Source of the DNA: an uncultured Cocleimonas sp.
GTDB lineage: Bacteria; Pseudomonadota; Gammaproteobacteria; Thiotrichales; Thiotrichaceae
Assembly (NCBI GenBank): GCA_937929875.1
Contig: CALFUP010000161.1
Location: 1-43,355, forward strand
Length of the DNA: 43,355 bases
Direction: 5' to 3'
Shown here: positions 1 through 43,355 of the stretch, in pieces
How positions within the stretch are numbered: the stretch's first letter is position 1
Layout: every line of letters starts with the position of its first letter
The notes under the pieces: model-generated
The model's database searches: none
Told to the model about the DNA's origin: nothing
The model's input: only the letters and a program-made list of their open reading frames with translations
Position numbers and translations under genes: made by a program

Positions 1-1307
1 TTACGTTTATAAGCCTGTAAATCACGTTGTTCTTTTGCTTCTAACTCGGTTGCCTTCGCTACCCAAATTACGTTGCCATTAGCTCGCATGGCAAGTCCTT
101 TTGATTCAAGAACGATATCCAAAGCTTGATCCCAAGGTACATCTTTTAAACGTAGTGTAATATTTCCAGCAACACTGTCACTCACAACGATATTCTTATC
201 TGTAAAATCAGCTAATAATTGTAAAACCGAACGCACTTCAATATCTTGGAAGTTTAAAGATAATTTTTTACCGTTATAAACCTTATTCTTTTTTAGCAAT
301 GGATTGACTGTCTTCTTCGGCTTAACCTTTTTTAGGTTAATCATAAAATCTCTGCCTTCTCTAGATGTATCATATTCAAAGGCTGAATTTGCGCTTAGTT
401 TAATTTGAACATCTCTTCCGCTTCTAGCAATGTCAATATAAGAAGCAGGAGTAGCAAAATCCAAAACATCAATACGTTTTTTTGGTTGGCGTGCTTTAAC
501 ATTCTTTAATGTTAAAACAATACTATTTCCAATTTTTCGTGTCTCAACTTTTGTTGAAGGATGAGGCAACTTAATGACAGCACGACCTCCACCTTGCTGT
601 GTTCTATGGAAGTCTACATCTCCAAGTAAATTTCGGTGTGAAGCTCTTTGTTGAACTTGAGTAACTTTTGGTCTTGCAATATAGTTACTTGCTACAGCTT
701 GCTTCTTAACACTTTTCGCTTTAACAACTGAGCCTGAAGCTTGATTTGCATATGCTGCTAATTTCTGTTGTTCTGCTTTTTTTCGTGCATTGTTACGCTG
801 TACCGCTAATCTTCTTTGCTCCATCGCCCTTTTTTGTGCTGCAACCTGACGAGCTCTTACTTGTGCTTGTTGTTGTGCTACTGAATATTTTTTAGCTACA
901 GGCTTTGCAACAGTATTTTGATTATCATCGAATGTGAGAACAACATCATTGCCTTGAAGGCTTGTTGTATATTTAGTAAGTTTATTCAAGGACACCATTA
1001 CTCGTAGCTTATCTGCTGCCCCAGCAACTCTGACACCCTTAACTGACTTTGAATTTAGCTTTTTACTTCTCTGACTCATTCCTCGAACTGCATCAGGAAA
1101 ATCCAAGACGATACTAGCAGGTTGCTTCATAATAAAACTTTTTGGGATCCCAACTTTACTATCAAATTGTAAACGTAAAGTTGATTTACCAGATGCTTGA
1201 ACAGCTGAATCAACACTTTGTAAGCTTGCAGCGGCATAGCTGCTTCCTGTAGCGAGCAAAAGCGCTGGTAAGCTAATGCCCAATAATGTGCGTGTAATAA
1301 TTTTCAT
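1..1307 (-). CDS. pilQ: Type IV pilus secretin PilQ, N-terminal part (cut by window edge)
   Basis: This is the outer-membrane secretin through which the type IV pilus leaves the cell. Only the first 435 codons lie in the window; the C-terminal secretin barrel is beyond base 1. The product begins with a signal peptide (about residues 1-25, ending SSYA). An AMIN-type beta domain follows (about 30-125), then a Lys/Arg/Gln/Ala-rich linker (about 130-225), a second AMIN-like segment (about 230-330) and the start of an STN/N0 domain (from about 345, with the LNFQDIEVRSVLQLLADFT stretch). The ATG at 1307 was chosen because it opens directly into the signal peptide. It is the last gene of the pilMNOPQ operon, 56 bases after pilP. 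Identity is firm from order and domains. Confidence 0.95.
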   Translation of the reverse strand, partial: MKIITRTLLGISLPALLLATGSSYAAASLQSVDSAVQASGKSTLRLQFDSKVGIPKSFIMKQPASIVLDFPDAVRGMSQRSKKLNSKSVKGVRVAGAADKLRVMVSLNKLTKYTTSLQGNDVVLTFDDNQNTVAKPVAKKYSVAQQQAQVRARQVAAQKRAMEQRRLAVQRNNARKKAEQQKLAAYANQASGSVVKAKSVKKQAVASNYIARPKVTQVQQRASHRNLLGDVDFHRTQQGGGRAVIKLPHPSTKVETRKIGNSIVLTLKNVKARQPKKRIDVLDFATPASYIDIARSGRDVQIKLSANSAFEYDTSREGRDFMINLKKVKPKKTVNPLLKKNKVYNGKKLSLNFQDIEVRSVLQLLADFTDKNIVVSDSVAGNITLRLKDVPWDQALDIVLESKGLAMRANGNVIWVAKATELEAKEQRDLQAYKR

Positions 1308-1363
1308 GTTAAATAACCCATTTCTTAAGTTTTATTTTTATTTTGATTTTTTCTGCTGATCAT

Positions 1364-1924
1364 TCATTCTTGGTTTAAGGTAATCGATATTTCTCTTTCT
1401 TCGTATCCACCTAAACCATTAGATACAGTTTCTAACATATTCATCTTCACATCAGAGATATCAACGATTTTCCCATAATTCTGTCCCAGATAATTTCCTG
1501 CCTTAACCGTTTGAACAGCGCCTTCAGGAATCTTAACCAAAGCCCACAAAGTCTTATCTTTTTCTACCGTTCCAACCATTCTCAAACTGTCTAACGGAAA
1601 ACCTTCTAAAAACTCTGGAACTCTAGAAGTATCTATATTAATACCATTATCTACCACTTGTTCTCGAACAGTACTAGGTGCCAACATCGAGGTATCAAAA
1701 GGATCTTTCTCATGCCCTGGGTATGCATAACGTAAATAGGGTTTAACCTCAGGAATAGGTTCAATTGGTGCTGCTGGCTTACCTCTTTGCTCAGAAAAAT
1801 ACTGATCCAAATCACTTTGACTACCATTACAACCTGATAGAAGTAAAATTGATGATATCGATGCAACACTCATTAATTTCTTAGCGGTTAGTAAACTAGA
1901 ATTATTGTTAGTTTTAGTTATCAT
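1364..1924 (-). CDS. pilP: Type IV pilus inner-membrane lipoprotein PilP
   Basis: PilP is a periplasmic lipoprotein that links the inner-membrane PilMNO complex to the secretin PilQ. The 186-residue product has a hydrophobic leader ending in a lipobox (LLSGC, lipidated Cys at residue 32). A Pro-rich disordered segment follows, then a compact C-terminal beta domain (about residues 100-180) with the family-typical run KIPEGAVQTVKAGNYLGQNY. The start overlaps the pilO stop by 4 bases (ATGA), which points to translational coupling. A second Met at residue 18 would give a more usual leader length but would uncouple the gene from pilO. The family call is secure from sequence and operon position. 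Confidence 0.94.
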   Translation of the reverse strand: MITKTNNNSSLLTAKKLMSVASISSILLLSGCNGSQSDLDQYFSEQRGKPAAPIEPIPEVKPYLRYAYPGHEKDPFDTSMLAPSTVREQVVDNGINIDTSRVPEFLEGFPLDSLRMVGTVEKDKTLWALVKIPEGAVQTVKAGNYLGQNYGKIVDISDVKMNMLETVSNGLGGYEEREISITLNQE

Positions 1925-2580
1925 CCTTTACCTTCCTCATCAACTTCCTCTTCACTCAAGTAACGATAAGTTTTAATCGTAGCCTTGAGAGAAAGACGCG
2001 AATCTGTTTGTTGGTTATTTTGTCTTCTTTTCTTCTTTTTTAAATCTATTTCTTTTACAACTTCATGCTTTAATTGAATATTATTTATAGTCACTATTCG
2101 TGGCAAGGCTGATAAGTCACTAACGAACCCCGCGAGCTCTTGATAGGTTCCTTTTGCTTCAATTTTTATTGGCTTTTCAGCAAAAAACTCTTTGGATATT
2201 TCGCTTTCTGGTTGAAATAGCTCAATTTCTAATCCATTACTTAGACCTTTCTCAGAGATATCAAGAATCAAACCTGGGATCTCCGTATCACTTGGCAGCT
2301 GATCTTTTAAAGCCCCAAATGATATTTGCATTTCTTCAAGTTGTGCTTTGAAGGCTGGTAATTGATTCGCACGCGCTTGTTTTTTCTCATAAACCCTACG
2401 TTTATCTAGTTCTTGCGCCTGTACAGTATCTAAAGTAGCGAGTTGATCTACAACGACTAATTTGTATCCTGCAAAGACTGCCGCACAGAAAACTACAACC
2501 ACAGCACCAATTTTGATTGGAAGTGAGACATTTGCAGGATCACTGAGTAAATTATTAATTTCCGATGTATCAATAGCCAT
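1921..2580 (-). CDS. pilO: Type IV pilus assembly protein PilO
   Basis: PilO is a bitopic inner-membrane protein that pairs with PilN in the pilus alignment subcomplex. The product has a short cytoplasmic N-terminus, one membrane helix (about residues 24-42), a periplasmic coiled coil (about 50-90) and a ferredoxin-like C-terminal domain that includes a Lys/Arg/Gln-rich loop. I start at 2580 (MAIDTSEIN, 219 residues) rather than at the ATG seven codons earlier. An AAGGAG sits about 8 bases before this ATG, whereas the earlier start would lie deeper inside pilN. The chosen start overlaps the end of pilN by 11 bases. Confidence 0.93.
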   Translation of the reverse strand: MAIDTSEINNLLSDPANVSLPIKIGAVVVVFCAAVFAGYKLVVVDQLATLDTVQAQELDKRRVYEKKQARANQLPAFKAQLEEMQISFGALKDQLPSDTEIPGLILDISEKGLSNGLEIELFQPESEISKEFFAEKPIKIEAKGTYQELAGFVSDLSALPRIVTINNIQLKHEVVKEIDLKKKKRRQNNQQTDSRLSLKATIKTYRYLSEEEVDEEGKG

Positions 2581-3148
2581 CTTCGCTCTCCTTATCTTCA
2601 CCTGATGTCAGCAATTGAGTAACATTAACCTTAAATGATCTCAAGCGACTCGCATCATCTTTAGAATCAACTTTGATTGTGTTCAAATCTGAAGAAGCCA
2701 ACCATGGGGATGCATTTAATCTATTCATATAGCTAGATACACGAGCACTTGATTCTGCTTTGCCTTCTAGTTTTATTTTATTATTCTCTTGAACTAATTT
2801 CGTAAGATACAAACCTTTAGGCAAAGCATTTACCATCTCATCAAACAAATGAACAATACCAGGTCGTGTTGACTGTAGTTTTTCTATAACTGAAATACGA
2901 TCTAACAAAGCCTTCTTGTTTGCATCAAGTGTTTTAATATCTTCAAGCGTTTTATCTAATCGTTTTATTTCTTTTTGTATGTAGGCATTACGTTGTTCTT
3001 GATAAGAAATACGTCCTTCCATATAAGTGTAACCCGCAGCTACGGTGACCACACCTAGAGCAACAGCACCAACAATAGACATAACAAACTGTTGCTGGCT
3101 TTTCTTCCTAGCCGCCTCTCGCCATGGTAATAAATTAATACCCGACAT
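2570..3148 (-). CDS. pilN: Type IV pilus assembly protein PilN
   Basis: PilN is the bitopic partner of PilO. Its cytoplasmic N-terminus docks into PilM, and that conserved docking peptide is plain here (SGINLLPWREAARKK, residues 2-16). One membrane helix follows (about 22-42), then a coiled coil (about 50-100) and a ferredoxin-like periplasmic domain. The length of 192 residues is normal for the family. The start codon overlaps the pilM stop by one base (TAATG) and the 3' end overlaps pilO, so the whole set is tightly coupled. No anomalies seen. Confidence 0.95.
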   Translation of the reverse strand: MSGINLLPWREAARKKSQQQFVMSIVGAVALGVVTVAAGYTYMEGRISYQEQRNAYIQKEIKRLDKTLEDIKTLDANKKALLDRISVIEKLQSTRPGIVHLFDEMVNALPKGLYLTKLVQENNKIKLEGKAESSARVSSYMNRLNASPWLASSDLNTIKVDSKDDASRLRSFKVNVTQLLTSGEDKESEDGY

Positions 3149-4200
3149 TATTCTACCCCCCTTAATGCTAAGCCAGCAGGAACAAGCATTGCAGGAATAT
3201 CGCTAGTGAAACGTGCTGGGTTTACTTTCGAATGTAAGACCACGTTCGCAAATGGATTTGCTAAAGCTGTTGGAATTCCTACCAATTCTTGTATTTGTTC
3301 GTCAATCCCAGGGATACTTGCGCAACCACCTGACAACAATACTTTATCGACTTTTTCGTTTTGAGTTGATGCATAGTAAAACTGTAAAAAACGTTGTACT
3401 TGGCGCACCATGTTTTCTCTAAACGGGTCTAAAACTTCAGAGACATAACCTTCTGGTAAATTACCATTTTTCTTTGCTAAACCTGATTCTGCATATGACA
3501 ATCCATAGCGCTGTGAAATTTCTTCAGTAAGCTGTCTACCGCCAAACACTTGCTCTCTAGAAAAGACAACTTTACCGTTTTCAAAAACATTGATACCTGT
3601 CATTGAAGCCCCAAAATCAACAGCAGCGACGACTTCGTGTTTCTCTAAATCATTTATCATTGTTTTAAATAACAACTCGACAGCATTTGATTCAAGATCA
3701 ACTATTTCAACATGTAGTCCTGCCATTTCAGCTGCAGCGAGACGGACTTCAACATTTTCTGTTCTCGTACCCGCGATCAATACATCAACCATTTCAGATG
3801 ATGTTTCTGATGGGCCAAGAACCTCAAAATCAAAATTAACTTCATCCATTGGATAGGGAATATACTGCTCAGCTTCAAGAGAAATTTGAGCCTCTAGTTC
3901 AGCGGCTGGTATCGACGCTGGTATAGAAATTATTTTATTGATAGCCATGGATGAGGGAATACCTAAAGCACATCTTCGGCTTTTAGTGCGGCTATTTTTA
4001 ACTGCTTGCTTGATAGCCTCGCCTACTTTTTCTGCTTCGTTAATATCTCTTTCACTTGTAACACCTTCAGGTAGCCCTGATACAGCATAGCTATCCACAC
4101 GGTAATCTGAACCTTTACGAGACAGCTCAAGGAGCTTTACTGCAGAGGAGCTAATATCTATACCTAAAAGGTTGCCACTTTTTTTTGAGAAGGAAAACAC
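3148..4200 (-). CDS. pilM: Actin-like type IV pilus assembly ATPase PilM
   Basis: PilM is the cytoplasmic actin-fold protein that binds ATP and recruits PilN at the base of the pilus machine. The 350-residue product shows the FtsA/PilM signatures: the N-terminal phosphate-1 segment LLGIDISSSAVKLLEL, an AAVDFGASMTGINVFENG phosphate-2 segment in the middle, and a C-terminal LLSGGCASIPGID adenosine-binding segment. It is the first gene of pilMNOPQ and is divergent from mrcA across a 305-base gap, an arrangement common in gammaproteobacteria. Confidence 0.96.
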   Translation of the reverse strand: MFSFSKKSGNLLGIDISSSAVKLLELSRKGSDYRVDSYAVSGLPEGVTSERDINEAEKVGEAIKQAVKNSRTKSRRCALGIPSSMAINKIISIPASIPAAELEAQISLEAEQYIPYPMDEVNFDFEVLGPSETSSEMVDVLIAGTRTENVEVRLAAAEMAGLHVEIVDLESNAVELLFKTMINDLEKHEVVAAVDFGASMTGINVFENGKVVFSREQVFGGRQLTEEISQRYGLSYAESGLAKKNGNLPEGYVSEVLDPFRENMVRQVQRFLQFYYASTQNEKVDKVLLSGGCASIPGIDEQIQELVGIPTALANPFANVVLHSKVNPARFTSDIPAMLVPAGLALRGVE

Positions 4201-4505
4201 AGAATATATCCTTTTTTGTTATTATTAGTTTTAGTTACTCTTTGTAAGAGTTTTATTTTTAGTTCTTACGGATAATATTAACCCCCATTAATAGATTAGT
4301 CTAGGGTCTTGACCTTGTGTGGCGCATACTTTGGACGGACGGTATAGGCCTAAAAATAATCAGTAAGTATGTATCTTTATCAAAAATGATCGAGTTTATA
4401 CATCTTAAACACTATTTAATTGAGTACTAAAGCATCATAATAGGCAGTAATAATTCTGTATCTAGCAGAAAAACCGAAACACTTAAAATTTTATTATTAT
4501 CCAAT
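4201..4505. promoter_or_regulatory. Divergent intergenic region pilM / mrcA
   Basis: These 305 AT-rich bases separate two divergently read genes, so they must hold the promoters for both the pil operon and mrcA. I could not settle on a well-spaced -35/-10 pair for either direction. No dispersed-repeat copy, strong hairpin or small ORF was evident. Confidence 0.5.
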
Positions 4506-7076
4506 ATGGCAATATTCAATTACACTATCAGATACTTATTTGCACCTCTTTTTTGTGCAACTATTTTAAGTATAGCGGTTATCACCGCTGTTTATTTCTA
4601 TTACCTACCTCAAGTACCATCTGTCTCTGAACTTCGAAATACTCAACTCAATTTACCACTACGAGTTTATAGTAATGATGATCAGTTAATTGCTGAATTC
4701 GGAGAGTATAGAAGACGCCCTATCACCTACGAACAGGTCCCTGATGATTTACGTAATGCTTTTATTTCAATTGAGGACTCTCGATTCTATTCACATAAAG
4801 GAATAGATTTTCGTGGAATTGCACGCGCCGTTGTTTCAGCATTTAAAAGTGGCAGAGTATCTCAAGGAGCAAGTACTATTACGATGCAAGTTGCTCGAAA
4901 CTTCTTTTTGAATAACGACAGAACAATTGATCGAAAGCTTAGAGAAGCACTATTAGCACTTAGTATCGAAGATGAACTTAATAAAGAAGATATTCTGGAA
5001 CTTTATTTAAATAAGATATTTTTAGGTAAACGCTCATACGGAGTGGGATCTGCAGCAGAAATTTACTATGGTAAAAAGGTTGAGGATTTAACACTTGCGC
5101 AAAGCGCAATGATTGCTGGATTACCAAAAGCACCATCCAAATACAATCCTATTACAAATCCTAAAAGAGCAAAAATACGCCGTGATTACATACTCAAACG
5201 TATGTTCGAGCTGGACTATATAACTGAATCAGCTTACAAAGCCGCAAAAGCTGAAAGCTTAAGCGCCACCATACACAGTGTAGAAAGCGAAACCTATGCT
5301 CCTTACATGGCAGAAATGGCGCGTACTGATGCAATAAAACGTTTTGGTGAAGAAAACATTTATAAACTTGGGTTAAAAATTTACACCACTCTAGATAGCT
5401 CCGAACAGGACAATGCCATCTCAACTCTTCGAGATAATCTTTTAAAATATACTAAAAGACATGGTTATCGAGGCCCAGAAGATCAAATCGTTTTAGGAAC
5501 TCTAAAAACTACCCAAGCTAAGCAAAATAAATTAAAAAAATATAAAGTTTACGCTAACTTATTTCCCGCACTTGTTACTAATATTGATTCAAAGTTGGCA
5601 ACCCTAGAAGTTTTTAAACAAAATACGCCTATAAAGCTCAGTGTAAAAGAAATTGGATGGGCCCGAAAATATATCAATGAAAACAAACGCGGCACAAAAA
5701 TCAAAAAGGTCGATGAGGTTTTAAAAGTCGGTGATATTGTTCGAGTAGAAAAAAACAACAAAGGTATTTGGAAGCTATCACAATTACCCAAAGTAACAGG
5801 TGCATTGGTTTCAATGAATCCACAAAATGGTGCTATCGAAGCAATAGCAGGTGGTTTTGATTTCACCTATAGTAAGTTTAATCGTGCGATTCAAGCTAAA
5901 CGTCAACCGGGCTCTAGCTTCAAACCCTTTATTTATGCTGCTGGTTTAGCTAAAGGGCTATCTCCTGCAACTACCATTGAAGATAAAGCACTAGAACTGG
6001 AAAACAGTACTTGGGAGCCCAAAAATTATGGTCATGAGGAAGGCGGTCCTACTAGATTAAGAGTCGCCCTAGCAAAATCTAAAAACCTAGTTTCTATAAG
6101 GTTATTACAAGAAATTGGGCTTGGTTATGCCATAGAATTCTCGAAACGATTTGGTTTCAAAAAACGTACATTACCTCCAGACTTAACCTTATCGCTAGGG
6201 ACAGGTTCGGCTACACCCTTAGAAATGGCAACGGCTTATTCAAGTTTTGCCAACGGCGGTTATAAAGTTGAAAGTCACTTTATTAGAAAAATACTAGATA
6301 AGAACAACACCACTATATTTGAAGCAGACCCCGTTACCGTTTGCCCTTCTTGCTCATCAAATAACAATGACCAAAAGTTCGTAAATCATCCCGCTAAGCG
6401 AATCATGTCTCCTACCGTTCATTATCAAATCACTAGCATGCTGCAGAGTGTTGCTCAATCTGGTACCGGATCTCGCACAAATCGACTAAAAAGAAATGAT
6501 CTTGCAGGTAAGACAGGAACGACTGATGACCAAAAAGATGCTTGGTTTTGTGGTTTTAATCCAAACAAGGTAACTACAGTATGGGTTGGCTTTGATCAAA
6601 TAGCCCCTTTGGGAAAAAGAGAAACAGCAGCGGATGCAGCACTTCCTATATGGATTGATTTTATGAAGACTGCACTTAAAGATCAAAAACAAACTGGCTG
6701 GAAAACACCTCGTGGCCTCATTAATGTTGAACTTGATAAAGAGACTGGGATGCCACCCAATGAATACACTCTTGAGACCATTACGGAAAAATTAACACCA
6801 GATCAAATTCCGACGGAAGAAGAGATACTCGCTTATATGGCTAAATATCGAGAAGACCTAATTGAACAACAAGAATTACAACAGCTCGAGAATCTTGAAG
6901 GACTAGATGACGTTGCTCGCCAAAGGCAATTAGATAGAATTAGAAGAGAAGCGGCGCAACGAGAAGAAAACCAAAGACGAAGAGAACAAGCGAGACAAAG
7001 AGAGATTGAACGTTTACGTCAGCTAGGCATTGAACCCCCTGCTTCTTTGTTAAACCCGCAGGCTAGAGCAAACTAA
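4506..7076 (+). CDS. mrcA: Penicillin-binding protein 1A (bifunctional glycosyltransferase/transpeptidase)
   Basis: A class A PBP that polymerises and crosslinks peptidoglycan at the outer face of the inner membrane. The 856-residue product has an N-terminal anchor helix (about 8-31). The GT51 domain carries the catalytic-site motif EDSRFYSHKGIDF (Glu90) and a second motif region ASTITMQVARNFF. An OB-like insert typical of PBP1a (about 300-430) follows. The transpeptidase domain has all three boxes: SSFK (Ser470, Lys473), SKN (525-527) and KTGT (669-672). The C-terminus ends in a charged Arg/Glu/Gln-rich tail (about 770-856) likely to be helical. Length and motifs match PBP1a (mrcA/ponA). It is monocistronic and faces lspA convergently. 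Confidence 0.96.
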   Translation: MAIFNYTIRYLFAPLFCATILSIAVITAVYFYYLPQVPSVSELRNTQLNLPLRVYSNDDQLIAEFGEYRRRPITYEQVPDDLRNAFISIEDSRFYSHKGIDFRGIARAVVSAFKSGRVSQGASTITMQVARNFFLNNDRTIDRKLREALLALSIEDELNKEDILELYLNKIFLGKRSYGVGSAAEIYYGKKVEDLTLAQSAMIAGLPKAPSKYNPITNPKRAKIRRDYILKRMFELDYITESAYKAAKAESLSATIHSVESETYAPYMAEMARTDAIKRFGEENIYKLGLKIYTTLDSSEQDNAISTLRDNLLKYTKRHGYRGPEDQIVLGTLKTTQAKQNKLKKYKVYANLFPALVTNIDSKLATLEVFKQNTPIKLSVKEIGWARKYINENKRGTKIKKVDEVLKVGDIVRVEKNNKGIWKLSQLPKVTGALVSMNPQNGAIEAIAGGFDFTYSKFNRAIQAKRQPGSSFKPFIYAAGLAKGLSPATTIEDKALELENSTWEPKNYGHEEGGPTRLRVALAKSKNLVSIRLLQEIGLGYAIEFSKRFGFKKRTLPPDLTLSLGTGSATPLEMATAYSSFANGGYKVESHFIRKILDKNNTTIFEADPVTVCPSCSSNNNDQKFVNHPAKRIMSPTVHYQITSMLQSVAQSGTGSRTNRLKRNDLAGKTGTTDDQKDAWFCGFNPNKVTTVWVGFDQIAPLGKRETAADAALPIWIDFMKTALKDQKQTGWKTPRGLINVELDKETGMPPNEYTLETITEKLTPDQIPTEEEILAYMAKYREDLIEQQELQQLENLEGLDDVARQRQLDRIRREAAQREENQRRREQARQREIERLRQLGIEPPASLLNPQARAN

Positions 7077-7080
7077 AAAG

Positions 7081-7099
7081 CACACCCCCCTACTTTTTG
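7081..7099 (-). repeat. Dispersed 19-bp repeat, copy A
   Basis: Matches the minus-strand form of the window-wide consensus CAAAAAGTRGGGGGGTGTC, with one change (final C to G). It lies 4 bases after the mrcA stop, in the convergent gap with lspA. Confidence 0.8.
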
Positions 7100-7260
7100 G
7101 TACTTTTACCTATTAATTCTAAATATTAATATTGATTTCAATTTAAAGACAAGTTCACCCATTCGATAAATATTATGCAGTTTGGTCAGAGAAAATTAAA
7201 CTGAAAAATTCATATAGATGAGATTTGTAAAATGATCACTGTGTCTAAAAAAACCTAATG

Positions 7261-7839
7261 CTAACTCTCATCTTTAACAAAAAAGCTACCAATAACTAAC
7301 ACTACTGCACCAATATTAATCGCTATATCTGCCACATTAAATGTCGCAAAATGATAAAAGCCATCATGCCATTGACTCAAAAAGAACACATCCCAATCTG
7401 CAAAAACATCAATAAAATCTATGACTCTTCCGTACAAGACTCGGTCGATCAAATTACCGATTGCACCACCAAGAACCAAAGATAAACTTATAGCGGTCCA
7501 TTTTTCTTCTTGCTTCAGCTTAGAAAGCCATACCAGAATAACAACACTCACTACCGTAGCTAAAATGGTAAAAAACCATCTCTGCCAACCACCTTGATCG
7601 CCTAAAAAGCTAAATGCAGCACCATAGTTATAAGCTAGAGTGAAGTTTAAATGGGGAATTACAGGATAAGATTCTCCGCCTGCAGACAATAACTCCAAAC
7701 TGCCTTCAGCCGTCCATTTAGTGATTTGATCTATAAAAATCACCACGAACGTAATCCAAAGCCATTTTAAAGGGGTACTTGGAAGCAAACTATCATCTTC
7801 TAGTTCAATAGCCACGTCTCTAGGCTCTTTATTAGGCAT
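7261..7839 (-). CDS. lspA: Lipoprotein signal peptidase (signal peptidase II)
   Basis: LspA is the inner-membrane aspartyl peptidase that removes the signal peptide from diacylglyceryl-prolipoproteins. The sequence predicts four membrane helices and contains both catalytic Asp blocks: [19 protein letters not shown] and [12 protein letters not shown] choose the ATG at 7839 (192 residues, MPNKEPRD...), which overlaps the ileS stop by 8 bases. The longer frame opening at 7878 would add an N-terminus not seen in the family and would lie further inside ileS. The N-terminal cytoplasmic extension of about 25 residues is longer than usual. The usual downstream neighbours fkpB and ispH are absent. Confidence 0.95.
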
Positions 7840-10681
7840 AAAAACGAGCCTCACCATCACCAACAACATTTTCCACACAACGACTACAAAGCTCAGGATG
7901 ATCAGGATTCACGCCGACATCTTCACGCTGGTGCCAACAGCGAACACATTTTTCTGCGCTAGATGCTACCACTGATAACCAGACGTTTTTAACATCTTCA
8001 CCTTCTGCAATCAAAGTATCAGTAGGCTGAGAATCAGCTTCAACCAGAGTTGCTTCAGAAGATATTAAGGCGAAGCGAAGTTCATTTTTTAATTTATTTA
8101 AGGCTTCGTAGGTTTCACCAGATGCATATACTGTGATTTCAGCATTCAAAGATGAACCAATGACTTTATCTTTACGTAATTGTTCCAGTTGCTTACTAAC
8201 AGCGACACGCACTGCAAATATACTATTCCAATCTGCATTGCTAATTTTCTCATCGGAGTCTAATTCGAATAATTGCTCATACCATTCGGTTAATAGGACA
8301 TATTCAACTGGCTTTTCACTATCTGCATAAATAGCATCCCAAATTTCTTCACTAGTAAAACTCAAAATTGGGTACATCCAACGCACCAAAGCTTGTAGGA
8401 TATGATGAGCAGCAGTCTGCGCCGAACGTCTTGCTAATGAATTAGCAGGCATGGTGTATTGTCTATCTTTTGTAATATCCAAATACAAACTGCCCATTTC
8501 AATAGAACAGAACTTTAATAACTCTTGGTAAACCAAATGAAATTGCATGTTCTCATAGGCTTCAATGATGATAGCCTGTGACTTTGCCGCTTTAGCCATT
8601 GCCCAGCGATCCAGCGCAAGCATATCTTCATTAGCCACCATGTCAGTAGCTGGGTTAAAGTCATTAGTATTTGATAAGAAATATCGCGCTGTATTACGGA
8701 TACGTCTATACGCATCTGCAGAACGCTTCAATATTTCATCGGATACTGTAATCTCACGTGAATAATCAGACGACGATACCCATAAGCGCAAAATATCCGC
8801 ACCCAAATTCTTCATAACTTTATCTGGGTATATGACATTACCTACAGACTTAGACATTTTTTTGCCTTCAGCATCTGTCACAAAGCCATGTGTAAGCACG
8901 TTCTTATAAGGAGGCCTGTCGCGCATTGCCACTGACGTTAGCAGCGAAGAATGGAACCAACCACGATGCTGATCAGAACCTTCCAAATACATATCAGCAG
9001 GTGAATTGCGCAAGCGCTCATCACTATCTAACACAGAATAATGCGTTGTGCCTGAGTCAAACCACACATCTAATGTATCAGTGGTTTTATTATAGTCGTT
9101 AGCATCAGTGCCGATAAGGTCTTCAGCTGATGTGCTGTGCCAATATTCGATACCTTCTTGCTCAATCCCTTTCGCCACTTTTTCCATGATTTCAAGCGTA
9201 TTTGGATGAAGTTCTTCCGTTTCCTTATGTACAAATAAAGTGATCGGCACGCCCCAAAAACGCTGACGGGATATACACCAATCTGGGCGTCCTTCGATCA
9301 TTTTGTAGATGCGGCTCTTGCCCCAATCCGGAATCCATTTAACTTCATCGATGCCTTTTAAAGCATCATCACGAAGCCCTTGTTTTTCCATGCTGATAAA
9401 CCATTGTGGCGTAGCGCGGAAGATAATGGGTGTTTTATGTCTCCAACAATGCGGATAGCTATGATGAAATTTTTCATGGTTCAACATACTGCCGTTTGAT
9501 TCTATTTCCGCCAATACCGTTTTATTTCCAGCATAAACAAACTGCCCACCAACCAACTCAACATCCGGTAAGAAATGACCATCATTACCGATAGGATTGA
9601 TGACTTCTAAGCCATATTTTTTAGCAACGACATAATCATCGGCACCATGAGCAGCGGCAGTGTGAACGGCACCTGTTCCACCTTCTGCAGTAACATGTTC
9701 GCCCAAGATCACAGGAATATCGCGGATATAAAAAGGATGCTTTAAAATCATCCCTTCAAGATCAGCTCCTTTACATCGACCTAATACGCCCTGATTTTCA
9801 AGCCCATAACGCTCAAGTGCAGACTCATGCAAAGACTCTTCAAGAATTAAAGCACCCTTTTCCGTCTTCAGCATTAAATATTCAAATTCAGCGTTTAAAG
9901 TCACCGCCATACTGGCAGGTAACGTCCAAGGAGTGGTGGTCCAGATTACAATACTGACATCTTCAAGTGTAGAGACACCAAATTTATCTGCGACTGCCCC
10001 TTGATTATCAAACCAATATTTAACATCTATTGAATCAGATGTTTTGTCTTCGTACTCCACTTCAGCTTCAGCCAGAGAAGAGCCACAATCTAAACACCAA
10101 TTAACAGGCTTTTGACCTTTTAGCAGATGACCTTTATCAATGATCATGGCAAGTGAACGCACGATATTCGCTTCAGTCTTAAAGTTCATGGTTAGATAAG
10201 GGTCATCCCAATCGCCTAAAACACCCATGCGGATAAAGTCAGCTTTCTGACCAGCAATCTGTTTCGTTGCATACTCTCTACAGAGTTTTCTGAATTCGGT
10301 TGCGTCTACCTTATGACCTACTTTGCCTACCTTTTTCTCGACCATGGCTTCAATGGGTAAGCCATGACAATCCCAACCGGGTATATACGGTGTATCAAAC
10401 CCAGAGAGTGTCTTACTTTTAAGAATCATGTCTTTTAAGATTTTATTAACCGCGTGACCAATATGTAAATCACCATTTGCATACGGAGGACCATCATGCA
10501 AAATATACGTTGGACGACCTTCAGCATGTTTTCGCAACTGCGCGTAAATATCAGCTTCTACCCACGTTTTTAGCATCGCAGGTTCACGGTTTGCTAAATT
10601 CCCTTTCATAGGGAAAGGTGTATTGGGAAGGTTTAAGGTTTTCTTGTAATCGATTGAATCAGTGTTCGAATTGTCGCTCAC
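7832..10681 (-). CDS. ileS: Isoleucyl-tRNA synthetase
   Basis: IleRS charges tRNA-Ile and edits misactivated valine. The 949-residue product has the class I signature HIGH (residues 73-76, in [12 protein letters not shown]) and the second signature KMSKS (608-612). Between them lies the CP1 editing domain with the [11 protein letters not shown] motif. A C-terminal zinc finger (CVRCWHQ...CSRC) is present, as in bacterial type 1 IleRS. The start is a GTG at 10681 with AGGAT just upstream. It overlaps lspA downstream. In many gammaproteobacteria ribF precedes ileS; here the upstream neighbour is an unrelated oxygenase gene. Confidence 0.98.
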
Positions 10682-10756
10682 GGTATATCCTAAGATTGGA
10701 AATCATAAAGCGGCTAAGAATAACAATAATTGAGAGGAAAACCGATAGTTATAAAT

Positions 10757-11767
10757 TTATTTTTTATCGTTTGAAATCACCGCCCAAGGCGACCTAGACC
10801 CTCTTTTTTCTGCGGCCTCATCCGCTTTTTTGCGAAACAAACCCAAAAAATGATATTGAAGCTTGTTTGCATACTCTCCACCAACACCTGGAAACGGTAA
10901 AAAAGGGTTGGTACGGCTATCTCCCCAAAGTGCTAAACGAGTACTTTTACCAACGCTATCGCCGCGTTTATGAATGCCAAATACATTCACCATCACTAAG
11001 GTGTTTTTCTTCACTGTAAACTCAACAGGTGCTGATAAACCAAGTTCAGCAAGGTCTTCATCAGAATAACGTGTAGATCCTCTAGCGTGCATATTGTTTT
11101 TGTCATCTTGAGCGACAACACTCATTTTATATTCCCATTTTATCCGCTTCCAGTCTAATCTATGTGAACGAGGAATGAAGGTAAAGGCTCCTGAGTTTTC
11201 GGCAACATCACCAATAAACAACCAACATTTCATTGATGGATGAAAAGTATCATGATGAAACATCTTTTGAGGATCGCTTTGCCCAGAAGAATATTCATTC
11301 TTGATTTCTTCAAGGTAATACAAAGGATCACGCATATGTCCTGAGGTAAATCTAGCTAATCGCTGAAAATGTTTGCTGAATAGAGTCTTTTTAATTTCAG
11401 GATATTCGGCTAACACTTCTGGCGATAAAACAGCACGTTGTGTAAGTGTATTACCCTGCTTAGCTTCGCGAACTTCTCCATCAAAAGCTCGGATTTCATT
11501 TTCTAAGTTTTCAAAGTCATTCTCAGGTAAATAATCCTCCTTTAACAAATATCCCTGTTGAAAAAAGCACCGTCGATCTTCCGCTGATATACCTATCGAC
11601 AACACTAACATTCTAATCCGCATGACAAAGTGCGATAGCAACATACGAAGCACATGTAAGCCACAGCGGTTTAGTGTTTTAGAGCCTATGATCGGGTTAT
11701 CTTTAAATGACTTTGCAGAAGTCATTAGTTCAAATAGATAAAGAGGTATTTTTTGTAAGGAAGACAT
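10757..11767 (-). CDS. Phytanoyl-CoA dioxygenase (PhyH)-like Fe(II)/2-oxoglutarate oxygenase
   Basis: A predicted non-haem iron oxygenase with a double-stranded beta-helix fold. The iron triad is visible: HxD as H171-H-D173 (in FHHDTFHP) and the distal His at 266 (FGIHKRGD). Arg277 (STRLALWG) is the likely 2-oxoglutarate carboxylate ligand. The stretch SGAFTFIPRSHR (about 192-203) is typical of the PhyH family. The 336-residue length is usual. The N-terminal 60 residues are hydrophobic and basic and may associate with the membrane. The substrate cannot be told from sequence; characterised relatives hydroxylate fatty acyl-CoAs, ectoine or small metabolites. It lies 75 bases before ileS on the same strand and diverges from the motor-like operon. 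Confidence 0.8.
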   Translation of the reverse strand: MSSLQKIPLYLFELMTSAKSFKDNPIIGSKTLNRCGLHVLRMLLSHFVMRIRMLVLSIGISAEDRRCFFQQGYLLKEDYLPENDFENLENEIRAFDGEVREAKQGNTLTQRAVLSPEVLAEYPEIKKTLFSKHFQRLARFTSGHMRDPLYYLEEIKNEYSSGQSDPQKMFHHDTFHPSMKCWLFIGDVAENSGAFTFIPRSHRLDWKRIKWEYKMSVVAQDDKNNMHARGSTRYSDEDLAELGLSAPVEFTVKKNTLVMVNVFGIHKRGDSVGKSTRLALWGDSRTNPFLPFPGVGGEYANKLQYHFLGLFRKKADEAAEKRGSRSPWAVISNDKK

Positions 11768-12069
11768 TCGTTTTAAACAATAACCATGGTAATGGATTTA
11801 TCAATATGACTAAAAATAATTAGCTCACTCTAAACAGCTTGGTAAATTAACCCATTCAAAGCCATTAATGTATGCGTCATCCTCCCATAAACCAATTCAA
11901 ATCAAGCAATAACGATCAAAAAGTAGGGGGGTGTCATTTTATGATATAACAATTGCCAATTAACACACAAAATAAAAAGAACTGTTATCCTCTATTATTG
12001 TCTGACAGTATGATAAATTACTGATCGTTTTAAAGAATCGAATACTCTTAATACCATGGAGCACCGCGA
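11768..12069. promoter_or_regulatory. Divergent intergenic region before the motor-like operon
   Basis: These 302 bases lie between the divergent oxygenase gene and the 12070 operon and should contain both promoters. They hold one dispersed-repeat copy (11917-11935). GGAG at 12059-12062, about 7 bases before the GTG start at 12070, is the likely ribosome-binding site. No convincing -35/-10 pair was found. Confidence 0.5.
11917..11935 (+). repeat. Dispersed 19-bp repeat, copy B
   Basis: An exact plus-strand match to CAAAAAGTRGGGGGGTGTC with R=A, followed by ATTTTAT as in several other copies. It sits in the divergent gap upstream of the 12070 operon. Confidence 0.85.
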
Positions 12070-13074
12070 GTGAGCAATAAAAACAACGGTAACACGCTAA
12101 ATCACAACTACCCAATCGAACAAGCTTTTAAATTTCCGTTAATTATTACCGCAATATTAGTTTTGTTACCTGGATTAGCACTCTACTGGTTTATTGGAGA
12201 TGCTCAAAGTACCCCACGAAGCCTTAAACTCTTTGTAGGCAACTGGATTTCACCCATAATATTATGGTTTTTTTGTGCCAGCTTTTTCCACTTATGGCTC
12301 AAACGTTCACAATTAAAAAAAGAAATCGATGCTAGCGAATTGCTTTCAAATAAATTAATTCCAAACATGTTTCATGGAGGTATCGACCAATATACTGAAA
12401 ACGAGCTAGAAGCTGAACTACAAACCACTAACTCTCAAAATAACATATCAAAAGAAAACCTTTTACACTCAAGATTATCGTTATTTCTAAATCATGCCGA
12501 CAATGACATTGACGAAACATTCGCAATTAAAGAACGTGAATACATGAAAGGCTCCTTTTCATTATCACGCTTTATGGTTTGGGCAATACCAATCATGGGA
12601 TTCATTGGAACTGTTTGGGGGATTAGTAATGGTATCTCACATTTCTCTGATGCGATGACGAGTACTAACTCTGTCACTGATGTATCGGCAATGCTTAAAG
12701 AAAGTTTACCTTTGGTGACCAGCTCATTAGCGACTGCATTTGATACCACCTTACTGGCTTTATTACTCAGTATTCCATTAATGATGCTAATGCTTTCTTT
12801 AGAGAAGGATGAAGAAGCTTATTTAATTGATCTTGACGAGAAATGGTTTCATGACATTAAACCTTTATTGGTAAAAAGCACACAGCAAAGCCTTTCACAA
12901 AATACGATCCAATCGGCTGAAGGCATTGTCGCTGTTGCAGATAACTCACAAGCCGTAGCCAACGAAATCACTTTACTGAGTACTCAAATCAAAGCGCTTC
13001 AAGAAACTATGGAAGATCTATACGAAACGGTTTTCACTTCCAAACTAAATGAGCGTTCAAATAAAAAGCCCTAA
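12070..13074 (+). CDS. MotA/TolQ/ExbB-like proton-channel subunit
   Basis: The product resembles the channel (A) subunit of 5:2-type ion-driven motors. Four membrane helices are predicted: about 22-41, 58-76, 168-186 and 214-242, with a cytoplasmic loop of about 90 residues between the second and third as in TolQ/ExbB/MotA. The third helix carries GFIGTVWGISNGI, close to the family G-x-x-GTVWG pattern. The fourth carries TSSLATAFDTTLLALLLSIP, matching the Thr/Ala-rich pore helix of TolQ/ExbB. The C-terminus (about 290-330) is likely helical. It begins with GTG preceded by GGAG. It is the first gene of a five-gene operon with two TolR-like partners, which supports the family call. The process it drives is unknown. 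Confidence 0.82.
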   Translation: MSNKNNGNTLNHNYPIEQAFKFPLIITAILVLLPGLALYWFIGDAQSTPRSLKLFVGNWISPIILWFFCASFFHLWLKRSQLKKEIDASELLSNKLIPNMFHGGIDQYTENELEAELQTTNSQNNISKENLLHSRLSLFLNHADNDIDETFAIKEREYMKGSFSLSRFMVWAIPIMGFIGTVWGISNGISHFSDAMTSTNSVTDVSAMLKESLPLVTSSLATAFDTTLLALLLSIPLMMLMLSLEKDEEAYLIDLDEKWFHDIKPLLVKSTQQSLSQNTIQSAEGIVAVADNSQAVANEITLLSTQIKALQETMEDLYETVFTSKLNERSNKKP

Positions 13075-13150
13075 AATAGCTTTCTAAAAACCATATGAAT
13101 TCAAAACTGACCAGCAAGTTTTTCCACGCAATGGAGATTGTAAGTTAAGC

Positions 13151-13789
13151 ATGGCTATGTCTCGCGCCACGCGTTACGCACGCTATAATCAAGGAGAAAA
13201 ACTTGAGATTAGTTTATTTCCGTTTCTTAGTATTTTCCTATGCGTCATGGGGGTATTGTCTTTTATCAATGTTTTGAATAGCTTTAGTACACCGCAGAAA
13301 ATTGAATTAACGGCTCAGTTAGAACAAGGCTACAAAGTTGCTTATCAAATTTTTAGTTTGCCCGATGGTATTATCAGCGTTCCTCCTACGAAACACCTTC
13401 TTAAACTAAAAACTGAAGTAGACGAAAGTGATGCATTAGTCATTGAAGATATTTTAGATAGGCGTTCTCAATCAATGCAACGCTTAGAATCACACCAAGG
13501 CTCTGTCATGAACCTCGCGTTACAACCTGATATGGACTCTATTTTAGAAACCATGTTAGACATTCGAACCCTCAATGAAATTGCCTTAAAAGCAAACTAT
13601 CTTTACGAGGAGTTTTTGTTATTTGGAATTTATCCAAATGGTGGTTCTGCCTATCAAAAAATTCGCGATATTATGAGCTTTACCCCAGACGCAACCTCTA
13701 TCAGTGTTGGTCTTGAGCCTTTAGACAGCAACTGGACCTTAAACCTAAATCCAAATTTAGGTCCCAATAAAGATGGAACTGTTGAATAG
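13151..13789 (+). CDS. TolR/ExbD-like single-span protein with Ser in place of the channel Asp
   Basis: A 212-residue bitopic protein. After a basic N-terminus comes a membrane segment (about 20-42) reading LEISLFPFLSIFLCVMGVL. This aligns by eye with the TolR/ExbD pattern (E-I-x-x-x-P-x-L-D-V), but Ser27 stands where the proton-carrying Asp would be. The rest (about 45-212) is predicted periplasmic, with no OmpA-like peptidoglycan-binding motif. The family is not one I can name. It follows the channel gene by 76 bases and precedes the next ORF by 5 bases. ATG at 13151 or 13157 could be the start; a GGAG at 13133-13136 is a little far from either. I infer a B-type stator subunit working with the 13795 product. 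Confidence 0.6.
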   Translation: MAMSRATRYARYNQGEKLEISLFPFLSIFLCVMGVLSFINVLNSFSTPQKIELTAQLEQGYKVAYQIFSLPDGIISVPPTKHLLKLKTEVDESDALVIEDILDRRSQSMQRLESHQGSVMNLALQPDMDSILETMLDIRTLNEIALKANYLYEEFLLFGIYPNGGSAYQKIRDIMSFTPDATSISVGLEPLDSNWTLNLNPNLGPNKDGTVE

Positions 13790-13794
13790 CTATC

Positions 13795-14424
13795 ATGAAG
13801 AATTTAATCAGCCTAGATTCTCTAACCGACATTGTCTCTAATTCAGTGGGAATTTTGATCATTTTTGCTGTAATAAATCTCATCCATGATAATAACAAAA
13901 CCTATCAATTAGAAATTCCAATCGAGCATCGCACTGAACTTAGCCCTGCATTTTTCATGATAAAGAATGATAGTATTTTAGAAATGGATACTGATGTGCT
14001 GTTCTCTAATGCCACGGTTCAAGCAACAAGCGGAGCAGCTATTAATGAACGCTTATTTACTTTAGATTATTTTGACGTACTCGGTAAAATTGATGAAGGT
14101 AAAGGTGTTTCTTTTTTCGCCAGAGATACTGCTACATGGCCTAAGTTTCAGGAATTAGGCAAGGGCAACTCAAAATTAACTACAGCTTTGAATAAACTCG
14201 ATGCAAATAAGCAATTTGCCTTCTTTTTTGTCTATGATAGTAATGACGGTGAGGCTTCGGGTAATGGCTTTGAAGCTTTTCGTGAAGCACGCGAATACCT
14301 AAAAACACGCCGAATTAAAACTGGATGGCGACCAGTAAATGACGAAGCTCCTGCAAACATTTGCCAAGACCATTTTGGTAAACGTTGTGATTTTCTCCCT
14401 TCTTATTTAGGGGATATTCGATGA
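13795..14424 (+). CDS. Second TolR/ExbD-like single-span protein, channel Asp retained
   Basis: A 209-residue bitopic protein with a very short cytoplasmic N-terminus. Its membrane helix (about 13-31) is preceded by SLDSLTDIVSNSVGILIIF. Asp12 falls at the position of the essential TolR/ExbD/MotB Asp, with another acidic residue at Asp8. The periplasmic part ends with a helical run FEAFREAREYLKTRRIKTGW and two Cys near the C-terminus (ICQDHFGKRC). It lies 5 bases after the Ser-bearing partner and overlaps the following TPR gene by 4 bases (ATGA). The two proteins are similar in size and topology but clearly diverged in sequence. I infer a heteromeric B-subunit pair. No named family recognised. 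Confidence 0.6.
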   Translation: MKNLISLDSLTDIVSNSVGILIIFAVINLIHDNNKTYQLEIPIEHRTELSPAFFMIKNDSILEMDTDVLFSNATVQATSGAAINERLFTLDYFDVLGKIDEGKGVSFFARDTATWPKFQELGKGNSKLTTALNKLDANKQFAFFFVYDSNDGEASGNGFEAFREAREYLKTRRIKTGWRPVNDEAPANICQDHFGKRCDFLPSYLGDIR

Positions 14425-16031
14425 GTAAGAAGCTACCCTTTATTCAACTCAAAAAAGCTTGGGGTTTAGACGAAAATACCTCAATCGAAACGCTTTTAAT
14501 CGAAGCTCAGAAAAGAATAAAAGCTGACCCTAAAAATCCAGAGCTTAGCTTCAATACCGCTGAAATATTACGTCATTTAGACCGCAACAAAGAAGCTGCC
14601 CAACGCTATAAAGAAGCGGTAAGAAAAACTGATGCTAAAACCGAAGCTCGCTCAATTGAGTTACACCAAAGAGTAAAAAAACAACGAAAAGAGACTCGAA
14701 ATAAATTTTTGCTGATTACTTTTGCACCATTAGCCATTGCATTCTTTTTAGGTTTATTTACGTGGCAAAAACTCACCGAACCAGAGAAATTACCCGCTGA
14801 TAGCGATCCTGAAAAATTTGCCTTTACCCAATGGTTAGCCAAACAGCAAATGGCAGAAGTAATGACCACTTTGCAACAACAGAATCCTGAATTGAGTTTT
14901 GACTTCAGTTCGTCATCAGCCAGTGCTCAGTCACCTATGGAATTTATGCAGTCTTTAATGCAAACAGACGCCATCGAAAAAATGCGCCGTGATAATCAAA
15001 ATACTAAAAACTCTCAAAGTGAAGAAGGCGCAGGTCGACCTGCATTTCAATGTACTAAAGAACCTGCAGTAATGTGTGCAGCCAAAGATATTCCCAATGC
15101 ACCTGGTGATTCTCGAGAAGAAGTTGTTTTATTAATGGAAGCCTATGATTCTATTTTAAACAGCGAAAAAGACTGTACCAAAATAGAACAATCCATTGAG
15201 AGCATAGGCGAACAACTACAATGGAGAAAGTCTGAACGTCGAATTAAGGCTAACCTAGAAGATTTAGCAGTCGAATGCTATTACCGTCAAAAAAACCTCG
15301 AAAAAACGGTCGAGCATGCACGTAAATTGCAATGTACCGGGGATGAAAGTTACATCAACAGTGTCTACTGGTATTTGACCTCCATTAATCATCGTGTCGG
15401 TGACAAAACAAAAGCACTCAGTTCTTATCAATGTTTTCAAGAGGCAACTGACTACATTACTCAACATGACTTCAGTCCCGCTTATGTGGCCTCAAGACAT
15501 CGCGAATCAGGTGCACTCGCTTGGTTGTATTTTGATGACCTAGAAGGCGCAACATCATCATTAATAAAAGGTAGAAAGATTTTAAAAGAGATACCAGAAA
15601 AATCTGCTGGAATGTTGCAAGTTATCTCCGAAATTAATTTGGATCTAATGGAAACTTACGTCACTGCTAATATTGACAGAGATACATTTGATGAGCTTTT
15701 AGAAGAGATAAATTCTAGCGGCTTACTCACTGACGGCTACAAACAGATAAAAGATACACTTGCTGCAATTTATCACATGCAAAACTCAAATAATGCTGAC
15801 GCACTCATACCATTAGCAAACATCAGTAGTCGTTTTAGCTTAATGCCGGAATTCATCTGTGGCTGGGATTGGAGCGGTTTTGATCGTGGCTTAGACGAAT
15901 CAATTACTAACGATAGTATTCGTGAACAAGCGAGAACATTGGTTAATGCTACAAACTGTTATATCCCTCAAACCATGCAAACACGTATTCAAAATGTAAA
16001 TAAAGTTGGGAAGTGGTTAAAGTCACAATGA
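14421..16031 (+). CDS. Membrane-anchored TPR protein with Cys-rich periplasmic part
   Basis: A 536-residue protein. Residues about 25-75 look like a tetratricopeptide pair (PKNPELSFNTAEILRHLDRN...EAAQRYKEAV) on the cytoplasmic side. A membrane helix follows (96-115), then a Gln/Ser-rich linker and a long helical C-terminal region (about 200-530) suggestive of further TPR/SEL-like repeats. All eight cysteines lie after the membrane helix and none before it, as expected for disulfides in the periplasm. It is translationally coupled to the second TolR-like gene by a 4-base overlap, so it likely belongs to the same complex, perhaps as a scaffold spanning both faces of the membrane. No enzymatic motif found. 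Confidence 0.6.
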   Translation: MSKKLPFIQLKKAWGLDENTSIETLLIEAQKRIKADPKNPELSFNTAEILRHLDRNKEAAQRYKEAVRKTDAKTEARSIELHQRVKKQRKETRNKFLLITFAPLAIAFFLGLFTWQKLTEPEKLPADSDPEKFAFTQWLAKQQMAEVMTTLQQQNPELSFDFSSSSASAQSPMEFMQSLMQTDAIEKMRRDNQNTKNSQSEEGAGRPAFQCTKEPAVMCAAKDIPNAPGDSREEVVLLMEAYDSILNSEKDCTKIEQSIESIGEQLQWRKSERRIKANLEDLAVECYYRQKNLEKTVEHARKLQCTGDESYINSVYWYLTSINHRVGDKTKALSSYQCFQEATDYITQHDFSPAYVASRHRESGALAWLYFDDLEGATSSLIKGRKILKEIPEKSAGMLQVISEINLDLMETYVTANIDRDTFDELLEEINSSGLLTDGYKQIKDTLAAIYHMQNSNNADALIPLANISSRFSLMPEFICGWDWSGFDRGLDESITNDSIREQARTLVNATNCYIPQTMQTRIQNVNKVGKWLKSQ

Positions 16032-16080
16032 TAAGTCTCATAAACACTTTAATATACAGGTTGATTAAAACACGAACCTC

Positions 16081-16099
16081 CAAAAAGTGGGGGGGTGTC
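16081..16099 (+). repeat. Dispersed 19-bp repeat, copy C
   Basis: An exact consensus match with R=G. It lies in the 183-base gap between the TPR gene and the peptidase-like gene. GTCATTTTATT (16097-16107) can pair imperfectly, 9 of 11 positions, with AATACAAAGAC (16126-16136). Confidence 0.85.
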
Positions 16100-16139
16100 A
16101 TTTTATTCCTCTCAAAGCGAAGCCCAATACAAAGACCTC

Positions 16140-16158
16140 TAAAAAGTGGGGGGGTGTC
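16140..16158 (+). repeat. Dispersed 19-bp repeat, copy D
   Basis: Differs from the consensus only at the first base (T for C). It is a direct repeat of copy C, 59 bases downstream, with ACCTC shared just upstream of both. GTGTCTTTAT can pair with ATAAAACAC about 25 bases further on, with one bulge. Confidence 0.85.
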
Positions 16159-16214
16159 TTTATATAGCTTAAAACGGTTAATAAAACACAATCTAAACCA
16201 AGCCGAGGTAATCT

Positions 16215-18080
16215 GTGTTAAATAAAATTATCCTAGCTGCAATTAATCGGGCAAATACTTCAAAGCCCGATGCGATGCAAGCTGATGCTTTCGAAAACCC
16301 AACAAGCTACACAGGATATATTTATCCGCTTCGATATTTACTAGCACTTCGTTACTTAAAAACAAAACAAAAGACCTTGGCGCACTTTCGTTACAAAAAA
16401 GAATATCCGATAGCAGCGAATGATTTCACAAATGCGTTAATTGAACGTTTATCAAACAAACAGTCATCAAATCAAATCAAACACAACGCTGAATTAACTA
16501 AGCCTAATTTCCCTTGGTTGGGCAATGTGTTTACGGCAAAAATTATCTATCCTCTACTTTTTGTTTCATTGGCTGGCGTTTTATTTAGCGTTAACCAATG
16601 GCATCAACAGAAAAAAATAGAAAGTGTATTGGCTAATTACTTGCCTTATTTTTCAGACTTATTACATCGTAAACTTCTGTTAAAACACAATGATGCAAAT
16701 ACTAATTTAGTGGAAGCTACTGAGTTATCAATCAATAAAACAGAAAATAAAATCCTAAGCGAGCTTCCGGAAAAAAATGGTGTGAGAGACATCATGCAAG
16801 CACAATTAACAAAACTGAAAGACCCAAATACCGATAGCGAAAGCATCATGTTTGGCTTTAAAGAAGTAAATACGCTCTTTGACAAAGAACAGCAACCTTA
16901 TTACTTGTCGCCAAAGTCGTTTACTATGCCATGCTCATCTTTGATTGATGCACCCGTTGAGCAAATGATGATGCTCAAAGAACTCGAATCTTTAATGAGC
17001 AATAACAATCCAGAATTGTGCCGCACTACCATGATGACGACTTACAAGGTTGATGATCGAACTCAGCTTTTTTATAAGGATAAACATGTCACAAAAAGTA
17101 ATGAGGTAGAACTGCCGTTATTTCATGTGCGACGAATCGATAAAGTACCTGCAGTAGATGGAGCACTTGGCTTAACTTTTAAAGAAAGAGGCATCGGTTC
17201 GATTATTCTTGTGGATAGAATTAAAAACTTTGCAAGAGAGTCGATCTTACCCGCCCTCACCTTTCAAGGCAGAAATTATATCATTCCCTATTGGATGCAA
17301 GGTCATTATGAAATAGAAGAAGCCGTAACCAAAGGCTATAAAAAAGACATTAACCAGATTTACCCTGATAAAACGGAACAAAAAAAAGTAAAAACCTTAG
17401 TTAAGCAGTTGATCAAAGATAAAAACCGCATGCAAAATTCTAAAATGGAACAGACCATGCAACGCACCAACAGTAATAACGATCAAAACATTTTTGGTAA
17501 TGGCTTCGATGCGATTAGTGTTTTATTAGGGAATAGTAAAAAAGATAAAGGCAATATTAAAGAGTTTGTAAGACCCCTATTTGATGAAGCTGATTCACAA
17601 ACTCTAAAAAAACTGGATGAGGCTTTGTACCCCAGTATTGAATACCATGAGGCTTATCATCAAATTGATAAAAAAGATTGGCTTCCGCCCAATTGGTTAA
17701 CATCAGTTTTTAAAGGAAAACTAGATGAAAATGCCACCGAGCATACTTTAGAAGAGCTTGGTGCTTACTTATCTCAATTAGCAAATACCGAGCAAGGCCA
17801 GAATATATGGCTAAGTAAATTATTAATATTTTCATTAAACCCAATGACAAAAGGACAAGCAGAATATTACGCTTCCAGTATTATCTTTAATGCGATGGAA
17901 GCACTACATTTAGAAGAAGCGATCGAAGCAAATTATATTGCAACAGTTGACGACAAAACTCGTATTTTTAAAGCATTACTCAGCAAAGACAGCGATGAAA
18001 TAAGCAGAATGGCTCGTCAAGCCTATCAAATATTGTTCCAGAGAGATGTACCAAACTTAGCAAACCATTCTCTTAACTAA
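16215..18080 (+). CDS. Membrane-anchored protein with HEAYH zinc-peptidase motif
   Basis: A 621-residue protein I cannot assign to a named family. Residues 1-105 are predicted cytoplasmic, a membrane helix spans about 109-127, and about 490 residues follow on the periplasmic side. HEAYH (His478, Glu479, His482) matches the HExxH zinc-metallopeptidase signature. Glu513/Glu514, in TLEELGAYLSQL 31-32 residues later, could supply the third ligand as in gluzincins. Two Cys near 238 and 276 could form a disulfide. The start is a GTG at 16215 with GAGGT upstream. It shares strand and theme with the four preceding genes, although 183 bases with two repeats intervene. Peptidase activity is an inference from one motif. 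Confidence 0.6.
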   Translation: MLNKIILAAINRANTSKPDAMQADAFENPTSYTGYIYPLRYLLALRYLKTKQKTLAHFRYKKEYPIAANDFTNALIERLSNKQSSNQIKHNAELTKPNFPWLGNVFTAKIIYPLLFVSLAGVLFSVNQWHQQKKIESVLANYLPYFSDLLHRKLLLKHNDANTNLVEATELSINKTENKILSELPEKNGVRDIMQAQLTKLKDPNTDSESIMFGFKEVNTLFDKEQQPYYLSPKSFTMPCSSLIDAPVEQMMMLKELESLMSNNNPELCRTTMMTTYKVDDRTQLFYKDKHVTKSNEVELPLFHVRRIDKVPAVDGALGLTFKERGIGSIILVDRIKNFARESILPALTFQGRNYIIPYWMQGHYEIEEAVTKGYKKDINQIYPDKTEQKKVKTLVKQLIKDKNRMQNSKMEQTMQRTNSNNDQNIFGNGFDAISVLLGNSKKDKGNIKEFVRPLFDEADSQTLKKLDEALYPSIEYHEAYHQIDKKDWLPPNWLTSVFKGKLDENATEHTLEELGAYLSQLANTEQGQNIWLSKLLIFSLNPMTKGQAEYYASSIIFNAMEALHLEEAIEANYIATVDDKTRIFKALLSKDSDEISRMARQAYQILFQRDVPNLANHSLN

Positions 18081-18163
18081 AGGCTTTAAAAAAATTCTAG
18101 CGTCTGAAACTGCTTGCAACTAATTCCACAGAACATCTTTCTTATAAATTGAAGTTTAATTAA

Positions 18164-18192
18164 TTGCCTAATTTCTGTGCTATCTTTATAAG
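18164..18192 (+). promoter_or_regulatory. Putative sigma-70 promoter for the 18257 gene
   Basis: TTGCCT (18164-18169), a 17-base spacer, then TATAAG (18187-18192), about 65 bases before the 18257 start. This spacing suggests that the coiled-coil gene is transcribed separately from the operon before it. Confidence 0.45.
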
Positions 18193-18256
18193 ATAAATAT
18201 TAACTACTTGCTCGTGTGTATTACAGCAATGACAATTGAATTCTTAATAATTAAAT

Positions 18257-19627
18257 ATGATCGAAAGCCGCTATAAAATTGAATACGTCTTCCCTAATGA
18301 AGACCAAGCTAAAAAGAAAGCCTCTCCGTTCAGAGTATTATGGTATTTACTCCTTATCCCGCTCATAGGAATGGTTGTAGCAGCTATTACTTATGATTTT
18401 TCTTTCAAAGACTTATCTCGTGATTCACTTGTATTAATTGAAAAAGCCAAGGTGCAGGTTTTCAATCTTGGAGAGCAAAAAGTATCTATAGATTTAAAGG
18501 AAACAGCTGAGAAACAGGCAATAGCACCCATAGAAAAACCAATTTCAAAAGTTGCAGAAGAAAAAACAGCTCCAATTATTGCCGTTGCTCCCATAGAAAA
18601 AATAGAACGATATAAATCAAAAATCTCTCAATTAAGTTCTCAACAAGAAGCGCAACTAAAATCCATCCAAGAACAAATTGAAAAAAATTCAGCATTTTCA
18701 AAAAAACTTAATTCAATATCGGAACAGTTAGTTCTTGAACAAATAAAAAATCAGCAGTTGAACTCTTTGGTCACAGAACAAGAAAAAGACAGATTAGAGT
18801 TAGAAGAACAATACAATAAGGCTCTAGAAAAGACTGATATTGCCTCGATTCAAAGTACTAATAAAGCCTCAAAAAATCAGATATCTACTAAAGAAACTAT
18901 AGAACAAGTGCCTACTGAGGTTAACAAGGAAGAGATTAACGTAACTAAAGTTCAGGAGAATGAAGATGCTGTTCTAGTAACGACAAAAGAAATTACTCAG
19001 ACAGCAGAGATAGTAGATCAAAGCGAGAAATCTGAAACTGATAAAATCATCGAAGCTATGACTACAATAGCTAAAGATACCACTAGTGAAACAGAAAAAA
19101 ACGTATCGACAGTTAATAAAACTAGTGAAAAGTTAGATACACAATCAAAAAACAAAGAAATTGCTAACCCAAAAAAAGAAGAAGCTAATAATAATGTTAC
19201 CGAACTAGTGAAAGTAAAAGAAATCATTAAAACTCCCAAAACTGAAGAAGTAACGGAGTTATCTGAAACGGATAAAATTATTAAAGCAATGAGCACGACC
19301 ACAAAAGTTAACACTAGCGAGAAACTCGCCGAAGTTGATAAAACCAAGTCTAAAACAACAGAGCTTAAATCAAGCATTAATTCAATTACTGACAATGAAG
19401 ACACCGATGTCAGCTCAACTGAATATGCAACAAAAGTGACTGAAACTAACACTACCGAGATAAGCAATACTTCTAAAAATGATATTGCAGAATCAGAGAA
19501 AGTTATAAAAACAACAGAAGCTGAAAAAAAAGAAGTATCTTCAGTGGATGCGATTATAGCTGCTATGCAGGAAACTAAAACAACGAGTAGTTCGGATGAT
19601 CAGAGTAAGACTGTCGATTCAAAATAA
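18257..19627 (+). CDS. Membrane-anchored coiled-coil protein with three short C-terminal repeats
   Basis: A 456-residue protein of unknown function. One membrane helix lies at about 27-45 with a basic cytoplasmic side before it. A coiled coil (about 115-185, Gln/Glu/Lys/Leu-rich) follows, then a long Lys/Glu/Thr/Ser-rich, probably disordered tail. A short motif of the form S-x-x-D-x-I-I-x-A-M occurs three times, at about residues 259, 336 and 429 (SETDKIIEAMT, SETDKIIKAMS, SSVDAIIAAMQ), the last close to the C-terminus. No good ribosome-binding site precedes the ATG, which sits in very AT-rich sequence. It follows the motor-like operon on the same strand and converges on ccmI. Membership in the motor-like system is possible but unproven. 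Confidence 0.55.
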   Translation: MIESRYKIEYVFPNEDQAKKKASPFRVLWYLLLIPLIGMVVAAITYDFSFKDLSRDSLVLIEKAKVQVFNLGEQKVSIDLKETAEKQAIAPIEKPISKVAEEKTAPIIAVAPIEKIERYKSKISQLSSQQEAQLKSIQEQIEKNSAFSKKLNSISEQLVLEQIKNQQLNSLVTEQEKDRLELEEQYNKALEKTDIASIQSTNKASKNQISTKETIEQVPTEVNKEEINVTKVQENEDAVLVTTKEITQTAEIVDQSEKSETDKIIEAMTTIAKDTTSETEKNVSTVNKTSEKLDTQSKNKEIANPKKEEANNNVTELVKVKEIIKTPKTEEVTELSETDKIIKAMSTTTKVNTSEKLAEVDKTKSKTTELKSSINSITDNEDTDVSSTEYATKVTETNTTEISNTSKNDIAESEKVIKTTEAEKKEVSSVDAIIAAMQETKTTSSSDDQSKTVDSK

Positions 19628-19638
19628 GGTCTTAATCC

Positions 19639-19653
19639 CGTTTAGACTAAACG
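19639..19653. terminator. Short palindrome between convergent genes
   Basis: CGTTTAG-A-CTAAACG is a perfect 15-base palindrome, 12 bases after the 18257 gene stop and downstream of ccmI on the other strand. It could end transcription from either side, but neither flank has a clear T-run. Confidence 0.3.
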
Positions 19654-19733
19654 CAAAATAAAAATTGCTAACCACTACAAACTATCAAATGATGAGTATA
19701 TTTACCTTAGCAGCCAAGATAAAAATGGACGAG

Positions 19734-21032
19734 TTACTTTTTGTATATCTCGTTTATTTCTAGGGAAATACTATCACCTGACTGAACCTCGGTTTTTTCA
19801 TTATATAAATCACCGTTATTAGGTATTGGCTGACCTGTTTTAGAAATTCTAGCGCCAACAGCAACATTCTTAAAGGCAGATAGTTTTAGGTTTGGCATCA
19901 TCGCCATTTCATCATTAAGTACCACTTCTAAAGGAAGATCTTTTACCTGCTTGCGCACTGCAGCGAGTGGCATTGGTGGTCCACTCATAGCTTTAGCATA
20001 GATAAACACATAGTCTTCAGGCGAAGCTTTATCTTTAAGAGTATTTGATAGTGAGATATTTACTTTTATTCCCACATCATTAGAAACCGTGTTATTTAGT
20101 TTAGAAGAGTCTGTATTTTCTGTAGAAGGTTTCTCAAGGTTAGCCTCAAGTTCACTTTTTTGATCAGAGTTCAAACGACTCTTAGCTTCAGCAATTAAAT
20201 TCTTTACGGCTGTTTGCTCATCCGGCTTATCATTCAAAAATGGAAGTACTTTTTGCCATTGAATAATTGCTTCGGGATATTCGCCCGATTGACTAGCTGC
20301 CATTCCAGACAACCATAGTGCGGTTATATTTTGCGGCTCAAACGTTAAGGCTTTTTTTACTAGCTCCCTTGGTCTTCCTACAAGTAGTCCGTTATTACTC
20401 ATAGATAGAGCATCAGCTAAAGAAAGCATAGTCTCCGCACGATCAGGACGTAAACTCAATGACTTGTCAAACGAATCTGCTGCTTCAGAAAAACTCTTCA
20501 ACAACATATAAGAACGTCCTAACATATACCAACCTTTAGGATCAGTAGGGTTGCTCTCCATTTCAGCTTTTAAACGACTAGTGATTAGTTCTACATCTGG
20601 TGAACCGTCTGCTTTTAGAGGCATACGAGCTTTGACAGCTTCTTTAGCTGTTACTTTAGGATCTAATTCCTTAGCAAAATCGAGATTGCCTAAGTGCAAA
20701 TAAACGGGAATGGCAATCAACGGAATAAGTAATAAAACTGGCCAAGTATCAATAAATGTAGATCCACTATGCTTATCAGTCTTTAATGAATTCAGTTCTG
20801 TTTGCTTTAAATCATTAAACAAAGACAGTTCTAATTCATCTTTGGTAGCTTGATAGCTTTCCGGATCAATATCATTCTGCTCATATCTAAGCTCTAACTC
20901 AGTCAGCTGTTCTTTAACGATTGAAATATTCTGTTCACGAGTTGCATCTTGCACATCTTCACGTCTAAACAATGCGGGCAAAATAAAAGCCAAGGCGATA
21001 ATGATTAATATCGCGCTAATTATCCAAAACAT
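19734..21032 (-). CDS. ccmI: Cytochrome c maturation protein CcmI (TPR apocytochrome chaperone)
   Basis: CcmI binds apocytochrome c and presents it to the CcmF/H haem ligation complex. The 432-residue product has an N-terminal membrane helix (about 1-20, WIISAILIIIALAFILPALF) and a cytoplasmic helical loop. A second helix (about 92-110) leads to a periplasmic TPR domain (about 150-270, with DPKGWYMLGRSYMLLKSFSEAADSFDKSL). The C-terminal beta domain has VFIYAKAMSGPPMPLAAVR, typical of CcmI/CycH. It is last in the ccmCDEFGHI run, 5 bases after ccmH. Confidence 0.93.
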   Translation of the reverse strand: MFWIISAILIIIALAFILPALFRREDVQDATREQNISIVKEQLTELELRYEQNDIDPESYQATKDELELSLFNDLKQTELNSLKTDKHSGSTFIDTWPVLLLIPLIAIPVYLHLGNLDFAKELDPKVTAKEAVKARMPLKADGSPDVELITSRLKAEMESNPTDPKGWYMLGRSYMLLKSFSEAADSFDKSLSLRPDRAETMLSLADALSMSNNGLLVGRPRELVKKALTFEPQNITALWLSGMAASQSGEYPEAIIQWQKVLPFLNDKPDEQTAVKNLIAEAKSRLNSDQKSELEANLEKPSTENTDSSKLNNTVSNDVGIKVNISLSNTLKDKASPEDYVFIYAKAMSGPPMPLAAVRKQVKDLPLEVVLNDEMAMMPNLKLSAFKNVAVGARISKTGQPIPNNGDLYNEKTEVQSGDSISLEINEIYKK

Positions 21033-21037
21033 TTTAC

Positions 21038-21517
21038 TTACTTCTCGCTGCTAGAATTTGATTTCAACATGCTACGAACTGAATCACGTTCGTCATCACT
21101 TAATTGCTTAGGTGCTTGCTTAGATTGTTTCCGCACTATTCTCAATATCATAAATAAGCTTAAAAATAACAATAAAGGCGGCCCTACCCAAAGCAGAATA
21201 GTTTTACTTTTAAAAGGAGGTTTATAGAGAACAAAATCACCATAACGAGCCGTCATATAATTAACAACATCTTCACGGGATTTACCTTCTACAACCATTT
21301 CATAGGTTTTTTCACGCATATCGGTAGCCAACTCAGCGTTCGATTCTGCTAAATTTTGGTTCTGGCACTTCACACAGCGAAGCTCTGCAATTAAGTCTAA
21401 GTATAATTTTTCTCGCTGCTCATTTTCGAAGGTGTGAAATTCAATTTGAACAGCAATAGCTGATAAAGAAAAACTCATGAGTAAAGAGATCATCAGACTT
21501 CGCAATAGGTATTTCAT
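21038..21517 (-). CDS. ccmH: Cytochrome c maturation thiol oxidoreductase CcmH
   Basis: CcmH is a membrane-anchored periplasmic thiol-disulfide protein that reduces the CXXCH motif of apocytochrome c. The 159-residue product has a signal sequence, the active motif LRCVKCQNQNL (Cys48, Cys51) and a C-terminal membrane helix (about 107-125) followed by a basic tail. It is the short form (CcmL type) without a fused CcmI domain, consistent with the separate ccmI gene. The start overlaps the ccmG stop by 4 bases. Confidence 0.95.
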   Translation of the reverse strand: MKYLLRSLMISLLMSFSLSAIAVQIEFHTFENEQREKLYLDLIAELRCVKCQNQNLAESNAELATDMREKTYEMVVEGKSREDVVNYMTARYGDFVLYKPPFKSKTILLWVGPPLLLFLSLFMILRIVRKQSKQAPKQLSDDERDSVRSMLKSNSSSEK

Positions 21518-22065
21518 CTTTTCTCCTTTCGCAATTCTGTAATCAAAGGAACAAGAATTTGATCCATCGCTTCGTCATAAACTGGACCAGTAAACTTGTA
21601 ACGAACAATACCCTTCTTATCGACAACAAAAGTTTCAGGTACGCCAACGACACCCCAATCAAGACCTGCTGTTCCCTCTGTATCTACTGCGACTGATTGA
21701 TAAGGATTGCCATATCTAGCTAACCAAGCCAAGGCTTCGTCACCATAATCTTCAGTACCGTAATCTTTATAATTCAAACCAATGGTAGGTACTTTCATCT
21801 TTTCAATTAAACGACTCAATACTTTATGTTCAGCTCGGCAAGAAACACACCAAGATGCCCACAAATTCAAAACCCAAACCTCACCTTTCATTTCCTTTGC
21901 TGTAACCATTTCTTCAGGTTTATATAGTTTGGGTAGAGAAAAGTTAGGAGCAGGCTGACCAATAAAAGGAGATGGAATTACTTTTGGATCATTTTTCAAC
22001 CCAAATAACATCAAACCAACTAAAGCCATAAAAGCAATTAAGGGAATAAAGTACTTCTTGTTCAC
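21514..22065 (-). CDS. ccmG: Periplasmic thioredoxin-like protein CcmG (DsbE)
   Basis: CcmG/DsbE passes reducing power to CcmH and apocytochrome during haem attachment. The 183-residue product has an N-terminal membrane anchor (about 7-23) and a thioredoxin fold with the active site WCVSC (Cys73, Cys76). The GVVGVPETFVVDKKG segment holds the cis-Pro loop. Four-base overlaps with both ccmF and ccmH indicate coupling. Confidence 0.96.
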   Translation of the reverse strand: MNKKYFIPLIAFMALVGLMLFGLKNDPKVIPSPFIGQPAPNFSLPKLYKPEEMVTAKEMKGEVWVLNLWASWCVSCRAEHKVLSRLIEKMKVPTIGLNYKDYGTEDYGDEALAWLARYGNPYQSVAVDTEGTAGLDWGVVGVPETFVVDKKGIVRYKFTGPVYDEAMDQILVPLITELRKEKR

Positions 22066-24047
22066 GCAGTTACACCTGGAGTATTTTTTGATGTATCTTT
22101 AATCTTATTAGCGCTTTGAACAGGCTCCACAACTATCTTCTTCATACGCCTATAACGTTTATCAAAGGCAGCTAATAAACCACCAAATCCCATTAAAACT
22201 GCACCCAACCAAATCCATCTAACAAAGGGCTTATGATACAAACGGAAACTCCAAGCGTTATTTCCTAAAGGCTCACCCAAAGCTACAAATAAATCACGAG
22301 TAAATCCTGCATCAATACCTGCTTCTGTCATAGGCATCTGATCACGCCCATAGTCGCGCTTTTCTGGATGCATATTATTTACTAGCTCGCCGTTTAATGA
22401 GACATCCATCGTGGCGCGATTAGCGATATAATTATCCACTTTTACTGATTCGATTTTTTTGAAAGCAAAATTATATCCGGCTAACTCATAACTCTGTCCC
22501 ACTTCAAGTCTGACGTCTTTTTCAGTGTCGTAAATAGAAACTAAAGTTATACCTATTACTGTCATAGCCATGCCAATGTGAGCAATCACAGAACCCCAAG
22601 CAGCCATGGGCAATTTAAACGGAGATCGACCAAGACTAAGCACCCACATCAAAGCAGCTAAAGTAACCCAACTGCCTAAGAATAGCCCTAAGCTTGTCAT
22701 GATATTAAAATCTGAGACTGTCACTAAAGGTAATACGAACGCAGCTACCAAGCTAACTGTTAAGGGTAACCAAGTCTTCTTCAGTATTCTGCTAGGCTCA
22801 TCTTTTTTCCAACGCAAGAAAAAACCAAAACCCATCGTTATATAGAGCAAAACTCCTAGCGGTATAATGACGCTATTGAAATATGGAGGTCCCACCGATA
22901 TTTTTCCTGAGCTGAAAGCATCAATAATCAAAGGGTATAGCGTTCCTAACAACACGGTAGCGGTCATTACGATCAAAATAACGTTGTTAACTAATAAACC
23001 TGACTCTCGTGAGACCAGAGAAAAAGCACCTACTGAACGAAATTTATGCGCTCTGAATGCAAAGAGGACAAGTGACGAACCGATAACAGCTAATAAGAAA
23101 ATAAGAATAAACAAACCACGTTCAGGATCACTCGCGAAAGAATGTACCGATGTCAAAATACCAGAACGGACTAAGAACGTGCCCAATAAGCTTAATGAGA
23201 AACCGAGAATACAAAGCAGTATTGTCCACGCTTTGAAGCTGGCACGCTTTTCAGTGACCGCTAGAGAATGGATTAAAGCCGTGCCGACAATCCAAGGCAT
23301 TAATGATGCATTTTCAACAGGATCCCAGAACCACCAGCCGCCCCATCCTAATTCGTAATACGCCCACCAACTACCCAAAGCTATACCAAAAGTCAAAAAC
23401 ACCCAAGCAATGTTAGTCCAAGGTCTTGCCCAACGGGCCCATGCAGCGTCTAATTTACCATCAATCATGGCTGCGATAGCAAAAGAGAAGGCTACCGACA
23501 AGCCTACATAACCCATATACAACATAGGCGGATGAACCGCTAAACCGAAGTCTTGCAATAACGGATTTAGTTGACGTCCTTCAAGCGGTATTTGCAAGAG
23601 TCGTTCAAAAGGATTCGACGTTAACAGCATAAACAGCATAAAGCCTACGCCAATCAGGCCCATCACACTGAGGACTCGCGCCAGCATCACAGGTGGAATA
23701 CCTTTACTGAAAAAACCAACTGCAGCTCCCCAACCTCCTAGTACCAATGCCCATAATAATAACGAACCTTCATGAGCGCCCCAAAGTGCTGACACTCTAA
23801 ACAGAGTAGGCATTTGCGAGTTGGAATTGTTAGCTACGTATTTAACCGAAAAATCATTGCTCAAAAAAGCATAGAGCAAACAAACAAATGAAATAGTTAA
23901 CAAAAACATTTGTGCAAATGAAGCAGGCTTTGCTATTGATACCCAATGATTTTTTCCTATCAAAGAGCCAACTAACGGAAAAACACCTTGGACGAGTGCA
24001 ACGGATAACGCCAAGATCAGAGCAAAATGCCCTATTTCAGGAATCAT
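22062..24047 (-). CDS. ccmF: Haem lyase subunit CcmF
   Basis: CcmF is the multi-span membrane protein that catalyses covalent attachment of haem to apocytochrome c. The 661-residue length and about 14-15 predicted membrane helices fit the family. The haem-handling WWD motif is clear in the middle (GWGGWWFWDPVENASLMPW), and the early motif HPPMLYMGYVG is also present. The start shares one base with the ccmE stop (TAATG) and the end overlaps ccmG by 4 bases. Confidence 0.97.
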   Translation of the reverse strand: MIPEIGHFALILALSVALVQGVFPLVGSLIGKNHWVSIAKPASFAQMFLLTISFVCLLYAFLSNDFSVKYVANNSNSQMPTLFRVSALWGAHEGSLLLWALVLGGWGAAVGFFSKGIPPVMLARVLSVMGLIGVGFMLFMLLTSNPFERLLQIPLEGRQLNPLLQDFGLAVHPPMLYMGYVGLSVAFSFAIAAMIDGKLDAAWARWARPWTNIAWVFLTFGIALGSWWAYYELGWGGWWFWDPVENASLMPWIVGTALIHSLAVTEKRASFKAWTILLCILGFSLSLLGTFLVRSGILTSVHSFASDPERGLFILIFLLAVIGSSLVLFAFRAHKFRSVGAFSLVSRESGLLVNNVILIVMTATVLLGTLYPLIIDAFSSGKISVGPPYFNSVIIPLGVLLYITMGFGFFLRWKKDEPSRILKKTWLPLTVSLVAAFVLPLVTVSDFNIMTSLGLFLGSWVTLAALMWVLSLGRSPFKLPMAAWGSVIAHIGMAMTVIGITLVSIYDTEKDVRLEVGQSYELAGYNFAFKKIESVKVDNYIANRATMDVSLNGELVNNMHPEKRDYGRDQMPMTEAGIDAGFTRDLFVALGEPLGNNAWSFRLYHKPFVRWIWLGAVLMGFGGLLAAFDKRYRRMKKIVVEPVQSANKIKDTSKNTPGVTA

Positions 24048-24523
24048 TAATAAGTGCCTTTAGTTTTAGTTTCTTTCACTGAATTTGCTTTAGCAGGAGC
24101 ATGTTCTTTATTCAACGTATCTGATAATTCTTTGGGCATGTATTCCGCATCATGTTTTGCTAATACTTCCTCAGCATAGAACAGGCCATCATCGCCCATT
24201 TTTCCACGAGACACTTGGCTCTTACCTTCTGAAAATAAATCAGGCAGAATTTTTGTCGTGACCACGGTAATTTCATGATTGCGGTTATCACGAACGATAA
24301 AACGTGCTTCAAGTTCTGTTGCGCTGCGTTTAAGACTACCTTCTTTTACCAAACCACCCAAACGAAACACTTGTCCTTTAGGAACTTCACCCCCCAGCAC
24401 TTCTTCGGGTGTATGTAAATATGCAAGATTACCCTTCATTGCTTTGCCAATAAGCGCAGATGCTGCGCCTACACAGCATAAAGCCAGCAATACAAAAAAT
24501 AAGCGTTTCGTTCTTGGTTTCAT
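24047..24523 (-). CDS. ccmE: Haem chaperone CcmE
   Basis: CcmE holds haem covalently in the periplasm on its way from CcmC to CcmF. The 158-residue product has an N-terminal anchor (about 8-27) and an OB-fold beta domain. The conserved HxxxY motif is present, with haem-binding His124 and Tyr128 (LAKHDAEYMP), followed by a disordered tail. It follows ccmD by 75 bases, a gap with no visible structure. Confidence 0.96.
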   Translation of the reverse strand: MKPRTKRLFFVLLALCCVGAASALIGKAMKGNLAYLHTPEEVLGGEVPKGQVFRLGGLVKEGSLKRSATELEARFIVRDNRNHEITVVTTKILPDLFSEGKSQVSRGKMGDDGLFYAEEVLAKHDAEYMPKELSDTLNKEHAPAKANSVKETKTKGTY

Positions 24524-24598
24524 TACTCTTAATTCCTAAACTCTTTATTTACTAAGTTTGTTTTTCTGAATGAGATTTTTTAGATGCTCATAACATAT

Positions 24599-24769
24599 TT
24601 AATTCTGTTTACGTCTAGCATCTAATCGCTTAGTACGTTTAATCTGTTTAATAACAGAGCGTCTTTTCATTATTAAACTAACAGGCTCTAGTATCATCAG
24701 TGCCAATGCTATACCCATCGCACTCCAAATAAAGATTCCAAAACCTCCCATGCTAAAAAATTCAGTCAT
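24599..24769 (-). CDS. ccmD: Haem exporter protein CcmD
   Basis: A 56-residue protein read directly from the sequence between ccmC and ccmE. It starts MTEFFSMGGFGIFIWSAMG, has one membrane helix (about 10-34) and ends in a strongly basic tail (KRRSVIKQIKRTKRLDARRK). This is the standard CcmD layout: a short periplasmic N-terminus, one span and a basic cytoplasmic tail. The ATG overlaps the ccmC stop by 4 bases (ATGA). CcmD is needed to release holo-CcmE from the CcmABC complex. Confidence 0.9.
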   Translation of the reverse strand: MTEFFSMGGFGIFIWSAMGIALALMILEPVSLIMKRRSVIKQIKRTKRLDARRKQN

Positions 24770-25557
24770 GATCTTGTCTCCGTTCTTGCTTCTATTTTGG
24801 AGTTGCTAGTTTCAGCTAAACTTATTTCAGGTAAATTAGACACCCAAGTCGTCGAACGTTCCCGCTCTAATACAATTATTCTCGCACGCATCAGAGTCGT
24901 GGCGAAACTATACATCCAGAACCCCAATGTAGTGACTAACATTCCTATCAGAATATTAGATTCCACTCGTTTCAAAGAGGACTCTTGATGTAATGATGCA
25001 CATTGAGTCGGATCTGGGCAATTAACCGCATAATATATAATGGGTACTAAAGCCAAACCAACTAAAGCCAATAGCGCCGAAGCTTTATCCGAACGTCTGA
25101 CATCATCGATCGCCGATTGCAGAGCAATGTAACCAATATAAACAAAGAGTAATATTAAGAAGGTCGTCAGTTTGGGATCCCAATCCCAATAAGTCCCCCA
25201 ACTGGTTTTACCCCAAATAGCGCCTGTTGCAAGAGCAATAATCGTCATCACTGTTCCTGTTACAGCCGTAGCTGAGGCAAGCATATAGGATAGTCGAGTA
25301 TTAAAAATGAGCCCCAACATCGCCCAAAAGACCATTACAGCGTATAGCCACATCGCCATCCAAGCAGATGCTACATGTACATAAATAATTCGATAGTATT
25401 GTTTTTGATCATTCAAGATATCGGCGGTTTTGAAGAATCCCCAATACAAGCCACCCAAAATAAGCATTATGGCTGCGATCCAGAACAACGGGATCAACTT
25501 TCCTGCCAATGGATAGAAGCTCATGGGAGCTGAATATTTAAACCAATTAATTTTCAT
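24766..25557 (-). CDS. ccmC: Haem transporter/ligase CcmC
   Basis: CcmC transfers haem to CcmE at the periplasmic face. The 263-residue product has six predicted membrane helices and the WWD-family motif WGTYWDWDPKLT between helices 3 and 4. A periplasmic His lies in the YVHVASAWM segment before the motif and another in SLHQESS after it, likely the haem axial ligands. The length is typical. It overlaps ccmD by 4 bases and is separated from ccmB by 235 bases, which is unusual for a ccm operon. Confidence 0.96.
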   Translation of the reverse strand: MKINWFKYSAPMSFYPLAGKLIPLFWIAAIMLILGGLYWGFFKTADILNDQKQYYRIIYVHVASAWMAMWLYAVMVFWAMLGLIFNTRLSYMLASATAVTGTVMTIIALATGAIWGKTSWGTYWDWDPKLTTFLILLFVYIGYIALQSAIDDVRRSDKASALLALVGLALVPIIYYAVNCPDPTQCASLHQESSLKRVESNILIGMLVTTLGFWMYSFATTLMRARIIVLERERSTTWVSNLPEISLAETSNSKIEARTETRS

Positions 25558-25792
25558 TCTTAGTTCTTTAAACCTTATTTAGCTGATTTATCCGTTTAAA
25601 TAGATTACAAATGACAGCTCTGTTGAGCTTGTCGAACACACCTCCCCACTTATTGAATGTATTTAATCTTTAAATGGAAAAAATCGCTATTCTGATAAAA
25701 CTATTAATGGGTGATTATAATACGAAATACAAGGTTACTTTCATAAAAAAGATGAACTGAAAGGCTCAATAAGACCGCTCAAATTCCCTCAT
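25558..25792. other. Intergenic gap splitting ccmAB from ccmCDEFGHI, with degenerate repeat
   Basis: This gap interrupts what is often a continuous operon. It contains GTTGAGCTTGTCGAAC followed by a decayed copy of the dispersed repeat (25637-25655, CACACCTCCCCACTTATTG). A promoter for ccmC may lie here, but I could not identify one. Confidence 0.5.
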
Positions 25793-26464
25793 TTATTCTA
25801 AAGAAATTTTTAATGCAGCTGCAGTTACCCAAGGCGAAAAGACTATAGATAAAAGACTGAATGCTAATAGCAATAAAACATAAGGTTCAATGCTCACACC
25901 AGTTATCATGCTAGTCGATATTGCTCCAGCGCCATAGACCAATACAGGAATATACAAAGGTAATACCAACAAAGAAACCAAAACTCCTCCGCCACGTAAA
26001 CCTAGGGTTAAAGCGGCTGCAATAGCGCCCAACATGCTTAAGACAGGTGTACCGATGAATAACACGAACATCATGACGAATATTGAATCCATCGGTAGGT
26101 GATAAAAAAGCCCCAGTAAAGGAGAAATTAACACCAATGGCAGTCCCGTTAATAACCAATGTGCTAAAATTTTTGCGAATACTGACATTGAGAGGGAACT
26201 TGGAGACAACACTATCTTCTCCAAGGTTCCATCCTCGTAATCTGCGCTAAACAATCTATCTAATGCAAGTGTAGAAGCTAATAAAGCAGCAATCCAAACC
26301 ACTCCAGGCGCCATCTGCTGGAGTATCTTTTCTTCAGTGCCTACACCAAGTGGAAATAAACTAATGACCACGATAAAGAAAAACAACACCGTGAAGATTT
26401 CGCTGCGGCGTCTCAGTGCTAGTAACAGATCTCTTTTGAGAATAGTCCCAAATGCACTAGTCAT
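25793..26464 (-). CDS. ccmB: Haem exporter permease CcmB
   Basis: CcmB is the integral membrane partner of the CcmA ATPase. The 223-residue product has six predicted membrane helices. Family-typical segments are LLLALRRRSEIFTVLFFFI at the N-terminus and LDRLFSADYEDGTLEKIVLS in the cytoplasmic loop. The length is as expected. The start overlaps ccmA by 8 bases. Confidence 0.96.
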   Translation of the reverse strand: MTSAFGTILKRDLLLALRRRSEIFTVLFFFIVVISLFPLGVGTEEKILQQMAPGVVWIAALLASTLALDRLFSADYEDGTLEKIVLSPSSLSMSVFAKILAHWLLTGLPLVLISPLLGLFYHLPMDSIFVMMFVLFIGTPVLSMLGAIAAALTLGLRGGGVLVSLLVLPLYIPVLVYGAGAISTSMITGVSIEPYVLLLLAFSLLSIVFSPWVTAAALKISLE

Positions 26465-27119
26465 CGCTTGAAGTACTTTCGTTACCAGTAGAACTACTAT
26501 TTAGATCAAGTGAAATGCTAAGAATTTCTCCGTTAGTCAAAGGCACTTCTTGATGCGTGGTGAGAATCGCCATACCCTCATTTTCAATATGCTTAGCAAT
26601 GACTTCTTGTAATAATTTAACGGCAAAACCATCTAGAGCGACAAAAGGCTCGTCTAAAACCCATAGTTTTGCTTTACTTAACAACAAGCCAGCCAGAGCT
26701 ACACGGCGCTTTTGCCCTTGAGAAAGGTGTGCTGTTGGCTTGTATTCAGAGCCAAACAAACCAATATCATCAAGTGCTTGTAGCAAATCATCTTCTGAGT
26801 ATGTTTCACCTGCAAGTGCCGTGTTTATTTGAAGGTTCTCTAAAGCACTAAGATCAGCTTTAATGGCATTATGATGACCAAGATAAAATAAATCTTTAAG
26901 GTATTCTTCTCCTAATTTCTTTATTGACTTACCGTTCCAATGAACCTCACCCGCTTCTGGCTGATAAAGACCACAAAGTGTTCTCAGCAAGGTGGTTTTT
27001 CCGGTGCCGTTTTGACCTTCAATACGCATTAGCTGCTTGCTTCTTAAGGCAAAAGAAAGCTCTGAGAAAAGTTCTTTTTCTCCGCGTTGACATTGTAATT
27101 TAATAACTTCTAGAGACAT
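26457..27119 (-). CDS. ccmA: Haem exporter ATP-binding protein CcmA
   Basis: CcmA is the ABC ATPase that drives release of holo-CcmE from CcmC. The 220-residue product has Walker A GQNGTGKT (35-42), the signature LSQGQKRRVALAGLLL, Walker B LWVLDEPFVALD and the switch His in TTHQEV. It heads the ccm cluster and diverges from the 27368 gene across a 248-base gap that must carry its promoter. Confidence 0.96.
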   Translation of the reverse strand: MSLEVIKLQCQRGEKELFSELSFALRSKQLMRIEGQNGTGKTTLLRTLCGLYQPEAGEVHWNGKSIKKLGEEYLKDLFYLGHHNAIKADLSALENLQINTALAGETYSEDDLLQALDDIGLFGSEYKPTAHLSQGQKRRVALAGLLLSKAKLWVLDEPFVALDGFAVKLLQEVIAKHIENEGMAILTTHQEVPLTNGEILSISLDLNSSSTGNESTSSDD

Positions 27120-27367
27120 TCGGCTAGTTTAAAGAAAATCAGCATGGGGGTCGAGCGAATAGCTCCAGACTTATCACTAAAGATCATATATATAAAAGAA
27201 ATAGAACCTCATCACTCAAAGGCATTCACGCTCTATTAAAACTCATTCTTATATTTTTCTGAAACACATAAAAGTGATAGATGAACCCAAACTAAAAAAT
27301 CTGTATGATTGCATTTTTTACCGCGTTTTTGCGGCATTATTCCGCAGATAAGGCATATAGTTGATTC

Positions 27368-28060
27368 ATGAATAATAATGAAAGCGAACATAATCAATCA
27401 CAAAAGCCTAAAAAAAGAGGCTGTTTACGCACCTTAGGAATCATTTTAATAACCAGTGTCATCTCGATTATTGGTAGTGTCTTAGTTCTAAATTATTTCA
27501 TATTCCCTAGCAAGCTTGATCCGGTCGAGTTAAGTCAAAAAGAAGAAAGCACTCTCAACTCAAAACTAAAACGATTTGGCTTACCTACGATTCCCAGCAA
27601 ATCAAACGAGACAATAGAACCAAGCACAACAACGCTAGAGCCAGAGGCATACACTGAAGTGGGCACTAGCAGGGAAATCAATTTCTCAGAAAAGGAACTC
27701 AATGCGCTTTTAGCAAAGAATACTGATTTGGCTGATAAAGTAGCAATCGATTTAGCAGAAAACTTAGCCAGCGCGAAAATAATTATCCCCCTAGATCCTG
27801 ATTTTCCAATACTTGGCGGAAAAACACTGAAAGTGAATGCTGGCACTGAACTTTCATACGCTAACGGTCGACCAACCGTGATACTAAAAGGCGTGACAGT
27901 TTGGGGAGTGCCTATACCAAACGCTTGGCTAGGCAACTTAAAAAACGTCGATTTAGTCAAAGAATTCGGTGGCAACGAAGGTTTCTGGAAATCCTTTGCT
28001 GATGGAGTTGAAAATATATCCGTCGACGAAGGACAATTAAAAATTAAACTTAAAGAATAA
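27368..28060 (+). CDS. Membrane-anchored hypothetical protein
   Basis: A 230-residue protein with a basic, Gln/Lys-rich N-terminus, one membrane helix (about 22-46) and an extracytoplasmic domain. The segment FSEKELNALLAKNTDLADKV followed by alternating beta strands (ASAKIIIPL, KTLKVNAGTELSY, RPTVILKGVTVWGVPIP) is reminiscent of YpmS/lipid-binding-like domains, but I do not recognise a named family with confidence. It lies 14 bases before the TerC-family gene and is likely co-transcribed with it. Confidence 0.7.
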   Translation: MNNNESEHNQSQKPKKRGCLRTLGIILITSVISIIGSVLVLNYFIFPSKLDPVELSQKEESTLNSKLKRFGLPTIPSKSNETIEPSTTTLEPEAYTEVGTSREINFSEKELNALLAKNTDLADKVAIDLAENLASAKIIIPLDPDFPILGGKTLKVNAGTELSYANGRPTVILKGVTVWGVPIPNAWLGNLKNVDLVKEFGGNEGFWKSFADGVENISVDEGQLKIKLKE

Positions 28061-28074
28061 AGGAAGTAATTTAG

Positions 28075-28869
28075 ATGGATATGTCAATTGGCTTAGATGG
28101 TTTGTTTACATTAGAAAACCTATTCACCTTAGGTATGCTAGTCATGCTTCAAGCGGTATTAGGTTTTGATAACCTACTCTATATTTCACTTGAGTCTCAA
28201 CGAGTTGAAGCATCTCAACAATCAAAAATTCGCAAATGGGGCATTGGCTTAGCCGTTATATTACGTATCGTTCTATTATTTGCATTACTATCGGTATTAA
28301 GCCTTTTTACTAATGAACTCTTTGCAGTAGATATTGAAGGTTTTATTTCCGGCTCATTCAATCTTAAAAGTATTGTGGTATTTTTAGGAGGCATCTTCTT
28401 AATCTATACCGCGCTTAAAGAAATTTTTCACATGATGATGCTCGAAGAAAGTGAGCAAAAAGATCGAAAACCAAGTTCATTCGCCACTGTACTTTTTTCA
28501 ATTGTTATTATGAATGCTATATTCTCGTTTGATTCTATTTTGAGCGCAATGGCATTAACTCAAAACTTTATTCTGATGGCGACAGCTATTTTGATTGGTG
28601 GAGTATTAATGGTGGTACTTGCTGATAGAGTCACTGACTTTTTAAAGAAGAACCGCATGTACGAAGTGGTTGGTTTATTTATTCTATTTTTAGTGGGTGC
28701 AATGTTACTTTCAGAAGGAGCGCATGACGCGAACTTAACATTATTCGGCACAGAAATTCATGCCATGAGTAAATCAACGTTCTACCTAATTATCTTTGTT
28801 ATGGTCATTGTTGAAATGGTGCAATCTCGATATCAAAAGCGTTTATTTGCTCTAAAGCAACCAAAATAA
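28075..28869 (+). CDS. TerC-family integral membrane protein
   Basis: A 264-residue protein with about seven membrane helices and the paired acidic motifs of the TerC/Alx/YkoY family. These are LGFDNLLYISLESQR near the N-terminus and IFSFDSILSAMALT in the second half. Known members handle manganese or affect tellurite and pH responses; the substrate of this one is not evident. The ribosome-binding site AGGAAG precedes the ATG. It is followed by a 15-bp imperfect hairpin and a dispersed-repeat copy. Confidence 0.88.
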   Translation: MDMSIGLDGLFTLENLFTLGMLVMLQAVLGFDNLLYISLESQRVEASQQSKIRKWGIGLAVILRIVLLFALLSVLSLFTNELFAVDIEGFISGSFNLKSIVVFLGGIFLIYTALKEIFHMMMLEESEQKDRKPSSFATVLFSIVIMNAIFSFDSILSAMALTQNFILMATAILIGGVLMVVLADRVTDFLKKNRMYEVVGLFILFLVGAMLLSEGAHDANLTLFGTEIHAMSKSTFYLIIFVMVIVEMVQSRYQKRLFALKQPK

Positions 28870-28893
28870 ACCCTTAAATAATATCTTACTTAA

Positions 28894-28930
28894 GTGTCCT
28901 TTTTAGCTGATTAAAAGCTTAAAAGGACAC
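28894..28930 (+). terminator. Imperfect hairpin after the TerC-family gene
   Basis: GTGTCCTTTTTAGCT and AGCTTAAAAGGACAC form a 15-bp stem with one mismatch and a 7-base loop, 25 bases after the stop. Its outer 5 bases (GACAC) are also the end of repeat copy E, so it may be part of a REP-like unit rather than, or as well as, a terminator. Confidence 0.5.
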
Positions 28931-28944
28931 CCCCCTACTTTTTG
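28926..28944 (-). repeat. Dispersed 19-bp repeat, copy E
   Basis: An exact minus-strand match to the consensus with R=A, adjoining the hairpin described at 28894-28930. Confidence 0.85.
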
Positions 28945-29015
28945 ATAATATTTTCTATTTCCTAAACCCCTGTTATATAAGAACTTAGAAAATACAGACA
29001 AGTAGAACCCCATTT

Positions 29016-29036
29016 AATGTTTAAAATTTAAACATT
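29016..29036. promoter_or_regulatory. Perfect 21-base palindrome upstream of the 29147 gene
   Basis: AATGTTTAAA-A-TTTAAACATT is perfectly symmetric and lies 110 bases before the 29147 start. It has the form of an operator for a dimeric regulator, though an AT-rich hairpin cannot be excluded. Confidence 0.45.
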
Positions 29037-29044
29037 TTTGATGT

Positions 29045-29068
29045 ACACTCATTGATATCAAAGAGTGT
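29045..29068. promoter_or_regulatory. Second near-perfect 24-base palindrome
   Basis: ACACTC-A-TTGATATCAA-A-GAGTGT is symmetric except at one base pair (11 of 12 pairs match). It follows the first palindrome by 8 bases and ends 78 bases before the 29147 start. Confidence 0.45.
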
Positions 29069-29146
29069 TAAACCCCATACAATAATAATAAAAACAGCGA
29101 GTATCAATACCATCTTTGGGCTTTAAAAAATACTAAGGGAATCAGT

Positions 29147-30715
29147 ATGAAGTGTGATGCTATCAAACAATTAGCCAGTCTAATTTTTTTGAGTTTTTTA
29201 ACTTTCAGCGTTAATGCCGAAGGCTTGTCTGAATACCTACAAAACCCCTCATCAAGCACTGTAGAAACCTCCAACGTAATTCAAACTTCTACAAAAACGA
29301 TAGCAGCACGTTCATTAGAGCCTGTTAGTGCTTCTATTAGCAATTCCCCTATAACTGAATCAAAAGATTTCAGTCAATATAAAAATATCATTGAATTAGT
29401 CGTTGCGGGCATCGTTGCAGCTGCTTTAATTATCATAATTTTAGTAATCTTTTTAGGAAGATGGGTAGCTAGTGGCGAAAAGAAGCGCATCAAAGCAATG
29501 CGTATTGAAGCGGAAGAAAACACAGATCATATCACTTCTGCTGCGACAACTATTCGTGAGCAAGAAAAAGAAACCACTCAGATAACCCAAGTAATGCGTA
29601 CCCAAGCTAGTGAATTATCACTCAAACAGAAAGAGACTGAACAGTTTACGAATGAAATCATTGATACGTCTAAACAAGTTAAAGAGCACGAAAAAGAGAT
29701 CAATGATGTCGCTACTCATGTTTCTGATAATATGGGGAAAATTCAAAAATATTGGGACAATCAAGTAAATGAAACGGTAGATACAATTAGCCTGTTTCAA
29801 CATCAACTTAGTGAAAATATCAATATAGCAAATGAAGACCTAGAGAAAATCAAACAACAAAAAGGCTTGTCTGATGAACTATTACAAGAATTTCTAAGCA
29901 AACATAATCAACAAAACTCATTAATAGATGATACTTCAGAAATATCAGCTAAAGTAACTGCCAATCTCGAGCTAGCCTATAAAGAATCAAATAAGCTGTT
30001 AGATCTATTAAAAAAGCAGCAAGAACAAGCTGAGCTTTCATTAAACGAATATTCAGAACGCTTAAATAACTTTGAAGAACAAGCCTACGAGCAATTTGAT
30101 ACCAGCTTCCAAGTTGCTGACCTAGCCAGGCAAGAGCTAACAGCAAACCTTGACGAGAATCGTAAACACATTGAAACAATGCGACGTCAAGAAGAACTAA
30201 GCCATGGCTTGAATACTCAAATAGCTAAAAACCTTGAAACCTTAGATTATTCGAAAATAGTAAAGATTTCTCAAAGCCTCGATACAACACAAAACATGTT
30301 CGATGAAATTCATCACAAAGTTGACGACACAAGAATGATGCTTGAAGAGTTAAAGCAAATTGAAGAAGAAATAAAACAAACTGCAAGCAATGTTGAGAGC
30401 GTTGCAAAAAATCAAAATGTTTTAGACACAACTGTTGATGGAACAGAAGTTGAAAGCGATCAACAAATAGATGATATTGAGGACGTTAAAATAGAAGTTT
30501 CGAGTTCAGAAATTGAAGATATTTCTACCAAAGCCACACAATCATTAGACGAACAACTGGCCAAAGATATTGTTGATGCTCTAGATAACCCATCTGAAAA
30601 GATCAGAGGGAATACTACAGTTGCGATTTCAGATTATAAAATGGCTAGTGGAGATGCTTCTACACCATTGGCGTTCTTTCGCGATGCTAAAAAAGCAAAA
30701 CCTATCAAAAAATAA
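29147..30715 (+). CDS. Secreted-leader, membrane-anchored long coiled-coil protein
   Basis: A 522-residue protein of unknown function. It has a signal peptide (cleavage likely after Ala24, VNA-EG), a short extracytoplasmic segment, then a membrane helix (82-104) followed by basic residues. About 350 residues of heptad-rich coiled coil (about 115-440) are therefore probably cytoplasmic. The tail is acidic, with a short basic C-terminus ending KKAKPIKK. AAGGGA lies 7 bases before the ATG. Topology resembles chemoreceptor-like or RmuC-like scaffolds, but I see no signalling-domain motif. Two palindromes upstream suggest dedicated regulation, and a small hairpin follows the stop. Confidence 0.6.
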   Translation: MKCDAIKQLASLIFLSFLTFSVNAEGLSEYLQNPSSSTVETSNVIQTSTKTIAARSLEPVSASISNSPITESKDFSQYKNIIELVVAGIVAAALIIIILVIFLGRWVASGEKKRIKAMRIEAEENTDHITSAATTIREQEKETTQITQVMRTQASELSLKQKETEQFTNEIIDTSKQVKEHEKEINDVATHVSDNMGKIQKYWDNQVNETVDTISLFQHQLSENINIANEDLEKIKQQKGLSDELLQEFLSKHNQQNSLIDDTSEISAKVTANLELAYKESNKLLDLLKKQQEQAELSLNEYSERLNNFEEQAYEQFDTSFQVADLARQELTANLDENRKHIETMRRQEELSHGLNTQIAKNLETLDYSKIVKISQSLDTTQNMFDEIHHKVDDTRMMLEELKQIEEEIKQTASNVESVAKNQNVLDTTVDGTEVESDQQIDDIEDVKIEVSSSEIEDISTKATQSLDEQLAKDIVDALDNPSEKIRGNTTVAISDYKMASGDASTPLAFFRDAKKAKPIKK

Positions 30716-30717
30716 GT

Positions 30718-30733
30718 GAGCCATCCTTGGCTC
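30718..30733 (+). terminator. Possible terminator after the 29147 gene
   Basis: GAGCCA-TCCT-TGGCTC is a perfect 6-bp stem starting 2 bases after the stop codon, with a pyrimidine-rich stretch (CACTCTTTTCCTTC) following. It is short for a strong terminator. Confidence 0.5.
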
Positions 30734-31046
30734 CCAGTCACTCTTTTCCTTCTAATCAAAATAGATCTATAAAATAAATCTAATTTGTAGACCAATTCCC
30801 TGGTCCGTCACTGGTGTATCCAAACTTGTTTATCCATAAAAAATAATTTCTAGCGGATTTGAAATTAAATCGTTATTTAAGACTTCCGTATCAAGTAGTG
30901 GGAGGGACTATATCAGCGTAATTTTAAAATAACATGCCCAAGCTCACTAACGGCTGACTATTAAAGACGTAGGAACAAACGGTAACTTTATGAGGACTAA
31001 CTAGGTTTTAACAAGGATAGATTGGAATTTTAAATTCATATGTTTT
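30734..31046. other. Convergent intergenic region before lpxC 3' end
   Basis: Non-coding as far as I can see. It has a small GACCA/TGGTC hairpin (30790-30805) and a sequence AGTAGTGGGAGGGAC around 30896-30908 that may be a decayed repeat copy. No small ORF or RNA gene was recognised. Confidence 0.4.
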
Positions 31047-31964
31047 TTAAAGATGTTTAGATTGAATCGTTTTTACATGGTTTAGAGTAAATAGAGATTC
31101 TAGCAAACCATGATTAAGTCTATGCGCTGAGCTTTTTGCTGTGATCTTTCCTTGAATATGGCCATTTGCAAGCATTAAGTCTCCCACCAAGTCTAATACA
31201 CGGTGATAGATAATCTCATCTTCCATTCTCAAACCTGATTTGTTCAAAATATTATCTTTGCTATCTATCACCAAGGCCGTTTTCATATTGGCACCCAGGC
31301 AAATAGGATCTTTTTGAAAACGTGTGAGTTTAGCTAATAGGCCATTTTTCAAGCGACCAAAAGTCCTCGCTGAGGACATTTCTTGCTTGAAAATTTCAGG
31401 GGTTATTTCACCTTGCCAATTTAATCGTCCAAAATGCGATAAGGAAATAGAAATATCAAAAATCAAACTATCCGCAGGCTCAATTTTAATACTGCGCTTT
31501 TTCTCCTTAACTTCAGTGGTCTTGGTTACTTGATGAATAATGCGTGATTGATCTTGGGGCTTTACACCTGTGGCTTCAATTTCATCGATAAATATCTTCG
31601 CGCTTCCATCTAACACAGGAATCTCACTACCGACTACTTCCACAATCGCATTATCAATGCCGCAAGCATAAAACGCTGCCAACAAATGTTCTACTGTGCG
31701 GATTTGGTGTCCATCTTCTGAGGCTAAACAGGTACATAAGGGAAGTGTTTTAACATTTTGCCAATGAGCAGCTATCTCAATCTTATTCTTGTTAGCTTTT
31801 ATGGGTGAAGGGACACCCCCCCACTTTTGGGGCATTTTCACAAACACAATCCCACTATTTACAGGCGCGGGTAGGATAGTAATTGCATGGCGTTTTGCGG
31901 TATGTAATCCGGGCCCTTTAAAATTAAGTGGCGCGGCTATTGTGCCTTGTGGATTTGATAGCAT
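31047..31964 (-). CDS. lpxC: UDP-3-O-acyl-N-acetylglucosamine deacetylase LpxC
   Basis: LpxC is the zinc enzyme of the committed step in lipid A synthesis. Conserved residues are all present in the 305-residue product: the GPGLHTAKRH opening, the TVEHLLAAF block with catalytic Glu92 and zinc ligand His93, zinc ligands His254 and Asp258 (YHRVLDLVGD), and catalytic His281 (SSAHRLN). Residues 46-51 (QKWGGV) are encoded by a copy of the dispersed repeat. They lie in the loop where E. coli LpxC has NPPVDFPA, and the frame remains open. The gene is away from its usual place after ftsZ and sits 29 bases downstream of the ABC exporter gene. Confidence 0.95.
   Translation of the reverse strand: MLSNPQGTIAAPLNFKGPGLHTAKRHAITILPAPVNSGIVFVKMPQKWGGVPSPIKANKNKIEIAAHWQNVKTLPLCTCLASEDGHQIRTVEHLLAAFYACGIDNAIVEVVGSEIPVLDGSAKIFIDEIEATGVKPQDQSRIIHQVTKTTEVKEKKRSIKIEPADSLIFDISISLSHFGRLNWQGEITPEIFKQEMSSARTFGRLKNGLLAKLTRFQKDPICLGANMKTALVIDSKDNILNKSGLRMEDEIIYHRVLDLVGDLMLANGHIQGKITAKSSAHRLNHGLLESLFTLNHVKTIQSKHL
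31812..31829 (-). repeat. Dispersed repeat, copy F, inside lpxC
   Basis: The minus-strand form reads CAAAAGTGGGGGGGTGTC, one A shorter than the consensus. It is read in frame as Gln-Lys-Trp-Gly-Gly-Val in LpxC. Confidence 0.75.
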
Positions 31965-31993
31965 GATTGAATTTTAACAGATTTATTTTTGTT

Positions 31994-33856
31994 TTAATTA
32001 TCACTTTTCAAGGGTTGGTTAGAGGACTGATTAGGTGATGTTTCATCAGCTACTTTTTCTTCTAGTTTACTTTTTTCAATATTATCTCTCTGTAAATCCC
32101 ACATTTCAGAATACCTTCCTTTTTGTTCTAACAGCACTTGATGTGAGCCACGCTCAACCACCTTACCTGCCTCCATCACCATAATCATATCGGCGTCTAC
32201 AATTGTCGATAAGCGATGCGCAATGATAAGCGTCGTAGTATCTGATGAAATTTCTTTTAGTGTCTTTTGAATGGCTTGTTCGGTACCTGTATCTAACGCC
32301 GAAGTTGCTTCGTCAAAGATCAAAATTGCAGGTTTTTTGAGAATCGTTCTCGCAATGGCTACACGCTGCTTTTCTCCACCTGAGAGTTTTAAACCGCGCT
32401 CTCCTACAATACTATCCCAGCCATCAGGTAAGCTTTCGATAAAGTCATAGATATGCGCCATCTTCGCTGCTTGCTTTACTTCTTCTTCGGTCGCGTTCAA
32501 ATTACCGTACTGAATATTGTAGAAAATACTCTCATTAAACAAAATGGTATCTTGCGGCACAATGCCAATAGCTTCCCGTAAACTGTCTTGAGTTACCTCG
32601 CTGATATTCTGGTCATCAATCAAAATACGACCCGAGCTAACGTCATAAAAACGAAATAACAACCGCACCAATGTCGATTTACCGCCTCCACTGTAACCAA
32701 CGACTGCCAAAGTATTTCCCGCAGGAATATCAAAATCTACGTTGTGCAGAATTTGTCTTTTTTCATCATAAGCAAAGGACACATTATCAAATGTCACCTT
32801 ACCTTTTTTAACACTAAGGACAGATGAGGTAACAATGTCTTGGATTTCTGGTTCTTGCTGTAATAATTTGAAAACCAAATCCATATCCGCCAAGGTGTAC
32901 TTAATTTGACGATAAATAATGCCAAGTGCACCCAATGGAATAAACAATTGCAGCATAAAGGCATTCACCATAACCAAGTCGCCGATACTCATGCTTTTAT
33001 CGACCACGCCACTGGCTGCAAAAAACATAATGAGAGTGACGCCAAGCGCGATGATTGCCCCTTGTCCAAAATTAAGCATCGACATGGTACTTTGGCTTTT
33101 TACTGCCACTTCCTCCCATTCCTCTAAAATATCGTCATAACGTTTTTGCTCTAGCGCTTCATTATTAAAATATTTAACCGTTTCGTAATTGATCAAACTA
33201 TCGAAGGCATGAGTATTTGCTTGAGAATCTAGACGATTCATATCGTGACGATAATGCATGCGCCATTCAGTAACGAGAAGAGTAAAAACCACATACACCG
33301 CTACTGTACCGAAGGTAATAAAAGCAAATACCAATGCGTAGTTGGATAGCAATATGAATGCAACCAAAGTGAATTCGATCGCAATAGGGAAAATACTGAA
33401 CACCATAAAATTCATTAAGGTCGCAACCGAGCGAGTGCCACGTTCTAAATCGCGACTAATAGCGCCAGTTTTACGCTCAAGATGGAAACGTAAAGACAAG
33501 TTATGCAAATGCTGCATGACTCGTTTAGATAGTTCACGCATCGCGTGATAGCGAACTCGTGCAAAAACGGTATCACGTAATTCATTAAACAAAGAAGCCA
33601 GTAACCTAAAAATACCGTAACCAACCAATAGAGCTATGGGTAACACCAACAGCTGCTCTTCTTTACCATCAAACTTATCGATGATTTGCTTAAGTAACAA
33701 TGGCACGGCAACCGTAGCTACCTTGGCTAAAATCAGACACGCCAGGGCGATTAGCGCACGGCCTTTGTAGGCCATTAAATAAGGAAGTAATTGTCGTAAA
33801 TTATGATAATCGCGGCGGTTACCGGTTAGTTCTTCGCCTGTATGGTTTATATACAA
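31994..33856 (-). CDS. Atm1/HMT1-type ABC exporter (fused membrane and ATPase domains)
   Basis: A half-size ABC exporter of 620 residues. Six membrane helices occupy about residues 30-330. The ATPase domain has Walker A GYSGGGKST (about 400), the signature LSGGEKQRVAIARTIL, Walker B AILIFDEATSALD and the switch His in IIAHRLST. The segment NYETVKYFNNEALEQKRYDD is characteristic of the Atm1/ABCB7 group, which exports glutathione-linked or persulfide compounds. The start is a TTG at 33856 with AAGGAT about 5 bases upstream. It probably forms a two-gene unit with lpxC downstream. Confidence 0.88.
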   Translation of the reverse strand: MYINHTGEELTGNRRDYHNLRQLLPYLMAYKGRALIALACLILAKVATVAVPLLLKQIIDKFDGKEEQLLVLPIALLVGYGIFRLLASLFNELRDTVFARVRYHAMRELSKRVMQHLHNLSLRFHLERKTGAISRDLERGTRSVATLMNFMVFSIFPIAIEFTLVAFILLSNYALVFAFITFGTVAVYVVFTLLVTEWRMHYRHDMNRLDSQANTHAFDSLINYETVKYFNNEALEQKRYDDILEEWEEVAVKSQSTMSMLNFGQGAIIALGVTLIMFFAASGVVDKSMSIGDLVMVNAFMLQLFIPLGALGIIYRQIKYTLADMDLVFKLLQQEPEIQDIVTSSVLSVKKGKVTFDNVSFAYDEKRQILHNVDFDIPAGNTLAVVGYSGGGKSTLVRLLFRFYDVSSGRILIDDQNISEVTQDSLREAIGIVPQDTILFNESIFYNIQYGNLNATEEEVKQAAKMAHIYDFIESLPDGWDSIVGERGLKLSGGEKQRVAIARTILKKPAILIFDEATSALDTGTEQAIQKTLKEISSDTTTLIIAHRLSTIVDADMIMVMEAGKVVERGSHQVLLEQKGRYSEMWDLQRDNIEKSKLEEKVADETSPNQSSNQPLKSDN

Positions 33857-33973
33857 TTTGAATCCAAGGATAAAATGAATTGAGCTTATATTATTGAGTC
33901 TTTTAGCAATAAAGCAATATCACTTATATAAACTCTATACCGCAGTTTTGCTATTCTGTATCATCTTCGCACT

Positions 33974-34876
33974 ATGAAAGATAAATCAACAGACAAAGCG
34001 AATAAGACCTCCATTGAAAAACCACAAGCTGAGAGAATCCAAAAAATTCTCTCAAGAGCTGGTTATGGCTCAAGAAGAGAAATTGAACGATGGGTTAATG
34101 CCGGTGAAATAACCGTAAATGGAGTCGTTGCCAAAAGCGGCCAAGCTGTCAGTGAAACAGATAAAGTCGTGTTGCGTGGACAAGTGTTAAAGCTTGCCTC
34201 TAAATTAAAAGCGAAACCTCAAGTATTGCTATATCATAAAAAAGTAGGCGAAATATGCTCTCGCAATGATCCTGAAGGACGTCCTACTGTCTTTGACTCT
34301 CTACCTAAACTTAGCAGTGGCCGCTGGATTCAAGTGGGTCGCTTAGATATAAATACCGATGGCTTAATGCTATTTACCACAGACGGTGAACTGGCTAATC
34401 GCTTGATGCATCCTTCGTATGAAATCGAACGTGAATATGCTTCAAGAATTTTAGGCGAAGTTACCGAAGGAATGCTTACAAACTTAAAACAAGGTGTAGA
34501 GCTGGAAGACGGTAAAGCCAAATTCAACAGCATCCATTTTGCCGGTGGCGAAGGCGCCAATAAATGGTACAACGTCACGCTTAATGAAGGTCGAAACCGA
34601 GAAGTAAGGCGTTTATGGGAATCTCAAGAGTTAATTGTTAGTCGTTTAAGACGTATTCGTTATGCACATCTCGAATTAAAACGCTCTTTGCGAGCGGGCA
34701 CTTTTGAAGACCTCGATGTACGCGGCATGCGCAAACTCTACGAAAAAGTAAAACTGGAATTAGAAGAAGAGAACTTTGTATCGAATAGCGAATATAAAAG
34801 TCGAGCAGATAGAAACGCTAAGTTTAAATTTGGTAAAAAAGCCGTACAGAATAATCAACGTGGTAAAAAACGTTAA
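33974..34876 (+). CDS. rluB: 23S rRNA pseudouridine synthase RluB-like
   Basis: A pseudouridine synthase of the RsuA/RluB/E/F group, which modifies 23S rRNA helix 80 (U2605 in E. coli for RluB). The 300-residue product has an N-terminal S4 RNA-binding domain (about 20-68, RIQKILSRAGYGSRREIE). The catalytic motif is GRLDINTDGL with Asp125, and ENREVRRL-type motif III appears here as RNREVRRLWES. A basic tail follows. Length and S4 context favour RluB over RluE or RluF. No clear ribosome-binding site before the ATG; the upstream gap of 117 bases diverges from the ABC exporter. Confidence 0.88.
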   Translation: MKDKSTDKANKTSIEKPQAERIQKILSRAGYGSRREIERWVNAGEITVNGVVAKSGQAVSETDKVVLRGQVLKLASKLKAKPQVLLYHKKVGEICSRNDPEGRPTVFDSLPKLSSGRWIQVGRLDINTDGLMLFTTDGELANRLMHPSYEIEREYASRILGEVTEGMLTNLKQGVELEDGKAKFNSIHFAGGEGANKWYNVTLNEGRNREVRRLWESQELIVSRLRRIRYAHLELKRSLRAGTFEDLDVRGMRKLYEKVKLELEEENFVSNSEYKSRADRNAKFKFGKKAVQNNQRGKKR

Positions 34877-34888
34877 GGAGATATAGTG

Positions 34889-34898
34889 AAAAAGTAGG
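34889..34898 (+). repeat. Partial dispersed repeat, opposed to copy G
   Basis: AAAAAGTAGG, the left half of the consensus, lies 12 bases after the rluB stop and faces copy G (34985-35002) as an inverted partner about 95 bases away. Confidence 0.45.
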
Positions 34899-34984
34899 AT
34901 TTTTAAACATTTACTTTTCCACCACCTTCTAGCTCATTTAGGAACGTATCGATAGGTTTTTGGCTCTTTTGATACTTAATAACT

Positions 34985-35002
34985 GACACCCCCCTACTTT
35001 TT
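34985..35002 (-). repeat. Dispersed repeat, copy G
   Basis: An exact minus-strand match over 18 bases (AAAAAGTAGGGGGGTGTC) in the convergent gap between rluB and the DUF2069 gene. Confidence 0.85.
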
Positions 35003-35058
35003 AAAGGTTTTTCTCTTTAGATTTTATTCATATAACTAAAAAGAAGCTCAGCAGTCAC

Positions 35059-35460
35059 TCACTTCCTGCTCATTTTGGACTTCTTCTTTTTAAAACGTTC
35101 TGGATGGGCTAACTTCTCACGTTTATCCATTACCCAAACGTGCATCAAACTACCCAAAAACATCAAAAAGCTAAATAGTAATAGTAGATAGCCGTAGAGT
35201 TTTTCATCAGCAGATAAAATATACCAAACACCCATTAGTATGTAAGCAAATGACACCATCGTTATAACAACCATAGTATAACGTCGTGCGTGCAGGATAC
35301 CTCGAACGAAGAATAATAAAGGACCGGCAAAGAAAAGAATTTCAATAGACCTTGGGTAAATTTGTATTGGTGTTAGCCAGCTATTCCATAAAACAATCAA
35401 AATTGCTAAACCTAAAATACCAATAGCGGCCATTGCGCGCCAAAGCGTTACGATATCCAT
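35059..35460 (-). CDS. DUF2069 inner-membrane protein
   Basis: A 133-residue protein with four predicted membrane helices (about 10-27, 38-52, 60-78 and 85-108) and a basic C-terminal tail rich in Lys. The pattern PIQIYPRSIEILFFAGPLL, in which helix two begins, and its place immediately after wrbA match the DUF2069 family often found with wrbA in gammaproteobacteria. Function unknown. It starts 4 bases after the wrbA stop. Confidence 0.8.
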   Translation of the reverse strand: MDIVTLWRAMAAIGILGLAILIVLWNSWLTPIQIYPRSIEILFFAGPLLFFVRGILHARRYTMVVITMVSFAYILMGVWYILSADEKLYGYLLLLFSFLMFLGSLMHVWVMDKREKLAHPERFKKKKSKMSRK

Positions 35461-35464
35461 AGAA

Positions 35465-36067
<603 letters not shown>

Positions 36068-36110
36068 CTAATAATTCGCAGTTAAAATCTTCTATGACTA
36101 GAAGGTGCTA

Positions 36111-36128
36111 ATAAGTGGGGGGGGTGTC
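36111..36128 (+). repeat. Dispersed repeat, copy H, with adjoining hairpin
   Basis: ATAAGTG-run-TGTC, with eight G and a degraded A-tract, between arsC and wrbA. GTCTTTT (36126-36132) pairs perfectly with AAAAGAC (36149-36155), so this copy runs directly into a 7-bp stem-loop. Confidence 0.7.
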
Positions 36129-36172
36129 TTTTAAATCAATCATTCTGGAAAAGACGAATAGTAAAATCAGAA

Positions 36173-36526
36173 TTAAAGTATATCGATAATATTTTCAATC
36201 GGACGACCAATCGCGGCTTTACCATTGGCTACCACTATCGGACGCTCCAACAATTTAGGAAATTCCACTAACGCATCAATTAATTGATCATTAGTCAGTG
36301 ATTCGTCAGATAGATTATTATCGCTGTATTCTGCTTCGCCTTTACGCATTAGATCACGGGGCTGCATATTCAATAGCGTTAACACTTGCTCAATAGTTTC
36401 CCGATTTGGCGGAGTTTCAAGATACTTAACGACATCCGCTTCGATGCCTTTTTCTGTAAGGAGCTCCATTGCTGCACGTGACTTCGAACAACGTGGATTA
36501 TGAAATATTTGTATATTATCAGACAT
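36173..36526 (-). CDS. arsC: ArsC-family glutaredoxin-dependent reductase
   Basis: A 117-residue thioredoxin-fold protein with the ArsC active-site segment FHNPRCSKSR (Cys13). The C-terminal half RPIVVANGKAAIGRPIENI includes the conserved RP and GRP motifs. The length equals YfgD/ArsC-type arsenate reductases. There is no arsenite pump or arsR nearby, so a housekeeping YfgD-like role is as likely as arsenate resistance. A strong terminator separates it from the upstream LysM gene; wrbA lies 114 bases downstream. Confidence 0.85.
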   Translation of the reverse strand: MSDNIQIFHNPRCSKSRAAMELLTEKGIEADVVKYLETPPNRETIEQVLTLLNMQPRDLMRKGEAEYSDNNLSDESLTNDQLIDALVEFPKLLERPIVVANGKAAIGRPIENIIDIL

Positions 36527-36633
36527 GGTTTATCCAAAAATTTGAGGTTAAATAAGCTGTTTAGTTTATCTACGCGGAGGATAATTACAATTTCTTTTCT
36601 TATGCCGATTGTATTAACTTTAATAAAACCAGA

Positions 36634-36660
36634 CACAAAAAAGCCCTCAAACGAGGGCTT
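36634..36660 (-). terminator. Rho-independent terminator after the LysM lipoprotein gene
   Basis: AAGCCCTC-AAAC-GAGGGCTT forms a perfect 8-bp GC-rich stem. On the minus strand it is followed by TTTTTTGTGT, 20 bases after the LysM gene stop. Confidence 0.9.
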
Positions 36661-36679
36661 TTGTAATACAACTTAACGC

Positions 36680-37492
36680 TTACTTCAAACGTAGAGTTTG
36701 ACCTGGGCTAATGTTGTATGGAGGCTGTAAGTTGTTGATACTGATGATATCTTTCCAGTAGACACCTGTTTGACGCATAATTTCAAATACGGTATCACCC
36801 TTCTTTACAGAATATGTGCTTCCGCCTGATGACGCGCCAGCACTTGCTGTATTCGTCGTAGCTGCACTGCCACCCGCGTAGGTTGTTGGTGCATATGTCT
36901 GCTTCTGGTAGCTACCTGTATAAATACTTTTATTGCTGGTCGCATTAGTCGCCGCCGGAGCTTGTGTATTTGCTTTAGAGGCAGAACTGTAATCGTAATA
37001 GGTTGTGTTACTTTGCGCCGTCTGGCCTTGTTGCCCATACCCTGCATAGTTTGTATTTTGCTGTGGTTGAGGAGCAGCTGGCCTTGGTGCTTGTGCTTGT
37101 TGGGCTTGCTGACGATTCCAACGATCAATATAATACTGTTGATTATACTGTCCTGTTTGAACTTGTGGTCTAGGAGCAGCTGGACGAGGTGCTGGCGCAG
37201 CAGGTTTTGCTGGTTTGTAAGTATATGTATTTTGCGCTTTTGAAGCCGCGCATGCTGCACAACTATCGTTTACAACTGCTGTGCGACTGCGTTGTTGACC
37301 AAATCCACGGCCTCTTACTTGTCCACCTCCAGCGACTTGTCCTGATCTAGCTTGCTGACTAGAACCGTAATTACCTGTTGAACCATCCCCAGTGTTTACA
37401 CTAGCCTGAGATGATCCGCGATAGCTACTACAACCTGATGCCATAACGGCAACTATTGAAGCAACTGCTAATAATTTTATTTTCCTGTTCAT
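36680..37492 (-). CDS. LysM-domain lipoprotein, NlpD-like but without the M23 peptidase domain
   Basis: A 270-residue lipoprotein with lipobox MASGC (Cys21). A long low-complexity Gly/Gln/Ala/Pro/Tyr-rich middle (about 25-220) contains a CAAC pair. One LysM domain sits at the extreme C-terminus (YSVKKGDTVFEIMRQTG...PPYNISPGQTLRLK), and its spacing and PPYxIxPGQTL ending closely resemble the NlpD LysM. Translation stops right after LysM and a strong terminator follows, so the LytM/M23 domain of NlpD is missing. I take the ATG at 37492, with GAAGG just upstream, over a TTG five codons earlier. Its place near surE-pcm matches that of nlpD. Confidence 0.82.
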   Translation of the reverse strand: MNRKIKLLAVASIVAVMASGCSSYRGSSQASVNTGDGSTGNYGSSQQARSGQVAGGGQVRGRGFGQQRSRTAVVNDSCAACAASKAQNTYTYKPAKPAAPAPRPAAPRPQVQTGQYNQQYYIDRWNRQQAQQAQAPRPAAPQPQQNTNYAGYGQQGQTAQSNTTYYDYSSASKANTQAPAATNATSNKSIYTGSYQKQTYAPTTYAGGSAATTNTASAGASSGGSTYSVKKGDTVFEIMRQTGVYWKDIISINNLQPPYNISPGQTLRLK

Positions 37493-37924
37493 ATAAAATA
37501 CCTTCAATTTCTATTTAATAGATTTTCACAAAACGAATGCCATCTATAGCTATCTCTATAAAGAAAAATTAGCTAACCCAATACGTAAACCTTTTACACA
37601 CAACGGTGAAATAAATAAAAACGTATCATTTGTGAAATGTTAATAAGGTATTGGCGAGAAGCCGACGGCGAAGCGATATAACATGCTTGCCTTTCATCCC
37701 CTAAGTTTAAACAAATTCGCATTTATTTAAACGTGTGCCCATAACCCCAATTTTAATGAATGGTCCCAACCACTCATAAGCCCTGTTTCTAAACTTTAAT
37801 AATTATTTAGATAACATTTACATCTTTAACTGTAACTTTAACAACTACGCTTTATAGCACAAAACATATCTGTTTTACTACATATAAGCTAAAACAGCTT
37901 AATTTTAAAGGAGTTTTTAATAAT
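37493..37924. other. Intergenic region upstream of the LysM lipoprotein gene
   Basis: These 432 AT-rich bases lie between two minus-strand genes. They hold a hairpin CTGTTTTA/TAAAACAG (37870-37897, 8-bp stem, 12-base loop) downstream of the export-family gene, which may be a weak terminator. The promoter of the LysM gene must lie nearer 37500. No small ORF or RNA was recognised. Confidence 0.4.
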
Positions 37925-38398
37925 TTACACTTTTTTCAGTAAAAAACTAAATATCCCCTCTCCGGATAGAAATATCGCCGAAACGATCAGGCCTGCTATC
38001 AATACACCGGCTACAATCGCGAGAAAAGCTTTACGTTTTTCAATGCCAAAAACCCAAGCTGCAAAACTTCCTGTATATGCACCTGTCACGGGTAAAGGAA
38101 TCATGACAAATACCATCAACCCCCAAAAACCCCATTTTTCAATATTGTTTCCGACTTTAGCTCGAGTTCTGAGTACAATTTTCTCAAATAGTTTCGCGTA
38201 CCAAGACATTTTATTGAAAATATCATGGAAAAAACCCATAAAAAAATAAACAATCGGAAATGCTAATATATTTGCAGCACAGCACATTAAGTAAGCCGTT
38301 ACCGGATGAATACCATTATAAAGTGCATACGGTATGCCCCCACGTAATTCAGCAATAGGTAGCATACTTAAAATAATGGAGTAAAAATAATCGTTCAT
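37925..38398 (-). CDS. Small multidrug export family (PF06695-type) membrane protein
   Basis: A 157-residue protein with four or so membrane helices. The family-defining N-terminus LPIAELRGGIPYALYNGI and a second motif VMIPLPVTGAYTGSFAAWVFG are both present. The protein family is named for small multidrug export, but the transported substrate is unproven and a DedA-like fold has been suggested from the motif layout. It lies downstream of pcm on the same strand, 69 bases away. Confidence 0.85.
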   Translation of the reverse strand: MNDYFYSIILSMLPIAELRGGIPYALYNGIHPVTAYLMCCAANILAFPIVYFFMGFFHDIFNKMSWYAKLFEKIVLRTRAKVGNNIEKWGFWGLMVFVMIPLPVTGAYTGSFAAWVFGIEKRKAFLAIVAGVLIAGLIVSAIFLSGEGIFSFLLKKV

Positions 38399-38467
38399 AA
38401 TCGAAATCTATTGAGTTAGTTGAGGTGAAAAATAAGACCTAAGTTTGAATCAAAATCTTAGAAAAGT

Positions 38468-39133
38468 TTAATTTCCGCTGACTAAAGGAACAAACAATAC
38501 CGACTCATGGTTTTCGACAGAATAATTAGATTCACTTGTTCGTGTCAGTACCTGCAATATTTGTTCACTTTTTTGCGCACCAACAGGAATTATCATACGC
38601 CCCCCGACTTTTAGCTGATTTATTAATGCAGAAGGAATTTCATCTGGAGCAGCAGTTACCATAATCGCATCGTAAGGAGCCGCTTCTTCCCAGCCCCAGC
38701 TTCCATCGCCTAAATGTGTTCGAATATTGCGATAACCCAAGTCATATAGAACATCACGGCCTTGGCGATACAACTCTGGAATCACTTCTACGGTATGTAA
38801 GTTTTTAACTAATCCACCTAGTACCGCCGCCTGATATGCCGAACCAGTACCCACTTCCAAGACATTTTCTAGTGAATCACTTTCCAGTAACAACTCTGTC
38901 ATACGTGCCACAATATAAGGCTGTGAGATCGTTTGACCATGACCGATAGGGAATGAAGAATCTTCGTATGAGCGACTAGACATCGCTTCATCAACGAATA
39001 AATGGCGCGGTACTAAACTCATAATCCTCAGCACATCTTGATTTTGAATGCCTTTTGTTTGTAAGCGTTTCATCAAGCGATCACGGGTACGCTGTGAAGT
39101 CATACCCACGCCTTGGATGTCTAGTTCATTCAT
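38468..39133 (-). CDS. pcm: Protein-L-isoaspartate O-methyltransferase
   Basis: Pcm repairs isoaspartyl residues in aged proteins using S-adenosylmethionine. The 221-residue product has the substrate-binding PIGHGQTISQPYIVARM block, the AdoMet-binding motif LEVGTGSAYQAAVL and the later GGRMIIPVG motif. The length is slightly above the usual 208 because of a short N-terminal extension. It follows surE, but here a 144-base gap separates them, whereas in many gammaproteobacteria the two overlap; a possible 55-residue ORF fills the gap. Confidence 0.95.
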   Translation of the reverse strand: MNELDIQGVGMTSQRTRDRLMKRLQTKGIQNQDVLRIMSLVPRHLFVDEAMSSRSYEDSSFPIGHGQTISQPYIVARMTELLLESDSLENVLEVGTGSAYQAAVLGGLVKNLHTVEVIPELYRQGRDVLYDLGYRNIRTHLGDGSWGWEEAAPYDAIMVTAAPDEIPSALINQLKVGGRMIIPVGAQKSEQILQVLTRTSESNYSVENHESVLFVPLVSGN

Positions 39134-39297
39134 GATGAGCCTCTGATTAAAGACTTTAAAATTATGTAAGTCTCTATTGACTTACATTCTAGGCGTGGAT
39201 CGCAGTGAATGCGACTGCATTTGCAAGGTTCACAACAACGAAGATAAGTCGATCGAGACTTAGATAGTTTATAAGGTTTAATTTGAGTCTCTTCCAT
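39130..39297 (-). CDS. Possible 55-residue Cys-rich small protein between surE and pcm
   Basis: An open frame that begins MEETQIKPYKLSKSRSTYLR and carries six cysteines in the next 18 residues (Cys21, 22, 25, 27, 32, 38; CCEPCKCSRIHCDPRLEC). It ends in a stop that overlaps the pcm ATG by 4 bases, as coupled genes do. Its 5' end overlaps the last 20 bases of surE in another frame. The G-run of a dispersed-repeat copy lies 4 bases before the ATG and could act as a ribosome-binding site. The Cys pattern suggests metal binding. It could also be an older surE-pcm spacer open by chance. Confidence 0.4.
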   Translation of the reverse strand: MEETQIKPYKLSKSRSTYLRCCEPCKCSRIHCDPRLECKSIETYIILKSLIRGSS

Positions 39298-40099
39298 GAC
39301 ACCCCCCACCTTTTTGAACGTTTTTATCTTTTAATGAGCTATTAGATAACCAATCAGAAGTTGCTTTTAATGCAGAATGGCGTGTTAAATCGATATGAAT
39401 AGGTGTTACCGAGACATAGCCTTCTTGCGTGGCACCAAAATCTGTACCTTCGCCAGCATCCGCCGCATCTCCAACTGGGCCAACCCAATAAATATCTTTA
39501 CCACGAGGGTCTTGCTGTTTAATGATCGGTTCTGCTGCATGACGTTTACCAAGACGTGTTGCTTTAAAGCCTTTGATTTGATCCCATGGTATATCAGGAA
39601 CATTCACATTTAGAATGGTGGCAACCGTATCATCTTTTACAAATTCTAAATTTGGTAGGTCATCAAGCAAACTTAATACGGCTCGAACTCCAGATTCATA
39701 ATGATCAGGATGAAATGATGTCATTGAAACGGCAATCGCTGGCAAACCTAAATTACGGCCCTCCATGGCTGCTGCCACTGTACCCGAGTAAATAACGTCA
39801 TCGCCCATATTAGGACCCGCATTAATACCTGAAACGACAAGATCTGGCGCACTATTTTCATACAAACCTGTTAAAGCTAAATGCACACAATCAGTCGGTG
39901 TACCACTAGTACTAAAGAAATTTTCGCCGCGTTCGGTTAAACGCAATGGCCTATCTAAAGTCAAAGAATTACTCGAAGCGCTTCTATCACGATCGGGGGT
40001 TACCGTCAGTACCTCTGCGATTTCGCTTAAAGCATCTCGCAGTAAATTGATTCCTGGTGCAATGAATCCATCATCATTACTGAGTAATATTTTTATCAT
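39278..40099 (-). CDS. surE: 5'/3'-nucleotidase SurE
   Basis: SurE is a metal-dependent phosphatase acting on nucleoside monophosphates. The 273-residue product opens with ILLSNDDGFIAPGI (metal-binding Asp pair) and has VTPDRDRSASSNSLTL and SGINAGPNMGDDVIYSGTVAAAMEG, all diagnostic. The expected fold ends near ALKATSDWL. The last 20 or so residues include QKGGGCH (262-268), encoded by a dispersed-repeat copy, so the tail is atypical and the original stop was probably replaced. It diverges from the Smr gene. Confidence 0.95.
   Translation of the reverse strand: MIKILLSNDDGFIAPGINLLRDALSEIAEVLTVTPDRDRSASSNSLTLDRPLRLTERGENFFSTSGTPTDCVHLALTGLYENSAPDLVVSGINAGPNMGDDVIYSGTVAAAMEGRNLGLPAIAVSMTSFHPDHYESGVRAVLSLLDDLPNLEFVKDDTVATILNVNVPDIPWDQIKGFKATRLGKRHAAEPIIKQQDPRGKDIYWVGPVGDAADAGEGTDFGATQEGYVSVTPIHIDLTRHSALKATSDWLSNSSLKDKNVQKGGGCHGRDSN
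39298..39316 (-). repeat. Dispersed repeat, copy I, inside the surE 3' end
   Basis: The minus-strand form reads CAAAAAGGTGGGGGGTGTC, one inserted G relative to the consensus. It is translated in frame as part of the SurE tail. Confidence 0.75.
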
Positions 40100-40217
40100 A
40101 GTTTAAACTGGCTATTTATTAATATTTGGAACTGTTTTATTGTCATAATTTCAACAGATTCGTTTTGTGCTAATCTATCTTTCTTAAGTATTCTACCTAA
40201 TTAGGCTTGTAAATACC

Positions 40218-40847
40218 GTGGCAAATTTCGATCAAAAGAGCTTAAAAGCCCTAAAAAAACAACTCATTGAAAAAACTAAGGCTGAAAAAGCCATTAAGCA
40301 AGCGTCTGCAATAAAAACCCGTCAACAAAAAGAAGATGAAAATGTCTTTCTTAATGCTATGTCAGGAGTGAAACCGTTAGAAAACAGTAATGCGATTCAT
40401 GAATTTACTAAGCCAAAAGTAAAACGGTTTCAGCAAGATGACTTTGAAGAGGAATGGATAGTCAACGATCCACTTTCAGATGAGCTCGAAGTAACCGAGG
40501 TAGATGGCGGCGACGTATTAAGTTTCTGTCGTGATGGAATACAAAAGAATGTGTTTAAAAAGCTACGAAGTGGTGGCTATCGAATTTCTGACGAGTTGGA
40601 TTTACATGGTCTAAGCGTCAAACAGGCGAAAGAAATCCTAGTTTTTTATCTACAAGAAGCTGCACAGTTTGAAGGCTGCTGCATTCGCATCATTCATGGC
40701 AAAGGATTAAGTTCTGGCAAACAGAAATCTGTACTGAAAACTTACATCAACCATTGGTTAAGCGAGCATGATCGTGTGTTAGCATTTCACTCAGCTAAAG
40801 TAAAAGATGGCGGCACTGGTGCAGTATATGTGTTGCTGAAGCGGTAA
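40218..40847 (+). CDS. Smr-domain protein (SmrA/SmrB type)
   Basis: A 209-residue protein with a charged helical N-terminus (about 1-90) and a C-terminal Smr domain. The domain's two signatures are LDLHGLSVKQAKEIL (about 130-145) and RIIHGKGLSSG (about 157-168). Small Smr proteins are nucleic-acid nickases, and SmrB cleaves mRNA at collided ribosomes in E. coli. The LDLHG and HGKG motifs needed for that are intact. The start is a GTG at 40218. It is monocistronic and ends before a strong bidirectional terminator. Confidence 0.88.
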   Translation: MANFDQKSLKALKKQLIEKTKAEKAIKQASAIKTRQQKEDENVFLNAMSGVKPLENSNAIHEFTKPKVKRFQQDDFEEEWIVNDPLSDELEVTEVDGGDVLSFCRDGIQKNVFKKLRSGGYRISDELDLHGLSVKQAKEILVFYLQEAAQFEGCCIRIIHGKGLSSGKQKSVLKTYINHWLSEHDRVLAFHSAKVKDGGTGAVYVLLKR

Positions 40848-40870
40848 ATGACTAATAAGTTAATAAAAAT

Positions 40871-40889
40871 GACACCCCCCTACTTTTTG
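40871..40889 (-). repeat. Dispersed 19-bp repeat, copy J
   Basis: An exact minus-strand match to the consensus with R=A, 23 bases after the Smr gene stop and before the terminator, in a convergent gap. Confidence 0.85.
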
Positions 40890-40921
40890 TAGTGAATTCA
40901 CGGCATACATCAATTAAAAAT

Positions 40922-40954
40922 ATAAAAAAGGACGCTAAGAGCGTCCTTTTTTAT
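40922..40954. terminator. Bidirectional rho-independent terminator
   Basis: AAAAAAGGACGCT-AAG-AGCGTCCTTTTTT is a perfect 13-bp stem with A-tract and T-tract on opposite sides. It serves the convergent Smr (plus) and DoxX (minus) genes. Confidence 0.93.
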
Positions 40955-40984
40955 ATCACTTGTCGTTACCAACAAGATACATAA

Positions 40985-41632
40985 TTAGTCTGTTGTATTA
41001 TCTAAATCGAAAGGGTCAGATTTTGCATCTCTTGCTATTTGGCCTTTTGTAGAAACTCTTGAGGCAGCAATTCTTTTATCCAGTTTACGATGTAAAAACC
41101 AATCTACACTAAAGAATCGACCAGCGCCCATAAAGAATAAAGTAAGCAGCATCAAGAAATAAATCAATGCTTTGCTGAAAGTCGAGCCTGTCATATCAGT
41201 GTAACCATGACTGGTTAATAAGCTCTTTAGGGCAGTTATAACGCTTTCACCATTTAGAGCGACAAAGGCCGTTAAAAGAATCAAGGCGAGTAAAGGTAAA
41301 GAAACCCAGCGAACCGCAAAACCTATCAATAATAGAAGGGATCCAACGATTTCCAATAAGCCTATCGAGAAGGCAACTGTTGGCGCAAGTGTCTCTCCGA
41401 TAAGAGCTATTTTTGATAAACCAGCAACCGTACTTTCGAAAATTGGATTATCAAGATTTACCCAAGTAAATGGATTGAACCAAATGTAATCGGCAGATGT
41501 AAAAAAACCTAATTTATTAGTGCCTGAAACCCAAAGCAATGGCGCTAGAAATAAACGTAGTAATAGTGGTGGTAAAAAATCTAGGCCTCTAAGCCAGCCA
41601 AAACTAAAAAATCCAAGTAAAAACTTAGTCAT
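40985..41632 (-). CDS. DoxX-family membrane protein
   Basis: A 215-residue integral membrane protein with four or five hydrophobic segments. DoxX-family features are LLLRLFLAPLLWVSGTNKLGFF at the N-terminus and EIVGSLLLLIGFAVRW in the middle. A charged C-terminal tail follows. Relatives are subunits of quinone-linked or redox-stress complexes, and the role here is unclear. I start at the ATG at 41632 because GGAG lies about 9 bases before it; an ATG five codons earlier has no such site. It follows the DUF1127 gene on the same strand across a hairpin. Confidence 0.83.
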   Translation of the reverse strand: MTKFLLGFFSFGWLRGLDFLPPLLLRLFLAPLLWVSGTNKLGFFTSADYIWFNPFTWVNLDNPIFESTVAGLSKIALIGETLAPTVAFSIGLLEIVGSLLLLIGFAVRWVSLPLLALILLTAFVALNGESVITALKSLLTSHGYTDMTGSTFSKALIYFLMLLTLFFMGAGRFFSVDWFLHRKLDKRIAASRVSTKGQIARDAKSDPFDLDNTTD

Positions 41633-41717
41633 ATCGACACTCTCCATGTGGGGGTTTAATTGTCTATTTGACTTGTTTAAGGGAGCTTTTGCAAGTTGAA
41701 TTTATAAGCAGGCACAA

Positions 41718-41749
41718 AATGGCTTATAATTTTTCATTTATAAGCCATT
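41718..41749 (-). terminator. Perfect 12-bp hairpin between DUF1127 and doxX genes
   Basis: AATGGCTTATAA and TTATAAGCCATT pair perfectly around an 8-base loop, 14 bases after the DUF1127 stop. TTTT follows the stem only in part, so termination is likely but not certain. It may separate the two genes. Confidence 0.55.
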
Positions 41750-41763
41750 GATAATTATAAAAT

Positions 41764-42030
41764 CTATTTCCAAAAGGGCTTGCTAGCCTCTACTTTCGCT
41801 TGCTCTACGGTATAACCAATATCCGCTAGCATTCTCTCATCTAGTTTTGCTAAATCTTTTCTTTGACGAACTAGCGCAGTCCAAATCTTCACTTGTTTAA
41901 AGATACTATTCTTAGAAGTAGGATTTCGTTTAGGTATGATGTTTTTTCTATTGATACACAAACGTTGAGAAAAACGAGTCATATTATTTTTGTTGCTACT
42001 GAAATTTCTTTGCTCTATACAAACAGACAT
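41764..42030 (-). CDS. DUF1127 (YjiS-like) small basic protein
   Basis: An 88-residue basic protein whose C-terminal 40 residues match the DUF1127 pattern: KIWTALVRQRKDLAKLDERM, then LADIGYTVEQAKVEASKPFW. The N-terminal half is polar and basic and looks poorly ordered. DUF1127 proteins are small RNA-binding or regulatory proteins in studied alphaproteobacteria; the role in this organism is unknown. A strong AGGAGG lies 7 bases before the ATG, pointing to high expression. It diverges from the LysR gene, which may regulate it. Confidence 0.85.
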   Translation of the reverse strand: MSVCIEQRNFSSNKNNMTRFSQRLCINRKNIIPKRNPTSKNSIFKQVKIWTALVRQRKDLAKLDERMLADIGYTVEQAKVEASKPFWK

Positions 42031-42390
42031 AATTTGCCTCCTATTTTGTTGTGAAAGTTTTTATTTTGTAAATGCACCTTGTTTAAATTGGTCTAGTATA
42101 AAAATAATGTAATGAAAAATTGTACTTTGTAAAATTGGAGGTCCTTTGCTTTATCGTGGCAATATCAATAAAGTAGAAAAGACCTCCCCTGAAGAAACAA
42201 TTAAAACTATTTCTTCAATGACTTACCCCCTTACAGGCTTATCATGAGTTTATTTAACGCCTCATCTCTTAAATTATCCAATCGTAATATCAGAACCTAG
42301 CTATCAGGAATCCCGATTGTCCATTATTAGAAATGATGACATCATAGAAAAATCATCATATTTAGATGAAGAAATGGGACACTATCAATA
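42031..42390. promoter_or_regulatory. Divergent DUF1127 / lysR intergenic region
   Basis: These 360 bases hold the promoters of both genes. They contain a long imperfect inverted repeat (GGAGGTC at 42137-42143 with GACCTCC at 42181-42187, extended by CTTTGCTTTA/TAAAGTAGAAAA). A 13-base palindrome ATGATG-A-CATCAT (42333-42345) lies 45 bases before the lysR ATG, a plausible LysR-type binding site. Two tiny frames (33 and 18 codons) after 42147 are too short to call. Confidence 0.5.
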
Positions 42391-43281
42391 ATGGAACTTT
42401 ACCAATTAAGAACATTTGTCACCGTAGCGGATACCGGAAACTTAACTCAAGCTGCAGAACGGTTATTTACTAGCCAGCCAGCAGTGAGCGCTCACATTAA
42501 GGCCTTAGAAGAACAATTAGAGATAAAACTATTCGACCGAACACCAAAAGGAATGCGTTTAACTGACAATGGTTTTGTACTGCGTGAAAAAGCTCAGTTA
42601 GTGCTTAATGCCAGTAATGATTTAAGGTTAAAAGCTCAAACCCTACAGGGTGTTCTCACTGGACAAGCGAAGATAGGGCTGAATACTGATGCAGAGTATT
42701 TAAAGTTAGCAAAGTGGCATCATCGCTTAATTTCAAAGTACACCAGTCTAAAAATTCAATTAACTCAAGGTAGTAGTACTGAATTACTGAAAAAAGTGAG
42801 TTCTGGACTATTAGATGTATGTTTTTTCTCGGGAGATAACGACCTTGATGAACTCGAATATGTTGACCTCCTGACTACAAATGCGGTTTTAGCCGGTGCG
42901 CCTAAATGGGAAGAACAGCTACAAAATGCGGGTAGAAAAGAGCTTGCTAAACTACCTTGGATTTTTCCTGAGCCTTTGTGTATTTATCATAGATTCATCA
43001 ATCATGTTTTTGAAGATATTAAAGATAATCCAATTTGGGTAACATCCAGTGCAACAGAAGATTCAACTATCGCTCTGATTAAATCAGAGGTTGGAATTGC
43101 ATTTATTCGAGATGATGAGGCTGCTAGTTTGTTAGAAAAAGGAGAAATTGTTGTTTATCCGAATAAGACTTTTTCTTTACCTTTACGCGTGGGCTATTTA
43201 AAGTCTCGCGAGGATGATCCGATTATCAAGGCTTTACTAGAAGTGATAATAAGTGTGTTTAAAAACAAACCGTCTCTATAA
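42391..43281 (+). CDS. LysR-family transcriptional regulator
   Basis: A 296-residue DNA-binding regulator. The N-terminal winged helix-turn-helix (about 3-62) reads LRTFVTVADTGNLTQAAERL, then FTSQPAVSAHIKALEEQLEI, then KLFDRTPKGMRLTDNG, which is canonical LysR. A linker helix and a periplasmic-binding-fold effector domain (about 90-290) follow. The inducer cannot be inferred. The divergent neighbour is the DUF1127 gene, the usual arrangement for a target and its LysR regulator, and a 13-base palindrome sits just upstream of its own start. Confidence 0.92.
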   Translation: MELYQLRTFVTVADTGNLTQAAERLFTSQPAVSAHIKALEEQLEIKLFDRTPKGMRLTDNGFVLREKAQLVLNASNDLRLKAQTLQGVLTGQAKIGLNTDAEYLKLAKWHHRLISKYTSLKIQLTQGSSTELLKKVSSGLLDVCFFSGDNDLDELEYVDLLTTNAVLAGAPKWEEQLQNAGRKELAKLPWIFPEPLCIYHRFINHVFEDIKDNPIWVTSSATEDSTIALIKSEVGIAFIRDDEAASLLEKGEIVVYPNKTFSLPLRVGYLKSREDDPIIKALLEVIISVFKNKPSL

Positions 43282-43355
43282 ACTTACATTTAGTCACACG
43301 AATTTCCTGATAAAAACCCTGACAATCTAGTATTACAAACTACACTAATAAAAGT

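Follow-up and report, generated by a model that had tools for sequence, protein, structure and literature searches.

Five intact genes lie on the forward strand between positions 12070 and 18080 of the window, the whole 43 kb contig analysed here, which belongs to a draft genome of 3.25 Mb that is 87% complete. As the preliminary description had it, the genes share one strand and run close together: every open reading frame is uninterrupted at the coordinates listed below, and the genes overlap or almost touch in most relatives. The accompanying claim that every product is membrane-anchored is borne out by hydropathy analysis, which gives four hydrophobic stretches in the first protein (A) and one in each of the other four (B, C, T and P).

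12070-13074, + strand: A, 334 aa, predicted MotA/TolQ/ExbB-type channel subunit with a GTG start, four membrane spans and a helical C-terminal tail carrying a conserved ALQETMEDLYE motif
13151-13789, + strand: B, 212 aa, bitopic, candidate TolR-like axle protein without the membrane aspartate
13795-14424, + strand: C, 209 aa, bitopic, putatively ExbD/TolR-like
14421-16031, + strand: T, 536 aa, with a weak TPR N-terminus, one transmembrane helix and a large periplasmic domain
16215-18080, + strand: P, 621 aa, with one transmembrane helix, candidate gluzincin-type zinc peptidase, possibly M49-like

In the window, T and P are separated by 183 bases with a dispersed repeat inside, and no RNA feature turned up in Rfam or tRNA scans. 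One flank of the set holds a PhyH-type gene and ileS; the other holds genes for a coiled-coil membrane protein and a cytochrome-c-biogenesis (CycH-like) protein. The next gene downstream of P (18257-19627) was weighed as a possible TolA-like arm and set aside, because about 180 bp separate it from P, only a few Cocleimonas-type genomes were seen to have it beside the set, and in Leucothrix P is followed by other genes. Searches of Pfam, NCBIfam, PADLOC and PDB sequences assign the set to no characterised system, in agreement with the proposal that it is undescribed, and they place B, C and P in no family.

Sequence comparison gives good support for A as a motor subunit of the MotA/TolQ/ExbB class. 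The protein matches PF01618 (MotA_ExbB) with an E value of 1.7e-7 and 31.5 bits, above the curated cut-off of 22.9, and P174, T181, D225, T226, T227 and P236 are invariant in 15 sequences. Aligned with the TolQ of the same genome, P174, T181, T227 and P236 have the spacing of TolQ P138, T145, T178 and P187. According to cryo-EM of TolQ, the pore helices are kinked at P138 and P187, and T145 and T178 form a polar ring beside the TolR aspartates (PMC12215075). With the kink prolines and polar-ring threonines kept, the original reading of A as the channel subunit of an ion-driven motor stands. The invariant D225 lies two residues before T227, at a position where the genome's own TolQ has no acidic residue and two other clear ExbB-type paralogues likewise lack one.

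C has a single transmembrane helix, with D8 and D12 at the membrane entry; both aspartates, as well as Cys190 and Cys198, are invariant in 26 sequences. The essential aspartate of ExbD and TolR is also found near the start of the transmembrane helix. C matches no Pfam family at E<=10, PF02472 included, and a PF02472 search of its own genome does not return this locus. The AlphaFold model of C, built from 26 sequences (mean pLDDT 70.1), has an alpha/beta periplasmic domain and a membrane part of low confidence. Compared by VIA-align, it matches the ExbD structure 8pek (Z 5.6, rmsd 3.2, 86 of 98 residues), a score tied with that of the unrelated CD38. The alignment with 8pek is collinear, starts directly after the transmembrane helix and covers nearly the whole ExbD periplasmic domain; the match to CD38 covers just one third of the CD38 chain. 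Foldseek alone returned no match for the model at E<=0.001. Taken together, model and gene context make a good but not conclusive case that C is ExbD/TolR-like.

B likewise has one transmembrane helix (ISLFPFLSIFLCVMGVLSF) and a positively charged N-terminus, and carries a serine, S27, where the aspartate would be expected. Across the helix (FPFLSIFLCVMGVL), this serine is kept in 25 of 25 sequences, and none contains a charged residue. The protein matches no Pfam family, hhalign detects nothing significant between B and C or between either protein and TolR, and no sequence profile ties B or C to ExbD/TolR. The weak local hhalign alignments of B land on the beta-alpha-beta end common to ExbD and TolR. 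Outside the family, its profile yields one suggestive match (E 0.007), to the N-terminus of a bitopic protein (FSMSFLDAICCGFG) that is encoded near a MotA-type gene in another gammaproteobacterium and has the aspartate. That locus, one of an uncharacterised MotA-type kind (e.g. G079, L061), also encodes the channel sequence most similar to A among those found beyond the family (34% over 100 aa, E 5.6e-14). It resembles the present locus in its two bitopic, VWA/TolR-like partners, but both of these keep the membrane aspartate, at least one has a VWA-like domain, and the neighbours include FHA and kinase genes. Every complete ABC locus examined keeps the order A-B-C, and in many of them the genes overlap slightly. 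B has the look of a second axle protein, TolR-like by motif and position only. Of the two TolR/ExbD-like proteins named in the preliminary description, C retains that label through its key aspartate and ExbD-like model, while B, lacking the aspartate, carries it more loosely.

T gives a weak match to TPR_16 (E 0.011) at residues about 33-70, on the cytoplasmic side of a transmembrane helix (96-114) that follows a strongly positive stretch. Its periplasmic part contains eight cysteines (C211, C219, C252, C286, C305, C338, C480 and C513) invariant in 17 sequences, which fits an oxidising compartment. The protein had been described as a TPR protein crossing the membrane; the single helix and the weak TPR match agree with this, but the repeat is cytoplasmic and the periplasmic part is cysteine-rich.

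P is anchored by a helix at about 105-123 and carries HEAYH at 478-482, followed 35 residues on by LEELGAYL (E513/E514). All 19 sequences compared, the most distant of them about 40% identical, keep this HEAYH...LEExxA zincin motif, which supports the view of P as a protein of metallopeptidase type. The model of P, built from nine sequences, is mediocre (mean pLDDT 64.5); its best DPP III match is 5zum (Z 9.2, rmsd 5.3, 276 residues aligned), and DPP III accounts for 8 of its 14 best structural matches. Foldseek alone gave no match for this model at E<=0.001, PF03571 is absent from the Pfam hits of P, and hhalign against eight M49 proteins produced no match. P resembles DPP III (M49), which tops the structural list, in its zinc motif followed by LEExxA, and short M49 relatives share the HExxH form: those of other gammaproteobacteria carry HEVAH...LEEGKAD with spacing similar to that of the P motif. 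It differs from DPP III in being membrane-anchored and in having no detectable sequence relation to it. Given that no sequence link to M49 was found, the most suitable label for P is that of a candidate gluzincin that may be M49-like. Structure prediction, suggested at the outset as a check on the set, places C nearest ExbD, tied with CD38, and P nearest DPP III. The expected output, a periplasmic TPR scaffold and a peptidase, agrees with the zincin motif of P, but the cysteine-rich periplasmic domain of T is no clear TPR scaffold.

The gene set is no chance association: eight other genomes from this family carry orthologues of all five genes in an unchanged order (L027-L032, L044 and L046; 46-79% identity). 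Of 63 genomes from the order, 27 contain C, 24 contain T or P and 36 contain neither, not counting a weak T match in G023 (E 0.005). C is found in all 24 genomes that hold T or P, and the three genomes with C and without T or P are drafts that are 58, 90 and 84% complete. ABC and TP lie together, contiguous and closely spaced, in Cocleimonas (g1) and in one genome of a second genus (G014 of g2), and apart in g3 and g4 (Leucothrix), where they are found on separate contigs or some 11 kb from each other. Both are absent from g5-g8, from most of g2 and from G003 and G006 of the window's own genus, g1. The ABC and TP trees agree in splitting g1 and g2 from g3 and g4 and in putting G014 (g2) next to G004 and G007 (g1). 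ABC and TP are two modules that are jointly present or absent though unlinked in two of four genera. As joint presence was counted over related genomes, the independent gains or losses behind it are few. The expected co-occurrence of the five genes is accordingly seen as a shared order in eight more genomes, but as two unlinked modules in g3 and g4.

The lack of linkage in g3 and g4, where the modules have different neighbours, would be expected if ABC and TP were separate systems, a Tol/Exb-like motor and an envelope protease, that are merely adjacent in Cocleimonas. Their joint presence and absence across the 63 genomes and their tight spacing in g1 and G014 speak against this reading, which we regard as rather unlikely.

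Among 369 gammaproteobacterial genomes, B, C and P have no true relatives outside the family, only weak matches. A scan of GTDB genomes with patterns for C, which reach near relatives only, found 26 loci, nearly all from Thiotrichaceae, Cocleimonas or Leucothrix. Two are labelled differently or more broadly, one as 'Proteobacteria bacterium' and the other, a metagenome bin, as 'Aquificaceae bacterium', and their sequences are as close as the rest. The preliminary description had suggested looking for conservation of the genes across gammaproteobacteria; such conservation is seen within Thiotrichaceae (Cocleimonas, Leucothrix and relatives) but was not found elsewhere in the sample. Searches with C in IMG/VR and PLSDB returned nothing relevant, so neither a phage nor a plasmid origin is indicated.

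In Leucothrix, both modules have neighbours of recognisable type. A Peptidase_S13 gene (dacB, PBP4-type) lies 7-36 bp upstream of A at nine loci in about six genomes, and is identified as a D-Ala-D-Ala carboxypeptidase with Pfam E values below 1e-82 in the four tested. In six genomes the gene 14-48 bp downstream of P encodes a lipoprotein, which belongs to the OmpA family (Pal-like) in 3 of 3 tested. In g3, C is followed by two small single-TM coiled-coil proteins. The PBP4-type and Pal-like neighbours point to peptidoglycan, and plain synteny could account for part of this arrangement, since the species are related. The preliminary description saw no OmpA-like domain in the set; an OmpA-like (Pal-type) lipoprotein is indeed lacking from the window, but the one after TP in Leucothrix qualifies that statement.

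Among known systems, Tol-Pal shares with this set a PF01618 channel in which these prolines and threonines recur and, if C is correctly assigned, a partner of ExbD/TolR type that carries an aspartate in the membrane. The likeness extends in Leucothrix to the Pal-like lipoprotein after TP and the PBP4-type gene before ABC. It differs in that ABC encodes two unlike putative axle proteins, one without the aspartate, and in that the set has neither TolA nor TolB and includes a zincin-type protein in its output module. In addition, a separate tolQ-tolR pair, with a TolA-like gene after it, is present in the genome.

The gliding motor of Myxococcus xanthus, AglRQS-Glt, offers a second comparison, and the set could represent a divergent Agl-Glt core in gammaproteobacterial relatives. 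AglR, AglQ and AglS comprise one TolQ-type and two TolR-type proteins, TPR and envelope partners are encoded at separate loci so that motor and partner modules are unlinked, and a core of unknown function is present in Gammaproteobacteria, according to the part of PMC3169522 drawn on here. In the same part of that source, however, AglQ and AglS are clear members of PF02472 (E 6.7e-18 and 3.1e-15), which B and C do not match, and the partner proteins are different, with no zincin named among the Glt proteins; gliding is a feature of Agl-Glt. That the set is a divergent Agl-Glt core is, on this evidence, quite unlikely.

A Zorya-like phage-defence motor with other effectors is highly improbable, as the preliminary description had also concluded: ZorA models are the only PADLOC matches of A (best ZorA1, E 3.8e-7), and the helical C-terminal tail adds to the likeness, but the match is limited to the general channel domain and tail, PADLOC gives nothing for B, C, T and P, both T and P have their large soluble domains in the periplasm, inheritance is lineage-wide rather than patchy, and the set lacks nuclease, helicase and any ZorB-like peptidoglycan-binding domain, which in Zorya is carried by the single protein ZorB (PMC11890865).

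The reading we favour, and consider somewhat more probable than not, is an ion-driven motor akin to Tol and Agl, well supported as such, that would have as its output a peptidase/scaffold pair in the periplasm working on the wall or outer membrane. By analogy with related motors, A would form a ring, presumably a pentamer, around one membrane helix each of B and C, which may pair in one pore. Ions would pass by way of D12 of C and the polar ring of A, and their flow would turn or shift the axle. If ABC is coupled to TP, T would take up or pass on this movement, and P would work in the periplasm as a zinc-dependent peptidase, its activity and target being predicted. The site of action may be the cell wall or the outer-membrane link, in a Tol-Pal-like role, as suggested by the PBP4 and Pal-like lipoprotein genes beside the modules in Leucothrix.

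A more specific form of this motor can be put forward only tentatively: a heterodimeric axle (B1C1), in which C alone carries the ion-binding aspartate and D225 of A contributes an acid ring, powers a zinc peptidase in the periplasm. In current models of 5:2 motors the two axle helices are identical and their aspartates alternate, moving 36 degrees per ion (PMC12215075); PMC9389320 leaves open whether AglQ and AglS pair as a heterodimer. With one aspartate on the axle and a D225 ring from the wheel, stepping would have to differ from that of two-aspartate 5:2 motors.

Overall, the system appears to be a motor of known type in an undescribed form confined to one lineage, unusual in its unlike axle pair and zincin-type partner. 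We call it a variant rather than something wholly new because AglRQS already combines one TolQ-like with two TolR-like proteins (PMC3169522). ABC is of interest because the well-studied motors of this kind have two identical axles. The genes occur in named strains, Cocleimonas flava, Leucothrix arctica and Leucothrix pacifica. If the proposal is true, these bacteria would hold a natural pair of unlike axles, one without the aspartate, which would make the alternating-site model directly testable, and a zinc peptidase in the output module would be a new use of such a motor in the bacterial envelope.

The gap between T, which encodes a weak-TPR, Cys-rich protein, and P, a candidate zinc peptidase gene, holds two copies of a dispersed 18-bp repeat, AAAAAGTRGGGGGGTGTC:

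Window 7081, 11918, 16082, 16141, 25637, 28926, 31812, 34985, 39298, 40871: copies of the repeat

This sequence is a REP-like element: the 3.25 Mb genome carries it 421 times as an exact match, and its reversed control not once.

The genome also contains other motor-like loci besides the window's ABC set (channel subunit A, candidate axle proteins B and C), including a further MotA/ExbB-like gene (L062). The small L004 cluster, which adjoins a rhodanese-like gene, encodes a MotA/ExbB-type protein of 221 aa, a bitopic protein of 219 aa that contains ADPFIDLLFNSLLGFSFLFLV, and a third protein of 163 aa.

L062, G000:C98:353-3286: MotA/ExbB-like gene and 628-aa bitopic coiled-coil partner (SFWPSFTDIMMVIVMVFLL)
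L004, G000:C110, locus positions 1123-2940: small motor-like cluster
L061 (G079), 6757-16997: gammaproteobacterial motor-like locus
L059/L067, G005:C7, 3444-6480: second ABC copy of G005
L055 4640-5212; L056 2584-3722; L064 6519-7640: small single-TM coiled-coil proteins, 3' of ABC in genus g3

L061, from another gammaproteobacterium, encodes MotA/ExbB, an FHA protein, two bitopic VWA/TolR-like proteins, an FGE-sulfatase/PEGA protein and a Ser/Thr kinase, and is an uncharacterised motor with two axle-like proteins, both bearing aspartate. In the second ABC copy of genome G005, an unrelated 131-aa ORF sits between A and B. The coiled-coil proteins encoded downstream of ABC in g3 (~190 and ~180 aa) may be additional parts.

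Follow-up and report, generated by a model that had tools for sequence, protein, structure and literature searches.

Two unlike ExbD/TolR-like subunits with a fixed Ser/Asp split at the predicted ion site: a candidate asymmetric motor in Thiotrichaceae-type bacteria and two cyanobacteria

Introduction

Models of 5:2 ion-driven motors assume two equal ion sites, used in turn, and ten ions per revolution. A locus found in an uncultured Cocleimonas sp. (GenBank assembly GCA_937929875.1, contig CALFUP010000161.1; the 43,355-nucleotide stretch analyzed here is referred to as the window) raises the question of whether one such site is enough, and of what the role of the second may be. The locus encodes a MotA/TolQ/ExbB-type protein (A) with conserved pore threonines, followed by two paralogous small membrane proteins (B1 and B2), the first of which has a fixed serine, and the second a fixed aspartate, at the ion-site position. 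A lineage with one site fixed as Ser is a natural case of this question, and also bears on whether asymmetry sets direction or gating. Moreover, the halves of an axle encoded by two genes can be tagged and mutated separately, which is impossible with a homodimer.

Genetic organization of the locus

Reading of the ORFs between positions 12070 and 19627 of the window revealed six genes, all on the + strand. Their features are as follows.

12070..13074, + strand: A, MotA/TolQ/ExbB-type channel protein, 334 aa, GTG start (PF01618)
12610..12612, + strand: codon of A Thr181, matching the first pore Thr in ExbB/TolQ (alignment)
12748..12750, + strand: codon of A Thr227, matching the second pore Thr in ExbB/TolQ (alignment)
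13151..13789, + strand: B1, ExbD/TolR-like subunit with Ser at the ion site, 212 aa (paralogy to B2)
13208..13276, + strand: B1 membrane helix, residues 20-42 (hydropathy; near-invariant)
13229..13231, + strand: B1 Ser27 codon AGT, putative silent site (Ser in 28/28 loci)
13795..14424, + strand: B2, ExbD/TolR-like subunit with Asp at the ion site, 209 aa (ORF, homologues)
13828..13890, + strand: B2 membrane helix, residues 12-32 (hydropathy; AF2 helix 7-35, low confidence)
13828..13830, + strand: B2 Asp12 codon GAC, predicted ion site (Asp in 27/27 loci)
14421..16031, + strand: TPR-like protein whose ORF overlaps the end of B2; one membrane helix; accessory at the genus level (follows B2 in 10 loci, each from group g1 or g2)
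16215..18080, + strand: HEAYH protein, 621 aa, with a metallopeptidase-like motif and a membrane helix; genus-level accessory (HEAYH in 9/9 homologues)
18257..19627, + strand: low-complexity protein having a single N-terminal membrane helix; perhaps the last gene of the set, with weak conservation (ORF, locus comparison)

The B1 and B2 ORFs are both intact and, as the initial annotation had it, adjacent, with 5 bases between them; the equal dosage that it derived from this gap is plausible. According to hydropathy and AF2 models, each of the two proteins, encoded beside A, has one N-terminal membrane helix followed by a domain that is probably periplasmic.

The A subunit

The A protein matches PF01618 with 31.5 bits (curated cut-off 22.9). 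Its Thr181 and Thr227, which we take to be the counterparts of E. coli T148 and T181, respectively, are identical in 15/15 aligned A-type proteins, including a TolQ/ExbB of this genome. The E. coli pore threonines bear these two designations in the available text of PMC12905483. Thr181 was found in 28/28 operon copies (see below), as was Asp225, an extra acidic residue of A near the pore Thr, which could take part in ion transfer. A role for Asp225 as specific compensation for the lost Asp of B1 was considered and rejected: the residue also occurs beside Asp/Asp pairs (Sagittula, genome G794) and beside a single B protein with Asp (Rhizobium), and is therefore not peculiar to Ser/Asp systems.

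A PDB profile search with A returned nothing at E 0.01, and a single-sequence search listed ExbB, ZorA and TolQ with E values of 0.02 to 0.63. Across the whole genome PF01618 is matched six times, strongly in three cases, and three ExbD (PF02472) matches lie elsewhere; since the genome has these other genes, A-B1-B2 is not its housekeeping TolQR. A PF01618 survey of A genes in 150 genomes, whose listing was confined to the strongest matches, was not used. Two more divergent MotA/ExbB-type genes were noticed on contigs C110 and C98 of the same genome (L019 and L021); a protein with the helix DPFIDLLFNSLLGFSFLFLVSLLF is encoded beside one, and a coiled-coil protein with a MotB-like helix beside the other.

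Ion-site residues of B1 and B2

The initial annotation placed Ser27 of B1 at the proton-site position of TolR, within the motif E-I-x-x-x-P-x-L-S, and Asp12 of B2 at the equivalent place. Both assignments were borne out. The site reads E19-I-S-L-F-P24-F-L-S27-I in the B1 region (LEISLFPFLSIFLCVMGVLSFINVL) and D8-S-L-T-D12-I in the B2 region (DSLTDIVSNSVGILIIFAVINLI). ExbD/TolR proteins of the order's genomes contain the motif E-[IV]-x3-P-x-x-D (e.g. VEVNLTPLIDVVF) with spacing equal to that of B1, which assigns Ser27 to the ion site and makes Asp12 its counterpart. Indeed, profile-profile alignment superimposed FPFLSI of B1 on DSLTDI of B2 without gaps, with S27 on D12 (Prob 45, E 2e-4 with window-first rows). 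The hydrophobic stretch of B2 opens with Asp12, and Asp25 occupies the corresponding place in ExbD. Using the B1 profile with 398 genomes, a TolR-like ORF containing SEINIVPFLDV was matched in the same register (E 0.08, alone not significant). The B1 helix has no acidic residue, and no His is present in residues 18-42 of any of the 28 B1 sequences.

Conservation in Thiotrichaceae-type genomes

A search of the genome collection with B2 identified 14 relatives, 13 of them in Cocleimonas, Leucothrix or Thiotrichaceae records and the fourteenth in an unclassified Proteobacteria MAG. The B1 profile revealed the gene in 27/63 genomes of the order (16/46 good genomes, 4/8 genera). With B2 profiles, only the window was recovered from 369 genomes of the class and 398 of the phylum; the B1 profile gave only weak scattered matches in 7 other genomes among the 398 (E 0.016 to 0.1). 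No further Ser/Asp sets were found in viral contigs.

The operon set comprised 28 copies from 27 Thiotrichaceae-type genomes, including the window; loci L001-L014 were left out of the counts, as they come from the same genomes as those in L062-L088. The alignment of homologues proposed in the initial annotation showed both residues to be fixed: Ser27 is present in 28/28 copies of B1 and Asp12 in 27/27 copies of B2, the remaining contig (L077) ending before B2 and the B2 of L062 being partial. The lowest identity to the window protein was 52% for B1 and 54% for B2. The helix regions are far more constant than the rest of the proteins, with 21/25 invariant columns versus 45/187 elsewhere in B1 (28 sequences), and 20/25 versus 39/184 in B2 (27 sequences); despite these near-invariant residues, the codons of both regions vary freely. 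Wherever both B genes could be seen (27/27 loci), B1 and B2 are kept together. Genome G005 has two A-B1-B2 sets on separate contigs (L072, L073), both of the Ser/Asp type.

A-B1-B2 sets in cyanobacterial plasmids

A plasmid collection of 72,556 records was searched with A and B2 as queries. A was matched in two plasmids, pANACY.03 of Anabaena cylindrica and p1 of Microcystis aeruginosa NIES-2481, both of which also match B2; weak, short B2 matches in 18 other, mostly rhizobial, records were taken as chance. The 153-aa protein encoded between the cyanobacterial A and B2 genes was identified as B1 by pairwise comparison with window B1 (E 4e-14), and these were the only two A-B1-B2 sets found in the plasmid collection. 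Their proteins (B1 of Anabaena, TEIELFPFLSVLACTIGVL, and of Microcystis, IQIDLFPFLSILACTIGSL; the two B2 proteins, LDSFLDILTNTVGVL and LDSFLDIMTNTVGVL) share 21-31% identity with those of the window set. The cyanobacterial A had no match in phages.

The split recurs in the same gene order, with Ser in B1 and Asp in B2 in 2/2 sets each. Thus, the Asp of ExbD/TolR at the helix ion site is absent from every B1 and present in every B2 examined, and B1 homologues with Asp at this position, which the initial annotation had named as the finding that would speak against it, were encountered neither among the 28 loci nor in the two cyanobacterial copies. All 28 Thiotrichaceae-type copies encode this Ser with AGT or AGC, the two cyanobacteria with TCA or TCG. 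A change between these codon families needs two base changes, passing through Thr or Cys if made in single steps; because it separates the two groups, Ser has been kept or regained. The recurrence of the Ser/Asp pair in distant cyanobacteria suggests a natural motor with one working ion site.

Relationship of B1 and B2 to each other and to ExbD

B1 and B2 are paralogues, as judged by profile comparison. The alignment obtained with cyanobacterial-first rows (Prob 97.7, E 7e-12) had a score of 64.1, compared with 24.4 for the best shuffle, and 0/60 column shuffles reached the B1-B2 score. It spans the helix as well as the C-terminal part (FLSVLACTIGVL on FLDILTNTVGVL; RPDGIEVFKAIR on RPDSFATFRQAR). 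Thiotrichaceae-type B1 and B2 profiles lacking the cyanobacterial rows did not match each other (E 0.59).

The link of B1 and B2 to ExbD proper is weaker than this paralogy. PF02472 was matched neither by window B1 or B2 nor by 14 members of each family; Anabaena B1 scored 17.8 bits (E 0.0036), under the cut-off of 25.4. A narrow ExbD profile (hhalign) gave E values of 0.056 and 0.067, which are not significant, and 1 and 2 of 60 shuffles reached the respective scores. Searches with window B1 and B2 returned nothing meaningful from Pfam, NCBIfam and PADLOC (best E 0.07), with no VWA match to either protein in Pfam, and nothing useful from PHROGs and PDB sequences; PDB searches with cyanobacterial B1 found no relative.

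Single-chain AF2 models of B1 and B2, whose helix regions are of low confidence, have an order of strands and helices which we take to fit that of ExbD. The B1 model, of low confidence, runs through two strands, a helix, the two inserted helices and a final strand-helix-strand. In fold comparison the B2 model matched ExbD 8pek (Z 4.5, rmsd 3.8, 88 aligned, rank 2) and 8vgd (Z 3.6, rmsd 2.7, 67 aligned), with unrelated rows scoring alike. The best row for the B1 model had Z 4.8, and no ExbD row was listed; this model is poor, so its comparison excludes nothing.

Comparison with known systems

The set resembles ExbBD/TolQR in having an A-type ring gene with both pore Thr residues, small one-helix B proteins and, in B1, the entry motif EIxxxPF[L/I]. 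It differs in the presence of two unlike B genes, in Ser replacing Asp in every B1, and in B proteins that lie below detection by the Pfam ExbD profile.

The statement of the initial annotation that the B subunits of known 5:2 motors are identical has to be withdrawn. AglRQS of Myxococcus xanthus likewise combines one MotA-type with two MotB/TolR-type proteins, and its AglQ and AglS are two different MotB homologues; however, according to the available text of PMC9389320, both retain Asp, where B1 has Ser. A genes followed by a pair of unlike tolR-like or TPH-vWA genes have also been published (PMC12204202, section 8). These resemble the present set in the order of a tolQ-like gene and two unlike B-type genes, with a TPR gene nearby in the PVC case, where both B genes are tolR-like, but each protein of the TPH-vWA pairs has an Asp and a vWA domain, unlike B1 and B2, which share one Asp between them. 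Since such pairs are already in print, the pairing of unlike B genes is not new. The fixed Ser/Asp asymmetry is new as far as searches of open-licence PMC papers show: the search listings, and likewise the available text of PMC12505986, contained no mention of a B pair with just one acidic residue. GldLM differs in arrangement, as it depends on acidic residues in GldL, its A-side protein (PMC8986121, available text).

Two other arrangements of an A gene with two B genes were found in the genomes and plasmids searched. One family group (f207), retrieved via the A profile, comprises 12 loci in which A is followed by two unlike B genes with FLD; Asp was counted in 12/12 first and 11/12 second B proteins, the stretch of L050 ending before the second gene, using a motif that itself contains Asp. 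The first B protein of the single f207 locus scanned has a VWA_2 match (7e-10), and these loci are therefore placed with the published TPH-vWA heterologous pairs. The other, seen in a Sagittula stellata plasmid (L154:4458-6436) and in genome G794, consists of A and two short B-like proteins with Asp at the helix start, as judged by eye. The Sagittula B proteins are annotated only as hypothetical and have no Pfam match.

Proposed mechanism and alternative explanations

It is proposed that A forms a ring around a central pair of one B1 and one B2, and that the complex is an ion-driven motor of the ExbBD/TolQR/MotAB kind. B2 would carry the ion on Asp12, and Ser27 of B1, standing in place of the second Asp, would be a permanently neutral site. 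In ExbBD/TolQR, one Asp touches Thr and the other faces the cytoplasmic cavity (PMC12905483, available text). In the published 5:2 model, every B site meets every A once in a turn, the number of ions used per turn is the product of the A and B counts, and a neutral site is able to pass at places where a charged one is not (PMC9389320, available text). Such a motor would be 5:2 in shape and 5:1 in ion sites. Since the Ser site would always be neutral and the count follows this product, about five ions would be used per turn, in ion-coupled steps of 72 degrees, compared with ten ions and 36 degrees in current models. The B1-B2 axle would have a fixed asymmetry, and its periplasmic domains would transmit movement to envelope partners that differ between clades.

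An A5:B1:B2 motor in which B2 alone binds the ion, at about five ions per turn, is the reading that we moderately favour. The single B1-B2 heterodimer in one pore, the step size and the work in the envelope are inferred from sequence. The broader proposition is that members of two phyla have a kind of motor whose body is 5:2 but which has one ion site: B1 and B2 would pair obligatorily, Ser27 would be the fixed neutral site, each turn would use five ions, and the axle would be asymmetric. The chances of this seem evenly balanced.

Alternatively, the pore might be occupied by a B2 homodimer with two Asp residues, as in an ordinary 5:2 motor, while B1 stands outside the ring and passes force to the periplasm in the manner of TonB or TolA, which bind beside the ring (PMC12204202, section 8). 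The B1 helix without an acidic residue and the two-helix insertion in the model of its periplasmic domain would agree with this. However, B1 still has, where the ion site lies, an entry motif of the ExbD type (E-I-x3-P-F-L), it is a paralogue of B2, and the Ser is itself invariant; furthermore, the His-containing SHLS helix motif given for TonB/TolA in PMC12204202 is not seen in B1. We consider this arrangement rather improbable.

Rather than a continuous motor, the complex might be an ion channel with a gate, or a sensor of the envelope, whose asymmetric pair responds to a signal by opening, as might be the case in a defence-type relative of Zorya. The A protein weakly matches ZorA profiles (window A, E 4e-7; cyanobacterial A, E 2e-8), and both cyanobacterial copies are located amid annotated defence genes (Cmr, CARF-HEPN and viperin; a SLATT effector, an N-6 methylase and an SNF2-type helicase), so that a defence use of these copies is possible. 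In contrast, the window copy has ileS and a PhyH-type gene on one flank and cytochrome c maturation genes on the opposite flank, 5/6 scanned window proteins have no PADLOC match, and the presence in 16/46 good genomes and 4/8 genera resembles a lineage trait more closely than an island gene. Zorya systems comprise ZorB plus further proteins; window B1 and B2 gave no ZorB match, and no other Zorya protein was detected among the six scanned, A alone having a weak match. A gated channel or sensor is a distinctly unlikely explanation.

It is very doubtful that A is shared by two complexes, active ones with B2 dimers and inactive ones with B1 dimers, B1 acting as a dominant-negative regulatory competitor: the adjacent B1 and B2 genes with one A gene would permit this, and the pairing of AglQ and AglS as homo- or heterodimers is also stated to be unsettled (PMC9389320, available text), but the B1 helix is as conserved as the B2 helix (21/25 versus 20/25 columns), the two genes occur together in 27/27 loci and 2/2 cyanobacterial sets, and a mere competitor would, in our judgement, be expected to be less constrained and more often lost.

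Clade-specific neighbours

For the A5:B1:B2 motor, the neighbouring genes suggest where it may work. The constant core is the A-B1-B2 order, and the flanking genes change by clade. In groups g1/g2, 10 loci have the TPR-like gene behind B2 and 9 encode the HEAYH protein; the two g1 loci without them (L062, L063) both end at or just after B2. The HEAYH protein of the window has no Pfam match; it may be a metallopeptidase anchored in the membrane and associated with the motor genes in a single group of genera. In the Leucothrix-type group g4 (L069-L071, L074-L077), a gene for an S13 D-Ala-D-Ala carboxypeptidase is located directly upstream of A in 7/7 loci, which hints at a link to the cell wall, and 9/9 loci of g3 have at least one of two small membrane coiled-coil genes downstream. 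Neighbours of these kinds (TPR-like, HEAYH, S13 carboxypeptidase and membrane coiled-coil genes) suggest work in the cell envelope.

Between the TPR-like and HEAYH genes of the window there is a 40-base direct repeat in two copies (16067-16106 and 16126-16165; 83% alike, 59 bases apart), which contain AAAAAGTGGGGGGGTGTC; each copy was flagged by a terminator scan.

Follow-up and report, generated by a model that had tools for sequence, protein, structure and literature searches.

A HExxH protein with a gluzincin-like motif encoded with MotA/ExbB-type motor genes in Cocleimonas: a candidate periplasmic metallopeptidase

Background

Motors of the MotA/ExbB type drive flagella, import, maintenance of the envelope and gliding. 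In the Tol-Pal system, the motor is accompanied by a TPR partner (CpoB) and an OmpA-like lipoprotein (Pal), and Zorya systems consist of ZorA, ZorB and further Zor proteins. To our knowledge Tol-Pal contains no peptidase, and we know of no MotA/ExbB-type motor that is paired with one. In one motor study, AglQ and AglS, two B subunits of the same motor, are each predicted to carry a conserved Asp (PMC9389320); the word 'peptidase' is absent from the main text of this paper and of a second one (PMC12505986). A motor-peptidase pairing was not recognised in those parts of the open-licence literature that were searched, which does not imply its absence from print.

Two families with HExxH-like metal sites are also relevant here. 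In peptidases of family M49, which includes DPP III, the motif HExxGH or HExxH is followed 22-55 residues on by EExR(K)AE(D); the zinc ligands of DPP III include Glu508 of EECRAE in the rat enzyme and Glu476 of EExR(K)AE(D) in the Bacteroides enzyme. The M49 enzymes characterised so far consist of two domains, and DPP III is described as a cytosolic protein. PolE, a member of DUF6421, is described as an iron- and pterin-dependent oxidase with an HExxHxnE site; DUF6421 is reported to be DPP III-like in fold and to comprise biosynthetic enzymes that have an amino acid as substrate.

Here we analyse a stretch of 43,355 nucleotides from an uncultured Cocleimonas sp. (contig CALFUP010000161.1; hereafter the window), in which genes for a motor of this type are followed by a gene for a protein with an HEAYH motif, referred to below as HEX.

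Results and discussion

Gene order and predicted topology

Five successive genes on the forward strand of the window encode proteins that are all predicted to lie in the membrane, four of them spanning it once. The first (12070..13074) encodes a MotA/TolQ/ExbB-type channel subunit (Pfam PF01618, 31.5 bits against a cut-off of 22.9). It is followed by genes for two single-TM subunits, B1 (13151..13789) and B2 (13795..14424), for a TPR protein of 536 residues with one TM helix at residues 96-114 (14421..16031), whose TPR matches fall below Pfam's cut-off, and for HEX, a membrane-anchored, gluzincin-like protein of 621 residues (16215..18080, delimited from the ORF list and the homologue alignment). 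The HEX gene has a GTG start, which in the alignment matches the MLN... starts of its homologues. From the channel gene through B1, B2, TPR and HEX to a further ORF at 18257, the intergenic distances are 76, 5, -4, 183 and 176 bases. An initial annotation had placed HEX at the end of a motor-like operon; this is roughly right, but a gap of 183 bp precedes HEX and the further ORF lies 176 bp downstream. That ORF (18257..19627, forward strand) encodes a single-TM, low-complexity protein of 456 residues, rich in K, E, T and S, extended, and TolA- or TonB-like in make-up only; it is poorly conserved and present in all four Cocleimonas loci, and its membership in the system is uncertain. The flanking genes lie on the opposite strand: upstream, those of an isoleucyl-tRNA synthetase and a PhyH-like protein, and downstream, genes for cytochrome c maturation, the first and last of these names being recognised from sequence.

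B2 is ExbD/TolR/MotB-like in position and layout. Its Asp8 and Asp12, located where the TM helix starts, are both invariant in 14 of 14 aligned rows; it also has Cys190 and Cys198. B1 carries the segment FPFLSIFL and has no Asp in its TM helix; Ser27, found in all 14 rows, appears from our reading of the sequences to occupy the place at which ExbD-like proteins carry Asp. Neither B1 nor B2 gave a Pfam ExbD match. The two subunits differ, only B2 having a TM Asp, and an axle of such asymmetry would be unusual for this class of motor. The locus appears to be a motor operon of known class with a new, peptidase-like partner. Zorya was considered as an identity for the locus and rejected: the channel protein gave only a partial match to ZorA (E = 3.8e-7, 27.2 bits) and the other five proteins had none at E <= 1.

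The 183-bp gap between the TPR and HEX genes holds two terminator-like repeats (16067-16106 and 16126-16165). This intergenic repeat, with core AAAAAGTrGGGGGGTGTC, also occurs at 34985-35007 and 40871-40893 (minus strand), so that there are four copies in the window against none in 100 shuffles; in its strict form it is found in the whole genome only at the two copies before HEX. An Rfam search gave no match.

The membrane anchor ascribed to HEX at first reading agrees with the single TM helix that hydropathy predicts at residues 105-123 (16527..16583). Charge around this helix (0 before, +1 after) is uninformative for orientation; the TPR protein, with +6 before its TM helix and -2 after it, fits an N-in arrangement. 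HEX has two Cys residues, Cys240 and Cys269 (16932..17021), that are invariant in 22 of 22 sequences and probably form a periplasmic disulfide, and Cys residues that are invariant in 14 of 14 rows also follow the TM helices of the TPR protein (eight) and B2 (two). The Cys residues of the three proteins, those of the TPR protein and B2 lying after the TM helix, fit disulfides in the periplasm. From its single TM helix and invariant Cys pair, we infer that HEX is oriented N-in, C-out, with its C-terminal part in the periplasm.

Conservation of the putative metal site

We aligned HEX sequences from 22 genomes in 23 rows (one genome is represented by two fragments, and one fragment row lacks residues 478-513). 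The lowest pairwise identity among them is 36%. It had been proposed from the window alone that HEAYH (478-482), together with Glu513 or Glu514, fits the gluzincin pattern HExxH...E, and the homologues bear this out: residues H478 to I484 (among them H478, E479 and H482) and E513 are identical in all 22 covering sequences, and residues E514-L519 in all 23. In HEX, 116 of the 621 positions are invariant, and invariant runs of at least five residues occur at four places only, namely ALGLT (317-321), PALTF (346-350), HEAYHQI (478-484; 17646..17666) and EELGAYL (513-519; 17751..17771). The last two are the longest. HEAYHQI lies in a putative zinc-binding helix (458-482 in the model), and EELGAYL is a putative third-ligand motif (model helix 505-524).

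Because an HExxH motif was found in 325 of 20,000 shuffles of HEX (1.6%), the motif alone is weak evidence, and it is conservation that carries the argument. We read HEX as a candidate peptidase because its longest invariant runs correspond to the two halves of the site and because it retains Glu479, which serves as catalytic base in enzymes of this kind. Glu514 lies 31 residues from His482, and Glu513 lies 30. Since the ligand Glu of DPP III (Glu508 in rat, Glu476 in Bacteroides) is presumably the second of its Glu pair, Glu514 is favoured over Glu513 as the third ligand of HEX. The most conserved block of the protein is found elsewhere, at residues 296-376 (17100..17342), which include the ALGLT and PALTF runs and have 44% invariant columns. 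That this block is more conserved than the one around HEAYH counts against the peptidase reading, as do the absence of a family match or a significant fold match and the weak structure models described below. We consider it very unlikely that the motif is a structural coincidence, in which conserved helices of an all-alpha scaffold bind no metal; the frequency of HExxH in shuffles, the weak models and the missing family match would suit such a coincidence, but in 621 positions the two longest invariant runs coincide with the two halves of the site and are spaced much as in gluzincins. The metal-site motif of HEX is, as far as sequence goes, well supported, while activity and coupling to a motor are hypotheses.

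Family assignment and structure models

HEX gave no Pfam match over cut-off, no NCBIfam match and no PADLOC match, and a sequence search against solved structures gave no match below E = 0.75. Membership in the DPP III family (M49) was rejected on several counts. PF03571 matched neither the window protein nor 14 members of its family at E <= 1. An hhalign comparison of the HEX profile with six DPP III-like ORFs gave E values of 0.29-0.56, outside the motif (L133, one of seven loci considered, gave no ORF with both motifs and was dropped from this set, and L135 and L136, second pieces of the same genes, were excluded). Finally, HEX has EELGAYL in all covering sequences where M49 has EExR(K)AE(D). 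Membership in DUF6421, the family of PolE, was likewise rejected: its pattern is HE/DxxHx(21-23)E, against a spacing in HEX of 31 to Glu514 or 30 to Glu513, and DUF6421 in Pfam gave no match to HEX at E <= 1.

Structures were modelled with an alignment of five sequences as input. The AlphaFold2 model of full-length HEX is weak (mean pLDDT 49.6); residues 440-621 modelled alone reached a mean of 62.4, but with the HEAYH helix less confident than in the full-length model. Ten-residue means of pLDDT in the latter are 60-92 over residues 471-610, except for 50 at 541-550, and both HEAYH and EELGAYL fall within predicted helices of this best-modelled part. A Foldseek search with the full model returned nothing at E <= 0.001 (best E = 1.0). 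As a second look at Foldseek's list we used structural alignment with VIA-align 2. For the first HEX model, this gave Z scores of 5.2-6.0 for DPP III entries (5na7, 5na6, 5na8, 5yfb and 5yfd) and 6.2-6.5 for PolE entries (9j33, 9j30, 9j2e and 9j2r), the matches spanning residues of about 460-611 and extending further upstream in untrimmed rows; above these rank unrelated helical proteins that match a different region of HEX (best Z 7.5). With the second model, ranks 4-7 of 998 chains go to PolE 9j3g and DPP III 5na7, 5na6 and 5na8 (Z 4.1-4.6), behind three Cmr complex matches. The aligned range of 5na7 starts at 434 against 464 in HEX, which if ungapped would place His478 on one of that enzyme's zinc ligands, His448. 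For 9j33 (191 against 464), the register would be three off PolE's motif, as judged from E203; both registers are read from aligned ranges only. It is suggestive that both models retrieve DPP III and PolE, two families with HExxH-like metal sites; however, these matches need to be interpreted cautiously, as Z values of 4-7 can be within the chance range for helical models.

The presence of PolE among the same fold matches as DPP III would also suit a site that binds metal but does not cut peptides, in which case HEX might be a PolE-like oxidase or hydroxylase, or its site might be structural or regulatory. We regard this as quite unlikely: the spacing of 21-23 in DUF6421 differs from the 31 residues that separate His482 from Glu514 in HEX, and a reduced iron/pterin enzyme would be unexpected in the periplasm.

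Distribution and linkage to the motor genes

Among 63 genomes of the window's bacterial family, HEX is found in 22, TPR in 23, B2 in 27 and the channel gene in 30. The channel matches comprise 27 strong ones, in the same genomes as B2, a truncated one (G027) and two weak ones (G005 and G423). Named hosts of HEX are Cocleimonas flava DSM 24830 and three uncultured Cocleimonas. The motor genes are present in all 22 genomes with HEX, compared with five of the 41 others; HEX occurs in 22 of the 27 genomes with B2 and in none of the 36 without it (P = 1.5e-12 by Fisher test, which ignores shared ancestry). In the mostly motor-less genus g3, the sole genome with HEX is also the sole one with the motor (1 of 6).

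The TPR gene adjoins HEX in 21 of 22 genomes; the contig of the remaining one starts within HEX. In nine of the 22 the motor genes are contiguous with this pair, in the order MotA-B1-B2-TPR-HEX and in two genera; they lie apart from it or on other contigs in 11, also from two genera, and contig ends intervene in the remaining two. In the two-contig assembly of G022, about 9 kb separate the motor genes from the TPR-HEX pair on the same contig. We regard TPR and HEX as the core pair; the motor accompanies them in every HEX genome without always sharing their operon. The wording of the initial annotation, a peptidase physically linked to an ion motor, was too strong: the pair is apart from the motor in half of the HEX genomes. 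What the data do support is that HEX co-occurs with the motor genes.

We interpret HEX as a partner of the motor because TPR adjoins it so regularly, because the five-gene order recurs and because HEX occurs only with B2. Against this stand the 11 genomes in which the pair is not beside the motor, and three (G023, G406 and G407; 90, 58 and 84% complete) in which the motor is present and neither TPR nor HEX was found. These are among five B2-bearing genomes without HEX; in the other two (G034 and G410) a fragment of TPR is seen where a contig ends, and their lack of HEX is probably due to an unassembled operon. G005 was rejected as a case of clean HEX loss: it has a 26-residue MotA start at a contig end, and its operon may be unassembled.

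The same data bear on the possibility that HEX is a gluzincin-like peptidase working with TPR only, with the motor co-inherited through lifestyle and making no contact with it. The persistence of the pair where the motor lies elsewhere is in keeping with this, as is the neglect of shared ancestry in the co-occurrence statistics. The contiguous five-gene order in two genera and the lone HEX and motor genome of genus g3 argue against it, and we judge it somewhat unlikely.

Homologues of HEX beyond the family were sought in 369 class genomes and 299 phylum genomes (overlapping samples), each of which matched only the window's own genome, and in plasmids, where there were none. B1, searched with a narrow three-row profile, had no others in 398 phylum genomes (the samples overlap), and B2 had no others in 369 class genomes (overlapping samples) and none in plasmids. 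HEX is found in one bacterial family only, within the genomes sampled.

Several other genes were observed near these loci. A gene for a periplasmic rhodanese-like protein lies close to HEX or the motor in some genomes; it was dropped as a sixth partner, being present in 50 of the 63 family genomes, many of them without HEX. One genus has a lipoprotein-like gene directly 3' of HEX at five loci (L042:9891-10736, L044:4614-5495, L043, L045 and L054), and an OmpA domain (PF00691) was found in both of the two tested (L042 and L044). Just upstream of the TPR-HEX pair at L042 (2696-6070; one genus) are three genes in a row for what we take, from sequence, to be PilT/PilU-like ATPases. Another genus has, after MotA-B1-B2 and in the place of TPR and HEX, two small genes for single-TM, coiled-coil-like proteins (L120:10388-11521, L124:2584-3722 and L127:8502-9622). 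G001 has a second copy of the motor operon (L119:3444-6480), in which a short ORF separates the B1 gene from the channel gene and a TPR gene begins at the end of the contig.

Proposed function

With confidence that is about evenly balanced, we propose that HEX is a membrane-anchored, periplasmic, gluzincin-like metallopeptidase within an envelope system of five genes that includes a MotA/ExbB-type motor. In such a system, His478 and His482 would bind zinc, Glu479 would activate water, and Glu514 (less likely Glu513) would be the third ligand. The channel, with B1 and B2, would turn an ion gradient into movement. Most probably, TPR and HEX would then form the periplasmic effector of this ion-driven complex, in which HEX would cleave or mature some envelope or surface protein that is moved or exposed by the motor. 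A bolder version appears doubtful to us: that this is an envelope motor carrying its own periplasmic protease, that conformational work from a channel with the asymmetric B1/B2 axle reaches HEX through TPR, and that cutting is gated or powered by a proton or sodium gradient. Force-dependent cleavage by HEX, which had been suggested at the outset, is speculation. If the partnership is real, it would allow ion-gradient-driven proteolysis in the periplasm to be tested directly. HEX also represents a HExxH family that has yet to be named, its site clean and invariant, and Cocleimonas flava DSM 24830 is a named isolate that carries it.

Comparison with known systems

HEX resembles M49 peptidases in its HExxH followed by a Glu-Glu motif and in a weak fold match over the catalytic region of DPP III. 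M49 members with the pentapeptide HExxH exist, and four of the six DPP III-like ORFs have HEVAH...EEGKADI. Unlike M49, HEX lacks the R/K and E/D of the second motif, and in contrast to the cytosolic DPP III it is predicted to be membrane-anchored. With PolE it shares an HExxH...E pattern and a weak fold match to the models, and differs in the spacing given above. Like Tol-Pal, the locus combines motor genes with a TPR gene, and one genus adds a lipoprotein-like gene after HEX, with an OmpA domain in both of the two tested; the window itself has no OmpA-like neighbour. A likeness of layout is also seen with the 5:2 rotary motors (MotAB, ExbBD, TolQR and AglRQS), in which a MotA_ExbB channel domain is likewise followed by single-TM B-type genes. 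Two different B subunits stand beside the channel gene here, as AglQ and AglS do; unlike those, only B2 has an Asp, B1 having Ser27. Unlike these rotary motors, the operon described here adds a TPR protein and an HExxH protein.
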